Assembly: GCF_023115425.1 (NCBI RefSeq)
Contig: NZ_CP096032.1
Coordinates: 1-64,000 of the forward strand
DNA: 64,000 nt
Source: Synechococcus sp. A10-1-5-1
GTDB lineage: Bacteria; Cyanobacteriota; Cyanobacteriia; PCC-6307; Cyanobiaceae
Reading direction: 5' to 3'
Below are positions 1 to 64,000 of the stretch, piece by piece (position 1 is the first letter of the stretch; the number at the start of each line of letters is the position of its first letter). Made by a program: the position numbers and the translations under genes. The notes beneath the pieces were generated by a model that saw nothing but the letters and a program-made list of their open reading frames with translations, had not been told where the DNA came from and did no database searches.

Positions 1-1407
1 GTGACGGTGCAGCAGGGAGAAGCGCTGTGGCGTCAGGTTCAAGAAGCACTCCAAGGGAATCTCTCCAAGCCCACGTTTGAAACCTGGATTCGTCCAGCCA
101 CGTGCGTGGCCCTCCAGGGCAATGAGCTGCAGCTGCTTGCGCCCAACACCTTCGCCTGTGGTTGGCTGCGCAAGAACTACCTGAGCACGATTGCCGCGGT
201 GGCCAGCGAAATCGCTGGACGCTCGATTGCGGTCAGCGTTGAAGCCGGTGGCGAGTCGGCCCAGGGCATCACCCTCAACGGCCAGCCCCCAACCACCGCT
301 GGCGTTGACGTTTCCCAGGGCAGTTCAGCTCCCCAGCAGCGCACCGCCACTGGCGAGGCCCCCAGGAAGTTGGCTCCGGGCCTCAATCCCCGCTACGTCT
401 TTAATCGCTTTGTGGTGGGGCCTAACAGCCGCATGGCCCATGCTGCGGCCTTGGCCGTTGCCGAGGCCCCCGGCCGTGAATTCAATCCGCTCTTCATTTG
501 CGGTGGGGTGGGTCTGGGTAAAACCCACTTGATGCAGGCCATAGGCCACTACCGCTTGGAGATTGATCCAGAGGCCCGCGTCGCCTACGTCAGCACCGAG
601 ACCTTCACCAACGACCTGATCCAGGCCATCCGCAAGGACGGCATGCAGAAATTTCGGGACCGTTACCGGGCTGCCGATCTGATCCTGGTGGACGACATCC
701 AGTTCATCGAGGGCAAGGAATACACCCAAGAGGAGTTCTTCCACACCTTCAACGCCTTGCATGAGGCCGGGCGTCAGATCGTGATTGCCAGTGATCGCCC
801 CCCCAGTCAGATCCCCCGTTTGCAGGAGCGTTTGATCTCACGCTTCTCCATGGGCCTGATCGCCGACATCCAGACGCCCGACCTGGAAACGCGAATGGCG
901 ATTCTTCACAAGAAAGCCGAGCACGAGCGGGTCAGCCTGCCCAGGGACTTGATCCAATACCTGGCGGGTCGCTTCACCTCGAACATCCGTGAGCTGGAGG
1001 GTGCCCTGACACGTGCGGTGGCCTTCGCTTCGATCACTGGTTTGCCGATGACCGTGGAATCGGTCGCCCCGATGCTCGAACCCGCTGGCGTCGAAGTGGA
1101 GGTCACTCCCGATCAAGTGCTCAGCAAGGTCGCCGAGGTGTTCGGGGTTGGGGTGGATGAGATGAAGAGCGCGAGCCGCAAACGGGCCGTCAGCCAAGCG
1201 CGCCAGGTGGGGATGTATCTGATGCGCCAAGGCACCAACCTCTCCCTTCCCCGCATTGGCGATGCCTTTGGCGGTAAGGATCACTCCACCGTGATGTACG
1301 CCGTTGAGCAAACCGAGAAGAAACTGGGGGCTGACCCCCAGTTGGGCCGCCAGGTTCAGCAGGTGCGGGATCTGCTGCAGATCGATTCCCGTCGCCGCAC
1401 GCGTTAG
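1..1407 (+). CDS. dnaA: Chromosomal replication initiator protein DnaA
   Basis: Initiates chromosome replication by binding DnaA boxes and melting the origin. At 468 residues it has the usual layout: an N-terminal interaction domain (about 1-85), a variable linker (86-130), an AAA+ domain with Walker [10 protein letters not shown] near residue 168 and Walker [10 protein letters not shown] near 228, and a C-terminal DNA-binding domain with [12 protein letters not shown] near 426. The GTG at base 1 is in the right place relative to the conserved [12 protein letters not shown] start, but the window begins there, so a slightly earlier start cannot be excluded. It converges on cbbX with three bases between the stops. 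I see no cluster of DnaA boxes downstream; any origin would lie outside the window. Confidence 0.96.
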
Positions 1408-1410
1408 GAC

Positions 1411-2343
1411 TCAGCCGGTGATGGGTTCACTGGGGTCCAGACCTTCGACCTCGCCGGAAAAGACTCGGCTGGCGGTGATGTCTTCGGCCTCCAAGGTCAT
1501 CAGATCCAGCTTGGTGAGCTGACTGCTGTTCATCACATTGAACAGGCGATTGGCTTGGCGCATCCGAGCACGATCGATCGCATTGCGGATGGAGCGGGCA
1601 TTGGCAAAGAACGGCAATTGCATCCGCCGATCGATGTAATCCGTGAAGGCCGCTAGGGCTTCATCGCTGAAGCGGTAGTTCTCCTCCGCCAGGATCAGCC
1701 GGGCAATCGCTGATAGCTCCGCGGCGCTGTAATCCGGGAAGTCGATGTGATTGGCGACCCTGGAGGAGAGGCCTGGATTGCTTTGGTAGAAAACATCCAT
1801 CCGCTCCTTGTAGCCCGCAAAGATGACCACCAGGTCATCACGGTTGTTCTCCATCACCTGGAGCAGGATCTCGATCGCCTCTGCTCCGTAGTCCCGTTCA
1901 TTTTCGGGGCGATAGAGGTAGTAGGCCTCATCGATAAACAACACCCCGCCCATCGCCTTTTTCAGCATCTCCCGGGTCTTCGGAGCGGTATGGCCGATGT
2001 ATTGCCCCACCAGGTCGTCACGGGTGGCGGTGACCACATGGCCTTTGCGCACGTACCCAAGCTTGTGCAGGATTTCCGACATCCGCTCGGCCACGGTTGT
2101 CTTGCCCGTTCCTGGCCGGCCCGTAAAGGACATGTGCAGGCTTGGGGCCGTGGTGGAGAGGCCCACTTGCTTGCGGGCCCGGTCCACCACCAGCAGGGCA
2201 GCAATTTCACGGATCCGGGTTTTGACCGGTTTGAGTCCGATCAGCTCTTGGTCGAGTTGATCCAGAACTCCCTGGACCTCAGCCCCTTCGTAGGCGGCCT
2301 GAAGATCAACTGGCGTGTTGTCTGGCTGCTCAGACGAGGCCAT
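1411..2343 (-). CDS. cbbX: CbbX-type AAA+ Rubisco activase
   Basis: AAA+ ATPase of the CbbX family, which in red-type Rubisco systems remodels inhibited Rubisco by pulling on the large subunit. Visible motifs are Walker [11 protein letters not shown], the pore-loop segment [13 protein letters not shown], Walker [12 protein letters not shown] and a sensor/lid region rich in Arg ([15 protein letters not shown]). The ATG at 2343 gives about 310 residues, normal for the family; it overlaps the stop of the upstream acRAF gene by 14 bases, so the two are probably co-translated. Last gene of the carboxysome transcript. The partner Rubisco here is form IA (green-type), so the mode of action may differ from the studied red-type enzymes; that is inference. 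Confidence 0.9.
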
Positions 2344-2584
2344 CGATGGCAGCGGCGAACACATGGTCAGCCTCGCCGATGCTGGCCTTCTCCTCCTCGG
2401 GCCGCAGGGTGATGTTCACGTATGTACGTCCGAAACTGATGTCGGGGTAGCGCCCCTCCTGTTCGCAGAAGTCGTTCAGGCGATCCAGAAAAGCTCGGTT
2501 GGCCGCGTAGTCCTCAAATTCGATCCGACGCTCCAACCACTCGACACGATCGGGCCTGGGCCGGGGATTCCAGAGTTGATCCAT
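2330..2584 (-). CDS. acRAF: PCD-like alpha-carboxysome Rubisco assembly factor
   Basis: Small 84-residue protein of the pterin-4a-carbinolamine dehydratase fold. Members found in cso operons are known as acRAF and help form IA Rubisco assemble. The sequence shows the family's N-terminal Trp/Arg-rich segment ([16 protein letters not shown]) and the core [15 protein letters not shown] leading to a C-terminal helix. The canonical dehydratase active-site His cluster is not obvious, which suits a chaperone role rather than pterin chemistry. It starts nine bases after chpX and overlaps cbbX by 14 bases, placing a Rubisco assembly and a Rubisco repair gene in one tail segment of the operon. Confidence 0.85.
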
Positions 2585-2593
2585 TCTTTGACC

Positions 2594-3736
2594 CTAGGCC
2601 GCGAGGCAATCGGTCCGGCCGATGACGAGTCGAGCAGCCCAGGAGGCTGCATAGGCGCGGTTGGCCTCCTGCTCCTCGGGGTTGGTGGTGTCCAAGGGGT
2701 GGGGCATGGTGCCGCTGATGGCGGCGTTGGTCACGCAGAACATCGACTTCTGGAAGCTGCGGCAGATCTTTTCGCGCACGTCCCCTTCGCCGCGGGTGCG
2801 CTCTAGATACCACTGGTGCAAGCGATGCGGCAGATGGCGATACATGTCCTGCATCAGCAGGCTGGGGGGAACACCGGCACCCATCGTCGGCAGTGGATCG
2901 GCGTAGAGGGCGCCGTAGGTGAAGGTCGCCTGATCGGGGGAGATTTGCTGGGCCTGGGCGTTGTAACTGACGGTCCCAAGGAAGGGCATCCCCCGCAGGA
3001 AGACCGCCTCGACGTAGGGAACAGCCACATCCACGAGGAAGGTCAGCTTGGCCTCGGGCGGAAGGACCCAGAACTTCTGTCCGCCGATCATCACTCCGTA
3101 TTCGATGGGGTTTGCGGCGGCGGCCACCAGCCCCTGTTTGATGAAGTCGACGACATCGGGTATCGAGCGCACTTGACCGGAGCGCTCAGCCTTGGCCAAA
3201 TCGATAAATAGATCGCTCATCACCCGCCAGAACTGACCCAGCGCATGGGTTGTGGCGGCATTGCGGATCAATTCGCTCAGGAAGTCTGGGAAGAGCGGAT
3301 GCAGGATGGCGAGCAGCGGATCGCGGCGACGCTTGGTGGCAATGATCGCCTTGCAGTTGTCCTTGAAGGCCTCACTGTCGAAGTAGGCATCCATCCCACC
3401 GGTGGCATGCCAGAGCATCCCCTTCATGCAGTACTCGGCGTACTCGAAGTTGATCCTGTCGTGGTTGAGGTGGCGCCAGATCTTCGCCGGGCTGAGGTCC
3501 CCGTCGAGATACTTGAAGATCGGGAATGGATTGAGGAACTGATGCTCCCCTTGGAAGATCAAATTTTTGCTGTAGGCATCGAGTACCTCGCCATAGCTCT
3601 CGAGCACATCGACCACCTCGATCAGGTGATCGGGGGTATCGGTTAGTAAGGTCTCACCGCCAATGAGCTTGGCGATGATCTGGTCGGTGTCGAGGCCGGG
3701 GTTGCTGTGAACCAGCTCGGCAGGAATAACGGGCAT
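2594..3736 (-). CDS. chpX: CO2 hydration protein ChpX/CupB of the NDH-1MS' complex
   Basis: A 380-residue soluble protein that works with NdhD4 and NdhF4 on the thylakoid NDH-1 complex to convert cytosolic CO2 to bicarbonate. Conserved family stretches are visible: KNLIFQGEHQFLNPFPIFKYL, NHDRINFEYAEYCMKGMLWH and FWRVMSDLF. Several His, Cys and Arg residues could serve a metal site, but I cannot assign ligands from sequence alone. It follows ndhD4 directly (one base between stop and start), and the ndhF4-ndhD4-chpX order is that of the constitutive low-affinity CO2 uptake system, so CupB rather than CupA is the better assignment. Confidence 0.93.
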   Translation of the reverse strand: MPVIPAELVHSNPGLDTDQIIAKLIGGETLLTDTPDHLIEVVDVLESYGEVLDAYSKNLIFQGEHQFLNPFPIFKYLDGDLSPAKIWRHLNHDRINFEYAEYCMKGMLWHATGGMDAYFDSEAFKDNCKAIIATKRRRDPLLAILHPLFPDFLSELIRNAATTHALGQFWRVMSDLFIDLAKAERSGQVRSIPDVVDFIKQGLVAAAANPIEYGVMIGGQKFWVLPPEAKLTFLVDVAVPYVEAVFLRGMPFLGTVSYNAQAQQISPDQATFTYGALYADPLPTMGAGVPPSLLMQDMYRHLPHRLHQWYLERTRGEGDVREKICRSFQKSMFCVTNAAISGTMPHPLDTTNPEEQEANRAYAASWAARLVIGRTDCLAA

Positions 3737-3737
3737 C

Positions 3738-5246
3738 TCAGCTCACTCCCATCGATTGCAGGGCCAAGGCGGTGATTGAAGTCTCGCTCAGATAACTGAG
3801 GCCAAACGGTAGGAGACCCAGCCCAACAATGGCTGCGGCAAGGGCAATGGCCGGGTAGGTCTCCCGGGGGGCCACCGGGGCCAGTTGGACGTCCAGACGT
3901 GCGTCCTTGATTGCATCTTCGCTGTCAGGCGTAATGGACAGGCGGCCAAAGAAGGCGCGGTTCACCAGAAGGAGGAAGTAGACCGCCGTTAGACCCGATC
4001 CCACCATCGAGAGCAGGGTGGCAACGGGGAAGGCGGCAATGCTGCCCCGGAAGACCAAGAACTCGGAGATGAATCCGGCCATCCCAGGCAGTCCAGCACT
4101 GGCCATCACCGCCAGGATCATCAGGGTTCCGGTCAGGGGCAGTCCCTTCTCTGGGCTCAACAAACCATGGAGCACCTTGAGATCCCGGGTGCCGGTCTTG
4201 CGATAGACGATCCCCACCAAGAGAAACAGCAGTGCCGAGATCAGACCATGGGCGACCATCTGGAAGACAGCCCCCAGCAGGCTGATGGGGGTGTTGGCCG
4301 CGGCGGCCAAGAGCACATAGCCCATGTGGCCGACGGAGCTGAAGGCCACCATTCGCTTCATATCGGTCTGGGCAATGGCCGCCAGGGAGCCATAGAGCAC
4401 CGAGATCGCTGCCCAGATGGCCAGGCCAGGGGCCAGTTCAGCCCAGGCTTCCGGGAAGAGTTGCAGCCCGAAGCGCAGCAGGCCATAGGTGCCGAGCTTC
4501 AGGAGAACACCGGCCAGCAGAACCGAGACTGGGGTCGCCGCCTGGGTGTGGGCATCGGGGAGCCAGTTGTGCAGCGGCACCAGCGGGATCTTGATGCCAA
4601 AGCCCAGCAGGATGGCCACCAGCAGAACGATCTGCCCGCCCATGGCTAAGCGATCGGACAGGACCGGGGTGATGCTGAAGTCCACGCTGCCGGTCAGCAG
4701 GGCCAAGCCAAGGAACGCCCCCAGGATCAGCATCCCGGAGATGGCCGTGAAGATGAGGAACTTGGTCGCGGCGTAGGACCTGTTGGCACCTCCCCAAACG
4801 GAGATCAACAGCCAAAGCGGAATCAGTTCCAGCTCATAAAAGAGGAAGAACAGCAGCAGGTTGTCGGCGATGAAGGCCCCATTCACAGCGCCGGTGATCA
4901 GCAGCAGCATCGCGAAGTAAATCCGCGGTCTCCGGTCGATGTCGCGGGTGATGATCGCTGACACCAAGGTCAGTGCTGCGTTGATCAGCACCAAGGGCAG
5001 GGAGAGGCCGTCGATCCCGAGGGAATAATCCAGGCCAATTCCAGGCAGCCAGCTGTGGAATTCCTGCAGCTGCATTCCGGGAATGCTGGGATCGAACTGG
5101 ACGGTGATGGCCAGGCTGGCGACCAGCTGGATCACCAGGATTGCGATCGTGATGAGACGAAGCCGCCCCAGGGCTTGTTCCCCAGGCCAGAGCAGCAGAG
5201 CGGCGGCACCCAGGAAGGGGATCAGAAGGAGAGAACTCAGCAACAT
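3738..5246 (-). CDS. ndhD4: NDH-1 subunit NdhD4 (CO2-uptake type)
   Basis: A 502-residue polytopic membrane protein of the NuoM/NdhD proton-pumping family, with about 14 hydrophobic segments. It carries the family hallmark GIKIPLVPLHNWLPDAHTQAATPVSVLLAG and the conserved Glu/Lys residues in the middle of membrane helices. It belongs to the CO2-uptake branch rather than the respiratory NdhD1 branch, judged mainly by its position between ndhF4 and chpX. Only three bases separate it from ndhF4. It drives vectorial CO2 hydration together with ChpX. Confidence 0.92.
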   Translation of the reverse strand: MLLSSLLLIPFLGAAALLLWPGEQALGRLRLITIAILVIQLVASLAITVQFDPSIPGMQLQEFHSWLPGIGLDYSLGIDGLSLPLVLINAALTLVSAIITRDIDRRPRIYFAMLLLITGAVNGAFIADNLLLFFLFYELELIPLWLLISVWGGANRSYAATKFLIFTAISGMLILGAFLGLALLTGSVDFSITPVLSDRLAMGGQIVLLVAILLGFGIKIPLVPLHNWLPDAHTQAATPVSVLLAGVLLKLGTYGLLRFGLQLFPEAWAELAPGLAIWAAISVLYGSLAAIAQTDMKRMVAFSSVGHMGYVLLAAAANTPISLLGAVFQMVAHGLISALLFLLVGIVYRKTGTRDLKVLHGLLSPEKGLPLTGTLMILAVMASAGLPGMAGFISEFLVFRGSIAAFPVATLLSMVGSGLTAVYFLLLVNRAFFGRLSITPDSEDAIKDARLDVQLAPVAPRETYPAIALAAAIVGLGLLPFGLSYLSETSITALALQSMGVS

Positions 5247-5249
5247 CGA

Positions 5250-7109
5250 TCAACCACCCCGTCCGATCTGCAGAACACCGAGCAGCAAGACGATGGCCAC
5301 AAGGACTGTGAGCACGTAGCTCTGCATCTGGCCGCTGACACTGAGCTTCAATCCGTTGGCCGTTGCCATCGAGAGGCGACCCACACCATCGGCCATCCCT
5401 TTGACCACGTTCAGATCAAACCAGCGGGTGAATTGCGCCAAGTTGGCCACCAGGCTCACCACCGTGCGGTTGTAGATCTCCGGTGTGTAGAAGTCGTAGG
5501 CCAGCAGGTCCTGCAGGGTTCGAACCCAAGGTGTCGTTGAGCGGGACCAGAACTGATCAAGGGGAATCAGGGCTCCAATCACCACGCCGATCAGTCCGGA
5601 GACCGAGACCGCAACGCCCACCGCAATACTGAAGGAGGCGATCCCTGGTACGGGATCGATGCGCTGCATCATCGCGGGCAGCAGTAGCACGATCACGCTC
5701 AGGCTGACCATTGGCAGGGCCATCAACCAATTGACCTCAGGTGCACGCTTGGTCTTCGGCAGAGGCTGGCCAAGGAACAGAGAGCGATAGACCCGGGTGG
5801 AGTTCGTGGCTGTCAGCAGGTTGGTGAGCAAGAAAACCACCGCAAAGCCCGGGGCGCTGTCCTGGAGGCTGTTGACCATCAAGCCGTAGCACCAGAAGGA
5901 ACCCAGGGGCAGGAGTCCGACCACACCGGCGCTGCCGATGATGAAGGCCAAGGACGTGGCTGGCATGCGGGTGCCAATGCCGCCTAGTTCGGTCAGGTCC
6001 TGACAGTTGGTGGTGGCGATGATGCTTCCAACGCCCATGAACTGCAGCGCCCGGGCCAGGCCATGGGCAAAGAGCAAGAGCAGGGCAATGCCTGGCAGCT
6101 GGAGGGCGATCGCGATGAAGACGAGACCTAGATAGGAGGTTGTCGAATAACTGAAGGCGCGTTTGAGGTCGACTTGGGCCAGGGAGACCAGCGCTCCGCC
6201 GATGGCACTGATCGCTCCCACCGCCAATAAGACGTCTGTTGCGACCGGAGAGAGCCGAACGATCGGCATCAGCTTCATCAGCACAATGGCGCCGCAGGTC
6301 ACCACGACGGAATTCCTCAGGATCGAGGCCGGGTTCGGTCCCTCCATGGCTTCATCGAGCCAGAGGTGCATTGGGAATTGGGCACATTTGCCCATCGGAC
6401 CTGCGATTAGTCCCAGGCCCAGCAGGCTGATGCCGACCGGTCCGAGGGCACCCGTTCCTTTGAGGTTGCCGGCCCAGTCGTAGAGGTCGGTGAACTCCAT
6501 CGAGCCTGCAAAGGCCGAGAGTGCGACCACCCCCATCAGCAGCAGAACATCTCCAACGCGCTTGGTCAGGAAGGCGTCGCGGGCGGCGGTCACGACCAGG
6601 GGCTGGGCGTACCAGAACCCCACCAGCAGGTAGGTGGAGAGGGTGAGCATCTCCAGCAGGAAATAGCTCATAAAAAGGTTGCTGCTGAGCACCACCCCGC
6701 TCATGGCCCCTTCAAAGAAGCCAATCAGGGCGTAGAAGCGGGCCAGGGACCACTCTTTATCGAGGTAGCCCAGCGCATAGACCTGGCAGATCAGGCTCAT
6801 CGTCGCGACGAACTCCAATGCCGCGAGGTTCGTCAGCGAGAGATCGAAGCCAATGCGCAGGTCCAGGTCAGCGGCTTGAAACCACGCCAGATCGACATGC
6901 TGAGGACCGATCTCGTAGACCGAGCTGATCACGACGCTGCCGTGGATCACCGCTAGCAGGGTGACGAGAAGATTGAGGTACGCCGCAGGCCGAGGGCCGT
7001 TCCGCTTAATCCAGCCAGTCGCCCAGGGCAACGACAGGAGCATCCCGCTGAACCCGTACAGCGGGATCAGCCAGATCAGTTGCAGGGGAAGGGGAAGAGC
7101 AGCGCTCAA
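5250..7109 (-). CDS. ndhF4: NDH-1 subunit NdhF4 (CO2-uptake type)
   Basis: A 619-residue membrane protein of the NuoL/NdhF family. The N-terminal two thirds hold the antiporter-like core, including a conserved KRVGDVLLLMG and a LWLDEAMEGPNPASILRNS segment. The last third (from about 490) contains the lateral-helix and C-terminal membrane helices. The active-site region reads MHLWLDEAMEGP where respiratory NdhF has HVWLPDAMEGPTP, which supports the CO2-uptake paralogue. It begins the ndhF4-ndhD4-chpX block, 94 bases after the ferritin-like gene; that gap contains a GC-rich hairpin. Confidence 0.92.
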   Translation of the reverse strand: MSAALPLPLQLIWLIPLYGFSGMLLSLPWATGWIKRNGPRPAAYLNLLVTLLAVIHGSVVISSVYEIGPQHVDLAWFQAADLDLRIGFDLSLTNLAALEFVATMSLICQVYALGYLDKEWSLARFYALIGFFEGAMSGVVLSSNLFMSYFLLEMLTLSTYLLVGFWYAQPLVVTAARDAFLTKRVGDVLLLMGVVALSAFAGSMEFTDLYDWAGNLKGTGALGPVGISLLGLGLIAGPMGKCAQFPMHLWLDEAMEGPNPASILRNSVVVTCGAIVLMKLMPIVRLSPVATDVLLAVGAISAIGGALVSLAQVDLKRAFSYSTTSYLGLVFIAIALQLPGIALLLLFAHGLARALQFMGVGSIIATTNCQDLTELGGIGTRMPATSLAFIIGSAGVVGLLPLGSFWCYGLMVNSLQDSAPGFAVVFLLTNLLTATNSTRVYRSLFLGQPLPKTKRAPEVNWLMALPMVSLSVIVLLLPAMMQRIDPVPGIASFSIAVGVAVSVSGLIGVVIGALIPLDQFWSRSTTPWVRTLQDLLAYDFYTPEIYNRTVVSLVANLAQFTRWFDLNVVKGMADGVGRLSMATANGLKLSVSGQMQSYVLTVLVAIVLLLGVLQIGRGG

Positions 7110-7125
7110 ACGGTTTAAGAATTGG

Positions 7126-7149
7126 GCCGCCGAAAGCGGCTTCGGCGGC
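7126..7149 (-). other. GC-rich stem-loop between ferritin-like gene and ndhF4
   Basis: Arms GCCGCCGAA (7126-7134) and TTCGGCGGC (7141-7149) pair perfectly over nine bases with a six-base loop. No run of T follows on the minus strand, so it is not a textbook intrinsic terminator. It sits exactly where the carboxysome shell genes end and the NDH-1 genes begin, so partial termination or mRNA end protection is plausible (inference). Confidence 0.5.
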
Positions 7150-7203
7150 GGAATCTAAGCGCTTCTGATCCAAATTGGTCGGACTGCGAAGCGCTGAATC
7201 GAC

Positions 7204-7713
7204 TTAGAACGAGGCGCGGTCTTGCAGGGACCCACGGCGGCGGGAGCCGTAACGGCCATAACCGCGGGGACGGCGACCACCGAGCTCGTTGAGCCAGCTT
7301 TCAAGGTCACGCATGTGGTGCTGCTCGTCCTCCAGCAGGGACTGGAAGAATTCAGCGTTGTTCTGGTCATTCACCAGGCGACAGAAGCGAACGGCTTCGT
7401 CGTAGTGGCTGACGAGTTGCTGCTCCAGATCGGCGTTCTGCTCAAGCAGTCCGACCAAATCGCTGGCATGGGTCACCGGCTGCAGCTGTGAGGCGGCCGG
7501 TGCCACGCCAAGCGAGAGCATCTGCTGCACAATTCGTTCAGCGTGCTGCATCTCTTCGACCGTTTCCTCTCGGAACCGTTCGGACGATGCGGCATCACCC
7601 CAGAGCCCCACGAGGGAGGCCTGGGTCATGTACTGCTGAACAGCGGTCAGCTCAAGGCTGAGGGCACGCCCCAGAAAACCCAGGACGCGCGGATGGACGG
7701 CGTCCATGGTCAT
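7204..7713 (-). CDS. Ferritin-like (bacterioferritin family) protein of the carboxysome operon
   Basis: A 169-residue four-helix-bundle ferritin-like protein. Metal-ligand-type motifs are seen in order: LSLELTAVQQY near residue 20, EEMQHAE near 55, a Glu/His pair in EQQLVSHY near 100 and EDEQHHMRDLE near 130. The bundle ends near residue 143 and is followed by a tail rich in Arg, Gly and Tyr (GGRRPRGYGRYGSRRRG). Its ATG overlaps the stop of the upstream shell gene (TGATG), so the two are probably co-translated. Homologues occur at this place in other cso operons, but I know of no established role; iron storage or oxidative protection of the carboxysome is inference. Confidence 0.85.
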   Translation of the reverse strand: MTMDAVHPRVLGFLGRALSLELTAVQQYMTQASLVGLWGDAASSERFREETVEEMQHAERIVQQMLSLGVAPAASQLQPVTHASDLVGLLEQNADLEQQLVSHYDEAVRFCRLVNDQNNAEFFQSLLEDEQHHMRDLESWLNELGGRRPRGYGRYGSRRRGSLQDRASF

Positions 7714-8354
7714 CAGGCCCGGCGGTTGTTGGTGCTGACCAGGGCGGGCTCCACTTCGGAGTGGGGGCGGGCAATGATGTGGGCGGCCACCAGTCCATCA
7801 CCCACCCGCTCGCAGGCATCGGCGCCAGCGCGGACGGCAGCATTCACAGCACCGGTCTCACCGCGCACCAGAACGGTGACGTAGCCGCCACCAACGAACT
7901 CGCGAGCGATCAGAGTGACTTCGGCTGCCTTGGTCATGGCATCAGCGGCCTCGATCGCGGGCACCAGACCGCGGGTCTCGATCATGCCGAGAGCGATGCC
8001 TTGAACGGAAGAAGCCATGGGGGAGGTGCGAGTGGAGGGGGTGGAGCGATTGCCGCCGGAGCCTGAGCCGGAGGCAGAGGAGCGAGAGGTCGCAGCACGG
8101 GTGGTGCGACGCGCGGCCGGAGCAGCCTTGGCTGCGGAGCTGGCCGTTGTTTTCGCAGGGGTCGAGGCGACCGTCTTGGCTGTCACCGTCACGGGGGCAG
8201 AGGCCGCCACGGGAGCAGGGGTGGTGGCCTTGGCCGCCGCTGCTGGAATCGCGGTCACCGGAGTGGTCTCGGCAGCTGGCTTTGCGGCAGCGGGTTTAAC
8301 GCTGGACTTGGCGCTAGCCGAAGTGTTGGTGGCTCGGGATCGTGGAGTGGCCAT
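7713..8354 (-). CDS. csoS1E: BMC-H shell protein with long N-terminal extension (CsoS1E type)
   Basis: A 213-residue protein. The C-terminal 100 residues are a single BMC domain (VQGIALGMIETRGLVPAIEA onward) nearly identical to CsoS1. The first 113 residues are low-complexity, rich in Ala, Thr, Ser, Pro and Lys/Arg, with no predicted fold, ending in a Ser/Gly/Arg stretch before the BMC start at MASS. This is the architecture of the extended CsoS1E proteins of some alpha-cyanobacteria. It presumably joins the hexameric facets of the carboxysome shell, with the basic tail projecting to one side. Lies between csoS4B and the ferritin-like gene. An internal ATG at 8018 would give a plain CsoS1-sized product. 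Confidence 0.85.
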   Translation of the reverse strand: MATPRSRATNTSASAKSSVKPAAAKPAAETTPVTAIPAAAAKATTPAPVAASAPVTVTAKTVASTPAKTTASSAAKAAPAARRTTRAATSRSSASGSGSGGNRSTPSTRTSPMASSVQGIALGMIETRGLVPAIEAADAMTKAAEVTLIAREFVGGGYVTVLVRGETGAVNAAVRAGADACERVGDGLVAAHIIARPHSEVEPALVSTNNRRA

Positions 8355-8436
8355 GACGGTGATGGGCTAAGCCCGGTGGATGGTCGCTGGTTTGAACGGA
8401 ATGGACCCAGGCTGGCTGGGAGGAACGAACTGCTCC

Positions 8437-8688
8437 TTAGCCGTCGGGCGACCAGTGGTCGATGATGCCGCCGATCGTCAGATCGGTGAACAGGCTGGCG
8501 TTGCCCGTGGCGTGGCGAGCAGCGGAGCCGCTCGCGGTGAACACCCAGTTGCCGGGGGAGGCGCCCACTGGATCGGTGGCCACGCTCAACTTGCCTTTGT
8601 TGTTGCGCAGGATTCGCAGGGTTTGGTGCGCGAAACCCTCCACCCGTTGGGTGCAGACCATCGATCCCATCACCTGCATGATTTCCAT
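8437..8688 (-). CDS. csoS4B: Carboxysome pentameric vertex protein CsoS4B
   Basis: An 83-residue BMC vertex (EutN/CcmL-type) protein that closes carboxysome vertices as a pentamer. The typical beta-barrel motifs are present: MVCTQRVEGF at the start, DPVGASPGNWVF in the middle (the CcmL/EutN G-x-G-x-W region) and the terminal LTIGGIIDHWSP. Its ATG overlaps the TAA of csoS4A by one base. It is less acidic than CsoS4A and lacks its C-terminal tail. Confidence 0.93.
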   Translation of the reverse strand: MEIMQVMGSMVCTQRVEGFAHQTLRILRNNKGKLSVATDPVGASPGNWVFTASGSAARHATGNASLFTDLTIGGIIDHWSPDG

Positions 8689-8978
8689 TACTTGGCACCC
8701 CCTTGGGGTTTGCCTGCCGCCATCTCCTTGCCAGCCTCAGGATCCCAGTGGTCAATGATCCCGACGATCGTGAGATCGCTGGGATAGGACTTACTTCCCG
8801 CTGCCTCACGGGCAGCGGAGCTGCCGACGCAGATCACCCAATCTCCGGGGATGGCTCCGACGGCATCGACGGCAACCTTTTGGGTACTGCCATCAAGCAC
8901 CACCTGAAGGTGCTTGTGCTGGAAGTCCGCGATGCGGTTGGTTGAAACCAGTGGCTTCACCACTTTGCAGATCAACAT
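8688..8978 (-). CDS. csoS4A: Carboxysome pentameric vertex protein CsoS4A
   Basis: A 96-residue EutN/CcmL-family vertex protein. Motifs: MLICKVVKPLVST at the N terminus, DAVGAIPGDWVICVGSSAARE in the core and LTIVGIIDHWD near the end, followed by a short charged tail (about 15 residues). Paralogue of the adjacent csoS4B; the two together cap the icosahedral shell. It starts one base after the end of csoSCA, so csoSCA, csoS4A and csoS4B are probably one translational unit. Confidence 0.94.
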   Translation of the reverse strand: MLICKVVKPLVSTNRIADFQHKHLQVVLDGSTQKVAVDAVGAIPGDWVICVGSSAAREAAGSKSYPSDLTIVGIIDHWDPEAGKEMAAGKPQGGAK

Positions 8979-8979
8979 C

Positions 8980-10716
8980 TCAGTGCCCCCCTCCTGTGTT
9001 GAACGTGATTGAGGAACTTACGGTTTCGGCTGGCACGTGCCGATCCCGATCCCGCACGGTGAGCAGGGTGTGCAGAAGCCCCTGCTCACAGAGTTCGCGG
9101 TAACGGGCCTCGATTGCAGCCTTGACCCGCTCGCAGTGTTGGATAGCGCGCTCGCGCGCACCGGGAACAGCGCCGTGGTAGTCGAAGCGCAGCACGACCG
9201 GAATCGGTAGACCGCGAGAGACGTTGAGGCCCTTGAAGATCTTGACCCCGACATCGAGATCGGGAGCACCCTCTTCAACGGTGTCCATGTAGGCGAAGTA
9301 GGTCAGGTTGCGGAGGTGGATCTCCTTGAACCCGATGCCAACCCCAATGAAGCGTTCGGCATGGCCGAAATCGCTGTAGTTGCCGCCGTGATACTGGCGG
9401 ACGTAGTCAATTTGGGACAAGTTGTTTTCGATCAGCCGGCTGATGAGCTTGACCATGCCCTGATCCGGGCTTCCGGCTGCAGCGGAGCTGACCTGCTTCT
9501 CGACCTCGTCCCGGGCCTGGTCCGCACGCATGCCCCGGGTCGCCTCATAGACGTCGCGGGCATCGAGCCAGCTCTCCAGGTTGGTGCTGCCGTCGGCGCC
9601 GGGAACGTGGACACGAATGGCATCGGTGTCTGTGTCCATGCCGATCAACAACAGATCGACGGAGGCCCCGCAGCAGAAGCTGTTCTCGACAGCTTGTTGG
9701 AAGTCCTGCAGACGTTGCAGCCCCTGGGCGGCGGCGGCGGTGTCGTCGCTGCCATGGGCAGCGCAGCCCTCGTGGCAGGGATCTTTCGAACTGAAGTGAT
9801 AAACGACCGTCTTCAGGTAACGGGTGTCGGAGTGCGCTGGATTGGGCAGTCCTTCGCGGTAGCGCCGGTGCTCGGTCTTGACCCAGCGGTTGACGGTGTT
9901 TTCGACATCGAACATCGCACCGGCGTGGGATCGGCGGCGCACGGAACTGAAGGGCAGTCTCAGGGCGTAGGCGATGGCATGGGCCAGGCGACCATCGGCG
10001 CAAGGGGTGACATCCAACAGATGGAAGCCGCACTCCAACAAAAAGGCGTTGAAGGCTTCGGCATCGCTGCTGCCGGACTGGGCCGCAAGCGGATCGTCGT
10101 TGAAGAACGAGAGGCTGGCCTGCTCATAGGCCTCGAACACGCACCAAGCGAAGAGCGTGCGCATGTCCAGCTGGCTGGTCCATGCGGTCTCAAGGATTGG
10201 CTGAGGCAATTCATGGCCCAGTTCCGCTAGAGCCAGCCTCTGGGCCTGCTCAACAAAATTGTTGTCGTGCTGCAGCGCTGAAAGACGCTTCAGGACTGGA
10301 ACGATCCGATCAAAAGAGCCAAGGGTCTGTTCCTCGTAGGCCCGTAGAGCGGCATTGGCCTGGCCGTTGCTCAGAGGATGCAAGCCACCGGAACTGACCG
10401 GCCCGCTGGAGCGACGGTCCAGAACGACCTGGGTCGCAACAGGACGAACTCTGCGCGCGCTGCCCAATTTGGTGTTGGTCGCTGCAATGGATGCCTTTTT
10501 GGCCCTTGGACCGCTTGGGCGTGAGGCCCCGCTGGGAGTGCGGGAGGCGTTCGCTAATTCACGCTGGCGCAGAACCTTGCTGAAGGCGCTGCTTGGGTTG
10601 AGCTCAGCGGGATTGTCCGCTGGGCTGACCGAGACCTGGTCCCCAGCACCGCGTTGGCGGCGGCTGGGGGCCGTAGGGGCTAGCGGCCGCTCGTTTTTGG
10701 CGGAACGCTGGGGCAT
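8980..10716 (-). CDS. csoSCA: Carboxysomal carbonic anhydrase CsoSCA
   Basis: Luminal carbonic anhydrase that turns bicarbonate into CO2 for Rubisco inside the shell. The 578-residue length fits the family. The catalytic set can be read directly: Cys239, Asp241 and Arg243 in TPCADGRLAH, His307 in VVYHFSS and Cys318 in CHEGCAAHG, with the spacing known for the Halothiobacillus enzyme (Cys, Asp-x-Arg dyad, His 68 later, Cys 11 further). The first 110 residues are basic and disordered, as expected for a segment that tethers the enzyme to Rubisco or the shell. The C-terminal third is the degenerate second beta-CA-like lobe. Confidence 0.95.
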   Translation of the reverse strand: MPQRSAKNERPLAPTAPSRRQRGAGDQVSVSPADNPAELNPSSAFSKVLRQRELANASRTPSGASRPSGPRAKKASIAATNTKLGSARRVRPVATQVVLDRRSSGPVSSGGLHPLSNGQANAALRAYEEQTLGSFDRIVPVLKRLSALQHDNNFVEQAQRLALAELGHELPQPILETAWTSQLDMRTLFAWCVFEAYEQASLSFFNDDPLAAQSGSSDAEAFNAFLLECGFHLLDVTPCADGRLAHAIAYALRLPFSSVRRRSHAGAMFDVENTVNRWVKTEHRRYREGLPNPAHSDTRYLKTVVYHFSSKDPCHEGCAAHGSDDTAAAAQGLQRLQDFQQAVENSFCCGASVDLLLIGMDTDTDAIRVHVPGADGSTNLESWLDARDVYEATRGMRADQARDEVEKQVSSAAAGSPDQGMVKLISRLIENNLSQIDYVRQYHGGNYSDFGHAERFIGVGIGFKEIHLRNLTYFAYMDTVEEGAPDLDVGVKIFKGLNVSRGLPIPVVLRFDYHGAVPGARERAIQHCERVKAAIEARYRELCEQGLLHTLLTVRDRDRHVPAETVSSSITFNTGGGH

Positions 10717-10729
10717 TACGAAGTGCTCC

Positions 10730-13093
10730 TCAGCCCCGGGCGCCGCCGGAGACCGTGATCAGAGAACCCTGATCGGTGCTGCCGCTGGAGCCAGTCACCT
10801 TGTTGTTCGGGGCGGGGACTTCGTCGTTGCGCTTGGGCTGAACACCGGGCATGGCACTCATGGGGCCCACGCGGGTGGGGTTCCGGCGTCGGGCCGAGCG
10901 ACCTTCGGTGCCGGTGACACGATCACCACGGTCCCAGTCGTCGCCGGTGATTTTGGTGCCCGAACCCTCGCCAGTCACGCGGGACAGCGGGGCTTCCTGG
11001 GCAGCGATGGCCACGGGCTCTTGGGCCTGGGCCAGGCGCTGGCTAGAGCGGCGATCGAAGCGGAACTGTTCAGTGCCGGTGATCTTGCCGCTGGCCATAT
11101 CGAAAGGGCCCGTAATGCGTCCGCCTTGCTCGTAGGTGCTGCCGGTCACGCGACCGGTGCTCTCACGCTCTTCCTGAGCGGCGCGGGCGGGGGATTGAAC
11201 GCTGAATTCCTGCCAAGCGGCACCATTGAGGGACTGGGGAAAGTCAGCATCACGGCTGGGTGCGGTGCCGCAGGCACTTGCTTGTTGGTCGGCACCGACG
11301 TAGGGGGTCCCGGTGACGTCTTCGCATGCGCCTCGCTCTGCTCCGGTCATCGCACCACCGATACCGGGTTGAATCCCGGTCATGCGGTTGGAGTTGCGGA
11401 CGGGGGTTCGCTCACGCACCGCGCGGACGGCTGTGGTGTTGCAGAAATCACCAGCCTGCTCGAGGCCGGCGTAGGGGGTGCCGGTCACGACCTTGCAGCT
11501 GCCGGGTTCATCGCCAGTCACTTTTTCGGAACGGCCGGTGCGACTGCCGCTGACCACCTGGTTGCGGTTGGTAATGCTGAAGCCCACCTTCGCGGCTTCA
11601 GGCGCAGGGCGAGCGCCGCAGAAACCGTCGAACTGCTCACTGCCGATGTACTCATCGCCGGTGACGTTGCGGCAGCTTCCGGGTTCGTCTCCGGTGACTT
11701 GCTTGCTGCGACCCACGGCGGTGCCGGTCACACCGGTGCCGCGGAGGGTGTTCTGGCTGCTGACCTTGGTGGCAGCGCGACCAGCGACGCTGGCATCAGA
11801 GCCGAGGTATTGGTCGCCCGTCAGGTTGCGGCCGGAACCGGCCTCATCACCGGTGACGCGCTCGCTGCGGCCCACCATGACGCCGCTCACAGCCTGGCCA
11901 CCTTGGGTCTGGCTGCGGCCGACCTTGCGGACGGAAGGATTCACATCGCCGCAGTAGGAACTGGACTGGTTCGCCGAGATGTACTCGGTGCCGGTCACGG
12001 TCTTACAGGTGCCTGGCTCATCGCCGGTGACCTTCTCACTGCGGCCGACTTCGTTGCCGGTCACGCGGTTGCCATGGCTGGTGGCGGTGACGCGGACCTT
12101 GGCCGGCTGATTGCTGCTGGCCGGTTGTCCGCCGCAGAAGGTTTGGAAGACCTCCGCACCGAGATATTCGGTACCGGTGATTGAGCGGCAGGTGGCAGCT
12201 TCGTTCCCGGTGGTCTTCACCGAACGGTTGGCTTGGGTGCCGGTGACGGTTTGACCCGAGAGGGTTTCGCTGGCACCTACCTTCCAAGCGGCGTCGGCAG
12301 CCGCGGCTTGCTTGGCACCATGACGGTTGGGGCCACTCGGGCGGGTTCCGCTGTTGCGGGCGCTGCCGGCGGAACCGGTTTTGCTCTTCAGTTCTCGGAC
12401 TTTTTGAGCCAGTTCACGGGCGCTCAGATCCGGGTTGATCTGACGTGCAACAGCAGCTGCACCGGTTTTGGTGGCGTTGCTGGCGGACTTACCGCGCTTG
12501 CTCAGTGCTTCGCGGCGAGCCAGCACCACGGCGCGGCTGGCGTTGTGCTGAGCGGTTCCCTTGCGGGAGGCTGCCCGGCGTTCAGAGCTAGCGCGACTCG
12601 AGCCCGCGGAGGCCCGCTCGCTGGAGAGCGACAGGGTGGCAGAACGGGATTGGGTGGTATCGCTCTTCTTCTCTTCGCACTTGCACTTGTGCTCTGCAGC
12701 CGACGCTGCCACTGCTTTCGGGGCTTCCTTGGCGAGGTCGGTGCGGGTGCGGTCTTTGGAGGTATCTGCGCGCTTGCCACCGCGGGTCATGGCCTCTCGG
12801 CGGGACAGAACCAGGTCGCGACTGGGGTTGGAGACCCGCTTGCCGGGGGAGGAGCGGTGGGAGCTGCTGGGTGCAGACAGCTGCCGAGCGGGTGCATGGG
12901 CAGCAGCTGGAGCTTCAGCTGCTGCTGCACGGGGAGCGCTGCTGGGTGCAGCGTTGGTCCGGGTCGGGCGGGCATCAGAGGCGCTGCGAACACGGCCGCC
13001 ACCGCTGCCATAGCGGCCGGAGGCTTTCTTGCCGCCATCAGTGAGGGCCTTGCGGCGCTCCAGGGCTGCTTCGCGACTCGATTTAGTGGCCAT
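10730..13093 (-). CDS. csoS2: Carboxysome assembly scaffold CsoS2
   Basis: A 787-residue intrinsically disordered scaffold linking Rubisco to the shell. The N-terminal region holds Rubisco-binding repeats with an RR core at residues 4-23 (EAALERRKAL), 89-108 (DLVLSRREAM) and 185-204 (AVVLARREAL), plus a related helix at 218-240. The middle region has six repeats of about 50 residues (271-610), each carrying VTG-type motifs such as RSEKVTGDEPGSC; five of the six have Cys pairs and the third lacks both. The C-terminal region (611-787) has further VTG/ITG motifs and ends GSLITVSGGARG, expected to bury in the shell. The start at 13093 (MATKSSREAA) is chosen because it places the first RR repeat at the N terminus. 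Confidence 0.95.
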   Translation of the reverse strand: MATKSSREAALERRKALTDGGKKASGRYGSGGGRVRSASDARPTRTNAAPSSAPRAAAAEAPAAAHAPARQLSAPSSSHRSSPGKRVSNPSRDLVLSRREAMTRGGKRADTSKDRTRTDLAKEAPKAVAASAAEHKCKCEEKKSDTTQSRSATLSLSSERASAGSSRASSERRAASRKGTAQHNASRAVVLARREALSKRGKSASNATKTGAAAVARQINPDLSARELAQKVRELKSKTGSAGSARNSGTRPSGPNRHGAKQAAAADAAWKVGASETLSGQTVTGTQANRSVKTTGNEAATCRSITGTEYLGAEVFQTFCGGQPASSNQPAKVRVTATSHGNRVTGNEVGRSEKVTGDEPGTCKTVTGTEYISANQSSSYCGDVNPSVRKVGRSQTQGGQAVSGVMVGRSERVTGDEAGSGRNLTGDQYLGSDASVAGRAATKVSSQNTLRGTGVTGTAVGRSKQVTGDEPGSCRNVTGDEYIGSEQFDGFCGARPAPEAAKVGFSITNRNQVVSGSRTGRSEKVTGDEPGSCKVVTGTPYAGLEQAGDFCNTTAVRAVRERTPVRNSNRMTGIQPGIGGAMTGAERGACEDVTGTPYVGADQQASACGTAPSRDADFPQSLNGAAWQEFSVQSPARAAQEERESTGRVTGSTYEQGGRITGPFDMASGKITGTEQFRFDRRSSQRLAQAQEPVAIAAQEAPLSRVTGEGSGTKITGDDWDRGDRVTGTEGRSARRRNPTRVGPMSAMPGVQPKRNDEVPAPNNKVTGSSGSTDQGSLITVSGGARG

Positions 13094-13221
13094 GTCCGCC
13101 CGGTGTATGGAATGACTGGATGGCATCAGTGGGCTGGTTGATCACATTCAACCCAGCGCAGTAATGCGTGGAATCTGAGAACGGAAATCCGCAATCAGAC
13201 AGTTAATGAGTAGAAGAAGGA

Positions 13222-13247
13222 GTGGTCTCGAGAGAACTCGAGACCAC
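13222..13247 (-). terminator. Perfect hairpin between rbcS and csoS2
   Basis: Arms GTGGTCTCGAG (13222-13232) and CTCGAGACCAC (13237-13247) form an uninterrupted 11-base-pair stem with a four-base loop, 21 bases after the rbcS stop and about 130 bases before the csoS2 start. On the minus strand it is followed by a pyrimidine-rich TCCTTCTTCTAC, a weak tract rather than a strong U-run. A leaky terminator or 3' stabiliser here would give more Rubisco than shell mRNA (inference). Confidence 0.65.
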
Positions 13248-13267
13248 AACTTGATGAGGGCGCTGAA

Positions 13268-13609
13268 TCAGCGGCCTTCGAACACCACGAAGCAAGCGCC
13301 TTGGCTTTGGGTGTAGGCGTCGTAGCCCACGAGGCGCACGTGGTGGTCGGGGTAAGCGCGGTGGCAAGCTTCGAGCTCGTTCACGATGACGCTCAGATCC
13401 TTCTCACCGAAGAAGGGCAGCTTCCAGTAAGACCAGTAGGTGGCCATGGAGCGGCTGGGATGGACGTGCTCAACGAGCGGGCTCCAACCCTGGGCAATGA
13501 TGTACGCGATCTGGTCGTAGATCTCGTCCTGGGTCATCGGCGGGAGGAAGCCGAAGGTCTCCAGGGTGGCGACTGTTTGGTAGTCACCCACGGTGCTCTT
13601 GAAAGGCAT
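13268..13609 (-). CDS. rbcS: Ribulose-bisphosphate carboxylase small subunit (form IA)
   Basis: A 113-residue small subunit of L8S8 Rubisco. The N-terminal MPFKSTVGDYQTVATLETF and the YWKLPFFGEKD segment are typical of form IA small subunits in alpha-carboxysomes. The short betaA-betaB loop of the proteobacterial/alpha-cyanobacterial type is present. It lies 116 bases downstream of rbcL in the same transcript and upstream of the rbcS-csoS2 hairpin. Confidence 0.97.
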   Translation of the reverse strand: MPFKSTVGDYQTVATLETFGFLPPMTQDEIYDQIAYIIAQGWSPLVEHVHPSRSMATYWSYWKLPFFGEKDLSVIVNELEACHRAYPDHHVRLVGYDAYTQSQGACFVVFEGR

Positions 13610-13725
13610 GGGGTTCCTTGAGATGGATGGAATGAATGAACCTTGATTTGGTTCGATGTCCTGTTCCGATCACTGAATGGGGTGGAGCCAACTGAAGTTG
13701 ACTCCCATACCCAATCGTTTCGAAA

Positions 13726-15138
13726 TCAGTTGACGTCGAGCTTGTCGACGGTGTCGAACTCGAACTTGATTTCCTTCCAGGTCTCGAGGGCGATGGCCAG
13801 CTCAGGGCTGTGCTTCGCGGCTTCCATGAGGATGTCGCGGCCTTCGCGCTCAATCTCGCGACCGGCGTTACGGGCTTTAACGCAGGCTTCCAGTGCCACA
13901 CGGTTAGCGGCAGCACCAGCAGCAGAACCCCAGGGGTGACCGTGGGTACCACCACCGAACTGGAGCACCGAGTCGTCGCCGAAGATGCTTACCAGGGCTG
14001 GCATGTGCCAGACGTGGATACCGCCAGAGGCCACGGCGAACACGCCGCCCATGGAGCCCCAATCCTGGTCGAAGAAGTTACCGCGGCTGCGATCTTCGGG
14101 AACGAAGGATTCGCGCAGCTGGTCGATGTAGCCGAGGGTGGACTGACGGTCGCCCTCGAGCTTGCCGACCACGGTGCCGGTGTGGAGCTGGTCACCACCG
14201 GAGAGACGCAGGCACTTGGCGAGAACGCGGAAGTGGATGCCGTGCTTGGGGTGACGGTCGATCACCGCGTGCATGGCGCGGTGGATGTGCAGCAGGATGC
14301 CGTTCTTACGGCACCAGTGGGACAGACCGGTGTTAGCGGTGAAGCCACCAGTGATGTAGTCGTGCATGATGATCGGCTGCCCGAGTTCCTTGGCGAACTC
14401 GGCCCGCTCGTACATCTGCTCAGGGGTGGCGGCGGTGCAGTTCAGGTAGTGACCCTTACGCTCGCCGGTCTCCTGTTCAGCGGACTTCACAGCTTCGGCA
14501 ACGAACTCGAAACGGTTCTGCCAGCGCTGGAAGGGCTGAGAGTTGATGTTTTCGTCGTCCTTGGTGAAGTCGAGACCACCGCGGAGGCACTCATACACAA
14601 CCCGGCCGTAGTTCTTACCGCTCAGGCCGAGCTTCGGCTTGATGGTGCAACCCAGCAGGGGACGGCCGTACTTGTTCATACGGTCGCGCTCGACCTGGAT
14701 GCCGTTCGGGGGACCCATGCAGGTCTTGATGAACGCCATCGGGAAGCGGATGTCTTCCAGACGCAGGTGGCGCAGAGCCTTGAAACCGAAGACGTTGCCA
14801 ACCAGGGAGGTCAGAACGTTGGTGACAGAACCCTCTTCGAACAGATCGAGGGGATAGGCAATGAAGGCATAGAAGGCTTCCTTGTCGCCAGGAACGTCTT
14901 CGATGCGGTAGCAACGGCCTTTGTAGAAGTCGAGGTCGGTGAGGAGCTCGGACCACACAGTGGACCAGGTGCCGGTGGAGGATTCAGCGGCCACAGCAGC
15001 GGCAACTTCTTCCTTGGGGACGCCTTCCTGGCCGGTGCACTTGAAGCAAGCCAGCAGGTCGGTGTCGAGGGGTACGTAATCAGGAGTCCAATACGTGTCG
15101 CGGTACTCCTTAACCCCAGCGTCGTACTTCTTAGCCAT
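13726..15138 (-). CDS. rbcL: Ribulose-bisphosphate carboxylase large subunit (form IA)
   Basis: A 470-residue catalytic subunit that carboxylates ribulose-1,5-bisphosphate. The carbamylated lysine motif [17 protein letters not shown], the loop-6 flank and the [15 protein letters not shown] phosphate-binding segment are intact. The N terminus ([21 protein letters not shown]) is that of form IA enzymes. The C terminus ends ...TVDKLDVN without the extended tail that CbbX grips in red-type enzymes. A good Shine-Dalgarno-like GGAGA precedes the ATG. Confidence 0.98.
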
Positions 15139-15209
15139 GGAGAGTCTCCGAGTGGGTCGAGGGAAATAAGTCAGAGGGATGAGTGGCCATCACTGGCCTA
15201 ACTCAGGCC

Positions 15210-15524
15210 TCAATCCTTCGAACCAACGAAGCCGGCGCTGCTGTTCAGAGCAGGCTCCACTTCACGGTGGGGACGGGCAATGATGTGGGCGGCAACCAGG
15301 CCATCACCCACGCGCTCGCATGCATCGGCGCCAGCGCGAACGGCTGCGTTCACAGCACCGGTTTCGCCGCGGACCAGAACGGTGACGTAACCGCCGCCCA
15401 CGAATTCGCGACCAATCAGGCGCACTTCGGCTGCCTTGGTCATGGCGTCAGCGGCTTCGATCGCGGGGACCAGACCCCGGGTCTCGATCATGCCGAGGGC
15501 GATGCCCATGGTTTCGTTAGCCAT
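15210..15524 (-). CDS. csoS1: Carboxysome shell hexamer protein CsoS1
   Basis: A 104-residue single-domain BMC-H protein that forms the main shell facets. The full BMC signature is present (GIALGMIETRGLVPAIEAAD, REFVGGGYVTVLVRGETGAV, ERVGDGLVAAHIIARPH). First gene of the carboxysome operon: the ATG at 15524 is preceded at 5-6 bases by AGGAG, an unusually good ribosome-binding site that fits the high copy number of this protein. Its BMC domain differs by only about three residues from that of the extended paralogue at 7713-8354. Confidence 0.95.
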   Translation of the reverse strand: MANETMGIALGMIETRGLVPAIEAADAMTKAAEVRLIGREFVGGGYVTVLVRGETGAVNAAVRAGADACERVGDGLVAAHIIARPHREVEPALNSSAGFVGSKD

Positions 15525-15728
15525 TACCTGCTCCTGGAGGAGGGGTGGAATGTTCGCCAGCAACCTTGCTTCGGCAACGATCCGTAAGTCAAGACATTTG
15601 GTCGACAATCACGATCACCGTCACAGCAGTGTCAGATAAGCGGGGCTGATCAGTGCATCACAAAACTTTGGAGATGCTTCTGAAGCTGACTGAGCAGAGC
15701 CCGCTTGAGGTCTCCAAAAGCACTGCAG
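15525..15728 (-). promoter_or_regulatory. Leader and probable promoter region of the carboxysome operon
   Basis: The 204 bases between sbtB and csoS1 hold no gene. On the minus strand a TTGACT hexamer lies about 60 bases upstream of the csoS1 start, but no convincing -10 box at the right distance, so I do not place the promoter exactly. The AGGAG ribosome-binding site at about 15530-15534 is the only strong signal. No LysR-type regulator gene is in the window. Confidence 0.4.
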
Positions 15729-16010
15729 CTAGAGCGATTCCGCCTCAGAGAGATAGCCCACCCCGCCGTAGTACTCCAGCAGTGGCCTGAGTGCGGTTCG
15801 CAGTTCTTCAGCGATGTCGGATTCGCAAAAAACGACGACATGGGCATTGGCCCCAAGGCCGCTGAAGTCCATTGACTCGGAGACAGCGCCATGGGGCCCC
15901 TTGCCTGTGACGTGTTTCATCACCGTGTAACCCGGGGACCCCGCCCCGTCGATCGCCTTGAGGATGGCCTCGAGCTCGCGCTCGCTGACGATTAAATCGA
16001 GACGTTTCAT
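15729..16010 (-). CDS. sbtB: PII-like regulator SbtB of the SbtA bicarbonate transporter
   Basis: A 93-residue PII-like protein with the ferredoxin-like fold that binds adenyl nucleotides and gates SbtA. The N terminus MKRLDLIVSERELEAILKAI and the T-loop-containing segment VMKHVTGKGPHGAVSES match the SbtB family. It ends at ...YLSEAESL: the C-terminal CGPxGC-type redox loop found in some beta-cyanobacterial SbtB proteins is absent, and the only Cys is internal (VVFCESD). It starts four bases after the sbtA stop, so the two are co-expressed. Confidence 0.9.
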   Translation of the reverse strand: MKRLDLIVSERELEAILKAIDGAGSPGYTVMKHVTGKGPHGAVSESMDFSGLGANAHVVVFCESDIAEELRTALRPLLEYYGGVGYLSEAESL

Positions 16011-16014
16011 CGGC

Positions 16015-17010
16015 TCAGCTGGCGGCAGGGAGGACCTTATTGATCAGGGCCATGTAGAGCGGGATCCCGATCAGGATGTTGAAGGGGAAGGTCAATCCCA
16101 GGGCCGTGGAGATGTAGAAGCTGGGGTTGGCTTCCGGCACCGTCATCCGCATCGCCGCTGGTACCGCGATGTAGGAGGCGCTCGCGCAAAGCACCACAAA
16201 CAGCAGAGCATTGCCTGGACCAAGCCCCAATCCTTTGGCAATCAAGGTGCCCAGGGCGGCATTAAACAGTGGCATCAGCACGGCAAAGCCGATAAGAAAG
16301 CCTCCGGCTTCCTTCAGCTCGCGGATGCGTTGGGCGGCAACGATGCCCATGTCCAGCAGGAAAAAGCTCAGGGCTCCGTAGAACAATTGGTCGGTGAAGG
16401 GCAGCATTTTTTCGACACTGCTTGGACTCTGGGCGGCGCTAAGGAAACCCACCAACAAGCTGCCGATCAACAAGTAAACCGATCCATTCAGCAGCGCTTC
16501 GTGCAGCACCGCCCCCCATCGCATCCCCCCGTCGTTGGGACGTTGCTGTGGCCCTGCCAGCTTCACAAGCAGAAGCCCAACAATGATCGCCGGCGATTCC
16601 ATGAGGGCCAACGCCGCCACCATGAACCCGTCGTGCTGCAGCTGTTGGGTTTCCAGAAAGCTTTCGGCCGTAATGAAGGTCACCGCCGAAATTGAGCCAT
16701 AGGTCCCGGCGATCGCAGCCGCATTGAAGCTGTCCAGCTTCCAGCGCAAGACCCCATAGGAATAGAGGGGGACGGCGAGCGACATCAAGACCGCCGCGCC
16801 AATCGTCGGGAGGACCTGACCACTGATGCCGCTGTGCTGTAGTTCGAGGCCGCCTTTAAAGCCGATGGCCAGCAAGAGATAGAGCGAAAAGAGCTTCGGC
16901 AGTGGCGCTGGAATCTCAAGATCCGAGCCCAGCAACACGGCGAGAACGCCCAGAAAGAAGAACAGGACGGGGGGGGTAAACAGGTTCTGGAGAACCAGGC
17001 TGGTATCCAT
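16015..17010 (-). CDS. sbtA: Sodium-dependent bicarbonate transporter SbtA
   Basis: A 331-residue inner-membrane transporter, predicted ten transmembrane helices in two inverted halves. The SbtA signatures are clear: AIAGTYGSISAVTFITAESF in the first half and FVVLCASASYIAVPAAMRM in the second. It is shorter than the roughly 370-residue beta-cyanobacterial SbtA, mainly in the central cytoplasmic loop (about residues 150-185). It imports bicarbonate with sodium to feed the carboxysome. Divergent from rdgB, with a 218-base intergenic region carrying a 10-base inverted repeat. Confidence 0.9.
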   Translation of the reverse strand: MDTSLVLQNLFTPPVLFFFLGVLAVLLGSDLEIPAPLPKLFSLYLLLAIGFKGGLELQHSGISGQVLPTIGAAVLMSLAVPLYSYGVLRWKLDSFNAAAIAGTYGSISAVTFITAESFLETQQLQHDGFMVAALALMESPAIIVGLLLVKLAGPQQRPNDGGMRWGAVLHEALLNGSVYLLIGSLLVGFLSAAQSPSSVEKMLPFTDQLFYGALSFFLLDMGIVAAQRIRELKEAGGFLIGFAVLMPLFNAALGTLIAKGLGLGPGNALLFVVLCASASYIAVPAAMRMTVPEANPSFYISTALGLTFPFNILIGIPLYMALINKVLPAAS

Positions 17011-17132
17011 TAATGAACCCGCTCAGAGGCGCCGATTCTTGACGCTAGGGGTGAGGTCTCAAACTGTTCAAGGCTTCACATATCCGGCAATAAGGCTCTT
17101 GCAGGGCCAAGGGAGTCTCCCTACGGTTCAAC

Positions 17133-17188
17133 TGAGGCAGGTGCCCCTGGATTTTTCTGGGGTGGAATGTTCAACCCAACCTGCCTCA
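17133..17188. repeat. 10-bp inverted repeat in the sbtA-rdgB divergent promoter region
   Basis: TGAGGCAGGT at 17133-17142 and ACCTGCCTCA at 17179-17188 are perfect inverted copies with 36 bases between them. Both arms are preceded or followed by a related GTTCAAC element (17126-17132 and 17169-17175). It lies between sbtA (start 17010) and rdgB (start 17229) and could be an operator pair or a transcript hairpin; I cannot choose. Confidence 0.6.
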
Positions 17189-17228
17189 CCCCTTTTGACG
17201 GCACAATGGCGTCCCCTGGCGTTATTGG

Positions 17229-17825
17229 ATGCGACCTGGCACTCCCCATCCGATCTTGGTGATTGCCAGTGGCAACCCTTACAAGGTGGCCGAGATCCAG
17301 TCGATGCTTGACGCCGTTGCCCTGGAGGTCCGTCAGCAGCCGGATGGTCTGGAGGTTGAAGAAACTGGCACGACCTATCTGGAAAATGCTCGCTTGAAGG
17401 CTTGCGCCGTGGCCCAGCTGACGGGCCAATGGGCCTTGGCTGACGATTCCGGCCTGGAGGTGGATGCCCTCGGTGGTGCGCCTGGGCTCTATTCGGCGCG
17501 CTACGCCGCGAGCGACCCTGAACGCATTCAACGGCTGCTCAAGGAATTGGGCACGAGCCCTTACCGCAGCGGCAGCTTCAACAGTGCGATGGTTCTGTCA
17601 GACCCGCAAGGTCGCCCGGTGCTCGAATCCCAGGGGATTTGTCGCGGTGAGATCCTCGCCAGCCCCCGGGGCCAAGGCGGTGGCTATGACCCGATCTTCT
17701 GGGTGCGTGAGGCAGGGTTGACCTACGCCCAGATGGGCCAGCACCTAAAGGACAAATTGGGATCCCGCGGCAAAGCTGCCCGCGCTTTGGCTCCAGGCTT
17801 AAAGGAGATCTTTGGTTTGGCCTGA
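17229..17825 (+). CDS. rdgB: XTP/dITP pyrophosphatase (HAM1/RdgB family)
   Basis: A 198-residue house-cleaning enzyme that hydrolyses deaminated purine nucleoside triphosphates (XTP, dITP, ITP). Motifs: N-terminal VIASGNPYKVAEI, the acidic ALADDSGLEVDALGGAPGLYSARYA and the GGGYDPIFWV signature; the C-terminal LGSRGKAARAL also fits. It starts at ATG 17229. It interrupts the carbon-concentrating genes, lying between sbtA and csoS1D, an arrangement shared by marine picocyanobacteria as far as I recall. Ends two bases from the csoS1D stop. Confidence 0.93.
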   Translation: MRPGTPHPILVIASGNPYKVAEIQSMLDAVALEVRQQPDGLEVEETGTTYLENARLKACAVAQLTGQWALADDSGLEVDALGGAPGLYSARYAASDPERIQRLLKELGTSPYRSGSFNSAMVLSDPQGRPVLESQGICRGEILASPRGQGGGYDPIFWVREAGLTYAQMGQHLKDKLGSRGKAARALAPGLKEIFGLA

Positions 17826-17827
17826 AT

Positions 17828-18622
17828 TCAGCGGCCCGAGCGCAGGTTGATTTGTTCGACCGCGCGCATGGCAGCGGCGGCGGCTTCGTTCACATCCCCT
17901 TCCCAGCCCGCCAGGGTCAGTCGGCCAAAGGCACCCACGGCTTTGACGTCAACGACCGTGATGTTGCTGGACTTTTCGGCTTCGTTGGCCGCCAGCAGGA
18001 CGTAACCGGCAGGTTCGGTCTCCAGGATGAACATGCTCATGCCGGCCTGGATCATGGAGCCGCGCCGGTTCTGACGGTTAATCAGCACGGCGTGGTCCGG
18101 GGTGATCGCCCGGATGACTTCAGTCCAGGTCACGCTGCAGCGGGTTCGCTCATGGACACTGCTGCCGATCGCCTCGAGCACCACATCGCCGGAGTGGAGC
18201 ACATTGCTCTGGTCGCGGTGATAGAGGGCGAGCGATCCGAAGGCCCGCTCGACAATCATCTGGCCGAGCCGAACCGTGCTCGCCTTGAGGGCGATGTCCG
18301 TGACCCGGTGAACGGCCATGCCCGGGGAAACCTCCAGCCAGAGGCATGCGTCGCCTGGAATGGGCAGAAAGCCCTGGCTCACCGTTCCCATATAGGTGGC
18401 GAGTTGGGGCTGAAGCGAATCGAGGAAAACGTAAGTGCGCAGCTCGATCGATTCGACCGCACTGGCTTGGCTGACCAGCCGCGCTTCGCTGTCGGTGGTA
18501 ATGACGCAGCTGGCTGCCGATGGGTGGAGCTCATCCAGCGAGGTGCCACTGCCGCTGAATCCCAGGTCGGTGCCAGTGATCTGGACCGATGAACTGCGTC
18601 GCCTGGGATTGCGTTCGATCAA
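17828..18622 (-). CDS. csoS1D: Tandem-BMC (BMC-T) shell protein CsoS1D
   Basis: A 264-residue trimeric shell protein made of two fused BMC domains (about residues 55-155 and 160-262), known to form a gated double-layered pore. Conserved stretches include [58 protein letters not shown] and [17 protein letters not shown]. The first 55 residues are variable and polar, as in homologues. The TTG at 18622 is a guess: the frame stays open upstream for another 30 or more codons, so the N terminus could be longer. Separated from the main operon by rdgB and sbtAB. Confidence 0.93.
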
Positions 18623-18894
18623 GGGGTCGGGTGCTCCCTGAAGTTGGTTCAGCGCCGCTTCAGCGGCGGTGAGGTCCTCAGCTGACCAGCGGGAGGAGCG
18701 GGGTGATCTTACTGCCCGATCTCTGTTTTCCCGGAGCTGGCTTGAGGGAGGTGATCCAGAGGATCCAGGGGATCTCGGCGATTGGTTTGGGTTTGCCCCG
18801 GATTGGTTGCGCCGCAGCTGATGTCCGCTTGTCTCTGGGGTCTTGCGCCGCGGGCGAGAGCCGGTACCGTCCGGCCATCCCCGCAGGACTGCCC

Positions 18895-19329
18895 GTGGCT
18901 GCTAAGCGCTCTGCCTCTTCTGCGCCCGCCCAGGGCGCTGCTTCCGTTCAAGAGGGCGGTGATCTCAACGCAGATCAGGCTCTGGCTCTCGTCAGCATGA
19001 CCCTGATGCAGAAGCTCGCCGCCCAAGGTGATCTGCCTTGGGTTTGGAGTGAGGCGGAGGACGGCGGTTCCTGTGATGTCTCGGCCCTGCGCCATCGCTT
19101 GGAGCTAACCCAGTTGGCTCTGCAAACGGGCGCACCCCTCTCCACCGCTGAGGTGACCTATCTGATGGGAGCTCGCCCCGGCGGCGCTGAGGTGGAGCGT
19201 GGTGGCCTGCGTGCCCGGCGGATCAGCCGCAATGTCTGGAAGCTCGCCCAAACCGCTTCTGCCCAGGAGCGTCGGGGTGAGGTCACGAGCTTTGCAAGCT
19301 TCAACGACGGTCGTCGTCGCTTCGGCTGA
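18895..19329 (+). CDS. Conserved hypothetical protein divergent from csoS1D
   Basis: I do not recognise this family. A 144-residue soluble protein with a polar Ala/Ser-rich N terminus (about 25 residues), then a helical region ([27 protein letters not shown]) and a second helical region ([33 protein letters not shown]) that resembles a small winged-helix or helix-turn-helix unit, ending in a basic segment ([13 protein letters not shown]). The GTG at 18895 is chosen because it starts the well-behaved sequence; an in-frame GTG at 18703 would add 64 residues of unlikely composition. Its position at the edge of the carboxysome supercluster makes a regulatory role possible (inference only). Confidence 0.6.
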
Positions 19330-19728
19330 TTAAGGCAATTCGCCGCCAGCGCTGATCTCTTGGTCCCAGGCGGCGATCAGCTGGTCTTTCAGGGTTTCCC
19401 CCTGCAGCAGAGCAATCTCCAGTCCTCCCCACCAGTTGATGAGGGCCACGGGGACGGGCATGGCATTGCATTCCAGTTCGTAGGACTGGATGTGGTCCTC
19501 AGCATCGATCAGCACGCAGATGCTGAACTCCAATAGGCCGCCGGGCCAGGGGTGGAGGGAAACGGTCGTGATGGGCCCCAGGTCAATGCTCCACCAGGGG
19601 CACTCCGGTGTGACTTTGGGAACCCCGGATGGCAGGTCAAGCTTGGCCCAACCCCGCAGCACCAGTTGTTCCAGAAGGTCGTTGAGGCTGGAGCGCACGG
19701 ACTCCCCCCAATGGGGTGCCTCTGTCAT
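19330..19728 (-). CDS. Conserved hypothetical protein
   Basis: A 132-residue soluble, acidic protein of no recognised family, rich in Trp and hydrophobic strands (TPECPWWSIDLGPITTVSLHPWPGGLLEFSI), with no signal peptide or membrane segment. The ATG at 19728 gives the MTEAPHWGESVRSS start. It is convergent with the previous gene, with no intervening bases, and divergent from the APC permease by about 50 bases. No function is inferred. Confidence 0.6.
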   Translation of the reverse strand: MTEAPHWGESVRSSLNDLLEQLVLRGWAKLDLPSGVPKVTPECPWWSIDLGPITTVSLHPWPGGLLEFSICVLIDAEDHIQSYELECNAMPVPVALINWWGGLEIALLQGETLKDQLIAAWDQEISAGGELP

Positions 19729-19780
19729 GGCATGGGTTGTGGGATGCCAGCAAGCGCAGATCCGGCCATGGTGAAGCCAG

Positions 19781-21646
19781 TTGCACGCCACAGGGGTGCT
19801 GTCCTTTGCCCGTCGTCTTCTAGGGCGTCCTCTGCCGCGCTCTGAGGCTGACGCGCAGCGTCTCCCCAGCCTGATTGCGCTGCCGATCCTCTCGTCGGAT
19901 GCCCTCTCCTCGGTGGCCTATGCAACCGAGGCTGCCCTTGGGGTCTTGCTCCTGGCCGGCAGTGCGGCCCTCGGGCTATCCCTGCCGATCACGGTCTGCA
20001 TCGTTGGCTTGATTGCGGTCGTGGTGCTCTCCTACAGGCAGGCGATCGAGGCCTACCCCGAGGGCGGTGGTTCCTATGTCGTGGCCAGGGAGAACCTCGG
20101 CGCCTGGGCCGGGCTGGTGGCGGCGGCGGCGCTGCTGGTGGATTACACCCTGACCGCTGCGGTGAGCTTGATGGCGGCGGCCCAGGCCCTGAGCTCCCTG
20201 CTGCCCGGCCTACTTGCCCATGAAACCAGTCTGTCGCTGCTGCTTTTGGCCCTGGTGGGCTGGGCGAATCTGCGCGGTCTCAAGGAAGCCGGCCGCCTGT
20301 TTGTCCTGCCCACCTACTCCTTTGTGGTGATGGTGGCGCTGCTGGCCCTCTTGGGCCTGCAGAACATGGTGTTGACCCATGGCTTCCGCCCGGATGCACC
20401 ACCGGCGGTCGCCGCCCTGGAGCCCCTTGGCCTGTTTCTGGTTTTGCGGGCCTTCAGTGCCGGCTGTTCGGCCATGACCGGCATTGAGGCGATCGCCAAT
20501 GGCGTGAAGGTCTTCCGTGAGCCCGCGGCCCGCCGGGCCCAGCGCACGCTGATGGTGATGGGGTTGTTGCTGGCCCTGCTGTTTCTGGCCGTCAGCGGCT
20601 TGGCCTTTTTGTACGGGATTGCCCCCAACCCCGACCGCACCGTTCTGGCCCAGATCGGTCTGCGGGTGTTCGGTCCCAGCAATCCCCTCTATTGGTGCCT
20701 GCAGATCAGCACGCTGTTGATCTTGGGATTGGCGGCCAACACAGCCTTCTCCGGTTTTCCGCGCTTGGCGGCGCTGCTGGCCAAAGACCGCTATCTGCCG
20801 CGTCAAATGGCCTGGCTAGGGGATCGCCTGGTGTTCCAGAACGGCATTGGGCTGCTGCTGCTGGTCTCGGCCCTGGTGATCGTGGTCTGCCGCGGCAACA
20901 CCAATGTCGCCATCAACCTCTATGCCTTGGGTGTCTTCCTGGCGTTCACCCTGTCCCAGGCGGGCTTGGTTAGGCATTGGTGGCTGCGGCGAGGGAAGGG
21001 CTGGAGCGGCCGGCTGGCAATGAATGCCCTGGGGGCGATCACGACGGGCGTGGTGTTTGCCGTGATTGTCGTGAGCAAATTTGATGAGGGGGCTTGGATC
21101 GTGGTGCTCCTCCTCCCCCTTCTGGTTTGGGGACTGGCCGGGATTCGGCGCCGTTACCAACGGGTCTATGACGCGATCGAGCTGCAGCCCGGGGAGGATT
21201 GCTCGGTCCCCTGGCCCGATCGCCAGGACGTCTTGGAGAACCAGAGCATCGTCTGGCTGGCCTCCTGGAGCCGTCCCACGCTGGAGGCCCTGCGCTACGC
21301 CGCCCAGGTCTCCGATCGCGTCATTGGCGTCTGGGTCTGTGAACCCAACGACGACTTTGAGGCGTTGCGGCAGCGCTGGCACCGCCTTGTGGGTGATGCC
21401 CCCCAATTTGAGTTGCGCTTGCTGGAGAGTCCATTCGCCTCCTTGATCGATCCCTTTGCCCAGTTCGTGGCGGAAGAGGAAGCCCGCTGCCCGGACAGTC
21501 AGTTCACGATCGTGATGCCGATGGCGATCCCCAGACGGCGCTTTGATCACCTGCTGCTCAACCAGCGCGGCGTGAACATGCGGCAGGCCCTCAACGCGCA
21601 GCGCAGCAGGGTCTTCACCTTGGTTCGTTACTTCCCTCCGGCCTAG
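19781..21646 (+). CDS. APC-superfamily amino acid permease
   Basis: A 621-residue protein with about 12 transmembrane helices in the first 440 residues and a soluble C-terminal domain of about 170 residues. The APC signature is visible early (LSSDALSSVAYATEAALG, then YPEGGGSYVVARENLG). Substrate cannot be told from sequence. The start is TTG 19781 or GTG 19796. The C-terminal domain (QDVLENQSIVWLASWSRPTLEALRYA) resembles the USP-like tail of this branch. Its stop overlaps that of bioA by two bases of the shared CTAG. Confidence 0.85.
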   Translation: MHATGVLSFARRLLGRPLPRSEADAQRLPSLIALPILSSDALSSVAYATEAALGVLLLAGSAALGLSLPITVCIVGLIAVVVLSYRQAIEAYPEGGGSYVVARENLGAWAGLVAAAALLVDYTLTAAVSLMAAAQALSSLLPGLLAHETSLSLLLLALVGWANLRGLKEAGRLFVLPTYSFVVMVALLALLGLQNMVLTHGFRPDAPPAVAALEPLGLFLVLRAFSAGCSAMTGIEAIANGVKVFREPAARRAQRTLMVMGLLLALLFLAVSGLAFLYGIAPNPDRTVLAQIGLRVFGPSNPLYWCLQISTLLILGLAANTAFSGFPRLAALLAKDRYLPRQMAWLGDRLVFQNGIGLLLLVSALVIVVCRGNTNVAINLYALGVFLAFTLSQAGLVRHWWLRRGKGWSGRLAMNALGAITTGVVFAVIVVSKFDEGAWIVVLLLPLLVWGLAGIRRRYQRVYDAIELQPGEDCSVPWPDRQDVLENQSIVWLASWSRPTLEALRYAAQVSDRVIGVWVCEPNDDFEALRQRWHRLVGDAPQFELRLLESPFASLIDPFAQFVAEEEARCPDSQFTIVMPMAIPRRRFDHLLLNQRGVNMRQALNAQRSRVFTLVRYFPPA

Positions 21647-22911
21647 AGCTGCTCGAGGCAGGACCGCAGTGCTTCGTAGCACTGCTCCAGTTGTGCATCG
21701 CTCGTGCAGAGCGGTGGCAGCAGATAAACGACATTGCCCAGAGGTCTGAGGTAGACGCCCTGCTCGATGCAGTGGCGCTGGACGGTTTTGCCAATTGGGT
21801 TCAAGTAACTGGTCTCGCCGGCATCGAGTTCGAAGGCGGCCACGGTGCCGGTGCAACGGGCGTGCAGGACCTTGGGGTGGTTTGCGAGGGCTGTCAGGTG
21901 CGGTTGATGGCGCGCTTCAAAGCCGCTGTAGCGCTCTGGGTTGGCCTCGAGCAGATCCAGGCTGGCCAGGGCGGCGGCACAGCCCAAGGGATTGGCGGTG
22001 AAGCTGTGGCCGTGGAAGAAGGTTGCGGTGGGTTCGCTCTCGCTGATGAAGCCGGCATAGATCCGCTCACTGGCCATCGTGACGGCCATCGGAAGAAAGC
22101 CACCGGTGAGCCCCTTGGAGAGGGCCACGAGGTCTGGCTGGATGCCAGCCCGCTGGCAGGCAAACACCGCTCCGGTGCGGCCGAAACCTGTCATCACTTC
22201 ATCGGCAATGAGCAGGGCACCGCTGGATTGCACCAGTTCGGCGACGGCCTTGAGAAATTGAGGGCGCACCATGCGCATCCCCGCAGCCCCCTGGATCAGG
22301 GGCTCAACGATCAGCGCCGCGGTGGGTGTCTGTAGGGCCTCGCTGAGGACCGCCAGCGCGGCCGCTTCCCGCTCTTCCACCTGCTCGTCCCCCCAGTGGG
22401 TGGCAGGCCAGGGCAGCCGGGTGACATCGAAGAGCAAGTCCTCGAAGGCTTCGGTGAAGACCGAGCGATCGCCGACGGCCATCGCCCCAAAGGTGTCGCC
22501 GTGATAAGCCCCTTCAAAGGCAATCAATTGGCGGCGTTCACTGCCTTGGTTTCGCCACCACTGCCAGGCCATCTTGAGGGCCACCTCGACAGCGCTGGAG
22601 CCGTTGTCGGAGAAGAAGAGCCGCTCCAAACCGGTTAGGGCACTGAGGCGGCTGGCGAGCTGTTCGGCAGGGCTGTGGCTGAAGTTGGCAAAGATCACCT
22701 GCTCCAGCTGTTGGGCCTGGCGGCCGATGGCTTCGGCGATGCTGGGTTCCGCGTGGCCGTGGAGGGTGACCCACCAACTGCTGATGGCATCGATTAGTTC
22801 CCTGCCGTCTTCGAGTTGAAGCAGAGAACCCTGGGCTCGCACCACCCGCTGCGGCGCGTCGCTGCGCGCCACCTGGGTGATCGGGTGCCAGAGGTGGGGA
22901 TGCCAAGCCAT
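21643..22911 (-). CDS. bioA: Adenosylmethionine-8-amino-7-oxononanoate aminotransferase (BioA)
   Basis: A 422-residue class III PLP aminotransferase of biotin synthesis that converts KAPA to DAPA using S-adenosylmethionine. Motifs: the N-terminal HLWHPITQ typical of BioA, ELIDAISSWWVTLHGHAEP, FFSDNGSSAVEVALKMA, LIADEVMTGFGRTG and the PLP lysine in ALSKGLTGGFLPMA, followed by FFHGHSFTANPLGCAAA. The ATG at 22911 (MAWHPHLWHP) is the proper start. It lies four bases after bicA on the same strand, with no other biotin genes in view. Confidence 0.93.
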   Translation of the reverse strand: MAWHPHLWHPITQVARSDAPQRVVRAQGSLLQLEDGRELIDAISSWWVTLHGHAEPSIAEAIGRQAQQLEQVIFANFSHSPAEQLASRLSALTGLERLFFSDNGSSAVEVALKMAWQWWRNQGSERRQLIAFEGAYHGDTFGAMAVGDRSVFTEAFEDLLFDVTRLPWPATHWGDEQVEEREAAALAVLSEALQTPTAALIVEPLIQGAAGMRMVRPQFLKAVAELVQSSGALLIADEVMTGFGRTGAVFACQRAGIQPDLVALSKGLTGGFLPMAVTMASERIYAGFISESEPTATFFHGHSFTANPLGCAAALASLDLLEANPERYSGFEARHQPHLTALANHPKVLHARCTGTVAAFELDAGETSYLNPIGKTVQRHCIEQGVYLRPLGNVVYLLPPLCTSDAQLEQCYEALRSCLEQL

Positions 22912-22915
22912 GGCT

Positions 22916-24607
22916 TTAAGCGATGGCGCTGACGGCCTGCTGCAGGGCCAGGCGACGGTCCAACCCGGTGCGTTCAGCGGGCAGCTTTTTGTAGAGACCA
23001 AGCTTCTCCAGGCGGCGCTTGGTGGTGCCGCTGGCCCCCACCACGAAGACATCGCGGCCTTTCTCGATGGCCTCCTCCACTGCGTTTTCCACAGCGAGGG
23101 CTGCTGTGACCCCCAGGTGGGAGACCTCGGTGAGGTCGAAGACCACCGCGCGGCAATCGCCAATGGCGTTGTGCTCGCGGCCGATCGCCTTGGCGACGCC
23201 AAAAATCATGGCTCCGTTGAGCTGGAAGAGGAGCACCTGGCCCTTGGCTTGATCCAGCAGTTGGCGTTCCTCGTCGCTGATTTCGAGGTCGCCGTCACCT
23301 GTGCTGATCGACTTGACGCTCTTGCTTTGTAGAGCGCTCATCTTGTCGATGGTGAGGATGTTGGCGATGAAGACGCCCACACCCACGGCAGCGATGAGGT
23401 CCACCAGAACGGTGAGGGCGATCACCAGGTACATGATCAGCGCACCGCTGATCGAGATGCGATGGGCGCGCTTGATGAAGCCCCAGTCGACGATGTCGAC
23501 ACCCACCTTCAGGGCGATACCCGCGAGGACGGCCTGGGGAATCTGGGCGGCCACGCCAGTGAGGGCGAGGATCACCACCATCAGGATTAGGGCCCGGCTA
23601 ATGCCAGAGAGGGCACTGCGGCCGCCGCTCTGAATGTTGACGACCGTGCCCATGGTGGCCCCGGCGCCGGGGAGACCACCGAAGAGGCCGGAGGCCAGGT
23701 TGCCGAGGCCTTGACCAATCAGTTCTTTGTTGGAGTTGTGCTCAGTGCGGGTGATGCTGTCGGCCACCACCGAGGTCAGCAGTGCATCGATGCAGCCGAG
23801 CATCCCCAGCACGGCGGCATCCACCAGCATCAGTTGCAGTTCACCCAGTTCAAAGTGGGGCAGCTGCAGGGCAGGGAAGCCGGAGGCGATCTCTCCGATG
23901 CGGCGAATCTCTTCCCCGCCGCCGCCGCCGGAGAGGACCGTGATGGAAAGCACCGTGCCGACCACCAATGCAATCAGTTGGGGCGGGGCGATTTTTTTCA
24001 GGGCTGCTGGGGTTAACCAGAGAATCGCCATGGTGATCACCGCCAAGGTGATCTCCGTGGGCCGGGCGTTGCTTAGCAGCTGCGGCAGGTTGCTGAGGGT
24101 GCCCATCACTCCGCCCTTGGGGCTGGCCTGACCGAGGAAGGGGCCCAGCTGCAGGATGATCAGGATGAGACCGATCCCGCTCATGAAGCCTGAGATGACC
24201 GTGTAGGGCATCTGGGTCACATAGCGACCGAGCCTGAGCAGGCCGAAGGCGATCTGGAACAGGCCGGCCAGCATCACAACGGTGAAGGCCATAGCCAGGC
24301 CGTGCTCGGGATTGCGGGCGGTCAAGCTCGCAATCACGGCCGTCATCACCACGGTCATTGGACCGGTGGGCTCGGAGATCAGGCTGGGGGTCCCGCCGAA
24401 GAGGGCGGCGAAGAGCCCCACCAGCACGGCACCCCATAGGCCTGCGGCCGCACCAGCTCCGGAAGCCACACCAAAGGCCAGAGCCATGGGCAGGGCGATC
24501 ACGGCGGCCGTTACGCCGCCAAAGAGATCCCCTTTGATGTTGTTCGTGCTGATCTGGTTGAGTAGGCGAAAGCTTGACGCTCGTTGGGACGTCGACGCCG
24601 GTGTCAT
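22916..24607 (-). CDS. bicA: SulP-family bicarbonate transporter BicA
   Basis: A 563-residue low-affinity, high-flux sodium-dependent bicarbonate importer. The N-terminal NIKGDLFGGVTAAVIALPMALAFGVASGAGA and the substrate-site region TPSLISEPTGPMTVVMTAV match BicA closely. About 14 membrane segments are followed by a cytoplasmic STAS domain (about 440-550, AVVFDLTEVSHLGVTAALAVENAV). The ATG at 24607 is used. With sbtA and the NDH-1MS' genes it makes three inorganic-carbon uptake systems in 23 kb. A regulatory tail beyond the STAS domain is short. Confidence 0.88.
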   Translation of the reverse strand: MTPASTSQRASSFRLLNQISTNNIKGDLFGGVTAAVIALPMALAFGVASGAGAAAGLWGAVLVGLFAALFGGTPSLISEPTGPMTVVMTAVIASLTARNPEHGLAMAFTVVMLAGLFQIAFGLLRLGRYVTQMPYTVISGFMSGIGLILIILQLGPFLGQASPKGGVMGTLSNLPQLLSNARPTEITLAVITMAILWLTPAALKKIAPPQLIALVVGTVLSITVLSGGGGGEEIRRIGEIASGFPALQLPHFELGELQLMLVDAAVLGMLGCIDALLTSVVADSITRTEHNSNKELIGQGLGNLASGLFGGLPGAGATMGTVVNIQSGGRSALSGISRALILMVVILALTGVAAQIPQAVLAGIALKVGVDIVDWGFIKRAHRISISGALIMYLVIALTVLVDLIAAVGVGVFIANILTIDKMSALQSKSVKSISTGDGDLEISDEERQLLDQAKGQVLLFQLNGAMIFGVAKAIGREHNAIGDCRAVVFDLTEVSHLGVTAALAVENAVEEAIEKGRDVFVVGASGTTKRRLEKLGLYKKLPAERTGLDRRLALQQAVSAIA

Positions 24608-24717
24608 GACCGCTGAGAGTGGAAGCACGACGCTACGTCTGAGCGGAATCGATTGGGGCTCAGGCGGCAGTGCGCTGGCGAATCGGCCATCCTGAGGCCG
24701 AGACCTTTGAGCGATCC

Positions 24718-25827
24718 ATGGGCGAGCCCACCAGCCTGGCGTCCTTGGAGGCCAGCTTTGAGCGGGAAGCCCGCCTGGATCAGTCCTATGTCGTGCTCAC
24801 GGTTGCGGCGAGCTTGATTGCCACCTTGGGGCTGTTGGCTGACAGCGCTGCGGTGGTGATTGGCGCGATGTTGATCGCCCCTTGGATCCTGCCCCTGCGC
24901 AGCGCCTCCTTCGCGATCCTTGAGGGGCGACTGGCCCTGGTGGGCCGTGCGTTGCTGACCCTGGCCGTGGGCGTCGGCATCACGGTGCTGACCTCAGCGG
25001 CCCTGGGTTGGGTGGCCAACCTGCCGGTCCTGGGCGATGAGGTGCTGGGGCGCACCACGCCGAACCTGCTGGATTTGGGCATTGCTTTGGTGGCGGGGTC
25101 CGTGGCGACCTACGGCCGCCTCAAGCCGGAGGCGGTGTCATCCGTTGCAGGCACAGCGATTGCGGTGGCCTTGGTGCCTCCGGTCTGTGTACTGGGCCTG
25201 TTGCTGTCGCTTCAGCAGTGGGAACCAGCCAGGGGAGCAGCCCTGCTGTTTGCCGCCAACCTGCTGGGCATTCTTTCGGGGGGATTGCTGACCTTGGTGG
25301 CCACCCAGGCGAGCCTGCGCCAGCAGCTCTTCCGCAGTCAGATGGGACTCGTGAGTTTGCTGCTCACCGGATTGCTCTTGATCCCACTGACGGGTGGCTT
25401 TGTGACACTGCTGGGTCAAGCGCAGCAGAGGCAGGCCCTGGAAGAGGTCGAGCGTGCCATCACCGAGAGCCTGCGTCAAAACACCATCACCTTGGGGCGG
25501 GACTCGGAACTCACCGACGTCAAGATCGATTGGAGTCAGAACCCGCCATTAATTAAGGCTGCTGTGCGGGTGAGTCGCCCCAACCTGCCCACCCCAAAAC
25601 AGGTTGCGGCCGTTCAGGACTTCATCAACAAGACCCAAAAGTTCCGCTACCGCCTGTTGGTTCAACGGGTGTCGATCGATGTGATCGGTCCTGAAACCGA
25701 ACCCAATCCAGAGCCAACACCAGTGGAGGAGCCCCAGGAACTGAGCCCTGAGAAGGATGAGCAGGCCCCTGCTCCCGCAGAACCTTCTGCTCCTAACTCC
25801 TCTGCGGTTCCTGCAGCGCAGGGTTAA
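24718..25827 (+). CDS. DUF389 (TIGR00341) membrane protein
   Basis: A 369-residue inner-membrane protein of the uncharacterised DUF389 family. The family core is clear: DQSYVVLTVAASLIATLGLLADSAAVVIGAMLIAPWILPL, followed by about six further hydrophobic segments to residue 240. A soluble region follows (EEVERAITESLRQNT), and the last 50 residues are Pro/Glu-rich and disordered. ATG 24718 is preferred; a GTG at 24670 would extend it by 16 residues. Divergent from bicA by 110 bases. Substrate unknown. Confidence 0.85.
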   Translation: MGEPTSLASLEASFEREARLDQSYVVLTVAASLIATLGLLADSAAVVIGAMLIAPWILPLRSASFAILEGRLALVGRALLTLAVGVGITVLTSAALGWVANLPVLGDEVLGRTTPNLLDLGIALVAGSVATYGRLKPEAVSSVAGTAIAVALVPPVCVLGLLLSLQQWEPARGAALLFAANLLGILSGGLLTLVATQASLRQQLFRSQMGLVSLLLTGLLLIPLTGGFVTLLGQAQQRQALEEVERAITESLRQNTITLGRDSELTDVKIDWSQNPPLIKAAVRVSRPNLPTPKQVAAVQDFINKTQKFRYRLLVQRVSIDVIGPETEPNPEPTPVEEPQELSPEKDEQAPAPAEPSAPNSSAVPAAQG

Positions 25828-25883
25828 CGGGCTGAAGACATTTCTGCTGTTCTGTGCACAATTGGGCCAGTCCGCTGCTGGCC

Positions 25884-26969
25884 ATGCCTGACGCCCTCAC
25901 CCTTCTGGAGATCGTCGCCGGCATCTTGCTCCTGTTTGGAGGGGGTGAACTGTTCGTGGCCGGGGCCGTGGCTCTCTCGCTGCTGCTTGGCATTCCTCAG
26001 ATCGTCATTGGCCTGACGGTCGTTGCCTTTGGCACCAGCGCTCCCGAGCTGTTCGTGAGCTTGCTCTCGACGCTGCAGGGCAGCTCCGGCGGCGACTCCA
26101 TTGCGGTGAGCAATGTTCTCGGCTCCAACATCTTCAACGTGATGGTGGTTTTGGGTGCCAGCGCGGCGATTACATCCCTGCGGGTCCGCAGTCGCTTGGT
26201 GCGCCGCGATGTTCCCTTGCTGCTTGCAGTTTCGATGGCCACTTGGGCCATGGCCTCATCAGGAAGCTTCACCTGGGTGGCGGGCTTGGCCCTGTTGACC
26301 GCCCTGGTGATCACGTTGGTCTGGGAAGTCCGCTCGGCGAGGGAAGACCACGAGGACGGTCTTGATGACATTGACGCCGAGGGGGCGTCGACCACCCCTG
26401 TGGCCCTCTTCAAGTTGGCCTTGGGTCTGGTCCTGCTGGTGGTGGGCTCCCAGGTCCTGATCAAAGGCGCCATTGCCGCAGCCCAAACCCTTGGGGTCAG
26501 CGAGGCAGTCATCGGTTTGACAATCGTCTCGGCCGGCACCTCCATGCCTGAGTTGGTGACGTCCCTGGTGGCGGCCTATCGGGGCAAGGCGGATCTCGCC
26601 ATCGGCAACGTGGTGGGCAGCAACCTGCTCAACCAGCTGTTGATTCTGGGTTTGTGTGCCTTGCTCTCCGGCCAGGACGGTCTCTTGGTGAGCCCTGAAT
26701 TACTGCGCCGTGACTTCCCGGTGATGGTGCTAACGACCCTGGCTTGCTTGCCGATTTTCTGGAGCGGCGGTGTGATTAATCGCCTGGAGGGTTGGCTCTT
26801 GCTGGGGGCCTATGGCCTCTATTTGATTGAACAGATCCTGAGCAGTACGGCTGCTCCGGGGATCGATGAATTTCGACTCTTCGTGCTGGTGGCGGTTTTG
26901 CCCCTGGTGCTGGTCTTCCTCACCTGGACATCTCTGCGATGGATGCAGCAGCGCAAGGCTGCGGGGTAG
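25884..26969 (+). CDS. CaCA-family sodium/calcium antiporter
   Basis: A 361-residue membrane antiporter with the two inverted alpha-repeats of the calcium/cation antiporter superfamily: GTSAPELFVSLLST...SNVLGSNIFNVMVVLG near residues 40-85 and GTSMPELVTSLVAAYRG...GNVVGSNLLNQLLILG near 220-265. An acidic loop (AREDHEDGLDDIDAEGAS) separates the halves. Start ATG 25884 is preferred to the GTG ten codons upstream. Likely exports calcium or a similar cation in exchange for sodium or protons. Confidence 0.88.
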   Translation: MPDALTLLEIVAGILLLFGGGELFVAGAVALSLLLGIPQIVIGLTVVAFGTSAPELFVSLLSTLQGSSGGDSIAVSNVLGSNIFNVMVVLGASAAITSLRVRSRLVRRDVPLLLAVSMATWAMASSGSFTWVAGLALLTALVITLVWEVRSAREDHEDGLDDIDAEGASTTPVALFKLALGLVLLVVGSQVLIKGAIAAAQTLGVSEAVIGLTIVSAGTSMPELVTSLVAAYRGKADLAIGNVVGSNLLNQLLILGLCALLSGQDGLLVSPELLRRDFPVMVLTTLACLPIFWSGGVINRLEGWLLLGAYGLYLIEQILSSTAAPGIDEFRLFVLVAVLPLVLVFLTWTSLRWMQQRKAAG

Positions 26970-26980
26970 TCAATCGCGGG

Positions 26981-27199
26981 TCATTGCAGAACGACGCTGG
27001 GAAGCATGGACACACTCACGCCTGCAGCGGTGGCGTCCTTGTAGAGGCTTTCGCTGCTCTGGCGGTTGAGAATCACTTTCCCTGAGCAAATCAGATCCCA
27101 GGTCTCATCAGCAAAGTGGGTCTGGAGCCAGAGCATCCCCATCACGCTGCGGTGCTTGAGGTTGTAGCTCTCTCCGACGGACGTCAAGGTGATGTCCAT
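26981..27199 (-). CDS. Small hypothetical protein
   Basis: A 72-residue polypeptide of no recognised family, with a compact globular composition (MDITLTSVGESYNLKHRSVMGMLWLQTHF). It converges on the CaCA gene with 11 bases between stops. The start at 27199 sits only eight bases from the U-tract end of the terminator hairpin of the upstream gene, so the mRNA leader must be very short or include that hairpin. Confidence is moderate because the protein is short. Confidence 0.55.
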   Translation of the reverse strand: MDITLTSVGESYNLKHRSVMGMLWLQTHFADETWDLICSGKVILNRQSSESLYKDATAAGVSVSMLPSVVLQ

Positions 27200-27206
27200 G
27201 GCCCAC

Positions 27207-27238
27207 AAAAAAACCTCCCCCCATTGGAGGGGGAGGTT
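27207..27238 (-). terminator. Rho-independent terminator of the DUF4278 gene
   Basis: Arms AACCTCCCCC (27212-27221) and GGGGGAGGTT (27229-27238) pair over ten bases with a seven-base loop. On the minus strand the stem is followed directly by a run of seven T residues (27207-27213 region). It lies 57 bases past the DUF4278 stop. Confidence 0.85.
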
Positions 27239-27295
27239 GTGGATGCTGTTGTATCAATGCGAACCAAAACCAGAAGGCTTGGTTTTCTGACGTGA

Positions 27296-27520
27296 TCAGC
27301 CTTGGTTCACCTGGGCAGCGGCCTCGGCTTGGCGGTGGTGGTAGTGGTGCCCGCGGTACTGCAGATCGACAGTGGTGTCGACTGAAGCCGCTTCGTGACG
27401 GAGGGGCGCATCGAAGTGTTGGCCGCGGTAGGCGTGCTCAACGCGAGCGCTGGTGGGCTGTTCGTGGGTGGCGTTGTCGTAAGTGACGCCGCGGTACTGG
27501 AGTTTGCTCATGGTGGTCAT
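27296..27520 (-). CDS. DUF4278 small protein with two LQYRG motifs
   Basis: A 74-residue polar protein of the cyanobacterial DUF4278 type. The motif LQYRGVTYD at the N terminus recurs as LQYRGHHYHH near the C terminus, with a related AYRGQHF between. His- and Arg-rich, no membrane segment. The start at 27520 follows a GAGG sequence at four bases; a second ATG at 27511 is possible. It has its own terminator downstream and is divergent from amt by about 360 bases. Function unknown. Confidence 0.7.
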   Translation of the reverse strand: MTTMSKLQYRGVTYDNATHEQPTSARVEHAYRGQHFDAPLRHEAASVDTTVDLQYRGHHYHHRQAEAAAQVNQG

Positions 27521-27877
27521 CGGGCCTCGAAGGGTTGGCTGGTTGTCCGCTTCGTGGGAAGGAGCGTTGCTTCGCCTCGCGGTGGGCTACTTCCGGTGGA
27601 GCCAGGCCCAAAGGGGGCTCACTCAACGTTTTGTCCTTCTGCAGCATTTCTAGCGGATGAAGAATGTTCAGAGTGAACAAAAGCCCCTTTTTTGTCTTTT
27701 TTGTAATAGTTACTGTGGTCCACTGAACGTTTTTTCTTCACTTTCCTTCTGCGGCCTGAGTGCAATTCCAGATGGACTTGCGAATTGGTAGCGAATGCAA
27801 CCTTGACGGTGGTCTGTGATGCGGAACATTGGCATCTAATGGCGGTAATCCGTCATCCACCCAGCGACTGCTTTTTG
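27521..27877. promoter_or_regulatory. Divergent regulatory region between DUF4278 gene and amt
   Basis: About 357 bases without a gene. The centre (27655-27760) is A+T-rich. It holds a perfect inverted repeat TGTTCA-GAG-TGAACA (27665-27679), a short palindrome GTAATAGTTAC (about 27703-27713), and two copies of an AACGTTTT...CCTTCTGC stretch near 27624 and 27725. A GTA-N8-AAC at 27788-27801 is only a poor match to the NtcA consensus and has no matching -10 box. Confidence 0.5.
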
Positions 27878-29338
<1,461 letters not shown>

Positions 29339-29359
29339 TGATCTGATCGTTTCTCCATC

Positions 29360-29383
29360 GGCCCGCTTCGGCGGGCCTTTTTT
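29360..29383 (+). terminator. Rho-independent terminator of amt
   Basis: GGCCCGC (29360-29366), TTCG tetraloop, GCGGGCC (29371-29377), then six T. It starts 22 bases after the amt stop codon. Confidence 0.93.
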
Positions 29384-29435
29384 ATTGGCCTCAGGGATCG
29401 CCTGTCAGCATGGGGCGCCCCAGGGGTTTCTGGAC

Positions 29436-29699
29436 TTGCCCTGCCCTCGTTGCGGTGCTCGCTTGATCAGCAAAACCCAGCAGCGTCCTGCCCGCTTGGT
29501 TTGCGTGGAGTGCCAGCAAGTGCTGCCCCAATCGGCCCAGGTGCCAATCGTCACCTTGGTGGTGCGTCACTTCTGGGGCGTGGTGATGCTGTTGGGCATG
29601 GTGGTGGTCCCGCTGCTGCTGATGACCCTCTCCCCCTGGATAGAGCGGGTTCCCCGCGCGCCCCGCTCTGCCTCAAGGGAGATGAGTGCCCTCAGATGA
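29436..29699 (+). CDS. Small zinc-ribbon membrane protein
   Basis: An 87-residue protein starting probably at the TTG at 29436, after an AGGGG at nine bases; the frame is open further upstream, so the start is uncertain. The N-terminal half has two CxxC pairs (CPRCGARL and CVECQQVL), typical of a zinc ribbon. One transmembrane helix follows (HFWGVVMLLGMVVVPLLLMTL) and then a short basic tail. Its stop overlaps that of the convergent Rrf2 gene by eight bases. Function unknown. Confidence 0.5.
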   Translation: MPCPRCGARLISKTQQRPARLVCVECQQVLPQSAQVPIVTLVVRHFWGVVMLLGMVVVPLLLMTLSPWIERVPRAPRSASREMSALR

Positions 29700-30120
29700 A
29701 GTACATCGCTTGAGCCTGCAGCAGAGCATCCCGTTGTGCCAGGAGGCTGGCCAGGGTTGTGGACTCCAGCAGGGCCAGTCGCTGTTGCTGCAGGTTGGCC
29801 TCAAGAGACTGCAAGACCTGTTGCTCAAGGCTGGGCTGGGCCGGTTGCTGTGGTTCTGACGCACCTTCCAGGCAGTCGAGCACCTCGCTTAGGCGGATTT
29901 CTGCGGCGGGCCTGGCCAGTTGATAGCCCCCCTTGGGCCCGCGGCTGCTGATGAGTAGGCCCCCTTTGCGCAAGGTGGTCATCATCTGCTCGAGGTAGCG
30001 CTCGGGAATGCCCTGACGGCTGGCGATGGCGGAGACCTGAAGGCGCCCCCCTTGGGCTTGGATTCCAGCGAGTTCGATGAGGGCCAGGAGCCCGTAGCTG
30101 GTTTTGGCGTTGAAGGGCAC
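29692..30120 (-). CDS. Rrf2-family transcriptional regulator
   Basis: A 142-residue winged-helix regulator. The Rrf2 fold is clear: SYGLLALIELAGIQAQ, a recognition helix region (VSAIASRQGIPERYLEQMMTTLRKGGLLISSRGPKGGYQLAR) and a C-terminal dimerisation helix. Only one Cys is present (EVLDCLEG), so it is unlikely to bind an iron-sulfur cluster as IscR does. Starts at GTG 30120. Divergent from the DASS permease with about 170 bases between them; it may control that gene (inference). Confidence 0.85.
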   Translation of the reverse strand: MPFNAKTSYGLLALIELAGIQAQGGRLQVSAIASRQGIPERYLEQMMTTLRKGGLLISSRGPKGGYQLARPAAEIRLSEVLDCLEGASEPQQPAQPSLEQQVLQSLEANLQQQRLALLESTTLASLLAQRDALLQAQAMYFI

Positions 30121-30291
30121 CGGGCGAGCCTTTGGCTGAAAAACACGGTAAAGCACTCGGGAATAGAGGGGGCCCAATGCTCTCTTTCTGAGGGGTTTCT
30201 CGTTCCTCTGTCGGCAATTATCCACAATTCCCGATGGGTCTAATGGGTTTTACGGCCTGTAGTCTGTGGTGCTTGCCCGAGCGCCACTGTC

Positions 30292-32097
30292 TTGGCTGAT
30301 CTTGTTGCTGCCGCTCTGCAGCCCGGAGCTCTGATCACGCTGCTGGTGCTGATCGGCTCGGTCGTGCTGTTCATCTCTGGTTGGCTTGCGCCGGACCTCA
30401 CGGGCTTGCTGGCCGCTGGCCTGCTCGTCAGCTTCCGCGTGATTGAGCCGCGGGAGGCTCTGGAGGGCTTTGGTAGCCCTGCCCTGATCACCCTGGCTGG
30501 TCTGTTTGCGATTTCAGCAGGACTGTTTCGCAGTGGTGCCCTCGATCGCCTGCGGGCCTTGATTGGCTCGGATGCCATTCGCAGCCCGAAGCGGATGATC
30601 GCTTTGATGGTGACGGTGGTTGGGCCCGTCTCAGCCGTGGTCCCCAACACGCCGATCGTGGCCAGCCTGCTGCCGGTGGTGGAGGGCTGGTGCAAGCGCC
30701 GCCGGATCTCCCCCTCAAAGGTGCTGTTGCCCTTGTCCTTCGCGACGGTGTTGGGGGGGACCATCACCCTGCTTGGCAGTTCGGTGAATCTGTTGGCCAG
30801 TGAGGTCAGTAGCCGTCTGGGCTATGGCAGCTTTGGGCTGTTCAGCTTTACCCCGATTGGTCTGGGGGTTTGGCTGCTGGGCGGTTCACTGATGGTGCTG
30901 CTCGCCGATCGTTTCCTTCCTGATCGAGGTCGCAATGACGACGACTTGATCGCTGATCTCTCCAGCAGTGGGTATCTAACTGAGGTGAAGATTCCCTTGG
31001 GCTCCGAGCTGATTGGTCAATCGCTCCATGCCTCACGCCTGCAACGGCGCTTCGACCTCGATGTGTTGGAGCTCCACCGCGGGAAGGATCGGTTGATGCC
31101 CCCCTTGGCCGATCGCACCTTGATGCTCGGGGATCGGCTGCTGCTGCGCTGCAACCGCGACGACCTGCTGCGGCTACAGCAAGACCACACTGTGGTTCTG
31201 GCCCCCACGCCGGAGCAACCGGTCAGCCTGCAGCAGGACAACAGCCAGCGGATGGTGGAGGTGCTGTTGCCCTCAGGTTCCACCCTCGCCGGGGACTGCC
31301 TGCGGGATTTGCGCTTCAGGCAGCGCTACAACGCCACGGTCTTGGCCTTGCGCCGCGGCAATGCCGTGCTGCGGGAACGCCTCGGCCGGGCCCCGTTGCG
31401 CGAGGGTGATGTCCTGTTGTTGCAGGGGCCTAAGGACGCCATCCGTGGCCTTCAGGCCAGCAACGATTTGGTGGTGCTGGAGCAGCTCGAAAAAGATTTG
31501 CCGACGGTCAGCCGCAAGCGCGTCGCCCTACTGATTGCAGCCTTAGTGCTGCTGTTGCCCAGTTTTGAGCTCATTCCCCTGGTGGCGTCGGTCTTGCTTG
31601 GCACGGTGGCGATGGTGGTGACGGGCTGCCTGCGGGCCGGTGAATTGCAGCGGGTGGTTCGCTTGGATGTTCTGGTGCTCTTGGGCTCCCTGGCCAGCTT
31701 CAGCGTTGCGCTGGAGAAAACAGGCTTGGCTTCGGCCCTAGCCCAGGGCTTGCTCCTCGGCTTGAGCAGCTGGCCGGTCTATGGGGCCATGGTTGCGGTC
31801 TTCCTCTTCACCGTGGCCCTGACGGAGGTGATGAGCAACGCCGCCACCGTTGCCATGTTGATTCCGATCGCAGGCCAGCTGGCCCAGGGGTTGGGCTTGC
31901 CGCCGATGGCGCTGATTTACATCGTGCTCTTCGGTGCGAGCCAGAGCTTTCTCAGTCCCATTGGCTACCAGACCAACCTGATGGTTTACGGCCCGGGTCG
32001 CTATCGCTTCTTGGATGTCTCCCGCTACGGCTTCCCGTTGACCGTTGCGATGGCCATGGCCGTTCCCTGGATGGTCTGCCGCTGGTTTGGCCTGTAG
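30292..32097 (+). CDS. DASS (SLC13-type) permease with two TrkA-C domains
   Basis: A 601-residue transporter of the divalent anion/sodium symporter family. The first and last thirds hold about 11 membrane segments. Two cytoplasmic TrkA-C (RCK-C) domains lie in the centre (about 225-310 and 320-395; IPLGSELIGQSLHASRL and LPSGSTLAGDCLRDLRF). Conserved ends include ALTEVMSNAATVAMLIPI and SFLSPIGYQTNLMVYGPG, the latter containing the QTN substrate motif. Starts at TTG 30292, the only start in the open frame. Likely moves sulfate or dicarboxylate; the substrate is not settled by sequence. Confidence 0.85.
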   Translation: MADLVAAALQPGALITLLVLIGSVVLFISGWLAPDLTGLLAAGLLVSFRVIEPREALEGFGSPALITLAGLFAISAGLFRSGALDRLRALIGSDAIRSPKRMIALMVTVVGPVSAVVPNTPIVASLLPVVEGWCKRRRISPSKVLLPLSFATVLGGTITLLGSSVNLLASEVSSRLGYGSFGLFSFTPIGLGVWLLGGSLMVLLADRFLPDRGRNDDDLIADLSSSGYLTEVKIPLGSELIGQSLHASRLQRRFDLDVLELHRGKDRLMPPLADRTLMLGDRLLLRCNRDDLLRLQQDHTVVLAPTPEQPVSLQQDNSQRMVEVLLPSGSTLAGDCLRDLRFRQRYNATVLALRRGNAVLRERLGRAPLREGDVLLLQGPKDAIRGLQASNDLVVLEQLEKDLPTVSRKRVALLIAALVLLLPSFELIPLVASVLLGTVAMVVTGCLRAGELQRVVRLDVLVLLGSLASFSVALEKTGLASALAQGLLLGLSSWPVYGAMVAVFLFTVALTEVMSNAATVAMLIPIAGQLAQGLGLPPMALIYIVLFGASQSFLSPIGYQTNLMVYGPGRYRFLDVSRYGFPLTVAMAMAVPWMVCRWFGL

Positions 32098-32111
32098 AAC
32101 TTGAGTCCCCA

Positions 32112-32591
32112 GTGACGGAATCCCCTTCGATGAGAGGGCCCAAGGGTTGGCTGCAGCGTCTCAGGCAGTGGCTGCTTTGGCTATGGCATCACGAGGCCAC
32201 CCGCGGCCAGAAGGCTCGGGGTTTGGCGGCCGGCGTGTTCATGGGCTGTTTTCCCATCTTTGGTCTGCAGACCCTGCTGGGGATCGCCTTGGCCAGCCTG
32301 GTGCGCGGCAACCACATCCTGGCCGCGGCAGGTACCTGGATCAGCAACCCGCTGACCTACATCCCCCTCTACTGGTTCAACTACGCCGTGGGCTGCAGGG
32401 TGCTGGGCCCTGGGCCCGCCTTGCCCTCCCTTGAGGCGCTTCAGCAGGGGGCAATTTGGGAGATGGGTGTCGCGATCAGTTCACGCTTATTGCTGGGCTC
32501 CACGTTGGTGGGGCTGGCCAGTGCTGCGCTGTTCGGCGGCCTCTATTGGTGCTTGCTCACGCGCAATAAGCGCGGCAGCGCCCACACCTAG
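32112..32591 (+). CDS. DUF2062 membrane protein
   Basis: A 159-residue protein of the DUF2062 family, with an N-terminal amphipathic region (WLQRLRQWLLWLWHHEATRGQKARGLA), the family core GVFMGCFPIFGLQTLLGIALASLVRGNHILAAAGTWISNPLTYIPLYW and a final hydrophobic helix. Starts at GTG 32112, 14 bases after the permease, so probably co-transcribed with it. Its stop shares CTAG with the convergent CNNM gene. Function unknown. Confidence 0.8.
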   Translation: MTESPSMRGPKGWLQRLRQWLLWLWHHEATRGQKARGLAAGVFMGCFPIFGLQTLLGIALASLVRGNHILAAAGTWISNPLTYIPLYWFNYAVGCRVLGPGPALPSLEALQQGAIWEMGVAISSRLLLGSTLVGLASAALFGGLYWCLLTRNKRGSAHT

Positions 32592-33592
32592 CTCTCGGAG
32601 GTTTCGCTGGGGACACGCTTCCAACCCGCCAGGACTCCAAGGATGTCGGCGGCGCTGACGAGGCCCACAAAGGCCCCGAATTCATCGACGACAACCCGCA
32701 CGGAACTGCGGTCGCCGCGGCGAAAGCTGGTGAGCAGTCGATCGGCGCGAATCATCTCCGGCACAAATTGCGGTGCATCGCAGAGCTGGCTGATCAGGCG
32801 ATAGCCCCCGCCGCTCAGCAGTTCAGCCATGGCCCTCTCGCGGCTTTGAACCCCCAGGACCTCATCCACCTCTTCCCCTAGGACCACCCACCAGGCGTCA
32901 TCGGGGGCTTCGAGGATCTCCTGGCGAACCGAGTCCAAGCTAGCGCCGCCCGAGAGTGAGGGGGTGGCGACCCGCGAGACCATCAGATCCCGCGCGGTCA
33001 GGTCATTGAGGGCGAAGACCTTGCCGATCATTGCCGCCTCATCGGCTTCGATTTGCCCCTGCTGGGAGCCCAGACGCGCCATCAGGTGGATCTCACGCTC
33101 GTTGGTCGTGAGTTCGTTTTCGGCAGTGATGGCGGGCATCAGCTTTTCCAGCACCAGCAGCAGGGGCAGGGTTAACCGCTCGAGCATCAAAAGGATGCGC
33201 GCCGAGATCAAGGAGATCGGCATGGCAAAGCTGTTGCCAATTGTCTTCGGCAGGATTTCAGCAAAGAGGATCACGGCCACCGTGAATCCCACGTTGAACA
33301 GCAGTAGGGACCAGCGCCCACCGATCTCTTCAAAGACCTGGTTGGCCTGACTGCCGAGCAGGATTGAGCCGGAGATGTTGAAGAGGTTGTTGATCACCAC
33401 CAGCAGCACCAGGGCGCGGCCGGGTCTGGCTTTGATTCGCTCCAGCGCTCGTGATCCCGGCACCCGTTGTTGCTGAAGGGTGTGGACCTGAATCGGATTC
33501 ACCGTCAGCATGGCGGCCTCCGTACTGGAGGCCAACGCCGAGCCCACCAGGATCAGCACTGCCATCACCAGCAGCACAACGATCGGATTCAT
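32588..33592 (-). CDS. CNNM/DUF21 transporter with CBS pair
   Basis: A 334-residue protein: a DUF21 (CNNM) transmembrane domain in residues 1-190 (VLILVGSALASSTEAAMLTVNPIQ, then three further membrane helices) and a tandem CBS domain in 195-330. Family members move magnesium or cobalt ions or regulate such transport. The CorC-like C-terminal domain of larger homologues is missing. Divergent from ktrB with 50 bases between starts. Confidence 0.85.
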   Translation of the reverse strand: MNPIVVLLVMAVLILVGSALASSTEAAMLTVNPIQVHTLQQQRVPGSRALERIKARPGRALVLLVVINNLFNISGSILLGSQANQVFEEIGGRWSLLLFNVGFTVAVILFAEILPKTIGNSFAMPISLISARILLMLERLTLPLLLVLEKLMPAITAENELTTNEREIHLMARLGSQQGQIEADEAAMIGKVFALNDLTARDLMVSRVATPSLSGGASLDSVRQEILEAPDDAWWVVLGEEVDEVLGVQSRERAMAELLSGGGYRLISQLCDAPQFVPEMIRADRLLTSFRRGDRSSVRVVVDEFGAFVGLVSAADILGVLAGWKRVPSETSES

Positions 33593-33642
33593 CGACTGGT
33601 GGAGGCTGCGAGATCGACCGGACCTTACCTACGGTTTGCGGG

Positions 33643-35046
33643 ATGAACCCGTCTTCGAGCAATCCAGTTAGGGCGCTGCAGCGTTGGCGTCAACAACTCA
33701 CGGTGCCGCAATTCACCGTGGTGACGGGCCTCTTGGTCATTGTTCTGGCGACGCTGCTCCTCTCCACGCCGCTCTGCTCGAGCGCCAACGTTGGCCTTTG
33801 GCAGGCCCTGTTCACCGCCACATCGGCGATCACGGTGACCGGTCTCTCGGTGATCGACGTCGGTCAGGACTTGACCTTCGCTGGTCAAGTTGTACTGGCC
33901 GGCCTGATCATCACCGGTGGTCTTGGCTTGATGGCGATCACGACGTTCCTGCAGGGCTTTGTGCAGGGAAGGTCGGGTTTAAGGCACCGCCTGGATAAGG
34001 GGCGCGCCCTTGATGAATTTGGCGTTGGCGGAATCGGTCCCACCTTTCACAGCATCCTGCTGGTGGCCCTCTGTGTGATGGGCTTGGGCACGGTGGTGCT
34101 TTACAGCTTTGGTTTCACCGACATCGAAGATCCCGGCAGGAGGCTCTGGGCGTCGATGTTTCATGCGATCAGCGCCTACAACAACGCCGGTTTTGGCCTC
34201 TGGTCCAACAGCCTCGAGAACTACCGCGATAACCCGGTGGTGACTGGCGTCATCGCCTTCATGATCGTCATTGGCGGCATTGGTTGGCGGGTGGCCAACG
34301 ACATCTGGAACAACCGCTTTCGGCTAGGGCGCCTGCGTCGTCTGAGCCTGCACACCCGCCTGGTGATTCGCAGTACGGCCCTGTTGATCGCGATCGGTGC
34401 GGTTGGTCTGTTGATTACTGAGCACTTCGGCTACGGCGCATCGGCGATGGAGCCCTACAGCGTCCTTCAGCGACTGCAGATCGTCCTCTTCCAGTCGATC
34501 ACCACCCGCACCGCAGGCTTCAACACCATTCCCCTCTCGGCCCATCAGATCACCGATGCCGGGTTGCTGTTGATCATCGTGTTGATGTTCATCGGTGCCA
34601 GCCCTGGCGGCACCGGCGGCGGGGTGAAAACCACGACATTTGCGATCTTGATGGGGGCGACCCGCTCGACCCTGCAGGGGCGAAGCCATGTCTTGCTCCA
34701 CCGCCGGCAGATCCCCGATGCCACCGTGCTGCGGGCCGTTGGGGTCACGTTGGCCTCGGCATTGTTCGTGGTGTTGATGGCTTTGACCTTGGGGTTGGGA
34801 AATTCCCTTGGGCAACAGCAGGTGCAGTCCTTCAGCTTCCTGGAGAAGCTGTTCACCTGCGTCTCAGCCTTCGGCACCGTTGGCCTTGATCTGGGGGTGA
34901 CGGCCCATCTGAACCGCTGGGGCCAGTTGGTCTTGATGGTGGGAATGTTTGTGGGTCGGGTTGGAATCCTGTTGCTGCTCTCGGCGCTCTATGGCCCACG
35001 GCCCCAGAGCCGTGTTGGCTATCCCAAAGAGGATTTGTATGTCTAG
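33643..35046 (+). CDS. ktrB: Potassium uptake membrane subunit KtrB
   Basis: A 467-residue K+ channel-like subunit of the TrkH/KtrB family, with four pseudo-repeated pore units. Selectivity-filter stretches: VTGLSVIDV, YNNAGFGL, TRTAGFNT and FGTVGLDLG. Start ATG 33643. Followed after 48 bases by ktrA, with which it forms the sodium-dependent Ktr system. The third pore unit carries the flexible gate (GASPGGTGGG). Confidence 0.92.
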   Translation: MNPSSSNPVRALQRWRQQLTVPQFTVVTGLLVIVLATLLLSTPLCSSANVGLWQALFTATSAITVTGLSVIDVGQDLTFAGQVVLAGLIITGGLGLMAITTFLQGFVQGRSGLRHRLDKGRALDEFGVGGIGPTFHSILLVALCVMGLGTVVLYSFGFTDIEDPGRRLWASMFHAISAYNNAGFGLWSNSLENYRDNPVVTGVIAFMIVIGGIGWRVANDIWNNRFRLGRLRRLSLHTRLVIRSTALLIAIGAVGLLITEHFGYGASAMEPYSVLQRLQIVLFQSITTRTAGFNTIPLSAHQITDAGLLLIIVLMFIGASPGGTGGGVKTTTFAILMGATRSTLQGRSHVLLHRRQIPDATVLRAVGVTLASALFVVLMALTLGLGNSLGQQQVQSFSFLEKLFTCVSAFGTVGLDLGVTAHLNRWGQLVLMVGMFVGRVGILLLLSALYGPRPQSRVGYPKEDLYV

Positions 35047-35094
35047 TGGGTTCACCACTTAGAACAGGGTCGTCGAGCACCGGGCTGTGAATCA

Positions 35095-37192
<2,098 letters not shown>

Positions 37193-37202
37193 TTCGCCCC
37201 CG

Positions 37203-38813
37203 ATGGAACTCACGCTCTGGACCTATGAAGGCCCCCCGCACGTTGGGGCCATGCGTATCGCCGCCTCCATGGAGGGGGTGCATTACGTCCTCCATGCCCC
37301 GCAGGGCGACACCTATGCCGATCTGCTGTTCACGATGATTGAGCGGCGGGATCGGCGCCCGCCCGTCACCTACACCACTTTCCAGGCCCGGGACCTTGGC
37401 GGTGATACCGCTGAATTGGTGAAGCGCTCCATCACCGATGCGGTTGAGCGCTTCCAGCCCGAGGCATTGCTGGTGGGTGAGAGCTGCACGGCTGAGTTGA
37501 TCCAGGACCAGCCCGGGGCTCTGGCGGCCGGCATGGACCTGGGCGGAATTCCGATGGTCAATCTGGATCTGCCGGCCTATTCGAAAAAGGAGAACTGGGG
37601 GGCGGCCGAGACCTTCTATCAGTTGGTTCGCAGCTTGCTGAAGTCGCAGTTGCCCGAGCCAGGTGCACCCAAGTTGGATCCCACCCGGTGGCGCTCGGAG
37701 AACCGGCGTCCGCGGGTCAACCTGCTGGGTCCTTCCCTTTTGGGTTTCCGCTGCCGCGATGACGTGCGGGAGCTGACGCAGCTGCTCGCGAGCTATGGCA
37801 TTGATGTCGCGGTCGTTGCTCCCCTGGGTGCGCGGCCGGCTGACCTGCTGCGCATTCCCACGGCCGACGCCAACCTCAATCTCTATCCCGAGGTCTCGGG
37901 TTCGGTCTGCAGTTGGCTTGAGCGTCAGTTCGGCCTGCCGGCGGTGAAAACCGTTCCGATCGGCATCGGTGCCACGGTGGAGTTCCTGCGGGAGTTGCAT
38001 GGCGTGCTCGGCCTGGAGTTGCCTGTGGATCTGCAGCCCGGCGCCGATGGCCTGTGTCAGGCGGAGCGACGCTCACGGCTGCCTTGGTATTCCCGCTCCG
38101 TCGACTCCACTTATCTGACGGGTAAGCGCGTGTTCGTCTTTGCCGATGGCACCCACGCCCTCGCGGCGGCTCGGATTGCCAGTCGCGAACTCGGCTTTCA
38201 AGTGGTGGGCCTTGGCACCTACAGCCGGGAGATGGCTCGAGAGGTCAGAGCCCTGGCGGCTGAATTGGGGCTGGAGGCTCTGATCAGCGATGACTACCTG
38301 GCGGTTGAAGCGGCCATGGCGGAGGCCGCACCGGAGTTGGTGCTGGGTACCCAGATGGAGCGCCACAGCGCCAAGCGTCTAGGCATTCCCTGCGCTGTGA
38401 TCAGTGCCCCACTGCACGTGCAGGACGTTCCGGCCCGCTATGCCCCGCAGATGGGTTGGGAGGGGGCCAACGTCATCTTCGACAGTTGGGTCCACCCCCT
38501 GATGATGGGGCTAGAGGAACACCTGATCGGCATGTTCCGCCACGACTTTGAGTTCGTCGACGGCCACCGCAGTCACCTGGGGGATGGTGCTCCCGCTGCC
38601 TCATCGTCGGTTGAGGAGCCCGCTCCGGCGGCGGTTGCCGTTGCTGGTGGCATCCTGAGCTGGAGTGCCGATGGCGAAGCGGAACTGGCCAAGATTCCCT
38701 TCTTTGTCCGCGGCAAGGTCCGTAAAAACACCGAGGCCTACGCCCGCGAACAGGGGCTCGCTGTGATCGACAGCGAAGCCCTCTACGAAGCCAAGGCCCA
38801 CTTCAGCCGCTAA
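37203..38813 (+). CDS. chlB: Light-independent protochlorophyllide reductase subunit B
   Basis: A 536-residue subunit; with ChlN it forms the catalytic heterotetramer. Start [18 protein letters not shown] is the family start. The conserved Cys in [10 protein letters not shown] and the C-terminal domain with EAYAREQGL are present; the Asp in [16 protein letters not shown] region follows. The last 60 residues form the PCP-red-like C-terminal domain ([26 protein letters not shown]). A strong terminator follows 18 bases past the stop. Confidence 0.95.
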
Positions 38814-38831
38814 ATCACACGGCGTCGATCC

Positions 38832-38876
38832 CATCCCCCGTGACCGGAGGTTCTCTGGTCACGGGGGATGTTTTTT
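38832..38876 (+). terminator. Strong rho-independent terminator after chlB
   Basis: A 14-base-pair perfect stem (CATCCCCCGTGACC at 38832-38845 with its complement at 38857-38870), an 11-base loop and six T (38871-38876). Confidence 0.95.
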
Positions 38877-38955
38877 GAGCTGTATCAGCCCAACGCTCCA
38901 TTGGCAATGAATTGAGTATTGCTACCTAGTTCATTGTGTTCGAACCCTGATTTGT

Positions 38956-39066
38956 GTGATTCAACTGTTTCGCTTTGCATGGCTGTGTCTCACGGCAGCC
39001 CTGGCAGGCCTTGGATGGTGGCAGGACTTCAAACCACAGGTTTTGTTCGCTGTGGTTTTCCCTTGA
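38956..39066 (+). CDS. Candidate small membrane peptide ahead of chlL
   Basis: A 36-residue frame (GTG start) that reads VIQLFRFAWLCLTAALAGLG, then WWQDFKPQVLFAVVFP, with one hydrophobic helix. Its TGA ends three bases before the chlL ATG, which would allow translational coupling. The composition is that of a small thylakoid-type peptide, but I do not recognise it and see no ribosome-binding site. Could be chance. Confidence 0.35.
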   Translation: MIQLFRFAWLCLTAALAGLGWWQDFKPQVLFAVVFP

Positions 39067-39954
<888 letters not shown>

Positions 39955-39967
39955 CGCTGGTACCGGC

Positions 39968-40237
39968 CTAGAGCCGCACCTTGGTCACCTCGGCCTTGAT
40001 GCTTCCGCCGCGGGTACCCACATCGATGGGGGCCCGCGTGAAAATCTCCACGCGGATGCCGCCTCGGGCAATGCTCCAGAGCCCTTGCGCCAGAAGCGCA
40101 GCGCAGATCACTGTGGCCATGGGCCAAAGCAAGGGCTGAATCCGTTCTGGGCCCTGGCCGCTGAGCAGCAGTGCCGTGGCGACTCCACCGCCGAACCCGA
40201 GCAGCATCAGCAGGCAGGACTGGGCAGTTCTGTTCAA
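39968..40237 (-). CDS. Small membrane protein of unknown function
   Basis: An 89-residue protein with two transmembrane helices (SCLLMLLGFGGGVATALLLS and LLWPMATVICAALLAQGLWSI) and a soluble beta-rich tail (GIRVEIFTRAPIDVGTRGG). It overlaps the upstream gene in ATGA, so translation is probably coupled. I do not recognise it. Last of three adjacent minus-strand unknown genes. Confidence 0.6.
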   Translation of the reverse strand: MNRTAQSCLLMLLGFGGGVATALLLSGQGPERIQPLLWPMATVICAALLAQGLWSIARGGIRVEIFTRAPIDVGTRGGSIKAEVTKVRL

Positions 40238-40713
40238 GAGCTCAAGCTGGAGCAGGCAGTCAGCAGGAGTTGCTCAGCAGGGGTGCCCACGGCCGGAACG
40301 CGCCAGTCGCCCCAGTTCGATCCAGCCCTCTTGCGGTTGATGGTCATGTCGCGGCAGTTCACCGCTAAGGCCCGATCGGGAATGCTGCCCTTGGGATTGG
40401 TGTCTGGAGTTGAAGGCCAACTCAGGCCGCCGATGGCCGTTGGCCTTGTCACGGCCCGCCGCCAGGGGGTAATCCAGACGTAGGGGTGACTGTCAAAGGG
40501 CTTCCAGCTTGTCCAATCCACCTCGACATCGCCGAAGCGCCGCCAACGTTCCTGCTCTTCCTGCTGTCGCTCCCGCAGGCGCTCCAAGATCGCCTGCTGC
40601 TCCGCTGTTGAGGCACTGCTGGCCGTCTCAGCCAGGGCTGTGGGGAGGCTCGTGCCCATCAGCAGGACCACGCTGCCTGAAAGCGCGGGGAGTAGGGGGA
40701 CGCGTTGAGTCAT
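40234..40713 (-). CDS. Secreted hypothetical protein
   Basis: A 159-residue protein with a signal peptide (LLPALSGSVVLLMGTSLPTALAET, cleavage after about residue 28), a charged coiled-coil-like segment (AEQQAILERLRERQQEEQERWRRF) and a conserved-looking C-terminal domain with two Cys (AVNCRDMTINRK and LLTACSSL) that could form a disulfide. Unknown family. Middle gene of the unknown cassette. Confidence 0.6.
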   Translation of the reverse strand: MTQRVPLLPALSGSVVLLMGTSLPTALAETASSASTAEQQAILERLRERQQEEQERWRRFGDVEVDWTSWKPFDSHPYVWITPWRRAVTRPTAIGGLSWPSTPDTNPKGSIPDRALAVNCRDMTINRKRAGSNWGDWRVPAVGTPAEQLLLTACSSLSS

Positions 40714-40723
40714 GGCCAGCGCC

Positions 40724-41248
40724 TCAAGGTAGGGGGGGCAGCGGTAGGGGGGAAACCGATTTCAGGGCGTCCTTGATGGTGACGGTGACGTTGCCGCCGA
40801 TCTGGTTGACCCCCACCTCGCCATTCACCAGCAGCGGTTCATCGCTGAGGATCTCCACGGGTTCGACGATCTTCTCAACCGCCACCGGCTTCTCAATTCG
40901 CCCCACATCGACGGGGAGGGACTCATTGGCCTTCACGGGGAGAGCCGAACTGGCGCTGACGGCGACCGGCAGGGAGCCATTGGCCTGAACCTGGACCGGG
41001 GTCAGAATCTTCTCAACCTGAATCGGTCCCTTCAGCACCACCGGAAAGGGCATTTGGCGCTTGACGGCGATCGGAATGGGTTGCCCCAGGATCTGGATGG
41101 CCGCCAAGGCTGCTGACCAGGTGGCGAGCACAATGGCCAGGGGCCACCGACACGCCATGGCCAAGAGGAACCAGCGGGGCTGGTCCTGGGCATTCAGTGG
41201 ATTCACCGGCCTGCCCATCGGCAACCCTGCAAGGCTTGCCGTAGGCAT
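40724..41248 (-). CDS. Membrane-anchored protein with repeated LPV-type motifs
   Basis: A 174-residue protein: one N-terminal transmembrane helix (LAIVLATWSAALAAIQIL) and an extracytoplasmic region in which short strands of the form (L/I)P(V/I)xV recur about every 10-12 residues (QPIPIAVKR, LPVAVSAS, LPVKANES, LPVDVGR, KPVAVEK). This suggests a beta-solenoid or elongated rod. Unknown family. It is the first of the three unknown genes downstream of por. Confidence 0.6.
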   Translation of the reverse strand: MPTASLAGLPMGRPVNPLNAQDQPRWFLLAMACRWPLAIVLATWSAALAAIQILGQPIPIAVKRQMPFPVVLKGPIQVEKILTPVQVQANGSLPVAVSASSALPVKANESLPVDVGRIEKPVAVEKIVEPVEILSDEPLLVNGEVGVNQIGGNVTVTIKDALKSVSPLPLPPLP

Positions 41249-41296
41249 ACATCAGGGATGAGGGGTTGTCATCCCTACTGCAAGGGAGACGTTGGA

Positions 41297-42349
<1,053 letters not shown>

Positions 42350-42859
42350 TCAGGGGTTCGCGACTGGGTTGGACGGTTGCTGATTGGAATCCGGGCTGGC
42401 TTGCTTCCAGACCACCCGCAGGCGGTTCGGCGCAATCCACTGGTCTTGTTCTTGGATCAGCTTTTGCTCACCGCCCACGTTGAACAGGCGATCAAAACGG
42501 TTTTGGGCCTTGAGCAGCTTCGCTTTCTGGATATCCAGAACGGCTGTGATTTCCCCGTAGCGATCCAGGCGCTCCTGGTAGGCCCCAGCCAGTCGCACCA
42601 GGCTGACGACTGCCACCAGGGACAGGCCAACCTTGAGGGAGAGCCCGATGGATCCGTAGAGCAATTCCTGAGTTGGGCTCGAAGCTCTGAGCTGCGGAGC
42701 CGGCTCTGGCTCAACAACGCTCAGCTTGGGCTCACTGCGCTGCTGAGGGCGGCCTGAATGGCGACGGCCACGGACGGGCTCAGCTTTGGACTCTTGAGCA
42801 GTTCTGCTCCGATTTGCAGATCGCCGCTGCGATAGCTGGGCAGATCGGGAGGGGCTCAA
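42350..42859 (-). CDS. Membrane protein with coiled coil, unknown function
   Basis: A 169-residue protein. The first 65 residues are basic and disordered (SQRRSANRSRTAQESK, GRRHSGRPQQ), then one membrane helix (SLKVGLSLVAVVSLVRLAGAY), then a heptad-like coiled coil (ERLDRYGEITAVLDIQKAKLLKAQNRFDRLF) and a short Trp-containing tail (QWIAPNRLRVVWKQ). The layout resembles FtsL/septum-type proteins, but I do not assert it. Starts at TTG 42859, the only start in the open frame. Lies between psaM and por. Confidence 0.6.
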   Translation of the reverse strand: MSPSRSAQLSQRRSANRSRTAQESKAEPVRGRRHSGRPQQRSEPKLSVVEPEPAPQLRASSPTQELLYGSIGLSLKVGLSLVAVVSLVRLAGAYQERLDRYGEITAVLDIQKAKLLKAQNRFDRLFNVGGEQKLIQEQDQWIAPNRLRVVWKQASPDSNQQPSNPVANP

Positions 42860-42922
42860 GGGGGTAGAGGAGTCGGGAGAGACGCACCGCTTCTAGCAGG
42901 TCGTCCCTCCCGTGCCAAGGGA

Positions 42923-43021
42923 TCAGGCGCGATAGAGGCTGGCGGCAAGACGCACTGCGAGCACGCCAGCGTGGGCGGCCACCACCAGGGCAATCAGAAT
43001 TTCAGCCTGGGTGAGGGACAT
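42923..43021 (-). CDS. psaM: Photosystem I reaction centre subunit XII (PsaM)
   Basis: A 32-residue single-helix peptide, MSLTQAEILIALVVAAHAGV followed by LAVRLAASLYRA. It has the PsaM pattern: a polar start with TQ/SE, a hydrophobic helix and a terminal RL-x3-LY. A longer start seven codons upstream (ATG 43042) is possible. Its neighbourhood of chlorophyll genes fits. Assignment rests on pattern and position. Confidence 0.7.
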   Translation of the reverse strand: MSLTQAEILIALVVAAHAGVLAVRLAASLYRA

Positions 43022-43182
43022 GACCGTCGAGAAAAACACCATCCCATTTTCACGCAGATGGTGGTTCTGGCTAGGGAGGAAGCCTGGGCCTGTCACAGCT
43101 CGACACCCCTGGGGGATGGGCTCGCTACGGTCAATTGGCACTCCTGAAGAGATCTTTGGTGTCTGGTCTTGCTCCTGAGGGC

Positions 43183-43650
43183 ATGCTGTCGATCTCGGCG
43201 CAGCAAGTTCAAGACCAGAGTCTCGAACCCCTGCAGCCTTGGTTTGCCTTGGACCCCAAGGACCTGCTGCAGGCCAGCGGCAGCCTCACGCTCAACTTCG
43301 ATTGGCCCCGCGCAGCAGAAGACCCCCGCGAGCTCTCCGAAATCACGGAGCTGCGGCTCTGGAGTCTTCGCGCTGATGCCCTCTGCCCTTGGCTGCCTCT
43401 TCTGCTGGAGCGCAGCAGCGGTCAGTTGACCCGCCATGTGGCGATGCTGCTGCCCCACCAGTTCAGCCGCAGCGAGGGGATCCGCTTCGCCCCAGACAGC
43501 CTCGAGCTGTGGATGACCCACCGCCTCTATCTGTTGGATCACTGGTCCAGGGGGTATGGCCTGAACTGCCGCGGCAACCTTGAGCAGATGGCGGCCGTGC
43601 TCGGTTTTGAGCTGGATGGCAGCTTCTGGAAAGAGCATCAGCACCACTAG
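43183..43650 (+). CDS. CRR6-family NDH-1 assembly factor (DUF1817)
   Basis: A 155-residue soluble protein of the chlororespiratory reduction 6 family, which helps assemble the NdhI module of NDH-1. Family-like stretches: DPRELSEITELRLWSLRADA, CPWLPLLLERSSGQLTRHVAMLLPHQFSRSEGIRF and LELWMTHRLYLLDHW. Start ATG 43183; GTG 43159 and TTG 43135 are alternatives. Recognition is from memory of conserved blocks, not a search. Confidence 0.7.
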   Translation: MLSISAQQVQDQSLEPLQPWFALDPKDLLQASGSLTLNFDWPRAAEDPRELSEITELRLWSLRADALCPWLPLLLERSSGQLTRHVAMLLPHQFSRSEGIRFAPDSLELWMTHRLYLLDHWSRGYGLNCRGNLEQMAAVLGFELDGSFWKEHQHH

Positions 43651-43669
43651 ATCCAGGCCAGCCCAGCTG

Positions 43670-44422
43670 CTAGAGCCAGAGCAGCAGGGCCCGCCGGCCC
43701 ACATCAACGGCCAGCAGGATGCAGAGCAGCCTGATCAGTCCCACCAGACGTTGTTCGGACACGTTCTGCAGGTGAGCGGCCGACCACTGGGCAGCCGAGG
43801 CGGCAGTAGCCCCGAGGACCAAGCCGATCAGCAGTTGCGCCCTGCCGTCGCCCCAGAAGGTGATGGCAGCCACCAGGGATGAGGCGAAGACCGCCATCGT
43901 GCTCAGCCGAATCGCTTGATAGACCCCCAGCTGCAGTCCTCGCACCATCAGCGGCACCATCACCAGGCCGCCGCCGACGCCGAGCAGCCCGCTGGAGAGC
44001 CCCGCCACCAGACCGACACCGACCAGGCCGGGCACGGGGACAGTGGTGCGGGTCTCGCCGTTGGCTTGTTTGGGACGAATCACCACGGCCAGGAGCCCGT
44101 ACATCAGGGCTTGCAGGGCCAGCAGTTGCCAGCCCTCCAGGCTGTGGCCAACTCGGCTGAAGAGCCCCCCGCCACAGGCTGCCCCCGCGCAGATCGCTAG
44201 GGCCGCTTGTCTGGGCACCTGACCGCTGCGCCAGTGGGTCAGGCTGCCCGCCATGGTGGTGGGGACGATTGCCAAGGTGCTGGTGGCCAGGGCCTGATGG
44301 GGCGGCAGTCCAATCCAGAGCAACAGGGGCGAGAACACCAGCCCGCCGCCGATGCCCAGCAATCCCGAAAGCAATCCGGCCAAGATGCCGAGTGGCAGCA
44401 GAGGCAGGAGCTCCCAGGTCAT
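43670..44422 (-). CDS. TauE/SafE-family sulfite exporter-like permease
   Basis: A 250-residue membrane protein with seven to eight helices in two homologous halves, each beginning with the family motif (LLSGLLGIGGGLVFSPLL and LSSGLLGVGGGLVMVPLM). Exports sulfite or other sulfur anions in studied members. Its ATG at 44420-44422 shares bases with an in-frame ATG of the divergent lipoate-ligase-like gene. Confidence 0.88.
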   Translation of the reverse strand: MTWELLPLLPLGILAGLLSGLLGIGGGLVFSPLLLWIGLPPHQALATSTLAIVPTTMAGSLTHWRSGQVPRQAALAICAGAACGGGLFSRVGHSLEGWQLLALQALMYGLLAVVIRPKQANGETRTTVPVPGLVGVGLVAGLSSGLLGVGGGLVMVPLMVRGLQLGVYQAIRLSTMAVFASSLVAAITFWGDGRAQLLIGLVLGATAASAAQWSAAHLQNVSEQRLVGLIRLLCILLAVDVGRRALLLWL

Positions 44423-44459
44423 GGCGTCGCCGACTGCAATTGCGCATCCTGTCAGCTCC

Positions 44460-45185
44460 ATGACCTGGCGTTGGATCCCTCCGCTGACGGCTGACGGCAA
44501 CCGGCAGATGGCCATCGACCGCTGGATGCTGGCCCAGCAGTGCGAGGAGAGCGGGTCCCCGATGCTTCGGCTCTACCGCTGGAGTCAGCCGACCTTGTCC
44601 CTCGGGCGGCATCAACGCCAGATCGATCCCCGCTGGATGGCGCTAGCCCAGCAGGGTCGTTTGCGCTTGGTCAGGCGCCCCAGCGGTGGTCGGGCGGTGC
44701 TGCATTCCGGCGAGTTGACCTATGCCCTGGCCTGCCGGCCGAGTACGACCCATCGGCTTACGGCCTATGCCGAGGTCTGCCAGTGGTTGTTGGCGGCTTT
44801 CAAGGCGTTGGGAGTGCCGCTGGCATTCGGCTCCGTCAAGGCCGCGGAGGCGGCGCAACGGGGGAACTGTTTTGCCAGCGGTACGGCCGCTGATCTGATC
44901 CAGGCCAACGGCGCCAAGCGCATCGGCAGTGCCCAGCTCTGGAGTGGGGCCTGCCTGCTGCAGCACGGCAGCGTTTTGCTTCAGCCGTCCCAGGGGCTTT
45001 GGCAGGAGGTCTTCTCCAGTGCCGCTCCGGATCTGGATCCCTTGCCTGAGTTGGCGGTGATGGAGGCGCTGCAGGTGGCGGCGCGTGATCACCTCTGTGG
45101 AGGGGATCTACAAACGATGGACCTGAACGCCAGCGAGTGGAAGCAGATCCAGCAGCTGGAGGGCGGAGCCTTCTTGTCCCCTTAA
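44460..45185 (+). CDS. Lipoate/biotin protein ligase A-family protein
   Basis: A 241-residue protein of the LplA/LipM family. Motifs: LSLGRHQ near the N terminus, RRPSGGRAVLH (the RRxxGG lipoyl-binding loop), FGSVKAAEAAQRGNCFA and AKRIGSAQLWSGACLLQHGSVLL. The usual catalytic Lys lies in the KRIGSAQ segment. Likely attaches a lipoyl or octanoyl group; which activity is unclear. ATG 44460 is favoured over ATG 44421. Confidence 0.8.
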   Translation: MTWRWIPPLTADGNRQMAIDRWMLAQQCEESGSPMLRLYRWSQPTLSLGRHQRQIDPRWMALAQQGRLRLVRRPSGGRAVLHSGELTYALACRPSTTHRLTAYAEVCQWLLAAFKALGVPLAFGSVKAAEAAQRGNCFASGTAADLIQANGAKRIGSAQLWSGACLLQHGSVLLQPSQGLWQEVFSSAAPDLDPLPELAVMEALQVAARDHLCGGDLQTMDLNASEWKQIQQLEGGAFLSP

Positions 45186-46408
45186 GCCTCAGGATTGCTT
45201 TCGATGGTGCGCGCCACCGGCGGCAACATCATTCCCAGGGGATAGACGCCCTGGCGACGCGCTGCTTCCAGGATGGGTAGCGGAAGACGGACGCCCAGTT
45301 CCTTCAGGACCCTTTCTGCCAGCTCCGGTCGCTCCAACGTGCCACTGGGTAAGCCCGCGGGACCGAGCACCAGGAGTCGGTTGACCTCAGGTTGGTCGAG
45401 CTGCAGGATCGCCTGCCAAAGCGGTGCCTCATCGCGGATGGTCGGCAGTTGATCGAGCGGTTGTAGATGGTCTCCGACGGTTTCTTCATCCCACCGCTGA
45501 ACGGGCAGGCTTTGCAGGGGAGCATCGGTGACGAATCCCTTCCAGCGGCCGCGATCACAGACCAGCAACCAGTCAGCTAGACCGTTCTCGTCGCTCACTC
45601 GAATCCGGCTGAGCTCCCGCAGTTTGGTGTCGGCCTCTAGAACCCGGAAACGCCTTTGGGCGGCATCTTTGACCTGCAGTCGGCGCAGCACGCTTTGGAG
45701 GGCGAGCATCTGCGTTTGGTTGCGGGCGGCCCCCAGGCCAAACCAGCCCAGCAGCATCAACCAAATCCCAGCTACCCCCGCTCCCCGCAGCAGCAGGAAG
45801 GCACCAAGGCCGATGGCGGTGAAGGCCAGCACCTTGCCGCTGGCGGTGGCCACCTGGATGCCCTTGCGTTGGCTTCCGGTGAACTGCCAGACCAGCGCCT
45901 TGAGGATGAGGCCGCCGTCGAGGGGGAGTCCGGGCAGCAGGTTGAACAGAGCCAGGATCAGATTCAGGCCACCCAGCTCGCTCACCATCGCCCCGAGCAG
46001 GGGAGAGGCATGGCTAGCGCTGTGGGTACTCAGCAGCAGCAGGGCGGAGAGGGCCAGGCTCACCAGGGGGCCAGCGGCGGCCACCCAGAAGGAGCCCATG
46101 GCCGTCGGGCACTCCCGCTCCACACTGGCTACCCCACCGAGGAGGAACAGGGTGATGCTGCGGACCTTGACCCCCTGACTCAGCGCCACCAGGGAGTGAC
46201 CCAACTCATGGAGCAGCACCGAGACGAAGAGCAGCAGGGCGGTCAGTAGGCCAATGGCCCAGAGCAGGGGCTCCTGGGCTTGCGCTGAAAATTGCTGGCT
46301 GTACTGCTGTTGGAAGGCCACCGTGGCCAGGGCCAAGATCAGAAACCAGCTGGGGTGAATGCGCAGGGGGATGCCCTGAATCCGCATCAACTGCCAGCCT
46401 TCCCCCAC
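45182..46408 (-). CDS. Site-2 protease (M50 family) with CBS domains
   Basis: A 408-residue intramembrane metalloprotease. The HELGH zinc motif is at residues 67-71 in a membrane helix (VSVLLHELGHSLVALSQG), and NLLPGLPLDGG supplies the second motif with the Asp ligand. Two CBS domains occupy about 240-380 (DAPLQSLPVQRW onward). Members cleave membrane proteins to release factors. The start is GTG 46408 or ATG 46387. Its TAA overlaps the TAA of the convergent gene. Confidence 0.9.
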   Translation of the reverse strand: MGEGWQLMRIQGIPLRIHPSWFLILALATVAFQQQYSQQFSAQAQEPLLWAIGLLTALLLFVSVLLHELGHSLVALSQGVKVRSITLFLLGGVASVERECPTAMGSFWVAAAGPLVSLALSALLLLSTHSASHASPLLGAMVSELGGLNLILALFNLLPGLPLDGGLILKALVWQFTGSQRKGIQVATASGKVLAFTAIGLGAFLLLRGAGVAGIWLMLLGWFGLGAARNQTQMLALQSVLRRLQVKDAAQRRFRVLEADTKLRELSRIRVSDENGLADWLLVCDRGRWKGFVTDAPLQSLPVQRWDEETVGDHLQPLDQLPTIRDEAPLWQAILQLDQPEVNRLLVLGPAGLPSGTLERPELAERVLKELGVRLPLPILEAARRQGVYPLGMMLPPVARTIESNPEA

Positions 46409-46463
46409 ACGTCCTCGTCCTTTGCCCTGATCCTAGAAAGGTTCTGCTTCTAGGGGCCACGGC

Positions 46464-47168
46464 ATGACGGCGCGTCCAGATCCCTCGCTTGGGCCCCAGC
46501 CTTGGTTGAAGGTCTGTGGATTGCGCACCCCTGAGCAGGCCTATGCCGTTGCCGCCCTTGGCGTGGATGCCATCGGGGTCATTGGCGTCGAATCGTCCCC
46601 CCGCTGGTTGGCCCAGGACGCGAGGCCTGCGCTCTTCTCGGCGGTGCGTCAGGCCTCCAGCCGTTGTCTGGGCGTCCTGGTGGTGGCAGATCCCACTGAT
46701 CAGGACGTTCCGGTGTTGGGCCCCGCTGGAGGCCATCAGGTGCTCCAGCTCCATGGTCAAGAAACCCCGGAGCGCTGCTTGCAACTGCGTCAGGCACTGG
46801 GCCCTGATCTTCTGCTCTGGAAAGCCTTGAGAATTCGGCAGCCTGACGATTTACAGCGGGCGGCCGACTACGGGGCTGTGGTCGATGGGTTGCTGCTCGA
46901 TGCCTGGGTTCCCGATCAGCTCGGCGGGACGGGCCATCGCATCCCGATCGAATGGCTCAGTGGCTTTCAGCCAACTCTGCCCTGGTGGCTCGCGGGTGGC
47001 CTGAATCCAGATCGGATCGCCCCGGCGTTGCAGGCGCTTCAACACCAGCCCCCCTCTGGATTGGACGTCTCCAGTGGGGTGGAGCGAGCTCCCGGTGATA
47101 AGGACCTGGCCAAAGTGCAGCAGCTTGTGGCCGCCTTGGCTCCCTTCCGCCAGGATTTGAGCAACTAA
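46464..47168 (+). CDS. trpF: Phosphoribosylanthranilate isomerase (TrpF)
   Basis: A 234-residue TIM-barrel enzyme of tryptophan synthesis. The general base Cys lies in LKVCGLRTPEQA; the catalytic Asp in GLLLDAW; HGQETPERC and PWWLAGGLNPDRI and LDVSSGVERAPGDKD are the usual phosphate-loop segments. Ten bases before the next gene on the same strand. Other trp genes are not in the window. Confidence 0.95.
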   Translation: MTARPDPSLGPQPWLKVCGLRTPEQAYAVAALGVDAIGVIGVESSPRWLAQDARPALFSAVRQASSRCLGVLVVADPTDQDVPVLGPAGGHQVLQLHGQETPERCLQLRQALGPDLLLWKALRIRQPDDLQRAADYGAVVDGLLLDAWVPDQLGGTGHRIPIEWLSGFQPTLPWWLAGGLNPDRIAPALQALQHQPPSGLDVSSGVERAPGDKDLAKVQQLVAALAPFRQDLSN

Positions 47169-47177
47169 ATCGAGCCC

Positions 47178-47684
47178 ATGGCCGCTCAGCGCTCCGCCCC
47201 CGTGCTCTTGGGCTTGACCCTCGCGTTGGCGTCAGGCCTTGGTGCACGGGCCCAGGACTTGGTGGGCTGCCGGCTGGTGGGAGCGAGCCTGCAGTGCATT
47301 CCTGGTGTCACGGAGAGCGCCCAACAACAGATCCGTACGTTCCGCGATCAGATCTCCGCTGATCTGGAGCTTGATGGAGCCATTCAGCAGCAGATCGATG
47401 GCTTGCAGTCGTTGGTCATTGCCGGTGAGGCCATTGAGGGGGAGCTGCTGCAGGCCACCCTCCAGGCCGATGCCAATGCCGCTGTCGCGAATCCCCAGTT
47501 CCACTGGTACCGGAAGGGGACCGCTGACCGTACCTGGCTGTTGATCGAAACAGCGCAGGGCACTCGCTATGTCCCGGCACCTGTGGATGTCGGTCAAAAC
47601 CTCATGGTCGTGGCCGTGGTGAAGCAGAACGGCCAGGTCAAACGAATCGCCTCCACCCCGATTGGCCCGGTGCAAGCGCCTTGA
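47178..47684 (+). CDS. Secreted hypothetical protein
   Basis: A 168-residue protein with a clear signal peptide (APVLLGLTLALASGLGARA, cleavage before QDL). The mature protein has one Cys pair (VGCRLVGASLQC), a helical middle and a beta-rich end. Unrecognised. It may be co-transcribed with trpF (ten-base gap) and converges on folE with seven bases between stops. Confidence 0.65.
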   Translation: MAAQRSAPVLLGLTLALASGLGARAQDLVGCRLVGASLQCIPGVTESAQQQIRTFRDQISADLELDGAIQQQIDGLQSLVIAGEAIEGELLQATLQADANAAVANPQFHWYRKGTADRTWLLIETAQGTRYVPAPVDVGQNLMVVAVVKQNGQVKRIASTPIGPVQAP

Positions 47685-47691
47685 GGGCTGC

Positions 47692-48411
47692 TCAGCCCAG
47701 CATCGACTCCTGTTGCTTGACCAACTCGAAGAATTCAGCCTTGAGGCTGGAGTCGTGGCGGAAGTCACCGCGAACGATGGAGTTCACCATGCTGGTTTGA
47801 GGCTCTTTTACCCCGCGCCACTTCATGCAGTAGTGCTGAGCCTTGACCAGGATCGCCAGACCCTGGGGCTCGCACAGACGCTCAATTTCATCGGCCAGGA
47901 TCATCACGGCCTCCTCCTGGATGTGAGGACGGGAGAAGACCCAGTCAGCCACGCGGGAGAACTTCGAGAGACCAATGACCTGATCACCGGGCTTGATCCC
48001 GATCCAGCAGTTGCCCAGGATGGGAACCAGGTGGTGTGAGCAGGCGGAACGCACCGTGATCGGCCCCACGGTGTAGATCTCGTCAAGCTTTTTGACGTTG
48101 GGGAAGCTCGCGATCTTGGGCTGATGGTGGTAGCGGCCCTTGAACACCTCGTGGAGGTACATGCGGGCGACGCGCTCCGCAGTTTCCTCAGTGTTGTGGT
48201 CGTTATCGATATCGATCACCAAGCTGCGTAGCAGCTCGCGCACCTTGCCTGCAACCTCGATCTCGAGTTGATCGAGTTCACCGTCTTTCAGGTGCTCGGC
48301 AATGTTGTCGTTCGCCAGAAAGGGGACGCCGGCAGACTCAAGGCGTTCGCGGATGCGCCGGCTCACAGGGGCCAACTGACCGGGAATACTCGAGGGCAGG
48401 GTTGAAGTCAT
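47692..48411 (-). CDS. folE: GTP cyclohydrolase I (FolE)
   Basis: A 239-residue enzyme that makes dihydroneopterin triphosphate from GTP, first step in folate and pterin synthesis. Zinc and catalytic motifs: SACSHHLVPILG and LVKAQHYCMKWRGV, with EETAERVARMY and IGLSKFSRVADWVF. The N-terminal 45 residues are a variable extension. Start ATG 48411. Last gene of a probable ado-aar-accA-SDR-folE run. Confidence 0.95.
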   Translation of the reverse strand: MTSTLPSSIPGQLAPVSRRIRERLESAGVPFLANDNIAEHLKDGELDQLEIEVAGKVRELLRSLVIDIDNDHNTEETAERVARMYLHEVFKGRYHHQPKIASFPNVKKLDEIYTVGPITVRSACSHHLVPILGNCWIGIKPGDQVIGLSKFSRVADWVFSRPHIQEEAVMILADEIERLCEPQGLAILVKAQHYCMKWRGVKEPQTSMVNSIVRGDFRHDSSLKAEFFELVKQQESMLG

Positions 48412-48431
48412 GAACAGATCCCGGGCTGCGT

Positions 48432-49163
48432 TCAAAGAACGCCCGCGGCGGGCATAAGGGTGATGTCCTCCACAACGTTGGAGGAAGGTTGCTGGGCCAA
48501 AGACAACAGCGTCTCAGCCACGCGCTCTGGTGTGAGCATGGCACGCCGGTCGAAAGAACTGTGGACGGTCTCGCTGTCCCAGAGGGGGGTGTTTACCGCA
48601 CCCAAGGTGAGGGTGGAGACGCGGATCCCGTGCTGGCGTTCCTCTTCCGCCAGACAGCGGCTAAAGGAGGCAAGTGCGGCTTTGGTGGTGCAGTAGGCCC
48701 CCCATTCCGGGAAGGCATTGCGGGCCGCATGGCTGCTGACGTTGATGATCAAACCGCTGGTCTGGCGGAGGCTTGGCAGGACCGCCTGGCAGGTTTGAAC
48801 AACACTGGTCAGGTTGAGCTGCAGCAACCACTGCCACTGCTCTAGGGGCATCTCGGCCAAAGAGCCCGTGTAGGCCGCCCCGGCATTGTTGATGAGCACG
48901 GTTGGAACGAGCCCCCGGGCCAGCAAGTTCTCGAGGGCAGGCGCAATGGCCTGGGGATTGGAAAGATCCACAGAGATCGTTTCCACGCGGCAGCTGTCGC
49001 TGCGAAGTTCCTGGGCCAGTTGCTCGAGATCCTGCTCGGACCTGGCCAGGAGCAAGAGCTGATAGCCCGCTTTGGCAAAGGCCCGTGCAGCGGCAGCTCC
49101 AATGCCCCTTGATGCCCCTGTGATCAAGGCGACGGGAGGTAGTGCGGAAGCAGAGGAGCTCAA
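48432..49163 (-). CDS. Short-chain dehydrogenase/reductase
   Basis: A 243-residue classical SDR. N-terminal cofactor motif TGASRGIGAAAA near residues 16-27; NNAG near 93; the catalytic Tyr-x3-Lys is AYCTTKAA (residues about 155). Substrate unknown; ketoacyl-reductase-like but not FabG-specific. TTG 49163 is the apparent start. It lies 20 bases before folE and 45 bases after accA. Confidence 0.82.
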   Translation of the reverse strand: MSSSASALPPVALITGASRGIGAAAARAFAKAGYQLLLLARSEQDLEQLAQELRSDSCRVETISVDLSNPQAIAPALENLLARGLVPTVLINNAGAAYTGSLAEMPLEQWQWLLQLNLTSVVQTCQAVLPSLRQTSGLIINVSSHAARNAFPEWGAYCTTKAALASFSRCLAEEERQHGIRVSTLTLGAVNTPLWDSETVHSSFDRRAMLTPERVAETLLSLAQQPSSNVVEDITLMPAAGVL

Positions 49164-49208
49164 GGGCGCTGGCGGGCCATAGGAGCCCCAATAAAACCGT
49201 AGAAAACC

Positions 49209-50198
49209 TTAAGAGCTGAGGCTCGTGTCTTGGGCTCCGGATTCCAGGTAGCGCCCCATCCGCCGGAATTTGGCGTAACGCTGATCCACCAGTTGCTCTT
49301 CACTGAGGGCCAGGAGGACCGCCAGCTGTTGCATGAGGGCGGCCTTCAGGTTCTCTGCGGCCTGGCGCGGGGCCCAGTGGTTGCCGCCGGAGGGCTCGGC
49401 AATGATTTCGTCGATGATTCCCAGCTTCAGCAGATCCGGGGCGGTGATTTTCAGGGCTTCCGCTGCAACGGGCGCCTTGCCGGCATCCCGCCAGAGAATT
49501 GAGGCACAGGCCTCGGGGCTGGCCACGGTGTAGACGCTGTGCTGGAACATCAGAAGCCGGTCAGCCACTCCGATGCCAAGGGCTCCGCCGGAGCCCCCTT
49601 CGCCAATGACGGTGGCGAGGATCGGAACCCGCAGCTTGAACATCTCCCGCAGGTTCACCGCAATGGCTTCACCCTGACCCTGTTCTTCCGCCAGCAGACC
49701 GGCGTAGGCCCCTGGGGTGTCGATGAAACTGAGGATCGGCAGACGGAAGCGATCGGCGTGATCCATCAGACGCATGGCCTTGCGATACCCCCCCGGTGAG
49801 GCCATGCCGAAATTGCGGGCCACGTTCTCCTTGGTGTCCCGCCCTTTCTGATGCCCCAGCAGGACCACGCCTTGCTCGCCGATGCGACCAACCCCGCCAA
49901 TGAGGGCTTGGTCATCGCTGCCCCGACGGTCCCCATGCAGTTCGATGAATTCATCGGTCAGCACCTGGATGTAGTCGAGGGTGCTGGGCCGCTGAGGGTG
50001 ACGGGCGACCTGAATCTTCTGGGCCGGGCTCAGGTTGCTGAAGATCTCTTCGCGCCGCCGTGCCGCCAGGGTCTCCAGTTGCAGCAACTGCTGACTGACG
50101 TCAACTTCAGAATCCTTGGCCAGTTGCCGGATTTGGTCGATCTGCTCCTCCAGCTCCACCAGGGGCTTCTCGAAGTCGAGCAGGGGACGACGGGCCAT
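49209..50198 (-). CDS. accA: Acetyl-CoA carboxylase carboxyltransferase subunit alpha
   Basis: A 329-residue subunit of the carboxyltransferase that makes malonyl-CoA for fatty-acid synthesis. Conserved blocks: [16 protein letters not shown] at the N terminus, [30 protein letters not shown] (here [10 protein letters not shown]), and [18 protein letters not shown]. Follows aar by 47 bases. Confidence 0.96.
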
Positions 50199-50245
50199 GG
50201 CAGCGGGTGTGAGGGGCAGGGGAGCGAGCGTTGAACCGGAGGGCC

Positions 50246-51310
50246 TTAGGCAGCGGCCAGTTCAAGGTCGGGGTTGCCGGAGCTGGTGGGGGATTGCTTC
50301 AGGCCGATGGCGCGGAAACCGTGCCTCAGGGAGGCTTCACCAATGAGCTCCATGTTGGCGATGGAGATGCGGTTGCGTCCCCAGCTGAAATTCGTGTGGA
50401 TGCCCTCAAATTCCAGCAGCATTGCCTCTGCAAAGCAAGCGAACAACTGGCGTTTGGGGTTTTCCATCTCCACAACTTCCATCATCTGCCAGCTGATGTC
50501 CTGCCAGAACTCGACGATGCCGCCTTTGAGGACATGGACACCTTCTCCGGCCACCTTGGCGTCGAGGTTCTTGGGGTAGCCGCCGTCAATCATCAGGCAG
50601 GGTTTGCGCAGGCTCCCCTGATCGATCGTCAGGGTTTGGGGCAAGCTCGCGACCCAAACCACCACATCCGCTTCAGGGAGTGCTTCTTCGAGGCTGAGGA
50701 CACGACCGCCGCCAAGGGACTCTTGGAGGTCCAAAAGTCGTTGTTGTTGCCGGGCGACCAGCAGCAATTCACCCACTCCCGTTTTTTGGGAGAGCCAACG
50801 GCAGACCGCACTGCCGATGTCACCGGTGGCGCCGACCACGGCAACCTTGGCGCGGCTCAGGTCAATGCCAAGAAGAGGCGCATTGGTTTCAACCTGTTGG
50901 CAGATCACCCAGGCGGTGTGGGTGTTCCCCGTGGTGAAACGTTCCCACTCCAGGGTGGTGTTGCGAATTTGTTGGAACTTCGAGAGGTCGTAGTTCTCGA
51001 AAATGATGGAGGTGAATCCCCCCAGGGCCGTGACATTGATGCCGTTCTTCTGCGCCAACTCCATGGCGTTTTGAACCTTTCGGGTTGCTGTCTTGAAGCG
51101 ACTCAGCATCTCCGGCACGAAGCAGGAGTCGATGTAGGTCCCCTGGATGGTTTTCCCAGTCTTGCTCGTGACCTCGAAGGTTTCGAGCAGCTGAGGCGGC
51201 GCTGAACACCAGGAGAGCAGGTCCGCCTCGGCCATCTCCTGAAGCCCCAAGTCGCGGGCCTTCTCTTGGGCCTGCGCAAAGCTGCTGGAGTGACCGATCA
51301 GACCAAACAT
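50246..51310 (-). CDS. aar: Long-chain acyl-ACP reductase (AAR)
   Basis: A 354-residue NADPH-dependent enzyme that reduces fatty acyl-ACP to fatty aldehyde, the substrate of ADO. The start [15 protein letters not shown] is the family start; the cofactor motif is [16 protein letters not shown] near residues 165-180; the catalytic Cys lies in [11 protein letters not shown]. The C-terminal 15 residues are variable. Upstream of accA, downstream of ado. Confidence 0.95.
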
Positions 51311-51391
51311 TCGTGGGGGCTCTCCTGGTTGCACACCGGCCAAGAAGACACCTGATTAAAGGCCAGCGCCGGTTCGTTCAGGCTGATGTGT

Positions 51392-52108
51392 TCAGCCGAC
51401 CAGGGCGGCAGCCGCCATGCGGGCGATTTCGCGGGTGGTGAAACCGATCTCGGTCAAAGCTTCTTGGTAGGCGATCAGGAAGTCTTCGATCAGGTCTTCC
51501 TTGTCCATTTGCAGCACGGCTGCATCACCGGCCACCTCATCCAGCATGCGGCGGATCAGGGGCAGGTTCTCGCGGTTGGCCTCCTCCAGTTCCTCACGGC
51601 AGGTCTCGAGATTGGCCTTGAGCCAGACCTCGCCGTAGTTGAGGTGGGTGTACTCGTCCTTCACCACGCCCTCGGTGATCTTGCGGGCGAAGGGATCAGC
51701 AACTGGGATATAGATGTGATACGCCGAGATGGCAAAGGCTTCGATCAGCAGAGCCTGGATGAGGAGGCAGGTCGGAACCTTGCCCTCATCGAGGGCTTTT
51801 TTGAAGTTGCCGTGCAGGGGAGCGAAGAACTCCTTGGCGAAGGCCATGTCGGCGGTCACACCAAGGTTGTTGGCACAGGCGGTGAAGCCCTTCATGTGCT
51901 TCAGCTCCATCCGAGCCAACTTGGTCAGTTCCTCGGCCTGATCGGGCAGAAGGGTTCCGATCGAAATGTAGTTGTCGTGGGCTTCCTGCTCGCCCTCGAT
52001 CACGATCGCGTTGATCCGGCTGTAGGCGTCTTTGTAGTTCGGGCAGGTGAAATCGGGAAGCGCAGTCGCGCCCGCCGTAGGCAGATCAGTGGCTTCAAGG
52101 GTCGCCAT
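51392..52108 (-). CDS. ado: Aldehyde-deformylating oxygenase (ADO)
   Basis: A 238-residue ferritin-like di-iron enzyme that converts fatty aldehydes to alkanes. The metal ligands can be read: Glu40, Glu68, His71, Glu123, Glu152 and His155, in EGEQEAH, MELKH, LIEAF and DEYTH. ATG 52108 is used. With aar it provides the cyanobacterial hydrocarbon pathway. An 82-base gap precedes aar. Confidence 0.96.
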
Positions 52109-52216
52109 GGCTACCGAGAACACGTTGCAATGGAATTGACTGTAACCATCTCCACAAGCTCAAGACGGTGTTTGGCAGCGTTTGCCCACTTCCGCTTGCT
52201 TGAACTTCCCGATTCT

Positions 52217-53050
52217 TCAGCGCTGCGCCAGCAGTGTGTGCGGTTCCCTAGGCGGCCATTCACTGTTGAGGAGATTGGAGAAGAGCTCGCTCCAGCCCTG
52301 CACCAGCCGCTGCTGAAGGGCCTCACCCAAGGCTGGACTTGCTTGGGTGGCATCGCCGACCACACCGCTGGAGCTGAGGTCTTGGCTGAGCCAGGCATTG
52401 GGCACGGCTCCCTCCAGACTCCAGCCCTGGGGAGGGGTTTGGGCCTGGAGGCCATCAATGGGACGCTCGGGGCCGACGAGCTCAGGGTTCAGCTGCAACA
52501 TCAAGCTGGTTTCCGCCAGTCCGGCATGAAGCCCTTGGCTGCGTTCTGGCTCGGGGATTAGGCCACCGATGTCCTTTGGACCGCTCCAGAGGAAGCAGGG
52601 CAGTACCCCCAGGGAAGGGTGGGCGGCGCGGAGTTGGCGGGCCGCGACCTGCAGGAGGGCGATTTGACCGCCATGGCCGTTGAAGAGCACCAATCGCTGG
52701 AAACCGGCTGCCGCCAGCTGAGCTCCGACGACTTCAACGCTGCGAAGGAGCAGTTCGGCTGGGAGGCTCAGGGTCCCCGGAAAGCTCAGGTGCTCGGGTG
52801 AGAAGCCAAGACTTTGCACCGGCAGACGCCAGATCGGGGCCTGAACGGGCAACGCCGCGAGCACTTGATCCAGGATCCGCTCGGCAAACAGCGCATCGGT
52901 TCCCAGGGGGAGGTGCGGGCCGTGTTGTTCAAAGGCGCCAAAGGGCCAGACCACCGTGCTTCCGGCGGTTTGCGCGGCTGCTTGAACGGCTGGCCAGTTC
53001 AAGTGATCGAGGCGACGAGACCCCTGACGGGAGTTTGCGTCTTCGCCCAT
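52217..53050 (-). CDS. Creatininase-family amidohydrolase
   Basis: A 277-residue protein of the creatininase/MftE-like fold. Metal-binding motifs FGAFEQHGPHLPLGTDALFAE near residue 40 and LVLFNGHGGQIALLQ near 120, plus a Glu in GLAETSLML. The substrate is unknown; cyanobacterial members are not studied as far as I know. Divergent from the S1-domain gene with 63 bases between. Confidence 0.85.
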   Translation of the reverse strand: MGEDANSRQGSRRLDHLNWPAVQAAAQTAGSTVVWPFGAFEQHGPHLPLGTDALFAERILDQVLAALPVQAPIWRLPVQSLGFSPEHLSFPGTLSLPAELLLRSVEVVGAQLAAAGFQRLVLFNGHGGQIALLQVAARQLRAAHPSLGVLPCFLWSGPKDIGGLIPEPERSQGLHAGLAETSLMLQLNPELVGPERPIDGLQAQTPPQGWSLEGAVPNAWLSQDLSSSGVVGDATQASPALGEALQQRLVQGWSELFSNLLNSEWPPREPHTLLAQR

Positions 53051-53113
53051 TGGGCTGTCTTCGAAGAAGGAGGGTCGTCCCTACAGTGTGGCCCTGTGCA
53101 TCTTTGCTTGGTC

Positions 53114-54475
53114 ATGGCCGGTTCCGGCACTCCCCAGCCTTCCCAGCCCTCGGCCAACCAGCAACCCACCTCGGCACGTCCGGTGCCCCCGTCGCCGCAG
53201 CGTCCCGCCGCCGCAGCGCCGCCGCCGGTTCGCAAGCCCCCCCAGGTTCTGCAGATCAATAAGAAGGAAGAGCAGCTGCGTTTAGAGCGCGAAGCCGCTG
53301 AAGCCCGCACTGCTGCCGAAGCGGCGGTTCAGCGCGCGGCTGAATTGGAAAATGCCGCCCGCGCGGCCCGCGGTGAGGCCGCGGTTGCACCCCAGCGCCC
53401 TCAGGCCTCCCCGGCCACCAGCCCGTCCAGCACTGACGACGAGCTGTTTGACATGAGCGGTTTTGAAGGCCTGAGCATGGCTGATCTGCTCGGCCCCGAT
53501 GACCGCAGCAAGGGTCGCCGTGCCGGTGGATCCCGAATGGCCACACCACAGGCCAAGCCTGCGGCTGTTCCTTCCCGTTCAGTCGACGACTTCGACTTTG
53601 ACGAAGAAGCCTTCCTGGCGGCCCTCGATGAGCAGGATTTCGTCGGCACGACCGGGGAAGTGGTCACCGGCACGGTGATCGGTATGGAGAGTGACGGGGT
53701 TTACGTCGACATCGGCGGCAAAGCCCCAGGCTTTATGCCTAAGAAGGAATGCGGCCTTGGTGTCATCACCAACCTCAAGGAGCGCTTCCCTAAAGGTCTG
53801 AGCGTGGAAGTGCTCGTGACCCGCGAGCAGAACGCCGATGGCATGGTCACCATCAGCGCCCGCGCCCTGGCCCTGCGCCAGAGTTGGGAGAAGGTCCGTG
53901 CCTTGGAGAAAGAAGGCAAGGTCCTGCAGGTCAAGGTCAACGGCTTCAACCGCGGCGGCATCACCTGTGATGTCGAAGGTCTGCGCGGTTTTGTGCCTCG
54001 CTCCCAGCTGCAGGACGGTGAGAACCACGAGGCGCTTGTGGGTAAGACCCTTGGCGTGGCTTTCCTGGAGGTCAACCCTGACACCCGCAAGTTGGTGCTC
54101 TCTGAGAAGAAGGCGGCAACGGCAGCCCTGTTTCAGAACCTGGAGGTGGGCCAGTTGGTCGAAGGTCAGGTGGTGGCGATCAAGCCCTACGGCTTGTTTG
54201 TGGATCTGGGCGGCATCAGCGGACTGCTGCACCACTCCGTGATCACGGGTGGTCAAATGCGCGATCTGCGTGAAGTCTTCGGTCAGGGTGATCGGGTCAA
54301 AGCTCTGATCACCGACCTGGATCCTGGCCGCGGCCGCATTGCCTTGAACACGGCCCTGCTGGAAGGTCAGCCTGGTGAGTTGTTGATCGAGCGCGACAAA
54401 GTGATGGCTGAGGCCGTCGATCGTGCCAACAGGGCTCGTAACGTGCTGCGTCAGCAGGAACAGACCGCCGGATGA
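53114..54475 (+). CDS. S1-domain RNA-binding protein (ribosomal protein S1 homologue)
   Basis: A 453-residue protein. The first 175 residues are a Pro/Ala-rich stretch (1-45), a charged coiled coil (48-90, KKEEQLRLEREAAEAR) and an acidic linker (DDFDFDEEAFLAALDE). Three S1 domains follow, at about 181-250 (TGEVVTGTVIGMESDGVYVDIG), 270-335 and 350-420 (VGQLVEGQVVAIKPYGLFVDLG). Three repeats and the extension set it apart from a six-domain S1; it resembles the short cyanobacterial S1 paralogue. Its TGA overlaps the ATG of the Tab2-family gene, so they are translationally coupled. RNA binding is expected; target unknown. Confidence 0.85.
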   Translation: MAGSGTPQPSQPSANQQPTSARPVPPSPQRPAAAAPPPVRKPPQVLQINKKEEQLRLEREAAEARTAAEAAVQRAAELENAARAARGEAAVAPQRPQASPATSPSSTDDELFDMSGFEGLSMADLLGPDDRSKGRRAGGSRMATPQAKPAAVPSRSVDDFDFDEEAFLAALDEQDFVGTTGEVVTGTVIGMESDGVYVDIGGKAPGFMPKKECGLGVITNLKERFPKGLSVEVLVTREQNADGMVTISARALALRQSWEKVRALEKEGKVLQVKVNGFNRGGITCDVEGLRGFVPRSQLQDGENHEALVGKTLGVAFLEVNPDTRKLVLSEKKAATAALFQNLEVGQLVEGQVVAIKPYGLFVDLGGISGLLHHSVITGGQMRDLREVFGQGDRVKALITDLDPGRGRIALNTALLEGQPGELLIERDKVMAEAVDRANRARNVLRQQEQTAG

Positions 54476-55371
54476 TTCAGGCCGCCGAGCCCGCGAGTCC
54501 TGCCCGACTGCAGGCGGATTGGGAGCTGGATTACTACTCCCGTCCGATCCTCGAAGAGGATGGAAAGAAGCGCTGGGAGCTACTGATTTGCAGCTCCCCC
54601 TCCGGTGCCAATTCAGACCGAACGTTTCAGTGGGTCCTGAATTGCCCCGCCGCGAGCGTCAACTCCCAGTGGTTGAAGACGGCCCTGGAGCAGGCGCTGG
54701 ATCAGGCGGATGCCGAGGGATTTGACCCGCCCCGCAAGATTCGCTGTTGGCGCTCGTCCATGCGCACGATGGTGCAACGGGCGGCTGAGCAGCTTGGTCT
54801 TGAGCTTGTTCCCAGCCGCCGTTGCTACGCGCTCGTGGAGTGGCTTCAGGAGCGACAGGCCACGGTTTACCCCGAGGAAGAGGGCTACATGGCTGGCCCC
54901 CTGGCTCCTCCTCCGCAGCCGATTCAGCCCGTGGCTGTTCCGCTGCCCGAGGCGGCTCGCGGGGATAGTTGGTCCTGGGCTTCCCTGCCGATCAGCGCCC
55001 TGCGCGAGGCGATGAATTGGGACACCAGCTTTGCGGGCTTGGTTCCCTTGCCGGCGTCCTTGGACGATGAGCTGATGGTCAGTGGCTTGCGCTTGTTCAG
55101 CGCCAGTCGTTCCTTGGCCATTGCCGGTTGGGTCTCCGGCCTGGAGCCCGTTCGCCTGGAGGTCTCCGGCCAGCAGCTGGTGCTCGAGGCGGGGCAAGAG
55201 GACCGTTGGCTCCTGGGGCAGCTGGAATCCGAAGAGGCTGAGGCGGCGGCGGCGGCTTTCCTGGCCGCCCGCGGCCAGGCAGGCGGTGTTCAATTCCTGG
55301 CGGTTCAATCCAGTCCCGATCAACCCGGGTTTGATGGGTTCTGGATCCTGCGTGATCTCCCCGATGCCTAA
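54472..55371 (+). CDS. Tab2/Atab2-family RNA-binding protein (DUF1092)
   Basis: A 299-residue protein of the Tab2 family, which in algae and plants activates translation of photosystem I psaB mRNA. Family blocks: the start WELDYYSRPILEEDGKKRWELLIC, then KIRCWRSSMRTMVQRAAEQL and RRCYALVEWLQERQATVYP. The last third (ISALREAMNWDTSFAGLVPL) is the conserved C-terminal domain ending in FDGFWILRDLP. Overlaps the S1-domain gene by four bases (ATGA). A role in photosystem translation with the S1 protein is inference. Confidence 0.88.
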   Translation: MIQAAEPASPARLQADWELDYYSRPILEEDGKKRWELLICSSPSGANSDRTFQWVLNCPAASVNSQWLKTALEQALDQADAEGFDPPRKIRCWRSSMRTMVQRAAEQLGLELVPSRRCYALVEWLQERQATVYPEEEGYMAGPLAPPPQPIQPVAVPLPEAARGDSWSWASLPISALREAMNWDTSFAGLVPLPASLDDELMVSGLRLFSASRSLAIAGWVSGLEPVRLEVSGQQLVLEAGQEDRWLLGQLESEEAEAAAAAFLAARGQAGGVQFLAVQSSPDQPGFDGFWILRDLPDA

Positions 55372-55379
55372 AGGGCTCC

Positions 55380-56204
55380 ATGGCTGAGGCCGTCGAGGCC
55401 CCCTTTAACCGCCCTGATGCCGGTTTCAATGCCCTAGAGGGCTGGACCTGGATTGGTTGCTACGGGGGCTATTACCTCCAGTCGAATCTTCTGGAGGCCT
55501 TTGAACATGGCTTCTTCACCCGCCAGTGGCATGGCCGGGGCCCTGATGTCCTGGCTGGGTACGTCAGCGCCGGGGTCAGTGTTCACCGGCCTCAACAGGT
55601 TCACAGCGCCTTAGTCCTACCGGCGAGCCAGGCCTGTTCAGATCCCTGGCCCGATGCCGATGGCTTAGTGAGCGATGCCGGTGGGCAGAGTCTTTGGGTC
55701 TGCGGGGCTGATTGCACCCCAGTGCTGCTGGCTGATCCCCGCTCTGGTCAGGTGGCGGCCTGCCATGCCGGCTGGCGTGGTCTGGCCGGGGGCATTGTCT
55801 TGGAGGCGATCCGTCAGTTGGAGCAGCGCGGTAGCAAGCGCAGTGAACTGTTGATCGCTTTGGGGCCAGCCATTAGTGGGCCCAACTATCAAGTGGAGCC
55901 GGCTGTCCCTGAAGCCATCGCCCAGCAGCTGCAGCTCCTGGATGGAGCCCTCTCCCTGGAGTCGGCTCTTGCGGCTCTGAAAGCCTGTGGTGCGCTGCAG
56001 CCGGATCCCGATCCCGAGCGTCAGCGCTTTGATCTGCGCCTGGCAACCCGTTTGCTCTTGGAGCGGGCTGGCTTGCCAGTGGAGCAGATCAGCGTCTGTC
56101 CTCTCTGCACGGCTTCAGAGCCCTTGCTGTTCCACTCCTGGCGCCGGGATCAGGTCAAGGCGGTGCAGTGGAGCGGCATCGTCTCCCAGCAGCTGCCTAG
56201 CTGA
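55380..56204 (+). CDS. pgeF: Laccase-domain purine nucleoside phosphorylase / PgeF (YfiH) protein
   Basis: A 274-residue protein of the YfiH family. Metal-site motifs: FFTRQWHGRG, HRPQQVHSA with the first His, WVCGADCTPVLLAD with the Cys and VAACHAGWRGLAGGI with the second His. The family is linked to peptidoglycan editing and purine nucleoside cleavage; the cellular role here is open. Follows the Tab2 gene by eight bases and overlaps the photolyase by eight bases at the stops. Confidence 0.88.
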   Translation: MAEAVEAPFNRPDAGFNALEGWTWIGCYGGYYLQSNLLEAFEHGFFTRQWHGRGPDVLAGYVSAGVSVHRPQQVHSALVLPASQACSDPWPDADGLVSDAGGQSLWVCGADCTPVLLADPRSGQVAACHAGWRGLAGGIVLEAIRQLEQRGSKRSELLIALGPAISGPNYQVEPAVPEAIAQQLQLLDGALSLESALAALKACGALQPDPDPERQRFDLRLATRLLLERAGLPVEQISVCPLCTASEPLLFHSWRRDQVKAVQWSGIVSQQLPS

Positions 56205-57900
56205 AATCCAGGCTCAGCTGCCCGTCGGCGGTCTTGCTGCGCCTGGATGGCCGCTTGCCTTGGCGCGGGCGCCTGGGTTCGCTTTCCCCCTCTTCACCGG
56301 TTTCCGCGGAACGCCTGAGGCTGAACCAGCTCAACAGGGCCATCCATCCATCCCGGTCGAGGCGATCGAGATCGATCGCTTCGGGGTAGAGCTCCGGTGA
56401 GTGCTCTTTGGCCCAGAGCACCTGGCTGCCGGCGATCTGATCGCTACCAAAGGGGGTTAGGTCTTCGGGTAACCGCGCCAATGCCATGGGGATGGCTCCA
56501 ATGCCGTGACGTGTGTTGCTTAATGCCTCCACCCGGGCCAGGCGCGCCTCCTCGTAGTTCAGGACAGGGGCTGGGTAGTCCGCAAAGGCCGGTGGTTCGC
56601 CCAGCTGGTCGTTGGTGAGCCGCTCGAGTTCAGGTAGCCAGCGCCGTATGAACAGGCCATGGGGATCGCAGCGATTCACGGCCACCTGGCCCGGGTGGTA
56701 GATGCGGGTCCAGGCCTTGCTGCCTCGGTAGGTCGCGCCGGCTTGCATGGCCCATTGGTAGTGATCGATGGGACAGTCCCCATCGATCAGGTGCCGCATG
56801 AAATGCAGTGCCCCGTAGCGCCAATCGATGCCGCAGAGGTTGCTCAGAAAGCTGGCGTAGATCGCCCGGCTGCGGAAGTTCAGCTCCAACCAGCCACCGC
56901 CTCCGCGCAGGCAGTGGGCTGCTGCATCGACGATCGGGAACCCCGTTCGCCCTTCTTTCCAGGCCTCATAGAGCTCCGTTTGCCTGTCTGAGAGCGGTGT
57001 GTCTTGATCGAAGGCGTTCCAGAGGGAGCGCAACTCCAGCTGCGGCAGGTAGCGAAAGCGCTGGTGAATCGAGCAGCCCCAACGGATTCGGCTGAACAGT
57101 TGTTGGATGCTGCGCAGGCGGCTGCGATCGGAGTTCTCCCTGGCCCGCTGAGCTGCTGCCGTAAGCCGCTGCAGACACTGCCTGGGGCTGATGACTCCAA
57201 ATTTCAGGTAAGGGCTGAGCCCCGAGGTCACCCTTGCTGAGGGATAGCTCAATTCCCAGTAATAGGTCCTGGAATCGGAGCCTTCGAGAAAACGCTCCAG
57301 CCGTTGCAGAGCGGCACCACTGCCGGCCTCTGGAATCGGTTTGCCATCGCTGATCAGCCCAAGAGCAGCGAGGTTGGGGATTGGTGCATCGGGACAGTGT
57401 TCCGATGCTGGTGGCACGACCACGCGCTTGGGTTCCGGGACGAGCGGTGCGGCCATGGCGCCATGCCATTGGCGGTTCCAATCGCTGTAGGGCTGGAGGC
57501 TGGCGCTGGCACCCGCCGGTTCGATCCACTCCAGGGCAACGCCTTGGTCCTGCAGGGCGCGGCTGACACGGGCATCACGGACCCGCCCGACCAGGCGCTC
57601 ACTGTCGGTGTGGGCGAGAAGGTGACGGGCTCCAGTGCTCTGGGCGAGGCGGGTGAGAACAACATCCGGTTGTCCCCTCAGCACGATTAATCGACCCCCG
57701 AGGACACGCAATCTTGCGTCTAATGCGCGCAGGGAATGCAGCAGGAAGTCCACCCGCGCCACCGCTGTCTCGGGGTGAAATAGCAATGCGTTATCCAGAA
57801 CGAACACCGGAATGACAGGTCCCCGCATGCACGCTTGCTGCAGTGGTGCGTGATCTTGCGTTCGCAAATCGCGGCGGTACCAGACCAGCGTTGGTGGCAT
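56197..57900 (-). CDS. Deoxyribodipyrimidine photolyase
   Basis: A 567-residue flavoprotein that repairs UV-induced pyrimidine dimers in the light. N-terminal alpha/beta antenna domain (LVWYRRDLRTQDHAPL at 4-19), FAD domain from about 230 (GLSPYLKFGVISPRQCLQRL, FPIVDAAAHCLRGGGGW, IDGDCPIDHYQWAMQAG). The core reads as a class I CPD photolyase rather than a cryptochrome. The last 40 residues are a basic tail (RRPRQGKRPSRRSKTAD). Divergent from cyabrB. Confidence 0.9.
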   Translation of the reverse strand: MPPTLVWYRRDLRTQDHAPLQQACMRGPVIPVFVLDNALLFHPETAVARVDFLLHSLRALDARLRVLGGRLIVLRGQPDVVLTRLAQSTGARHLLAHTDSERLVGRVRDARVSRALQDQGVALEWIEPAGASASLQPYSDWNRQWHGAMAAPLVPEPKRVVVPPASEHCPDAPIPNLAALGLISDGKPIPEAGSGAALQRLERFLEGSDSRTYYWELSYPSARVTSGLSPYLKFGVISPRQCLQRLTAAAQRARENSDRSRLRSIQQLFSRIRWGCSIHQRFRYLPQLELRSLWNAFDQDTPLSDRQTELYEAWKEGRTGFPIVDAAAHCLRGGGGWLELNFRSRAIYASFLSNLCGIDWRYGALHFMRHLIDGDCPIDHYQWAMQAGATYRGSKAWTRIYHPGQVAVNRCDPHGLFIRRWLPELERLTNDQLGEPPAFADYPAPVLNYEEARLARVEALSNTRHGIGAIPMALARLPEDLTPFGSDQIAGSQVLWAKEHSPELYPEAIDLDRLDRDGWMALLSWFSLRRSAETGEEGESEPRRPRQGKRPSRRSKTADGQLSLDFS

Positions 57901-58000
57901 TGATAGAAAAAAAATCTCCTGAAAAACCGCGGTTGGGAAAACTCAGTCTTGCTGAATCGACCGCTGGGTGTGATGATGCAGAAGTTGCATAACTATCAAT
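57899..58000. promoter_or_regulatory. Divergent photolyase-cyabrB region with inverted repeats
   Basis: ATTGATAG (57899-57906) overlaps the photolyase start and its perfect inverted copy CTATCAAT (57993-58000) ends four bases before the cyabrB ATG. Between them lies ATGCA-N5-TGCAT (57976-57990). These are candidate operators; which factor binds cannot be told. Confidence 0.5.
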
Positions 58001-58003
58001 CTC

Positions 58004-58369
58004 ATGCTCACCGGAGCTGATCTCCTCGCCAAGGTCAAAGAAATGGGCGACGTGAGCAAATCCGATGTTGTTCGCGCCTGTGGATATGTGTCCACTAAGA
58101 AAGATGGCAGCGAGCGTCTCAATTTCACGGCGTTCTACGAGGCCCTGCTCAATGCGAAGGGCGTCGATTTTGGCGGTTCCAGCGCGAAGGTTGGCAAAGG
58201 TGGCCGCAAGCTCAGCTTCACCACCAAGATTCAGTTCAACGGCAACCTGATGGTGGGCAAGGCCTACACCGCCTTGCTGGACCTCAAGCCCGGTGATGAG
58301 TTTGAGATCAAGCTGGGTCGCAAGCAGATTCGCCTGGTGCCCCTGGGCGCTCCTGACGAAGAAGAGTGA
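58004..58369 (+). CDS. cyAbrB-type transcriptional regulator
   Basis: A 121-residue DNA-binding protein of the cyanobacterial AbrB family, which controls carbon/nitrogen genes among others. The N-terminal part (LTGADLLAKVKEMGDVSKSDVVRACGYVS) and the C-terminal AbrB-like domain (FNGNLMVGKAYTALLDLKPGDEFEIKLGRKQIRLV) are typical. It ends in an acidic tail (APDEEE). Its 3' end overlaps the convergent flavoprotein gene by 62 bases and its terminator lies inside that gene. Confidence 0.92.
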   Translation: MLTGADLLAKVKEMGDVSKSDVVRACGYVSTKKDGSERLNFTAFYEALLNAKGVDFGGSSAKVGKGGRKLSFTTKIQFNGNLMVGKAYTALLDLKPGDEFEIKLGRKQIRLVPLGAPDEEE

Positions 58370-60005
58370 GGCCAAGGGCCTCCGCGACGCGGATGCCATC
58401 CATCGCAGCAGAGAGGATTCCACCGGCGAAGCCGGCCCCCTCTCCAGCTGGATAAAGCCCTGGAGTGTTCACGCTCTCCAGGGCTTTTGTTCTGGGAATG
58501 CGCACCGGTGAGGAGGTGCGGGTTTCAACGCCCGTTAGCAGCGCATCATCCATGGCGTAGCCGGGAATGGACTGGTTGAACTGCGGCAGGGCCTCCCGGA
58601 GGGCCTCGATCACAAACGCCGGTAAGGCCTGACCCAGATCCGCAGGCACCACCCCGGGGCTGTAGGAGGGTTTGACCACCCCCAGCTCAGCCGGTGGCTC
58701 CGCCGCAGGGGCAAGAAAGTCCCCGAGCCGTTGCCCGGGAGCGGCATAAGTGCTCCCGCCCAGCTCGAAGGCCTTGGCCTCCCAGTGCCGTTGGAAGGCA
58801 ATGCCCGCTAAGGGGTCGCCGGGATAGGCGCCGTAGCTCTCGACGTCTTCGGTTTCGACATTGACGACGATGCCGCTGTTGGCGTTGCGCTCATTGCGGG
58901 AGTGCTGACTCATCCCGTTGGTGACGACCCGTCCCACTTCAGAGGTGGCCCCCACCACCAGACCACCTGGGCACATGCAGAAGCTGTAGACGCAGCGCCC
59001 GTTGCTGACGTGTTTGACCAGCTTGTATTCCGCGGCCCCAAGACGCGGGTGGCCGGCGCAGTCCCCCCAGCGGGCGGCGTCGATCAGGGGTTGTGGGTGC
59101 TCGATGCGGAAGCCCACGGAGAAGGCTTTTCGCTCAAGGCTCACCCCCTGCTCATGGAGCATGGCGAAGGTGTCTCGAGCGCTATGGCCAACCGCCAGCA
59201 CCACCTGCCGCGCCGGGATGCTCTCCCCGCTCGCGAGCTCAACACCACTGAGGCGCCTGGTTCCATGAACCTGCTCAAAGCAGAGCTTGCTGACCCGGCT
59301 CTCGAACTGAATCTCTCCACCCAGGGCCGTGATCTTGCTGCGCAAGCCCCGGACAACCGTGGCCAACTTGAAGGTGCCGATATGGGGGTGGTGTTTAACC
59401 AGGATTTCTGGATTGGCTCCAGCCGCCACCAGTTCCTCCAGCACTTTGCGACCCAGGTGCTTTGGGTCTCGGACTTGGCTGTAGAGCTTTCCGTCGGAGA
59501 AGGTGCCCGCTCCACCTTCTCCAAATTGCGCATTGGATTCGGGGTTAAACGTCAGGGTTCCTTTCCAGAAACCAAAGGTGTCTGCTGTTCGCTCCTTGAC
59601 CGGTTTCCCTCGCTCCAGCAGCAGGGGTTTGAGCCCCATCTCCGCGAGGATGAGTGCACAGAAGTAGCCGCAGGGACCGGCCCCGACCACTACGGGCCGG
59701 AGGGGAGCTGGTGTGTCTGGGCTGGCCTGGGCCACCAGCTGATAGCGGGTCTCGCTCGCCGGTTGGAGGTGAGGATCGCGCTTGAAGCGTTTGAGCAGTT
59801 GGCGCTCCAGCTCAGGTGGGAGCTGCAGCTCCAGGCTGTAGGCGATCTGAATCGCTGACTTACGCCGGGCGTCGACGCTTTCTTTGACCACGCGGTGCGA
59901 CTGCAGTTCCGCTGGATCGATCTTGAGGCGTTTGCAGATGGCTGGAGCGAGATCTGTCTCCTCGTGATCGAGTGGCAGCTTCAATTCGCTCAGTCGCAGC
60001 ACCAC
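58308..60005 (-). CDS. FAD-dependent oxidoreductase (COG2509 type)
   Basis: A 565-residue flavoprotein with an N-terminal domain of about 90 residues, then a Rossmann FAD motif PVVVGAGPCGYFCALILAEMG near residue 108 and the conserved QFGEGGAGTFSDGKL. The C-terminal FAD contact is GLYPAGEGAGFAGGILSAAMDG. Physiological substrate unknown. The last 20 residues (LRQERPGAPGESACDPA) come from the overlap with cyabrB. Its start is uncertain but 60005 places the N-terminal LRLSELKLPLD sensibly. Confidence 0.82.
   Translation of the reverse strand: MVLRLSELKLPLDHEETDLAPAICKRLKIDPAELQSHRVVKESVDARRKSAIQIAYSLELQLPPELERQLLKRFKRDPHLQPASETRYQLVAQASPDTPAPLRPVVVGAGPCGYFCALILAEMGLKPLLLERGKPVKERTADTFGFWKGTLTFNPESNAQFGEGGAGTFSDGKLYSQVRDPKHLGRKVLEELVAAGANPEILVKHHPHIGTFKLATVVRGLRSKITALGGEIQFESRVSKLCFEQVHGTRRLSGVELASGESIPARQVVLAVGHSARDTFAMLHEQGVSLERKAFSVGFRIEHPQPLIDAARWGDCAGHPRLGAAEYKLVKHVSNGRCVYSFCMCPGGLVVGATSEVGRVVTNGMSQHSRNERNANSGIVVNVETEDVESYGAYPGDPLAGIAFQRHWEAKAFELGGSTYAAPGQRLGDFLAPAAEPPAELGVVKPSYSPGVVPADLGQALPAFVIEALREALPQFNQSIPGYAMDDALLTGVETRTSSPVRIPRTKALESVNTPGLYPAGEGAGFAGGILSAAMDGIRVAEALGLTLLRQERPGAPGESACDPA
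58454..58491 (+). terminator. Rho-independent terminator of cyabrB
   Basis: A perfect 12-base-pair stem, AAAGCCCTGGAG (58454-58465) with CTCCAGGGCTTT (58476-58487), a ten-base loop, then TGTT. It lies 84 bases past the cyabrB stop and inside the antisense flavoprotein coding sequence. Confidence 0.8.
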
Positions 60006-60089
60006 TTGTCCTGAGCCTGGTTGCTGTATTCCAGCACCGCACTGCTTTCGCTTGGGCTGCCTAGCCTCGCCAAACGTTGCGTTGAAGCT

Positions 60090-60821
60090 GTGGAAGCGAC
60101 CTACTTCGGGGCCAATGGCTGGTTGCTGGACTGGTCGGGACTGAGGGTGCTGGTGGACCCTTGGTTCCGGGGCCCCCTGGTCTTCCCACCGGGGCCATAG
60201 TTTTTTCAGGGTCAGTTATCCCAGTTGCTGGAGCTGCCGGCTGATCTCGATTTGCTCCTGCTGACTCAGGGGCTGGATGACCATGCCCATCCCGAGACCC
60301 TGGCGCTGCTGCCCCGGTCCTTGCCCGTGGTGGGGTCAATGGCGGCAGCGAAGAAGGTGCAGCAATTGGGCTTCGAGCAGGTCACGGGCCTACGCCCTGG
60401 TGAGATCACGGTCTTTGGTGACCTGCGCATCGAGGCCACGGCTGGCGCACCGGTGCCCCAAGTCGAGAACGGCTACCTGCTGCGCCACCCCGAAGCCAGC
60501 CTCTATCTCGAGCCCCACGGTTATCTCTCCGCCGAGGTCGCTCCCGAAGCCCTCGATGCGGTGATCACTCCGGTGGTCGATCTGGGGCTACCCGTGGCCG
60601 GCGCTTTTGTGCGCGGTCAAACCGTGTTGCCTGAGCTGGTGCAGCGCTTCTCTCCGCGCAAGGTCCTGGCCAGTACGACCGGGGGAGAGGTGCGCTTCAG
60701 TGGATGGCTCAACCGATGGCTCTGGCAGAAAGGGACCTTGGCGGAGGCTCAGCAGGCTGTGGGTTCAGCGGCGCAGGTCATTGATCCTGTGCCTGGACAG
60801 CGTTACGCCCTGGGGGCCTGA
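60090..60821 (+). pseudogene. MBL-fold hydrolase gene with an in-frame amber codon
   Basis: Read from GTG 60090, the frame gives VEATYFGANGWLLDWSGLRV, then LVDPWFRGPLVFPPGP, then TAG (60198-60200), and continues in the same frame as FFQGQLSQLLELPADL, then LLLLTQGLDDHAHPETLALLP to the end at 60821. Both sides belong to one UlaG-type metallo-beta-lactamase-fold protein of about 243 residues; homologues carry Trp where TAG stands, so one G-to-A change (TGG to TAG) explains the break. A downstream restart at TTG 60225 (198 residues) would lose the first strands. It may be a recent pseudogene or a sequencing error. Confidence 0.75.
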
Positions 60822-60910
60822 GGCTGGGGAGTGGTCATGGGCCACACCGTCCTGATTGGCTGGGGGCTTCGCTGGGTTCTGACTAGGGTTGACCTTTCCT
60901 CCTGGGTCGC

Positions 60911-61660
60911 ATGCTCTCGCGCTTTCCCGCTTGGTTGAAGCCGATGGGTCGTCAAGCGGCCTCATTGCTGGCCCCTGTGGCTGTTCTGGGCGCCATGGCT
61001 GCGGCTCCAGCGTTGGCGATTCCAGAAGCCGAGGCGATCAAGAAGCTTCAGGTGATTCCGGTGTTCGTGATCACCGATGCCAATGGCATTCCCCTGCCCA
61101 TTCCCCGGGATGAGGCCTTGGTCTTGCCGCTTTACCTCGAGAGTGATCGGGCCAATACCGAACTCAAGGCACTGCTGAAGTCAAACCCGAGCCTCAAGGC
61201 GAGTGTCACCCCCGTTCCTCTCAACGTGATGAACGAAAAGGTGGTTGAGCTCAATAAGCAGCTCAAGGACAAAAGCAAGCCGCTGGTGGCTCCAGTGGTG
61301 ATGAACGACGCCGATATCAAGCAGGCCTACACCCTGCTCAAGAAGGAGGGACTGAGCGACGAGGAGATCAAGAAGGGGCTCAATGTCGCTGTGTTCTTCA
61401 CCCAGCCCTTCCTCACTCTCAACACCCCCGATGGCCCTCGTGGTGTGTTCTTCCTGAGTTATGACGAGCTGCAGAAGGCGCTCGCCAATGTGCCTGCGGC
61501 CGAACGCAGCAAGCTCAAGCCCAAGGTTGCTGATCTGACAGCAGTGCTCTCCCAGATCAGCAAAGCGAAGGAAGACAGCTTTGTGATCTTCCCGACCCGC
61601 GAGTACTTCCGTCTCGTTGAGGAGGGCAGGACCAAGGCCCAGTCCACCCCTGCTCAGTAG
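60911..61660 (+). CDS. Tic22-family protein
   Basis: A 249-residue periplasmic protein related to the chloroplast import factor Tic22; cyanobacterial members act in outer-membrane biogenesis. A signal peptide (LLAPVAVLGAMAAAPALA) is followed by conserved strands IPVFVITDANGIPLPI, GLNVAVFFTQPFLTL and DSFVIFPTREYFRLVEEG. Followed by a ten-base-pair hairpin shared with the convergent small gene. Confidence 0.9.
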   Translation: MLSRFPAWLKPMGRQAASLLAPVAVLGAMAAAPALAIPEAEAIKKLQVIPVFVITDANGIPLPIPRDEALVLPLYLESDRANTELKALLKSNPSLKASVTPVPLNVMNEKVVELNKQLKDKSKPLVAPVVMNDADIKQAYTLLKKEGLSDEEIKKGLNVAVFFTQPFLTLNTPDGPRGVFFLSYDELQKALANVPAAERSKLKPKVADLTAVLSQISKAKEDSFVIFPTREYFRLVEEGRTKAQSTPAQ

Positions 61661-61669
61661 CGCCCAGGG

Positions 61670-61700
61670 GAGGTCAGGGTTTCTCGTCAGCCCTGACCTC
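61670..61700. terminator. Hairpin between tic22 and the convergent small gene
   Basis: GAGGTCAGGG (61670-61679) and CCCTGACCTC (61691-61700) form ten base pairs with an 11-base loop. Neither strand has a T-run after it, so termination is uncertain. It overlaps the 3' end of the small membrane gene. Confidence 0.5.
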
Positions 61701-61886
61701 GGTATCAGGTTCCGGCATCAGTTGAGCCAGCAACCCAGCGGCGATCAAGACGCAGCCCACCACGATGGCGAGTTGTTTGTTTTCTCCGGCCGCCGCTGGT
61801 CCCCAAACGGCCGTCGCTAGAAAAGCGCTCCCCAGCAACAGGGTGGGCACCAAGACGATGCCTTTCGCTGCCCGATTGATACCCAA
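61674..61886 (-). CDS. Small membrane protein of unknown function
   Basis: A 70-residue protein with two hydrophobic helices (GIVLVPTLLLGSAFLATAVW and LAIVVGCVLIAAGLLAQLM) and a charged C-terminal tail. Not recognised. Seven bases after the nuclease-like gene on the same strand, so possibly co-transcribed with ilvB. Confidence 0.55.
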   Translation of the reverse strand: MGINRAAKGIVLVPTLLLGSAFLATAVWGPAAAGENKQLAIVVGCVLIAAGLLAQLMPEPDTEVRADEKP

Positions 61887-61892
61887 AGGTCT

Positions 61893-62261
61893 TCAGCAGG
61901 ATCCGGAGTTGGAGGCTAGGCCAGACTCAATTAACTCCGCGCCCAGGTCATGGTTGCCTTGGCCATCCAGGTGGTTGATGTGGGCGATCAGGACGCCATC
62001 AGCACTGCCGGTCGGTCTCAAGTTGACCTTGCTGCGCCGGGGTAGTTGCTTGCGAATCCAGTCGACGGCCGCGGCGTCATCGGCTGGATCAACCACCACA
62101 CAGGCCAGCTGAACGCTGTAGTTGCGGTTTCGGTCACCGATCTGGAGCAGATTCCCGCTTCGCACCTGGAGAACTTCCGCCGCCAGGACTTGGCTAGGCC
62201 AGAGCAACAGACAAGTCGCCGCTGCAGCGCAGATCAAGCGAGGGATCAGCGCCATGCTCAC
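61893..62261 (-). CDS. Secreted protein resembling a small nuclease-like domain
   Basis: A 122-residue protein with a signal peptide ([21 protein letters not shown]). The rest ([39 protein letters not shown]) has the strand order of a staphylococcal-nuclease-like (OB) fold, but the catalytic Arg/Glu/Arg triad is not obvious. It starts with GTG 62261 (overlapping the ilvB TGA) or ATG 62255, so it is translationally coupled to ilvB. The nuclease label is tentative. Confidence 0.5.
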
Positions 62262-64000
62262 AGCTTGGCGCCGCAGTTGGGGCAGTACAGGCTTGTGCTG
62301 GACGTGCTGTGGTGGCAGCTATGGCACTCACGATTGGTGTCGATTGCCAGTTCTGGATGGGAGGGGAGACCCACCATTTGGGCGTTGCTGGCACCAGGGG
62401 GCACCATCGGATAGCAGTTCTCGTTGCGGCGCACCTTCACTTCAATAAAGGCAGGACCGGGGTGGGCGAGGGCTTCGGCCAGTGTTGAGCGCAGCTCATC
62501 CCGGGTTTGGATCTGGAACCCTTTGACCCCGAAGGCTTCAGCGACCGCTGGGAAGTTCGGCATGCCTCCGGTCATCTCAGAGGCGCTGTAGCGCTCGCCG
62601 TAGAAACTTTCTTGCCACTGGCGCACCATCCCCTGCCAACCGTTGTTGAGCACCACCACCTTCACGGGAAGGTGGTACTGGCTGAGGGTGCCGAGCTCCT
62701 GGATGTTCATCAGGATGCTCGCGTCGCCGGCCACACAGATCACGGGTTCATCAGGGAAGGCGCACTGCACCCCCATGGCCGCTGGCATGCCGAAGCCCAT
62801 GGTGCCTAGGCCTGCGGAGCTGATCCAACGCCGGGGAAGGGTGTGGAGGAATTGGGCCGCCCACATCTGGTGCTGTCCGACATCCGTGGTGAAGAACGCT
62901 TGAGGGGAGAGCTCTTGCAGCATCGACACCACCTCCTGGGGGGCGACATCTCCTTCGGGGGCGGGCACCACCAGGGGGTAGTGCTGCTTCCACTGCGCGA
63001 TTCGCTCGAGCCAAGCCTCGGTGCGGCCGCGGGAGTCTTCTTGGCTCGAGGCGGCCAGCAGGGCTTCAACGGCTTGTTTGACGTCGGACACCACGGCCAC
63101 GTCCGGTAGACGGGTCTTGCCCATCTCGGCCGCATCAATATCGATGTGGATGACCTGGGCCCGGGGGGCGAAGCCATCCAGGCGGCCGGTGACGCGATCG
63201 TCAAAGCGAGCACCCGCAGCGATCAACAGGTCGCAGTCGGTGACAGCGAAGTTTGCATAGGCGGTCCCGTGCATGCCGAGCATCCCCACCGAGAGGGGAT
63301 GGAGCTCATCAAAGGCACCCTTCCCCATCAAGGTCGTGGTCACCGGCAGCCTGAAACGCTCCGCCAGGGCGTGGATTTCCGCGTGGGCACCGCTACTGAT
63401 GGCACCCCCACCGACGTAGAGAAGGGGGCGCCTGGCGTTGCGAATCAGCTCGAGCGCTGCCTCGATGGCGTTTGGTGCCGCAGCAGGGGGGATCTTGAAG
63501 CCGGGGGGAATGGCAGCGCCCGGTTCCACCGGCACGTAGTCAAACTCTTCGATGCCCACGTCCTTGGGCACGTCGATCAGGACAGGACCAGGCCGGCCGG
63601 TGGAGGCGATCAAGAAGGCCTCCGAGACAATGCGGGCAATGTCCCGTGGATCGCGCACCACCCAGGAGTGCTTCACGATCGGCAGGGTGATGCCGAAGAT
63701 GTCGGTCTCTTGGAAGGCATCCGTGCCGATGGCCGCCCGGGGGACTTGTCCCGTAATCACCACCATGGGCACGGAGTCCATGTGGGCGGTGGCAATGCCC
63801 GTGACCAAGTTGGTGGCCCCAGGACCGGAGGTGCCAAAGCAGACGCCCACCTTTCCGGTGGCCCGTGCGTAGGCATCGGCTGCGTGGGTTCCGCCCTGCT
63901 CGTGGCGCACCAGCACGTGCTTCAGCCATCCCCGGGACTCGGCCTTGTGGAGCTCGTCGTAGATGGGGAGAATCGCGCCGCCGGGATAGCCGAAGATGGT
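62258..64000 (-). CDS. ilvB: Acetolactate synthase large subunit (N terminus cut by window end)
   Basis: ThDP-dependent enzyme of branched-chain amino-acid synthesis. The gene runs past the window end; 580 residues are visible, starting in [20 protein letters not shown]. Motifs: [18 protein letters not shown] with the catalytic Glu upstream region, [19 protein letters not shown] site and the ThDP motif [18 protein letters not shown]...NN. The C-terminal 22 residues carry CHSC and CPNC pairs 10 residues apart, a zinc-ribbon-like tail not part of the catalytic fold. Confidence 0.94.

Follow-up and report, generated by a model that had tools for sequence, protein, structure and literature searches.

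The window, a 64,000-nucleotide stretch of the Synechococcus sp. A10-1-5-1 genome (2.40 Mb, one contig), contains an S1-domain gene and a Tab2-family gene that share the tetranucleotide ATGA, in which the TGA stop codon of the S1 gene occupies positions 54473–54475 and the ATG start codon of the Tab2 gene positions 54472–54474 (Table 1). Both open reading frames of the original prediction and their common ATGA are borne out by the sequence. The prediction had gone on to propose a dedicated S1-Tab2 translation-control unit, perhaps for photosystem mRNAs. The Pfam S1 match of the first protein (PF00575, E = 7.5e-29) agrees with the three RNA-binding domains ascribed to it, and the assignment of the second protein to the Tab2 family held, with E values of 5.3e-30 for Tab2-like_N and 5.2e-44 for Tab2-like_C. 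The Tab2 scores were 103.9 bits for PF06485 (cut-off 25) and 150.2 bits for PF20429 (cut-off 28.2). The source genome carries a single Tab2 gene. Its remaining S1 matches lie in a second multi-S1 gene, at 1.20 Mb, and in a pair of larger open reading frames, which have one each.

Table 1. Features of the S1-Tab2 locus, in window coordinates.
Feature	Position	Strand	Basis or remark
Creatininase-family gene, divergent, upstream of the S1 gene	52217..53050	-	PF02633
Rps1b-type protein, 453 aa	53114..54475	+	~150-aa low-complexity N-terminal extension, then three S1 domains
S1 domain 1	53651..53842	+	PF00575, E = 6.6e-6
S1 domain 2	53909..54103	+	PF00575, E = 2.5e-8
S1 domain 3	54140..54352	+	PF00575, E = 3.3e-13
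AGGAA, possible Shine-Dalgarno sequence for Tab2, within the end of the S1 gene	54456..54460	+	11 nt before ATG; by eye
ATGA overlap, S1 stop/Tab2 start	54472..54475	+	Sequence; same 4-nt overlap in 55/75 linked family genomes
Tab2, type A, 299 aa	54472..55371	+	PF06485, PF20429; A side of tree, support 100/99
Tab2 N-terminal domain, residues 14–137	54511..54882	+	Predicted integrase/RNase H-like fold (model), conserved catalytic set missing
Tab2 C-terminal domain, residues 152–299	54925..55368	+	Confident model, PDB match unclear
PgeF (peptidoglycan editing factor)	55380..56204	+	TIGR00726 above cut-off; starts 8 nt past Tab2

The S1 protein had also been described as having a long coiled-coil N terminus. 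This is partly right: the extension is real (53114–53570) and mostly of low complexity, and a possible coiled coil, at about residues 48–97 by eye, is not conserved within the family of the source organism (hereafter, the family), whose Rps1b proteins share only short N-terminal motifs near residues 40–52, 122–128, and 155–173. The linked S1 genes that we read outside the family encode shorter proteins than that of the window (292–337 aa). Among the S1 equivalog models, the best match of the window protein was NF005639 (236.9 bits), below the curated cut-off of 460. A quick tree of 47 S1 proteins separated a slow type, Rps1a, from a fast type, Rps1b, to which the window gene belongs together with the second S1 gene of PCC 8801 and the linked genes, with a long-branch warning from the tool and an unsure inner branching order. 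Judged by its sequence, the window S1 protein is a divergent paralogue on the side of this tree opposite Rps1a.

In one S1 survey, 26 of 34 genomes had a single strong S1 match, and the six single-S1 genomes placed in the tree (two from f18 and one each from f19, f50, f51, and f58) all fell within Rps1a. These counts differ from a 2019 paper (PMC6878006), which credits every sequenced cyanobacterium but two Gloeobacter species with a pair of Rps1 genes. Synechocystis slr1984 (Rps1b) resembles the window protein in its three S1 domains and in belonging, with the second S1 gene of PCC 8801, to the non-Rps1a side, a placement taken from its name in PMC12475003 rather than from a sequence comparison. 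The family copies differ from slr1984 in their N-terminal extension of 100–150 aa and in adjoining tab2A.

The Tab2 protein was modelled with AlphaFold2 (pLDDT 92.7). Its N-terminal domain is predicted to follow the beta-beta-beta-alpha-beta-alpha-beta-alpha order of the RNase H-like fold, and residues 14–137 of the model aligned with retroviral integrase cores (7jn3_B: Z = 10.6, rmsd 2.8, 108 residues), with a best Foldseek E value of 4.9e-4 to integrases. D20 was invariant in 58 of 58 Tab2 rows. Judged from the alignment ends, and with what we take to be the integrase catalytic residues, it stands where the first of these is expected. Between residues 42 and 159, no column was acidic in more than 70% of the 58 rows, in a comparison made by column rather than by mapping the exact catalytic positions residue by residue. 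R94, R116, and R117 were at least 90% conserved. An active nuclease or transposase was rejected, as there is no complete conserved set of catalytic acids, and an inactive nucleic-acid-binding domain is the likelier reading of the modelled fold. The integrase-like model lends support to a 2014 study that assigned DUF1092 to the RNase H-like proteins from sequence (PMC3985635). The role in transposition or integration proposed there is not supported, as the catalytic acids are not conserved as a set. Tab2 thus resembles the RNase H-like superfamily, to which retroviral integrases and transposases belong, in an N-terminal domain that aligns with integrase cores, and differs from it in the incomplete conserved catalytic acids and in an extra C-terminal domain. 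The latter was modelled with a pLDDT of 94.4. Nothing in the PDB matched it with E < 0.001 (best Z = 4.3), so its family cannot be named, which does not in itself make it a new fold. A mobile or phage origin of Tab2 was also considered and rejected, with no match in phage or plasmid collections.

Tab2 matches were present in 159 of 160 Cyanobacteriia outside the family and, within it, in 136 of 151 genomes (1.0–4.0 Mb, a size range that points to picocyanobacteria), including 94 of the 95 most complete. Across a sample of the phylum, 187 of 386 genomes matched, and the 20 unmatched genomes that were listed, with 179 more unlisted, all lay outside Cyanobacteriia; one genome outside the class, G260, gave a match below the cut-off (E = 1e-3). 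The only match among 14 control genomes was in a cyanobacterium. Within this sample, Tab2 is confined to photosynthetic lineages, apart from reduced endosymbionts that keep type B without psaA/psaB. Two Tab2 matches were found in 104 of the 159 non-family genomes and one in the other 55.

A careful tree of 62 Tab2 proteins, for which alone the type is settled, resolved two types, A with 46 rows and B with 16, at a support of 100/99. The window Tab2 and all linked copies in the tree, 15 of them from outside the family, are of type A. The single Tab2 of the Gloeobacter-sized genome G505 lies on the B side and groups with copies of G555 and G563, both of which also carry an A-side copy, so the sequences suggest that the A/B split is probably very old. 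Match length proved unreliable for typing: the shorter Tab2 proteins of f18, f25, and f26 belong to A in the tree, with the f18 row on a long branch. In g19, the likely genus of Synechocystis, there is a single Tab2, which is of type A in both rows included in the tree.

Within the family, Tab2 lies directly downstream of the S1 gene in 75 of the 77 genomes whose S1 locus was examined. Of these 75, 55 show a 4-nt overlap and 8 a 1-nt overlap. In the two exceptions, G386 and G483, Tab2 lies within 230 bases of a contig start. Outside the family, we compared S1 and Tab2 matches in 160 Cyanobacteriia (13 of the 173 non-family genomes were left out) and observed both genes on the same strand, no more than 3 kb apart, in at least 42, belonging to seven families: f23 (18/19), f15 (13/19), f49 (6/6), f10 (2/2; which we take to be S. 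elongatus), and f4, f8, and f47 (1/1 each). This number is a lower bound owing to the genomes left out and to the few second S1 matches listed. A rough calculation gives about 0.1 linked genomes by chance. No linkage was seen in the other 118 genomes, a few of which may have been missed as their second S1 matches were mostly unlisted, or in 30 other families, including f5 (0/20), f19 (0/14), and f7 (0/9). The adjacency in 75 of 77 family genomes and the excess over chance elsewhere indicate that the pairing is more than coincidence; it is old and recurs in other lineages. The genes had been expected to be unlinked in most relatives if the proposed unit were wrong, and the answer depends on the range considered: they are linked throughout nearly all of the family and unlinked across most of the class. 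In one locus (G527:C98:26034-29000), an Rps1b-type match is accompanied by two Tab2 matches of 333 and 315 bases on one strand within 3 kb.

PgeF is part of this short locus in 70 of 75 genomes of the family; the Tab2 loci examined in 66 other genomes all lack it. A general operon with PgeF was rejected, this arrangement being confined, among the loci read, to the family of the window. The creatininase-family gene accompanies the S1 gene at its locus in 59 of the 77 family genomes and also stands beside the pair in two f10 and two f49 loci that we read. Of three f15 loci scanned, two have a TldD/PmbA-type metallopeptidase gene next after Tab2A, as do the loci of f10, f8, and f4 (together L186, L173, L175, L182, and L189). 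A different gene follows in the third f15 locus and in the scanned f23 and f49 loci. At the Tab2B loci of G143 (L105) and G147 (L104), a divergent RimM gene (ribosome maturation) lies upstream. In G143, an Ap4A phosphorylase open reading frame follows Tab2B and overlaps its end if called from the first start codon.

Reduced genomes provided a natural experiment on the two Tab2 types. The genus of G143 comprises seven genomes, four of which (G147, G183, G268, and G630) are reduced to 2.5–3.1 Mb. No psaA/psaB match was found in G147 and G630, and G183 and G268 hold only broken pieces. All four have lost Tab2A and keep open frames for Tab2B, Rps1a, and Rps1b. The larger members, G143, G628, and G629, have both Tab2A and Tab2B, with psaA/psaB intact in G143 and G628 and, in the draft G629, one gene full-length and one split over contigs. 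In exact length, G147 and G183 equal the spheroid bodies of E. turgida and R. gibberula, and the main contig of G143 equals PCC 8801 (Table 1 of PMC5638926). G268 and G630 are classed as diatom-endosymbiont-like from their genus, size, and gene loss only. Two genomes of 1.4–1.5 Mb in the same family as G143, G632 and G633, displayed the reverse pattern, retaining only Tab2A, with Tab2B gone, and only Rps1a, with Rps1b gone. Their size and family fit UCYN-A, as does the length of G633 (1,443,806 bp), and we refer to both as UCYN-A-like. The UCYN-A lineage is reported to possess photosystem I and to lack photosystem II (PMC11070190). Tab2A without Rps1b also occurs in members of f18, f19, and f58.

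Because Tab2A was lost with psaA/psaB and kept in the UCYN-A-like genomes, it appears to follow photosystem I, and Rps1b, kept without intact psaA/psaB and absent beside Tab2A elsewhere, does not appear to be tied to that photosystem. The S1 gene and Tab2A were not kept or lost together in the reduced genomes, the UCYN-A-like genomes, or f18, f19, and f58. The photosystem guess of the original prediction consequently fits the Tab2 protein, on moderate gene-content evidence, and not its S1 partner. Of 1,779 core proteins, 507 are absent from all six spheroid bodies (summed here from Table 1 of PMC12903740), which implies a loss chance of about 28% per core gene. Furthermore, the endosymbiont genomes represent one or two lineages and are not independent, and UCYN-A kept few genes. 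Given this base rate and the few lineages, the double dissociation is moderate evidence, and the joint pattern of Tab2A, Tab2B, psaA, and psaB is suggestive rather than decisive.

Several genomes depart from the pattern. G505 has no A-side Tab2, and we assume that it possesses photosystem I. G506 has no Tab2 match, one strong S1 match, and nearly full-length psaA/psaB matches of 85–86% identity, on the strength of which it was rejected as a non-photosynthetic case; it is a 50-contig draft, 98% complete, in which a gap is possible. Family f6 (50 genomes) contributes four drafts, 79–92% complete: G636, in which Tab2 went unmatched, and G644, G646, and G652, whose Tab2 matches are B-length or fragmentary, none being of A length. 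Within the family of the window, 15 of 151 genomes lack Tab2 matches, and a single one of these 15 belongs to the 95 most complete.

Chloroplast Tab2 is reported to bind the psaB leader RNA and to activate psaB translation. The window Tab2 belongs to the same Pfam family as Tab2/ATAB2 of Chlamydomonas, Arabidopsis, and tomato (SLTAB2), with both domains above the cut-offs, and its family is likewise found in photosynthetic lineages in our sample, the reduced endosymbionts excepted. Unlike these, it comes from a bacterium, represents one of two types, and is joined to an S1 gene. The A/B typing covers bacterial sequences only. Chlamydomonas TAB2 is listed as a "PsaB RNA binding protein" (PMC8448359), and the mode of action of Tab2 in chloroplasts is described as debated. 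In the papers examined, the only cyanobacterial Tab2 work found was a Nostoc proteome study, which proposes testing the effect of TAB2 on photosystem I and links Nostoc all2318 (TAB2) to PII in a STRING network (PMC7290344). The literature searched yielded no description of the S1-Tab2 linkage or the A/B split.

We consider the best explanation to be an old co-expressed pair (probability roughly 0.55), in which Rps1b is a general factor and Tab2A a photosystem I factor, and the two need not act only on each other. The first gene would encode Rps1b, an accessory S1-type mRNA-binding protein of general translation. Tab2A would most likely contribute to the biogenesis of photosystem I, probably by attaching to the psaAB leader and stimulating psaAB translation, by analogy with the reported action of chloroplast Tab2 on psaB, and its inactive nuclease domain may be the part that binds RNA. 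The overlap suggests that Tab2A and Rps1b are translationally coupled, an arrangement that could keep Tab2A in step with an mRNA-recruiting factor. We also put forward, tentatively, a longer history, in which an integrase-fold protein of oxygenic phototrophs gave rise, close to the base of Cyanobacteriia, to translation activators devoid of catalytic activity and was duplicated early. Tab2A might then have come to serve photosystem I mRNAs, and Tab2B other mRNAs still needed after the loss of photosynthesis. In the family of the window and several further lineages, Tab2A would be produced from one message with an S1 protein that recruits mRNA.

The dedicated unit of the original prediction, with the S1 protein and Tab2A in one complex or pathway selecting photosystem mRNAs, would account for the ATGA overlap, the near-universal linkage in the family, and its recurrence in seven others. 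We nevertheless regard it as improbable, as four genomes without intact psaA/psaB retain Rps1b, Rps1b is absent from the UCYN-A-like genomes and the f18, f19, and f58 members that have Tab2A, and the linkage was not seen in 118 of the 160 other Cyanobacteriia, a few possibly missed. A broader service of Tab2A to photosynthesis or thylakoid biogenesis (photosystem II, antenna, chlorophyll insertion), not to psaAB alone, seems unlikely. It is consistent with the near-universality of Tab2 in Cyanobacteriia and with the description of Arabidopsis ATAB2 as acting on both photosystems (PMC4861014 and PMC11449065), but it sits poorly with the retention of Tab2A in UCYN-A-like genomes, whose lineage reportedly has photosystem I and no photosystem II. 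Moreover, PMC11070190 reports thylakoids in the photosystem-less endosymbionts of E. clementina, which argues that thylakoids alone do not explain the loss of Tab2A.

The losses in endosymbionts might instead be coincidental decay, with Tab2A in a housekeeping RNA role unrelated to photosynthesis. The base rate of ~28% among core proteins and the non-independence of the four reduced genomes lend themselves to such a reading. It would, however, require opposite outcomes in two lineages, with A lost and B retained in one and B lost and A retained in the other, and in our genome sample Tab2 is associated with Cyanobacteriia. We therefore hold coincidental decay to be very improbable.

For the co-expressed pair favoured here, the finding carries a warning that gene linkage is not the same as shared function, the partner S1 gene being independent in gene content. 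The existence of two Tab2 types, only one of which follows photosystem I in the reduced genomes examined, indicates which gene to delete and what to expect from the deletion. The linked pair appears in family f10, presumably S. elongatus, a genetically tractable host.
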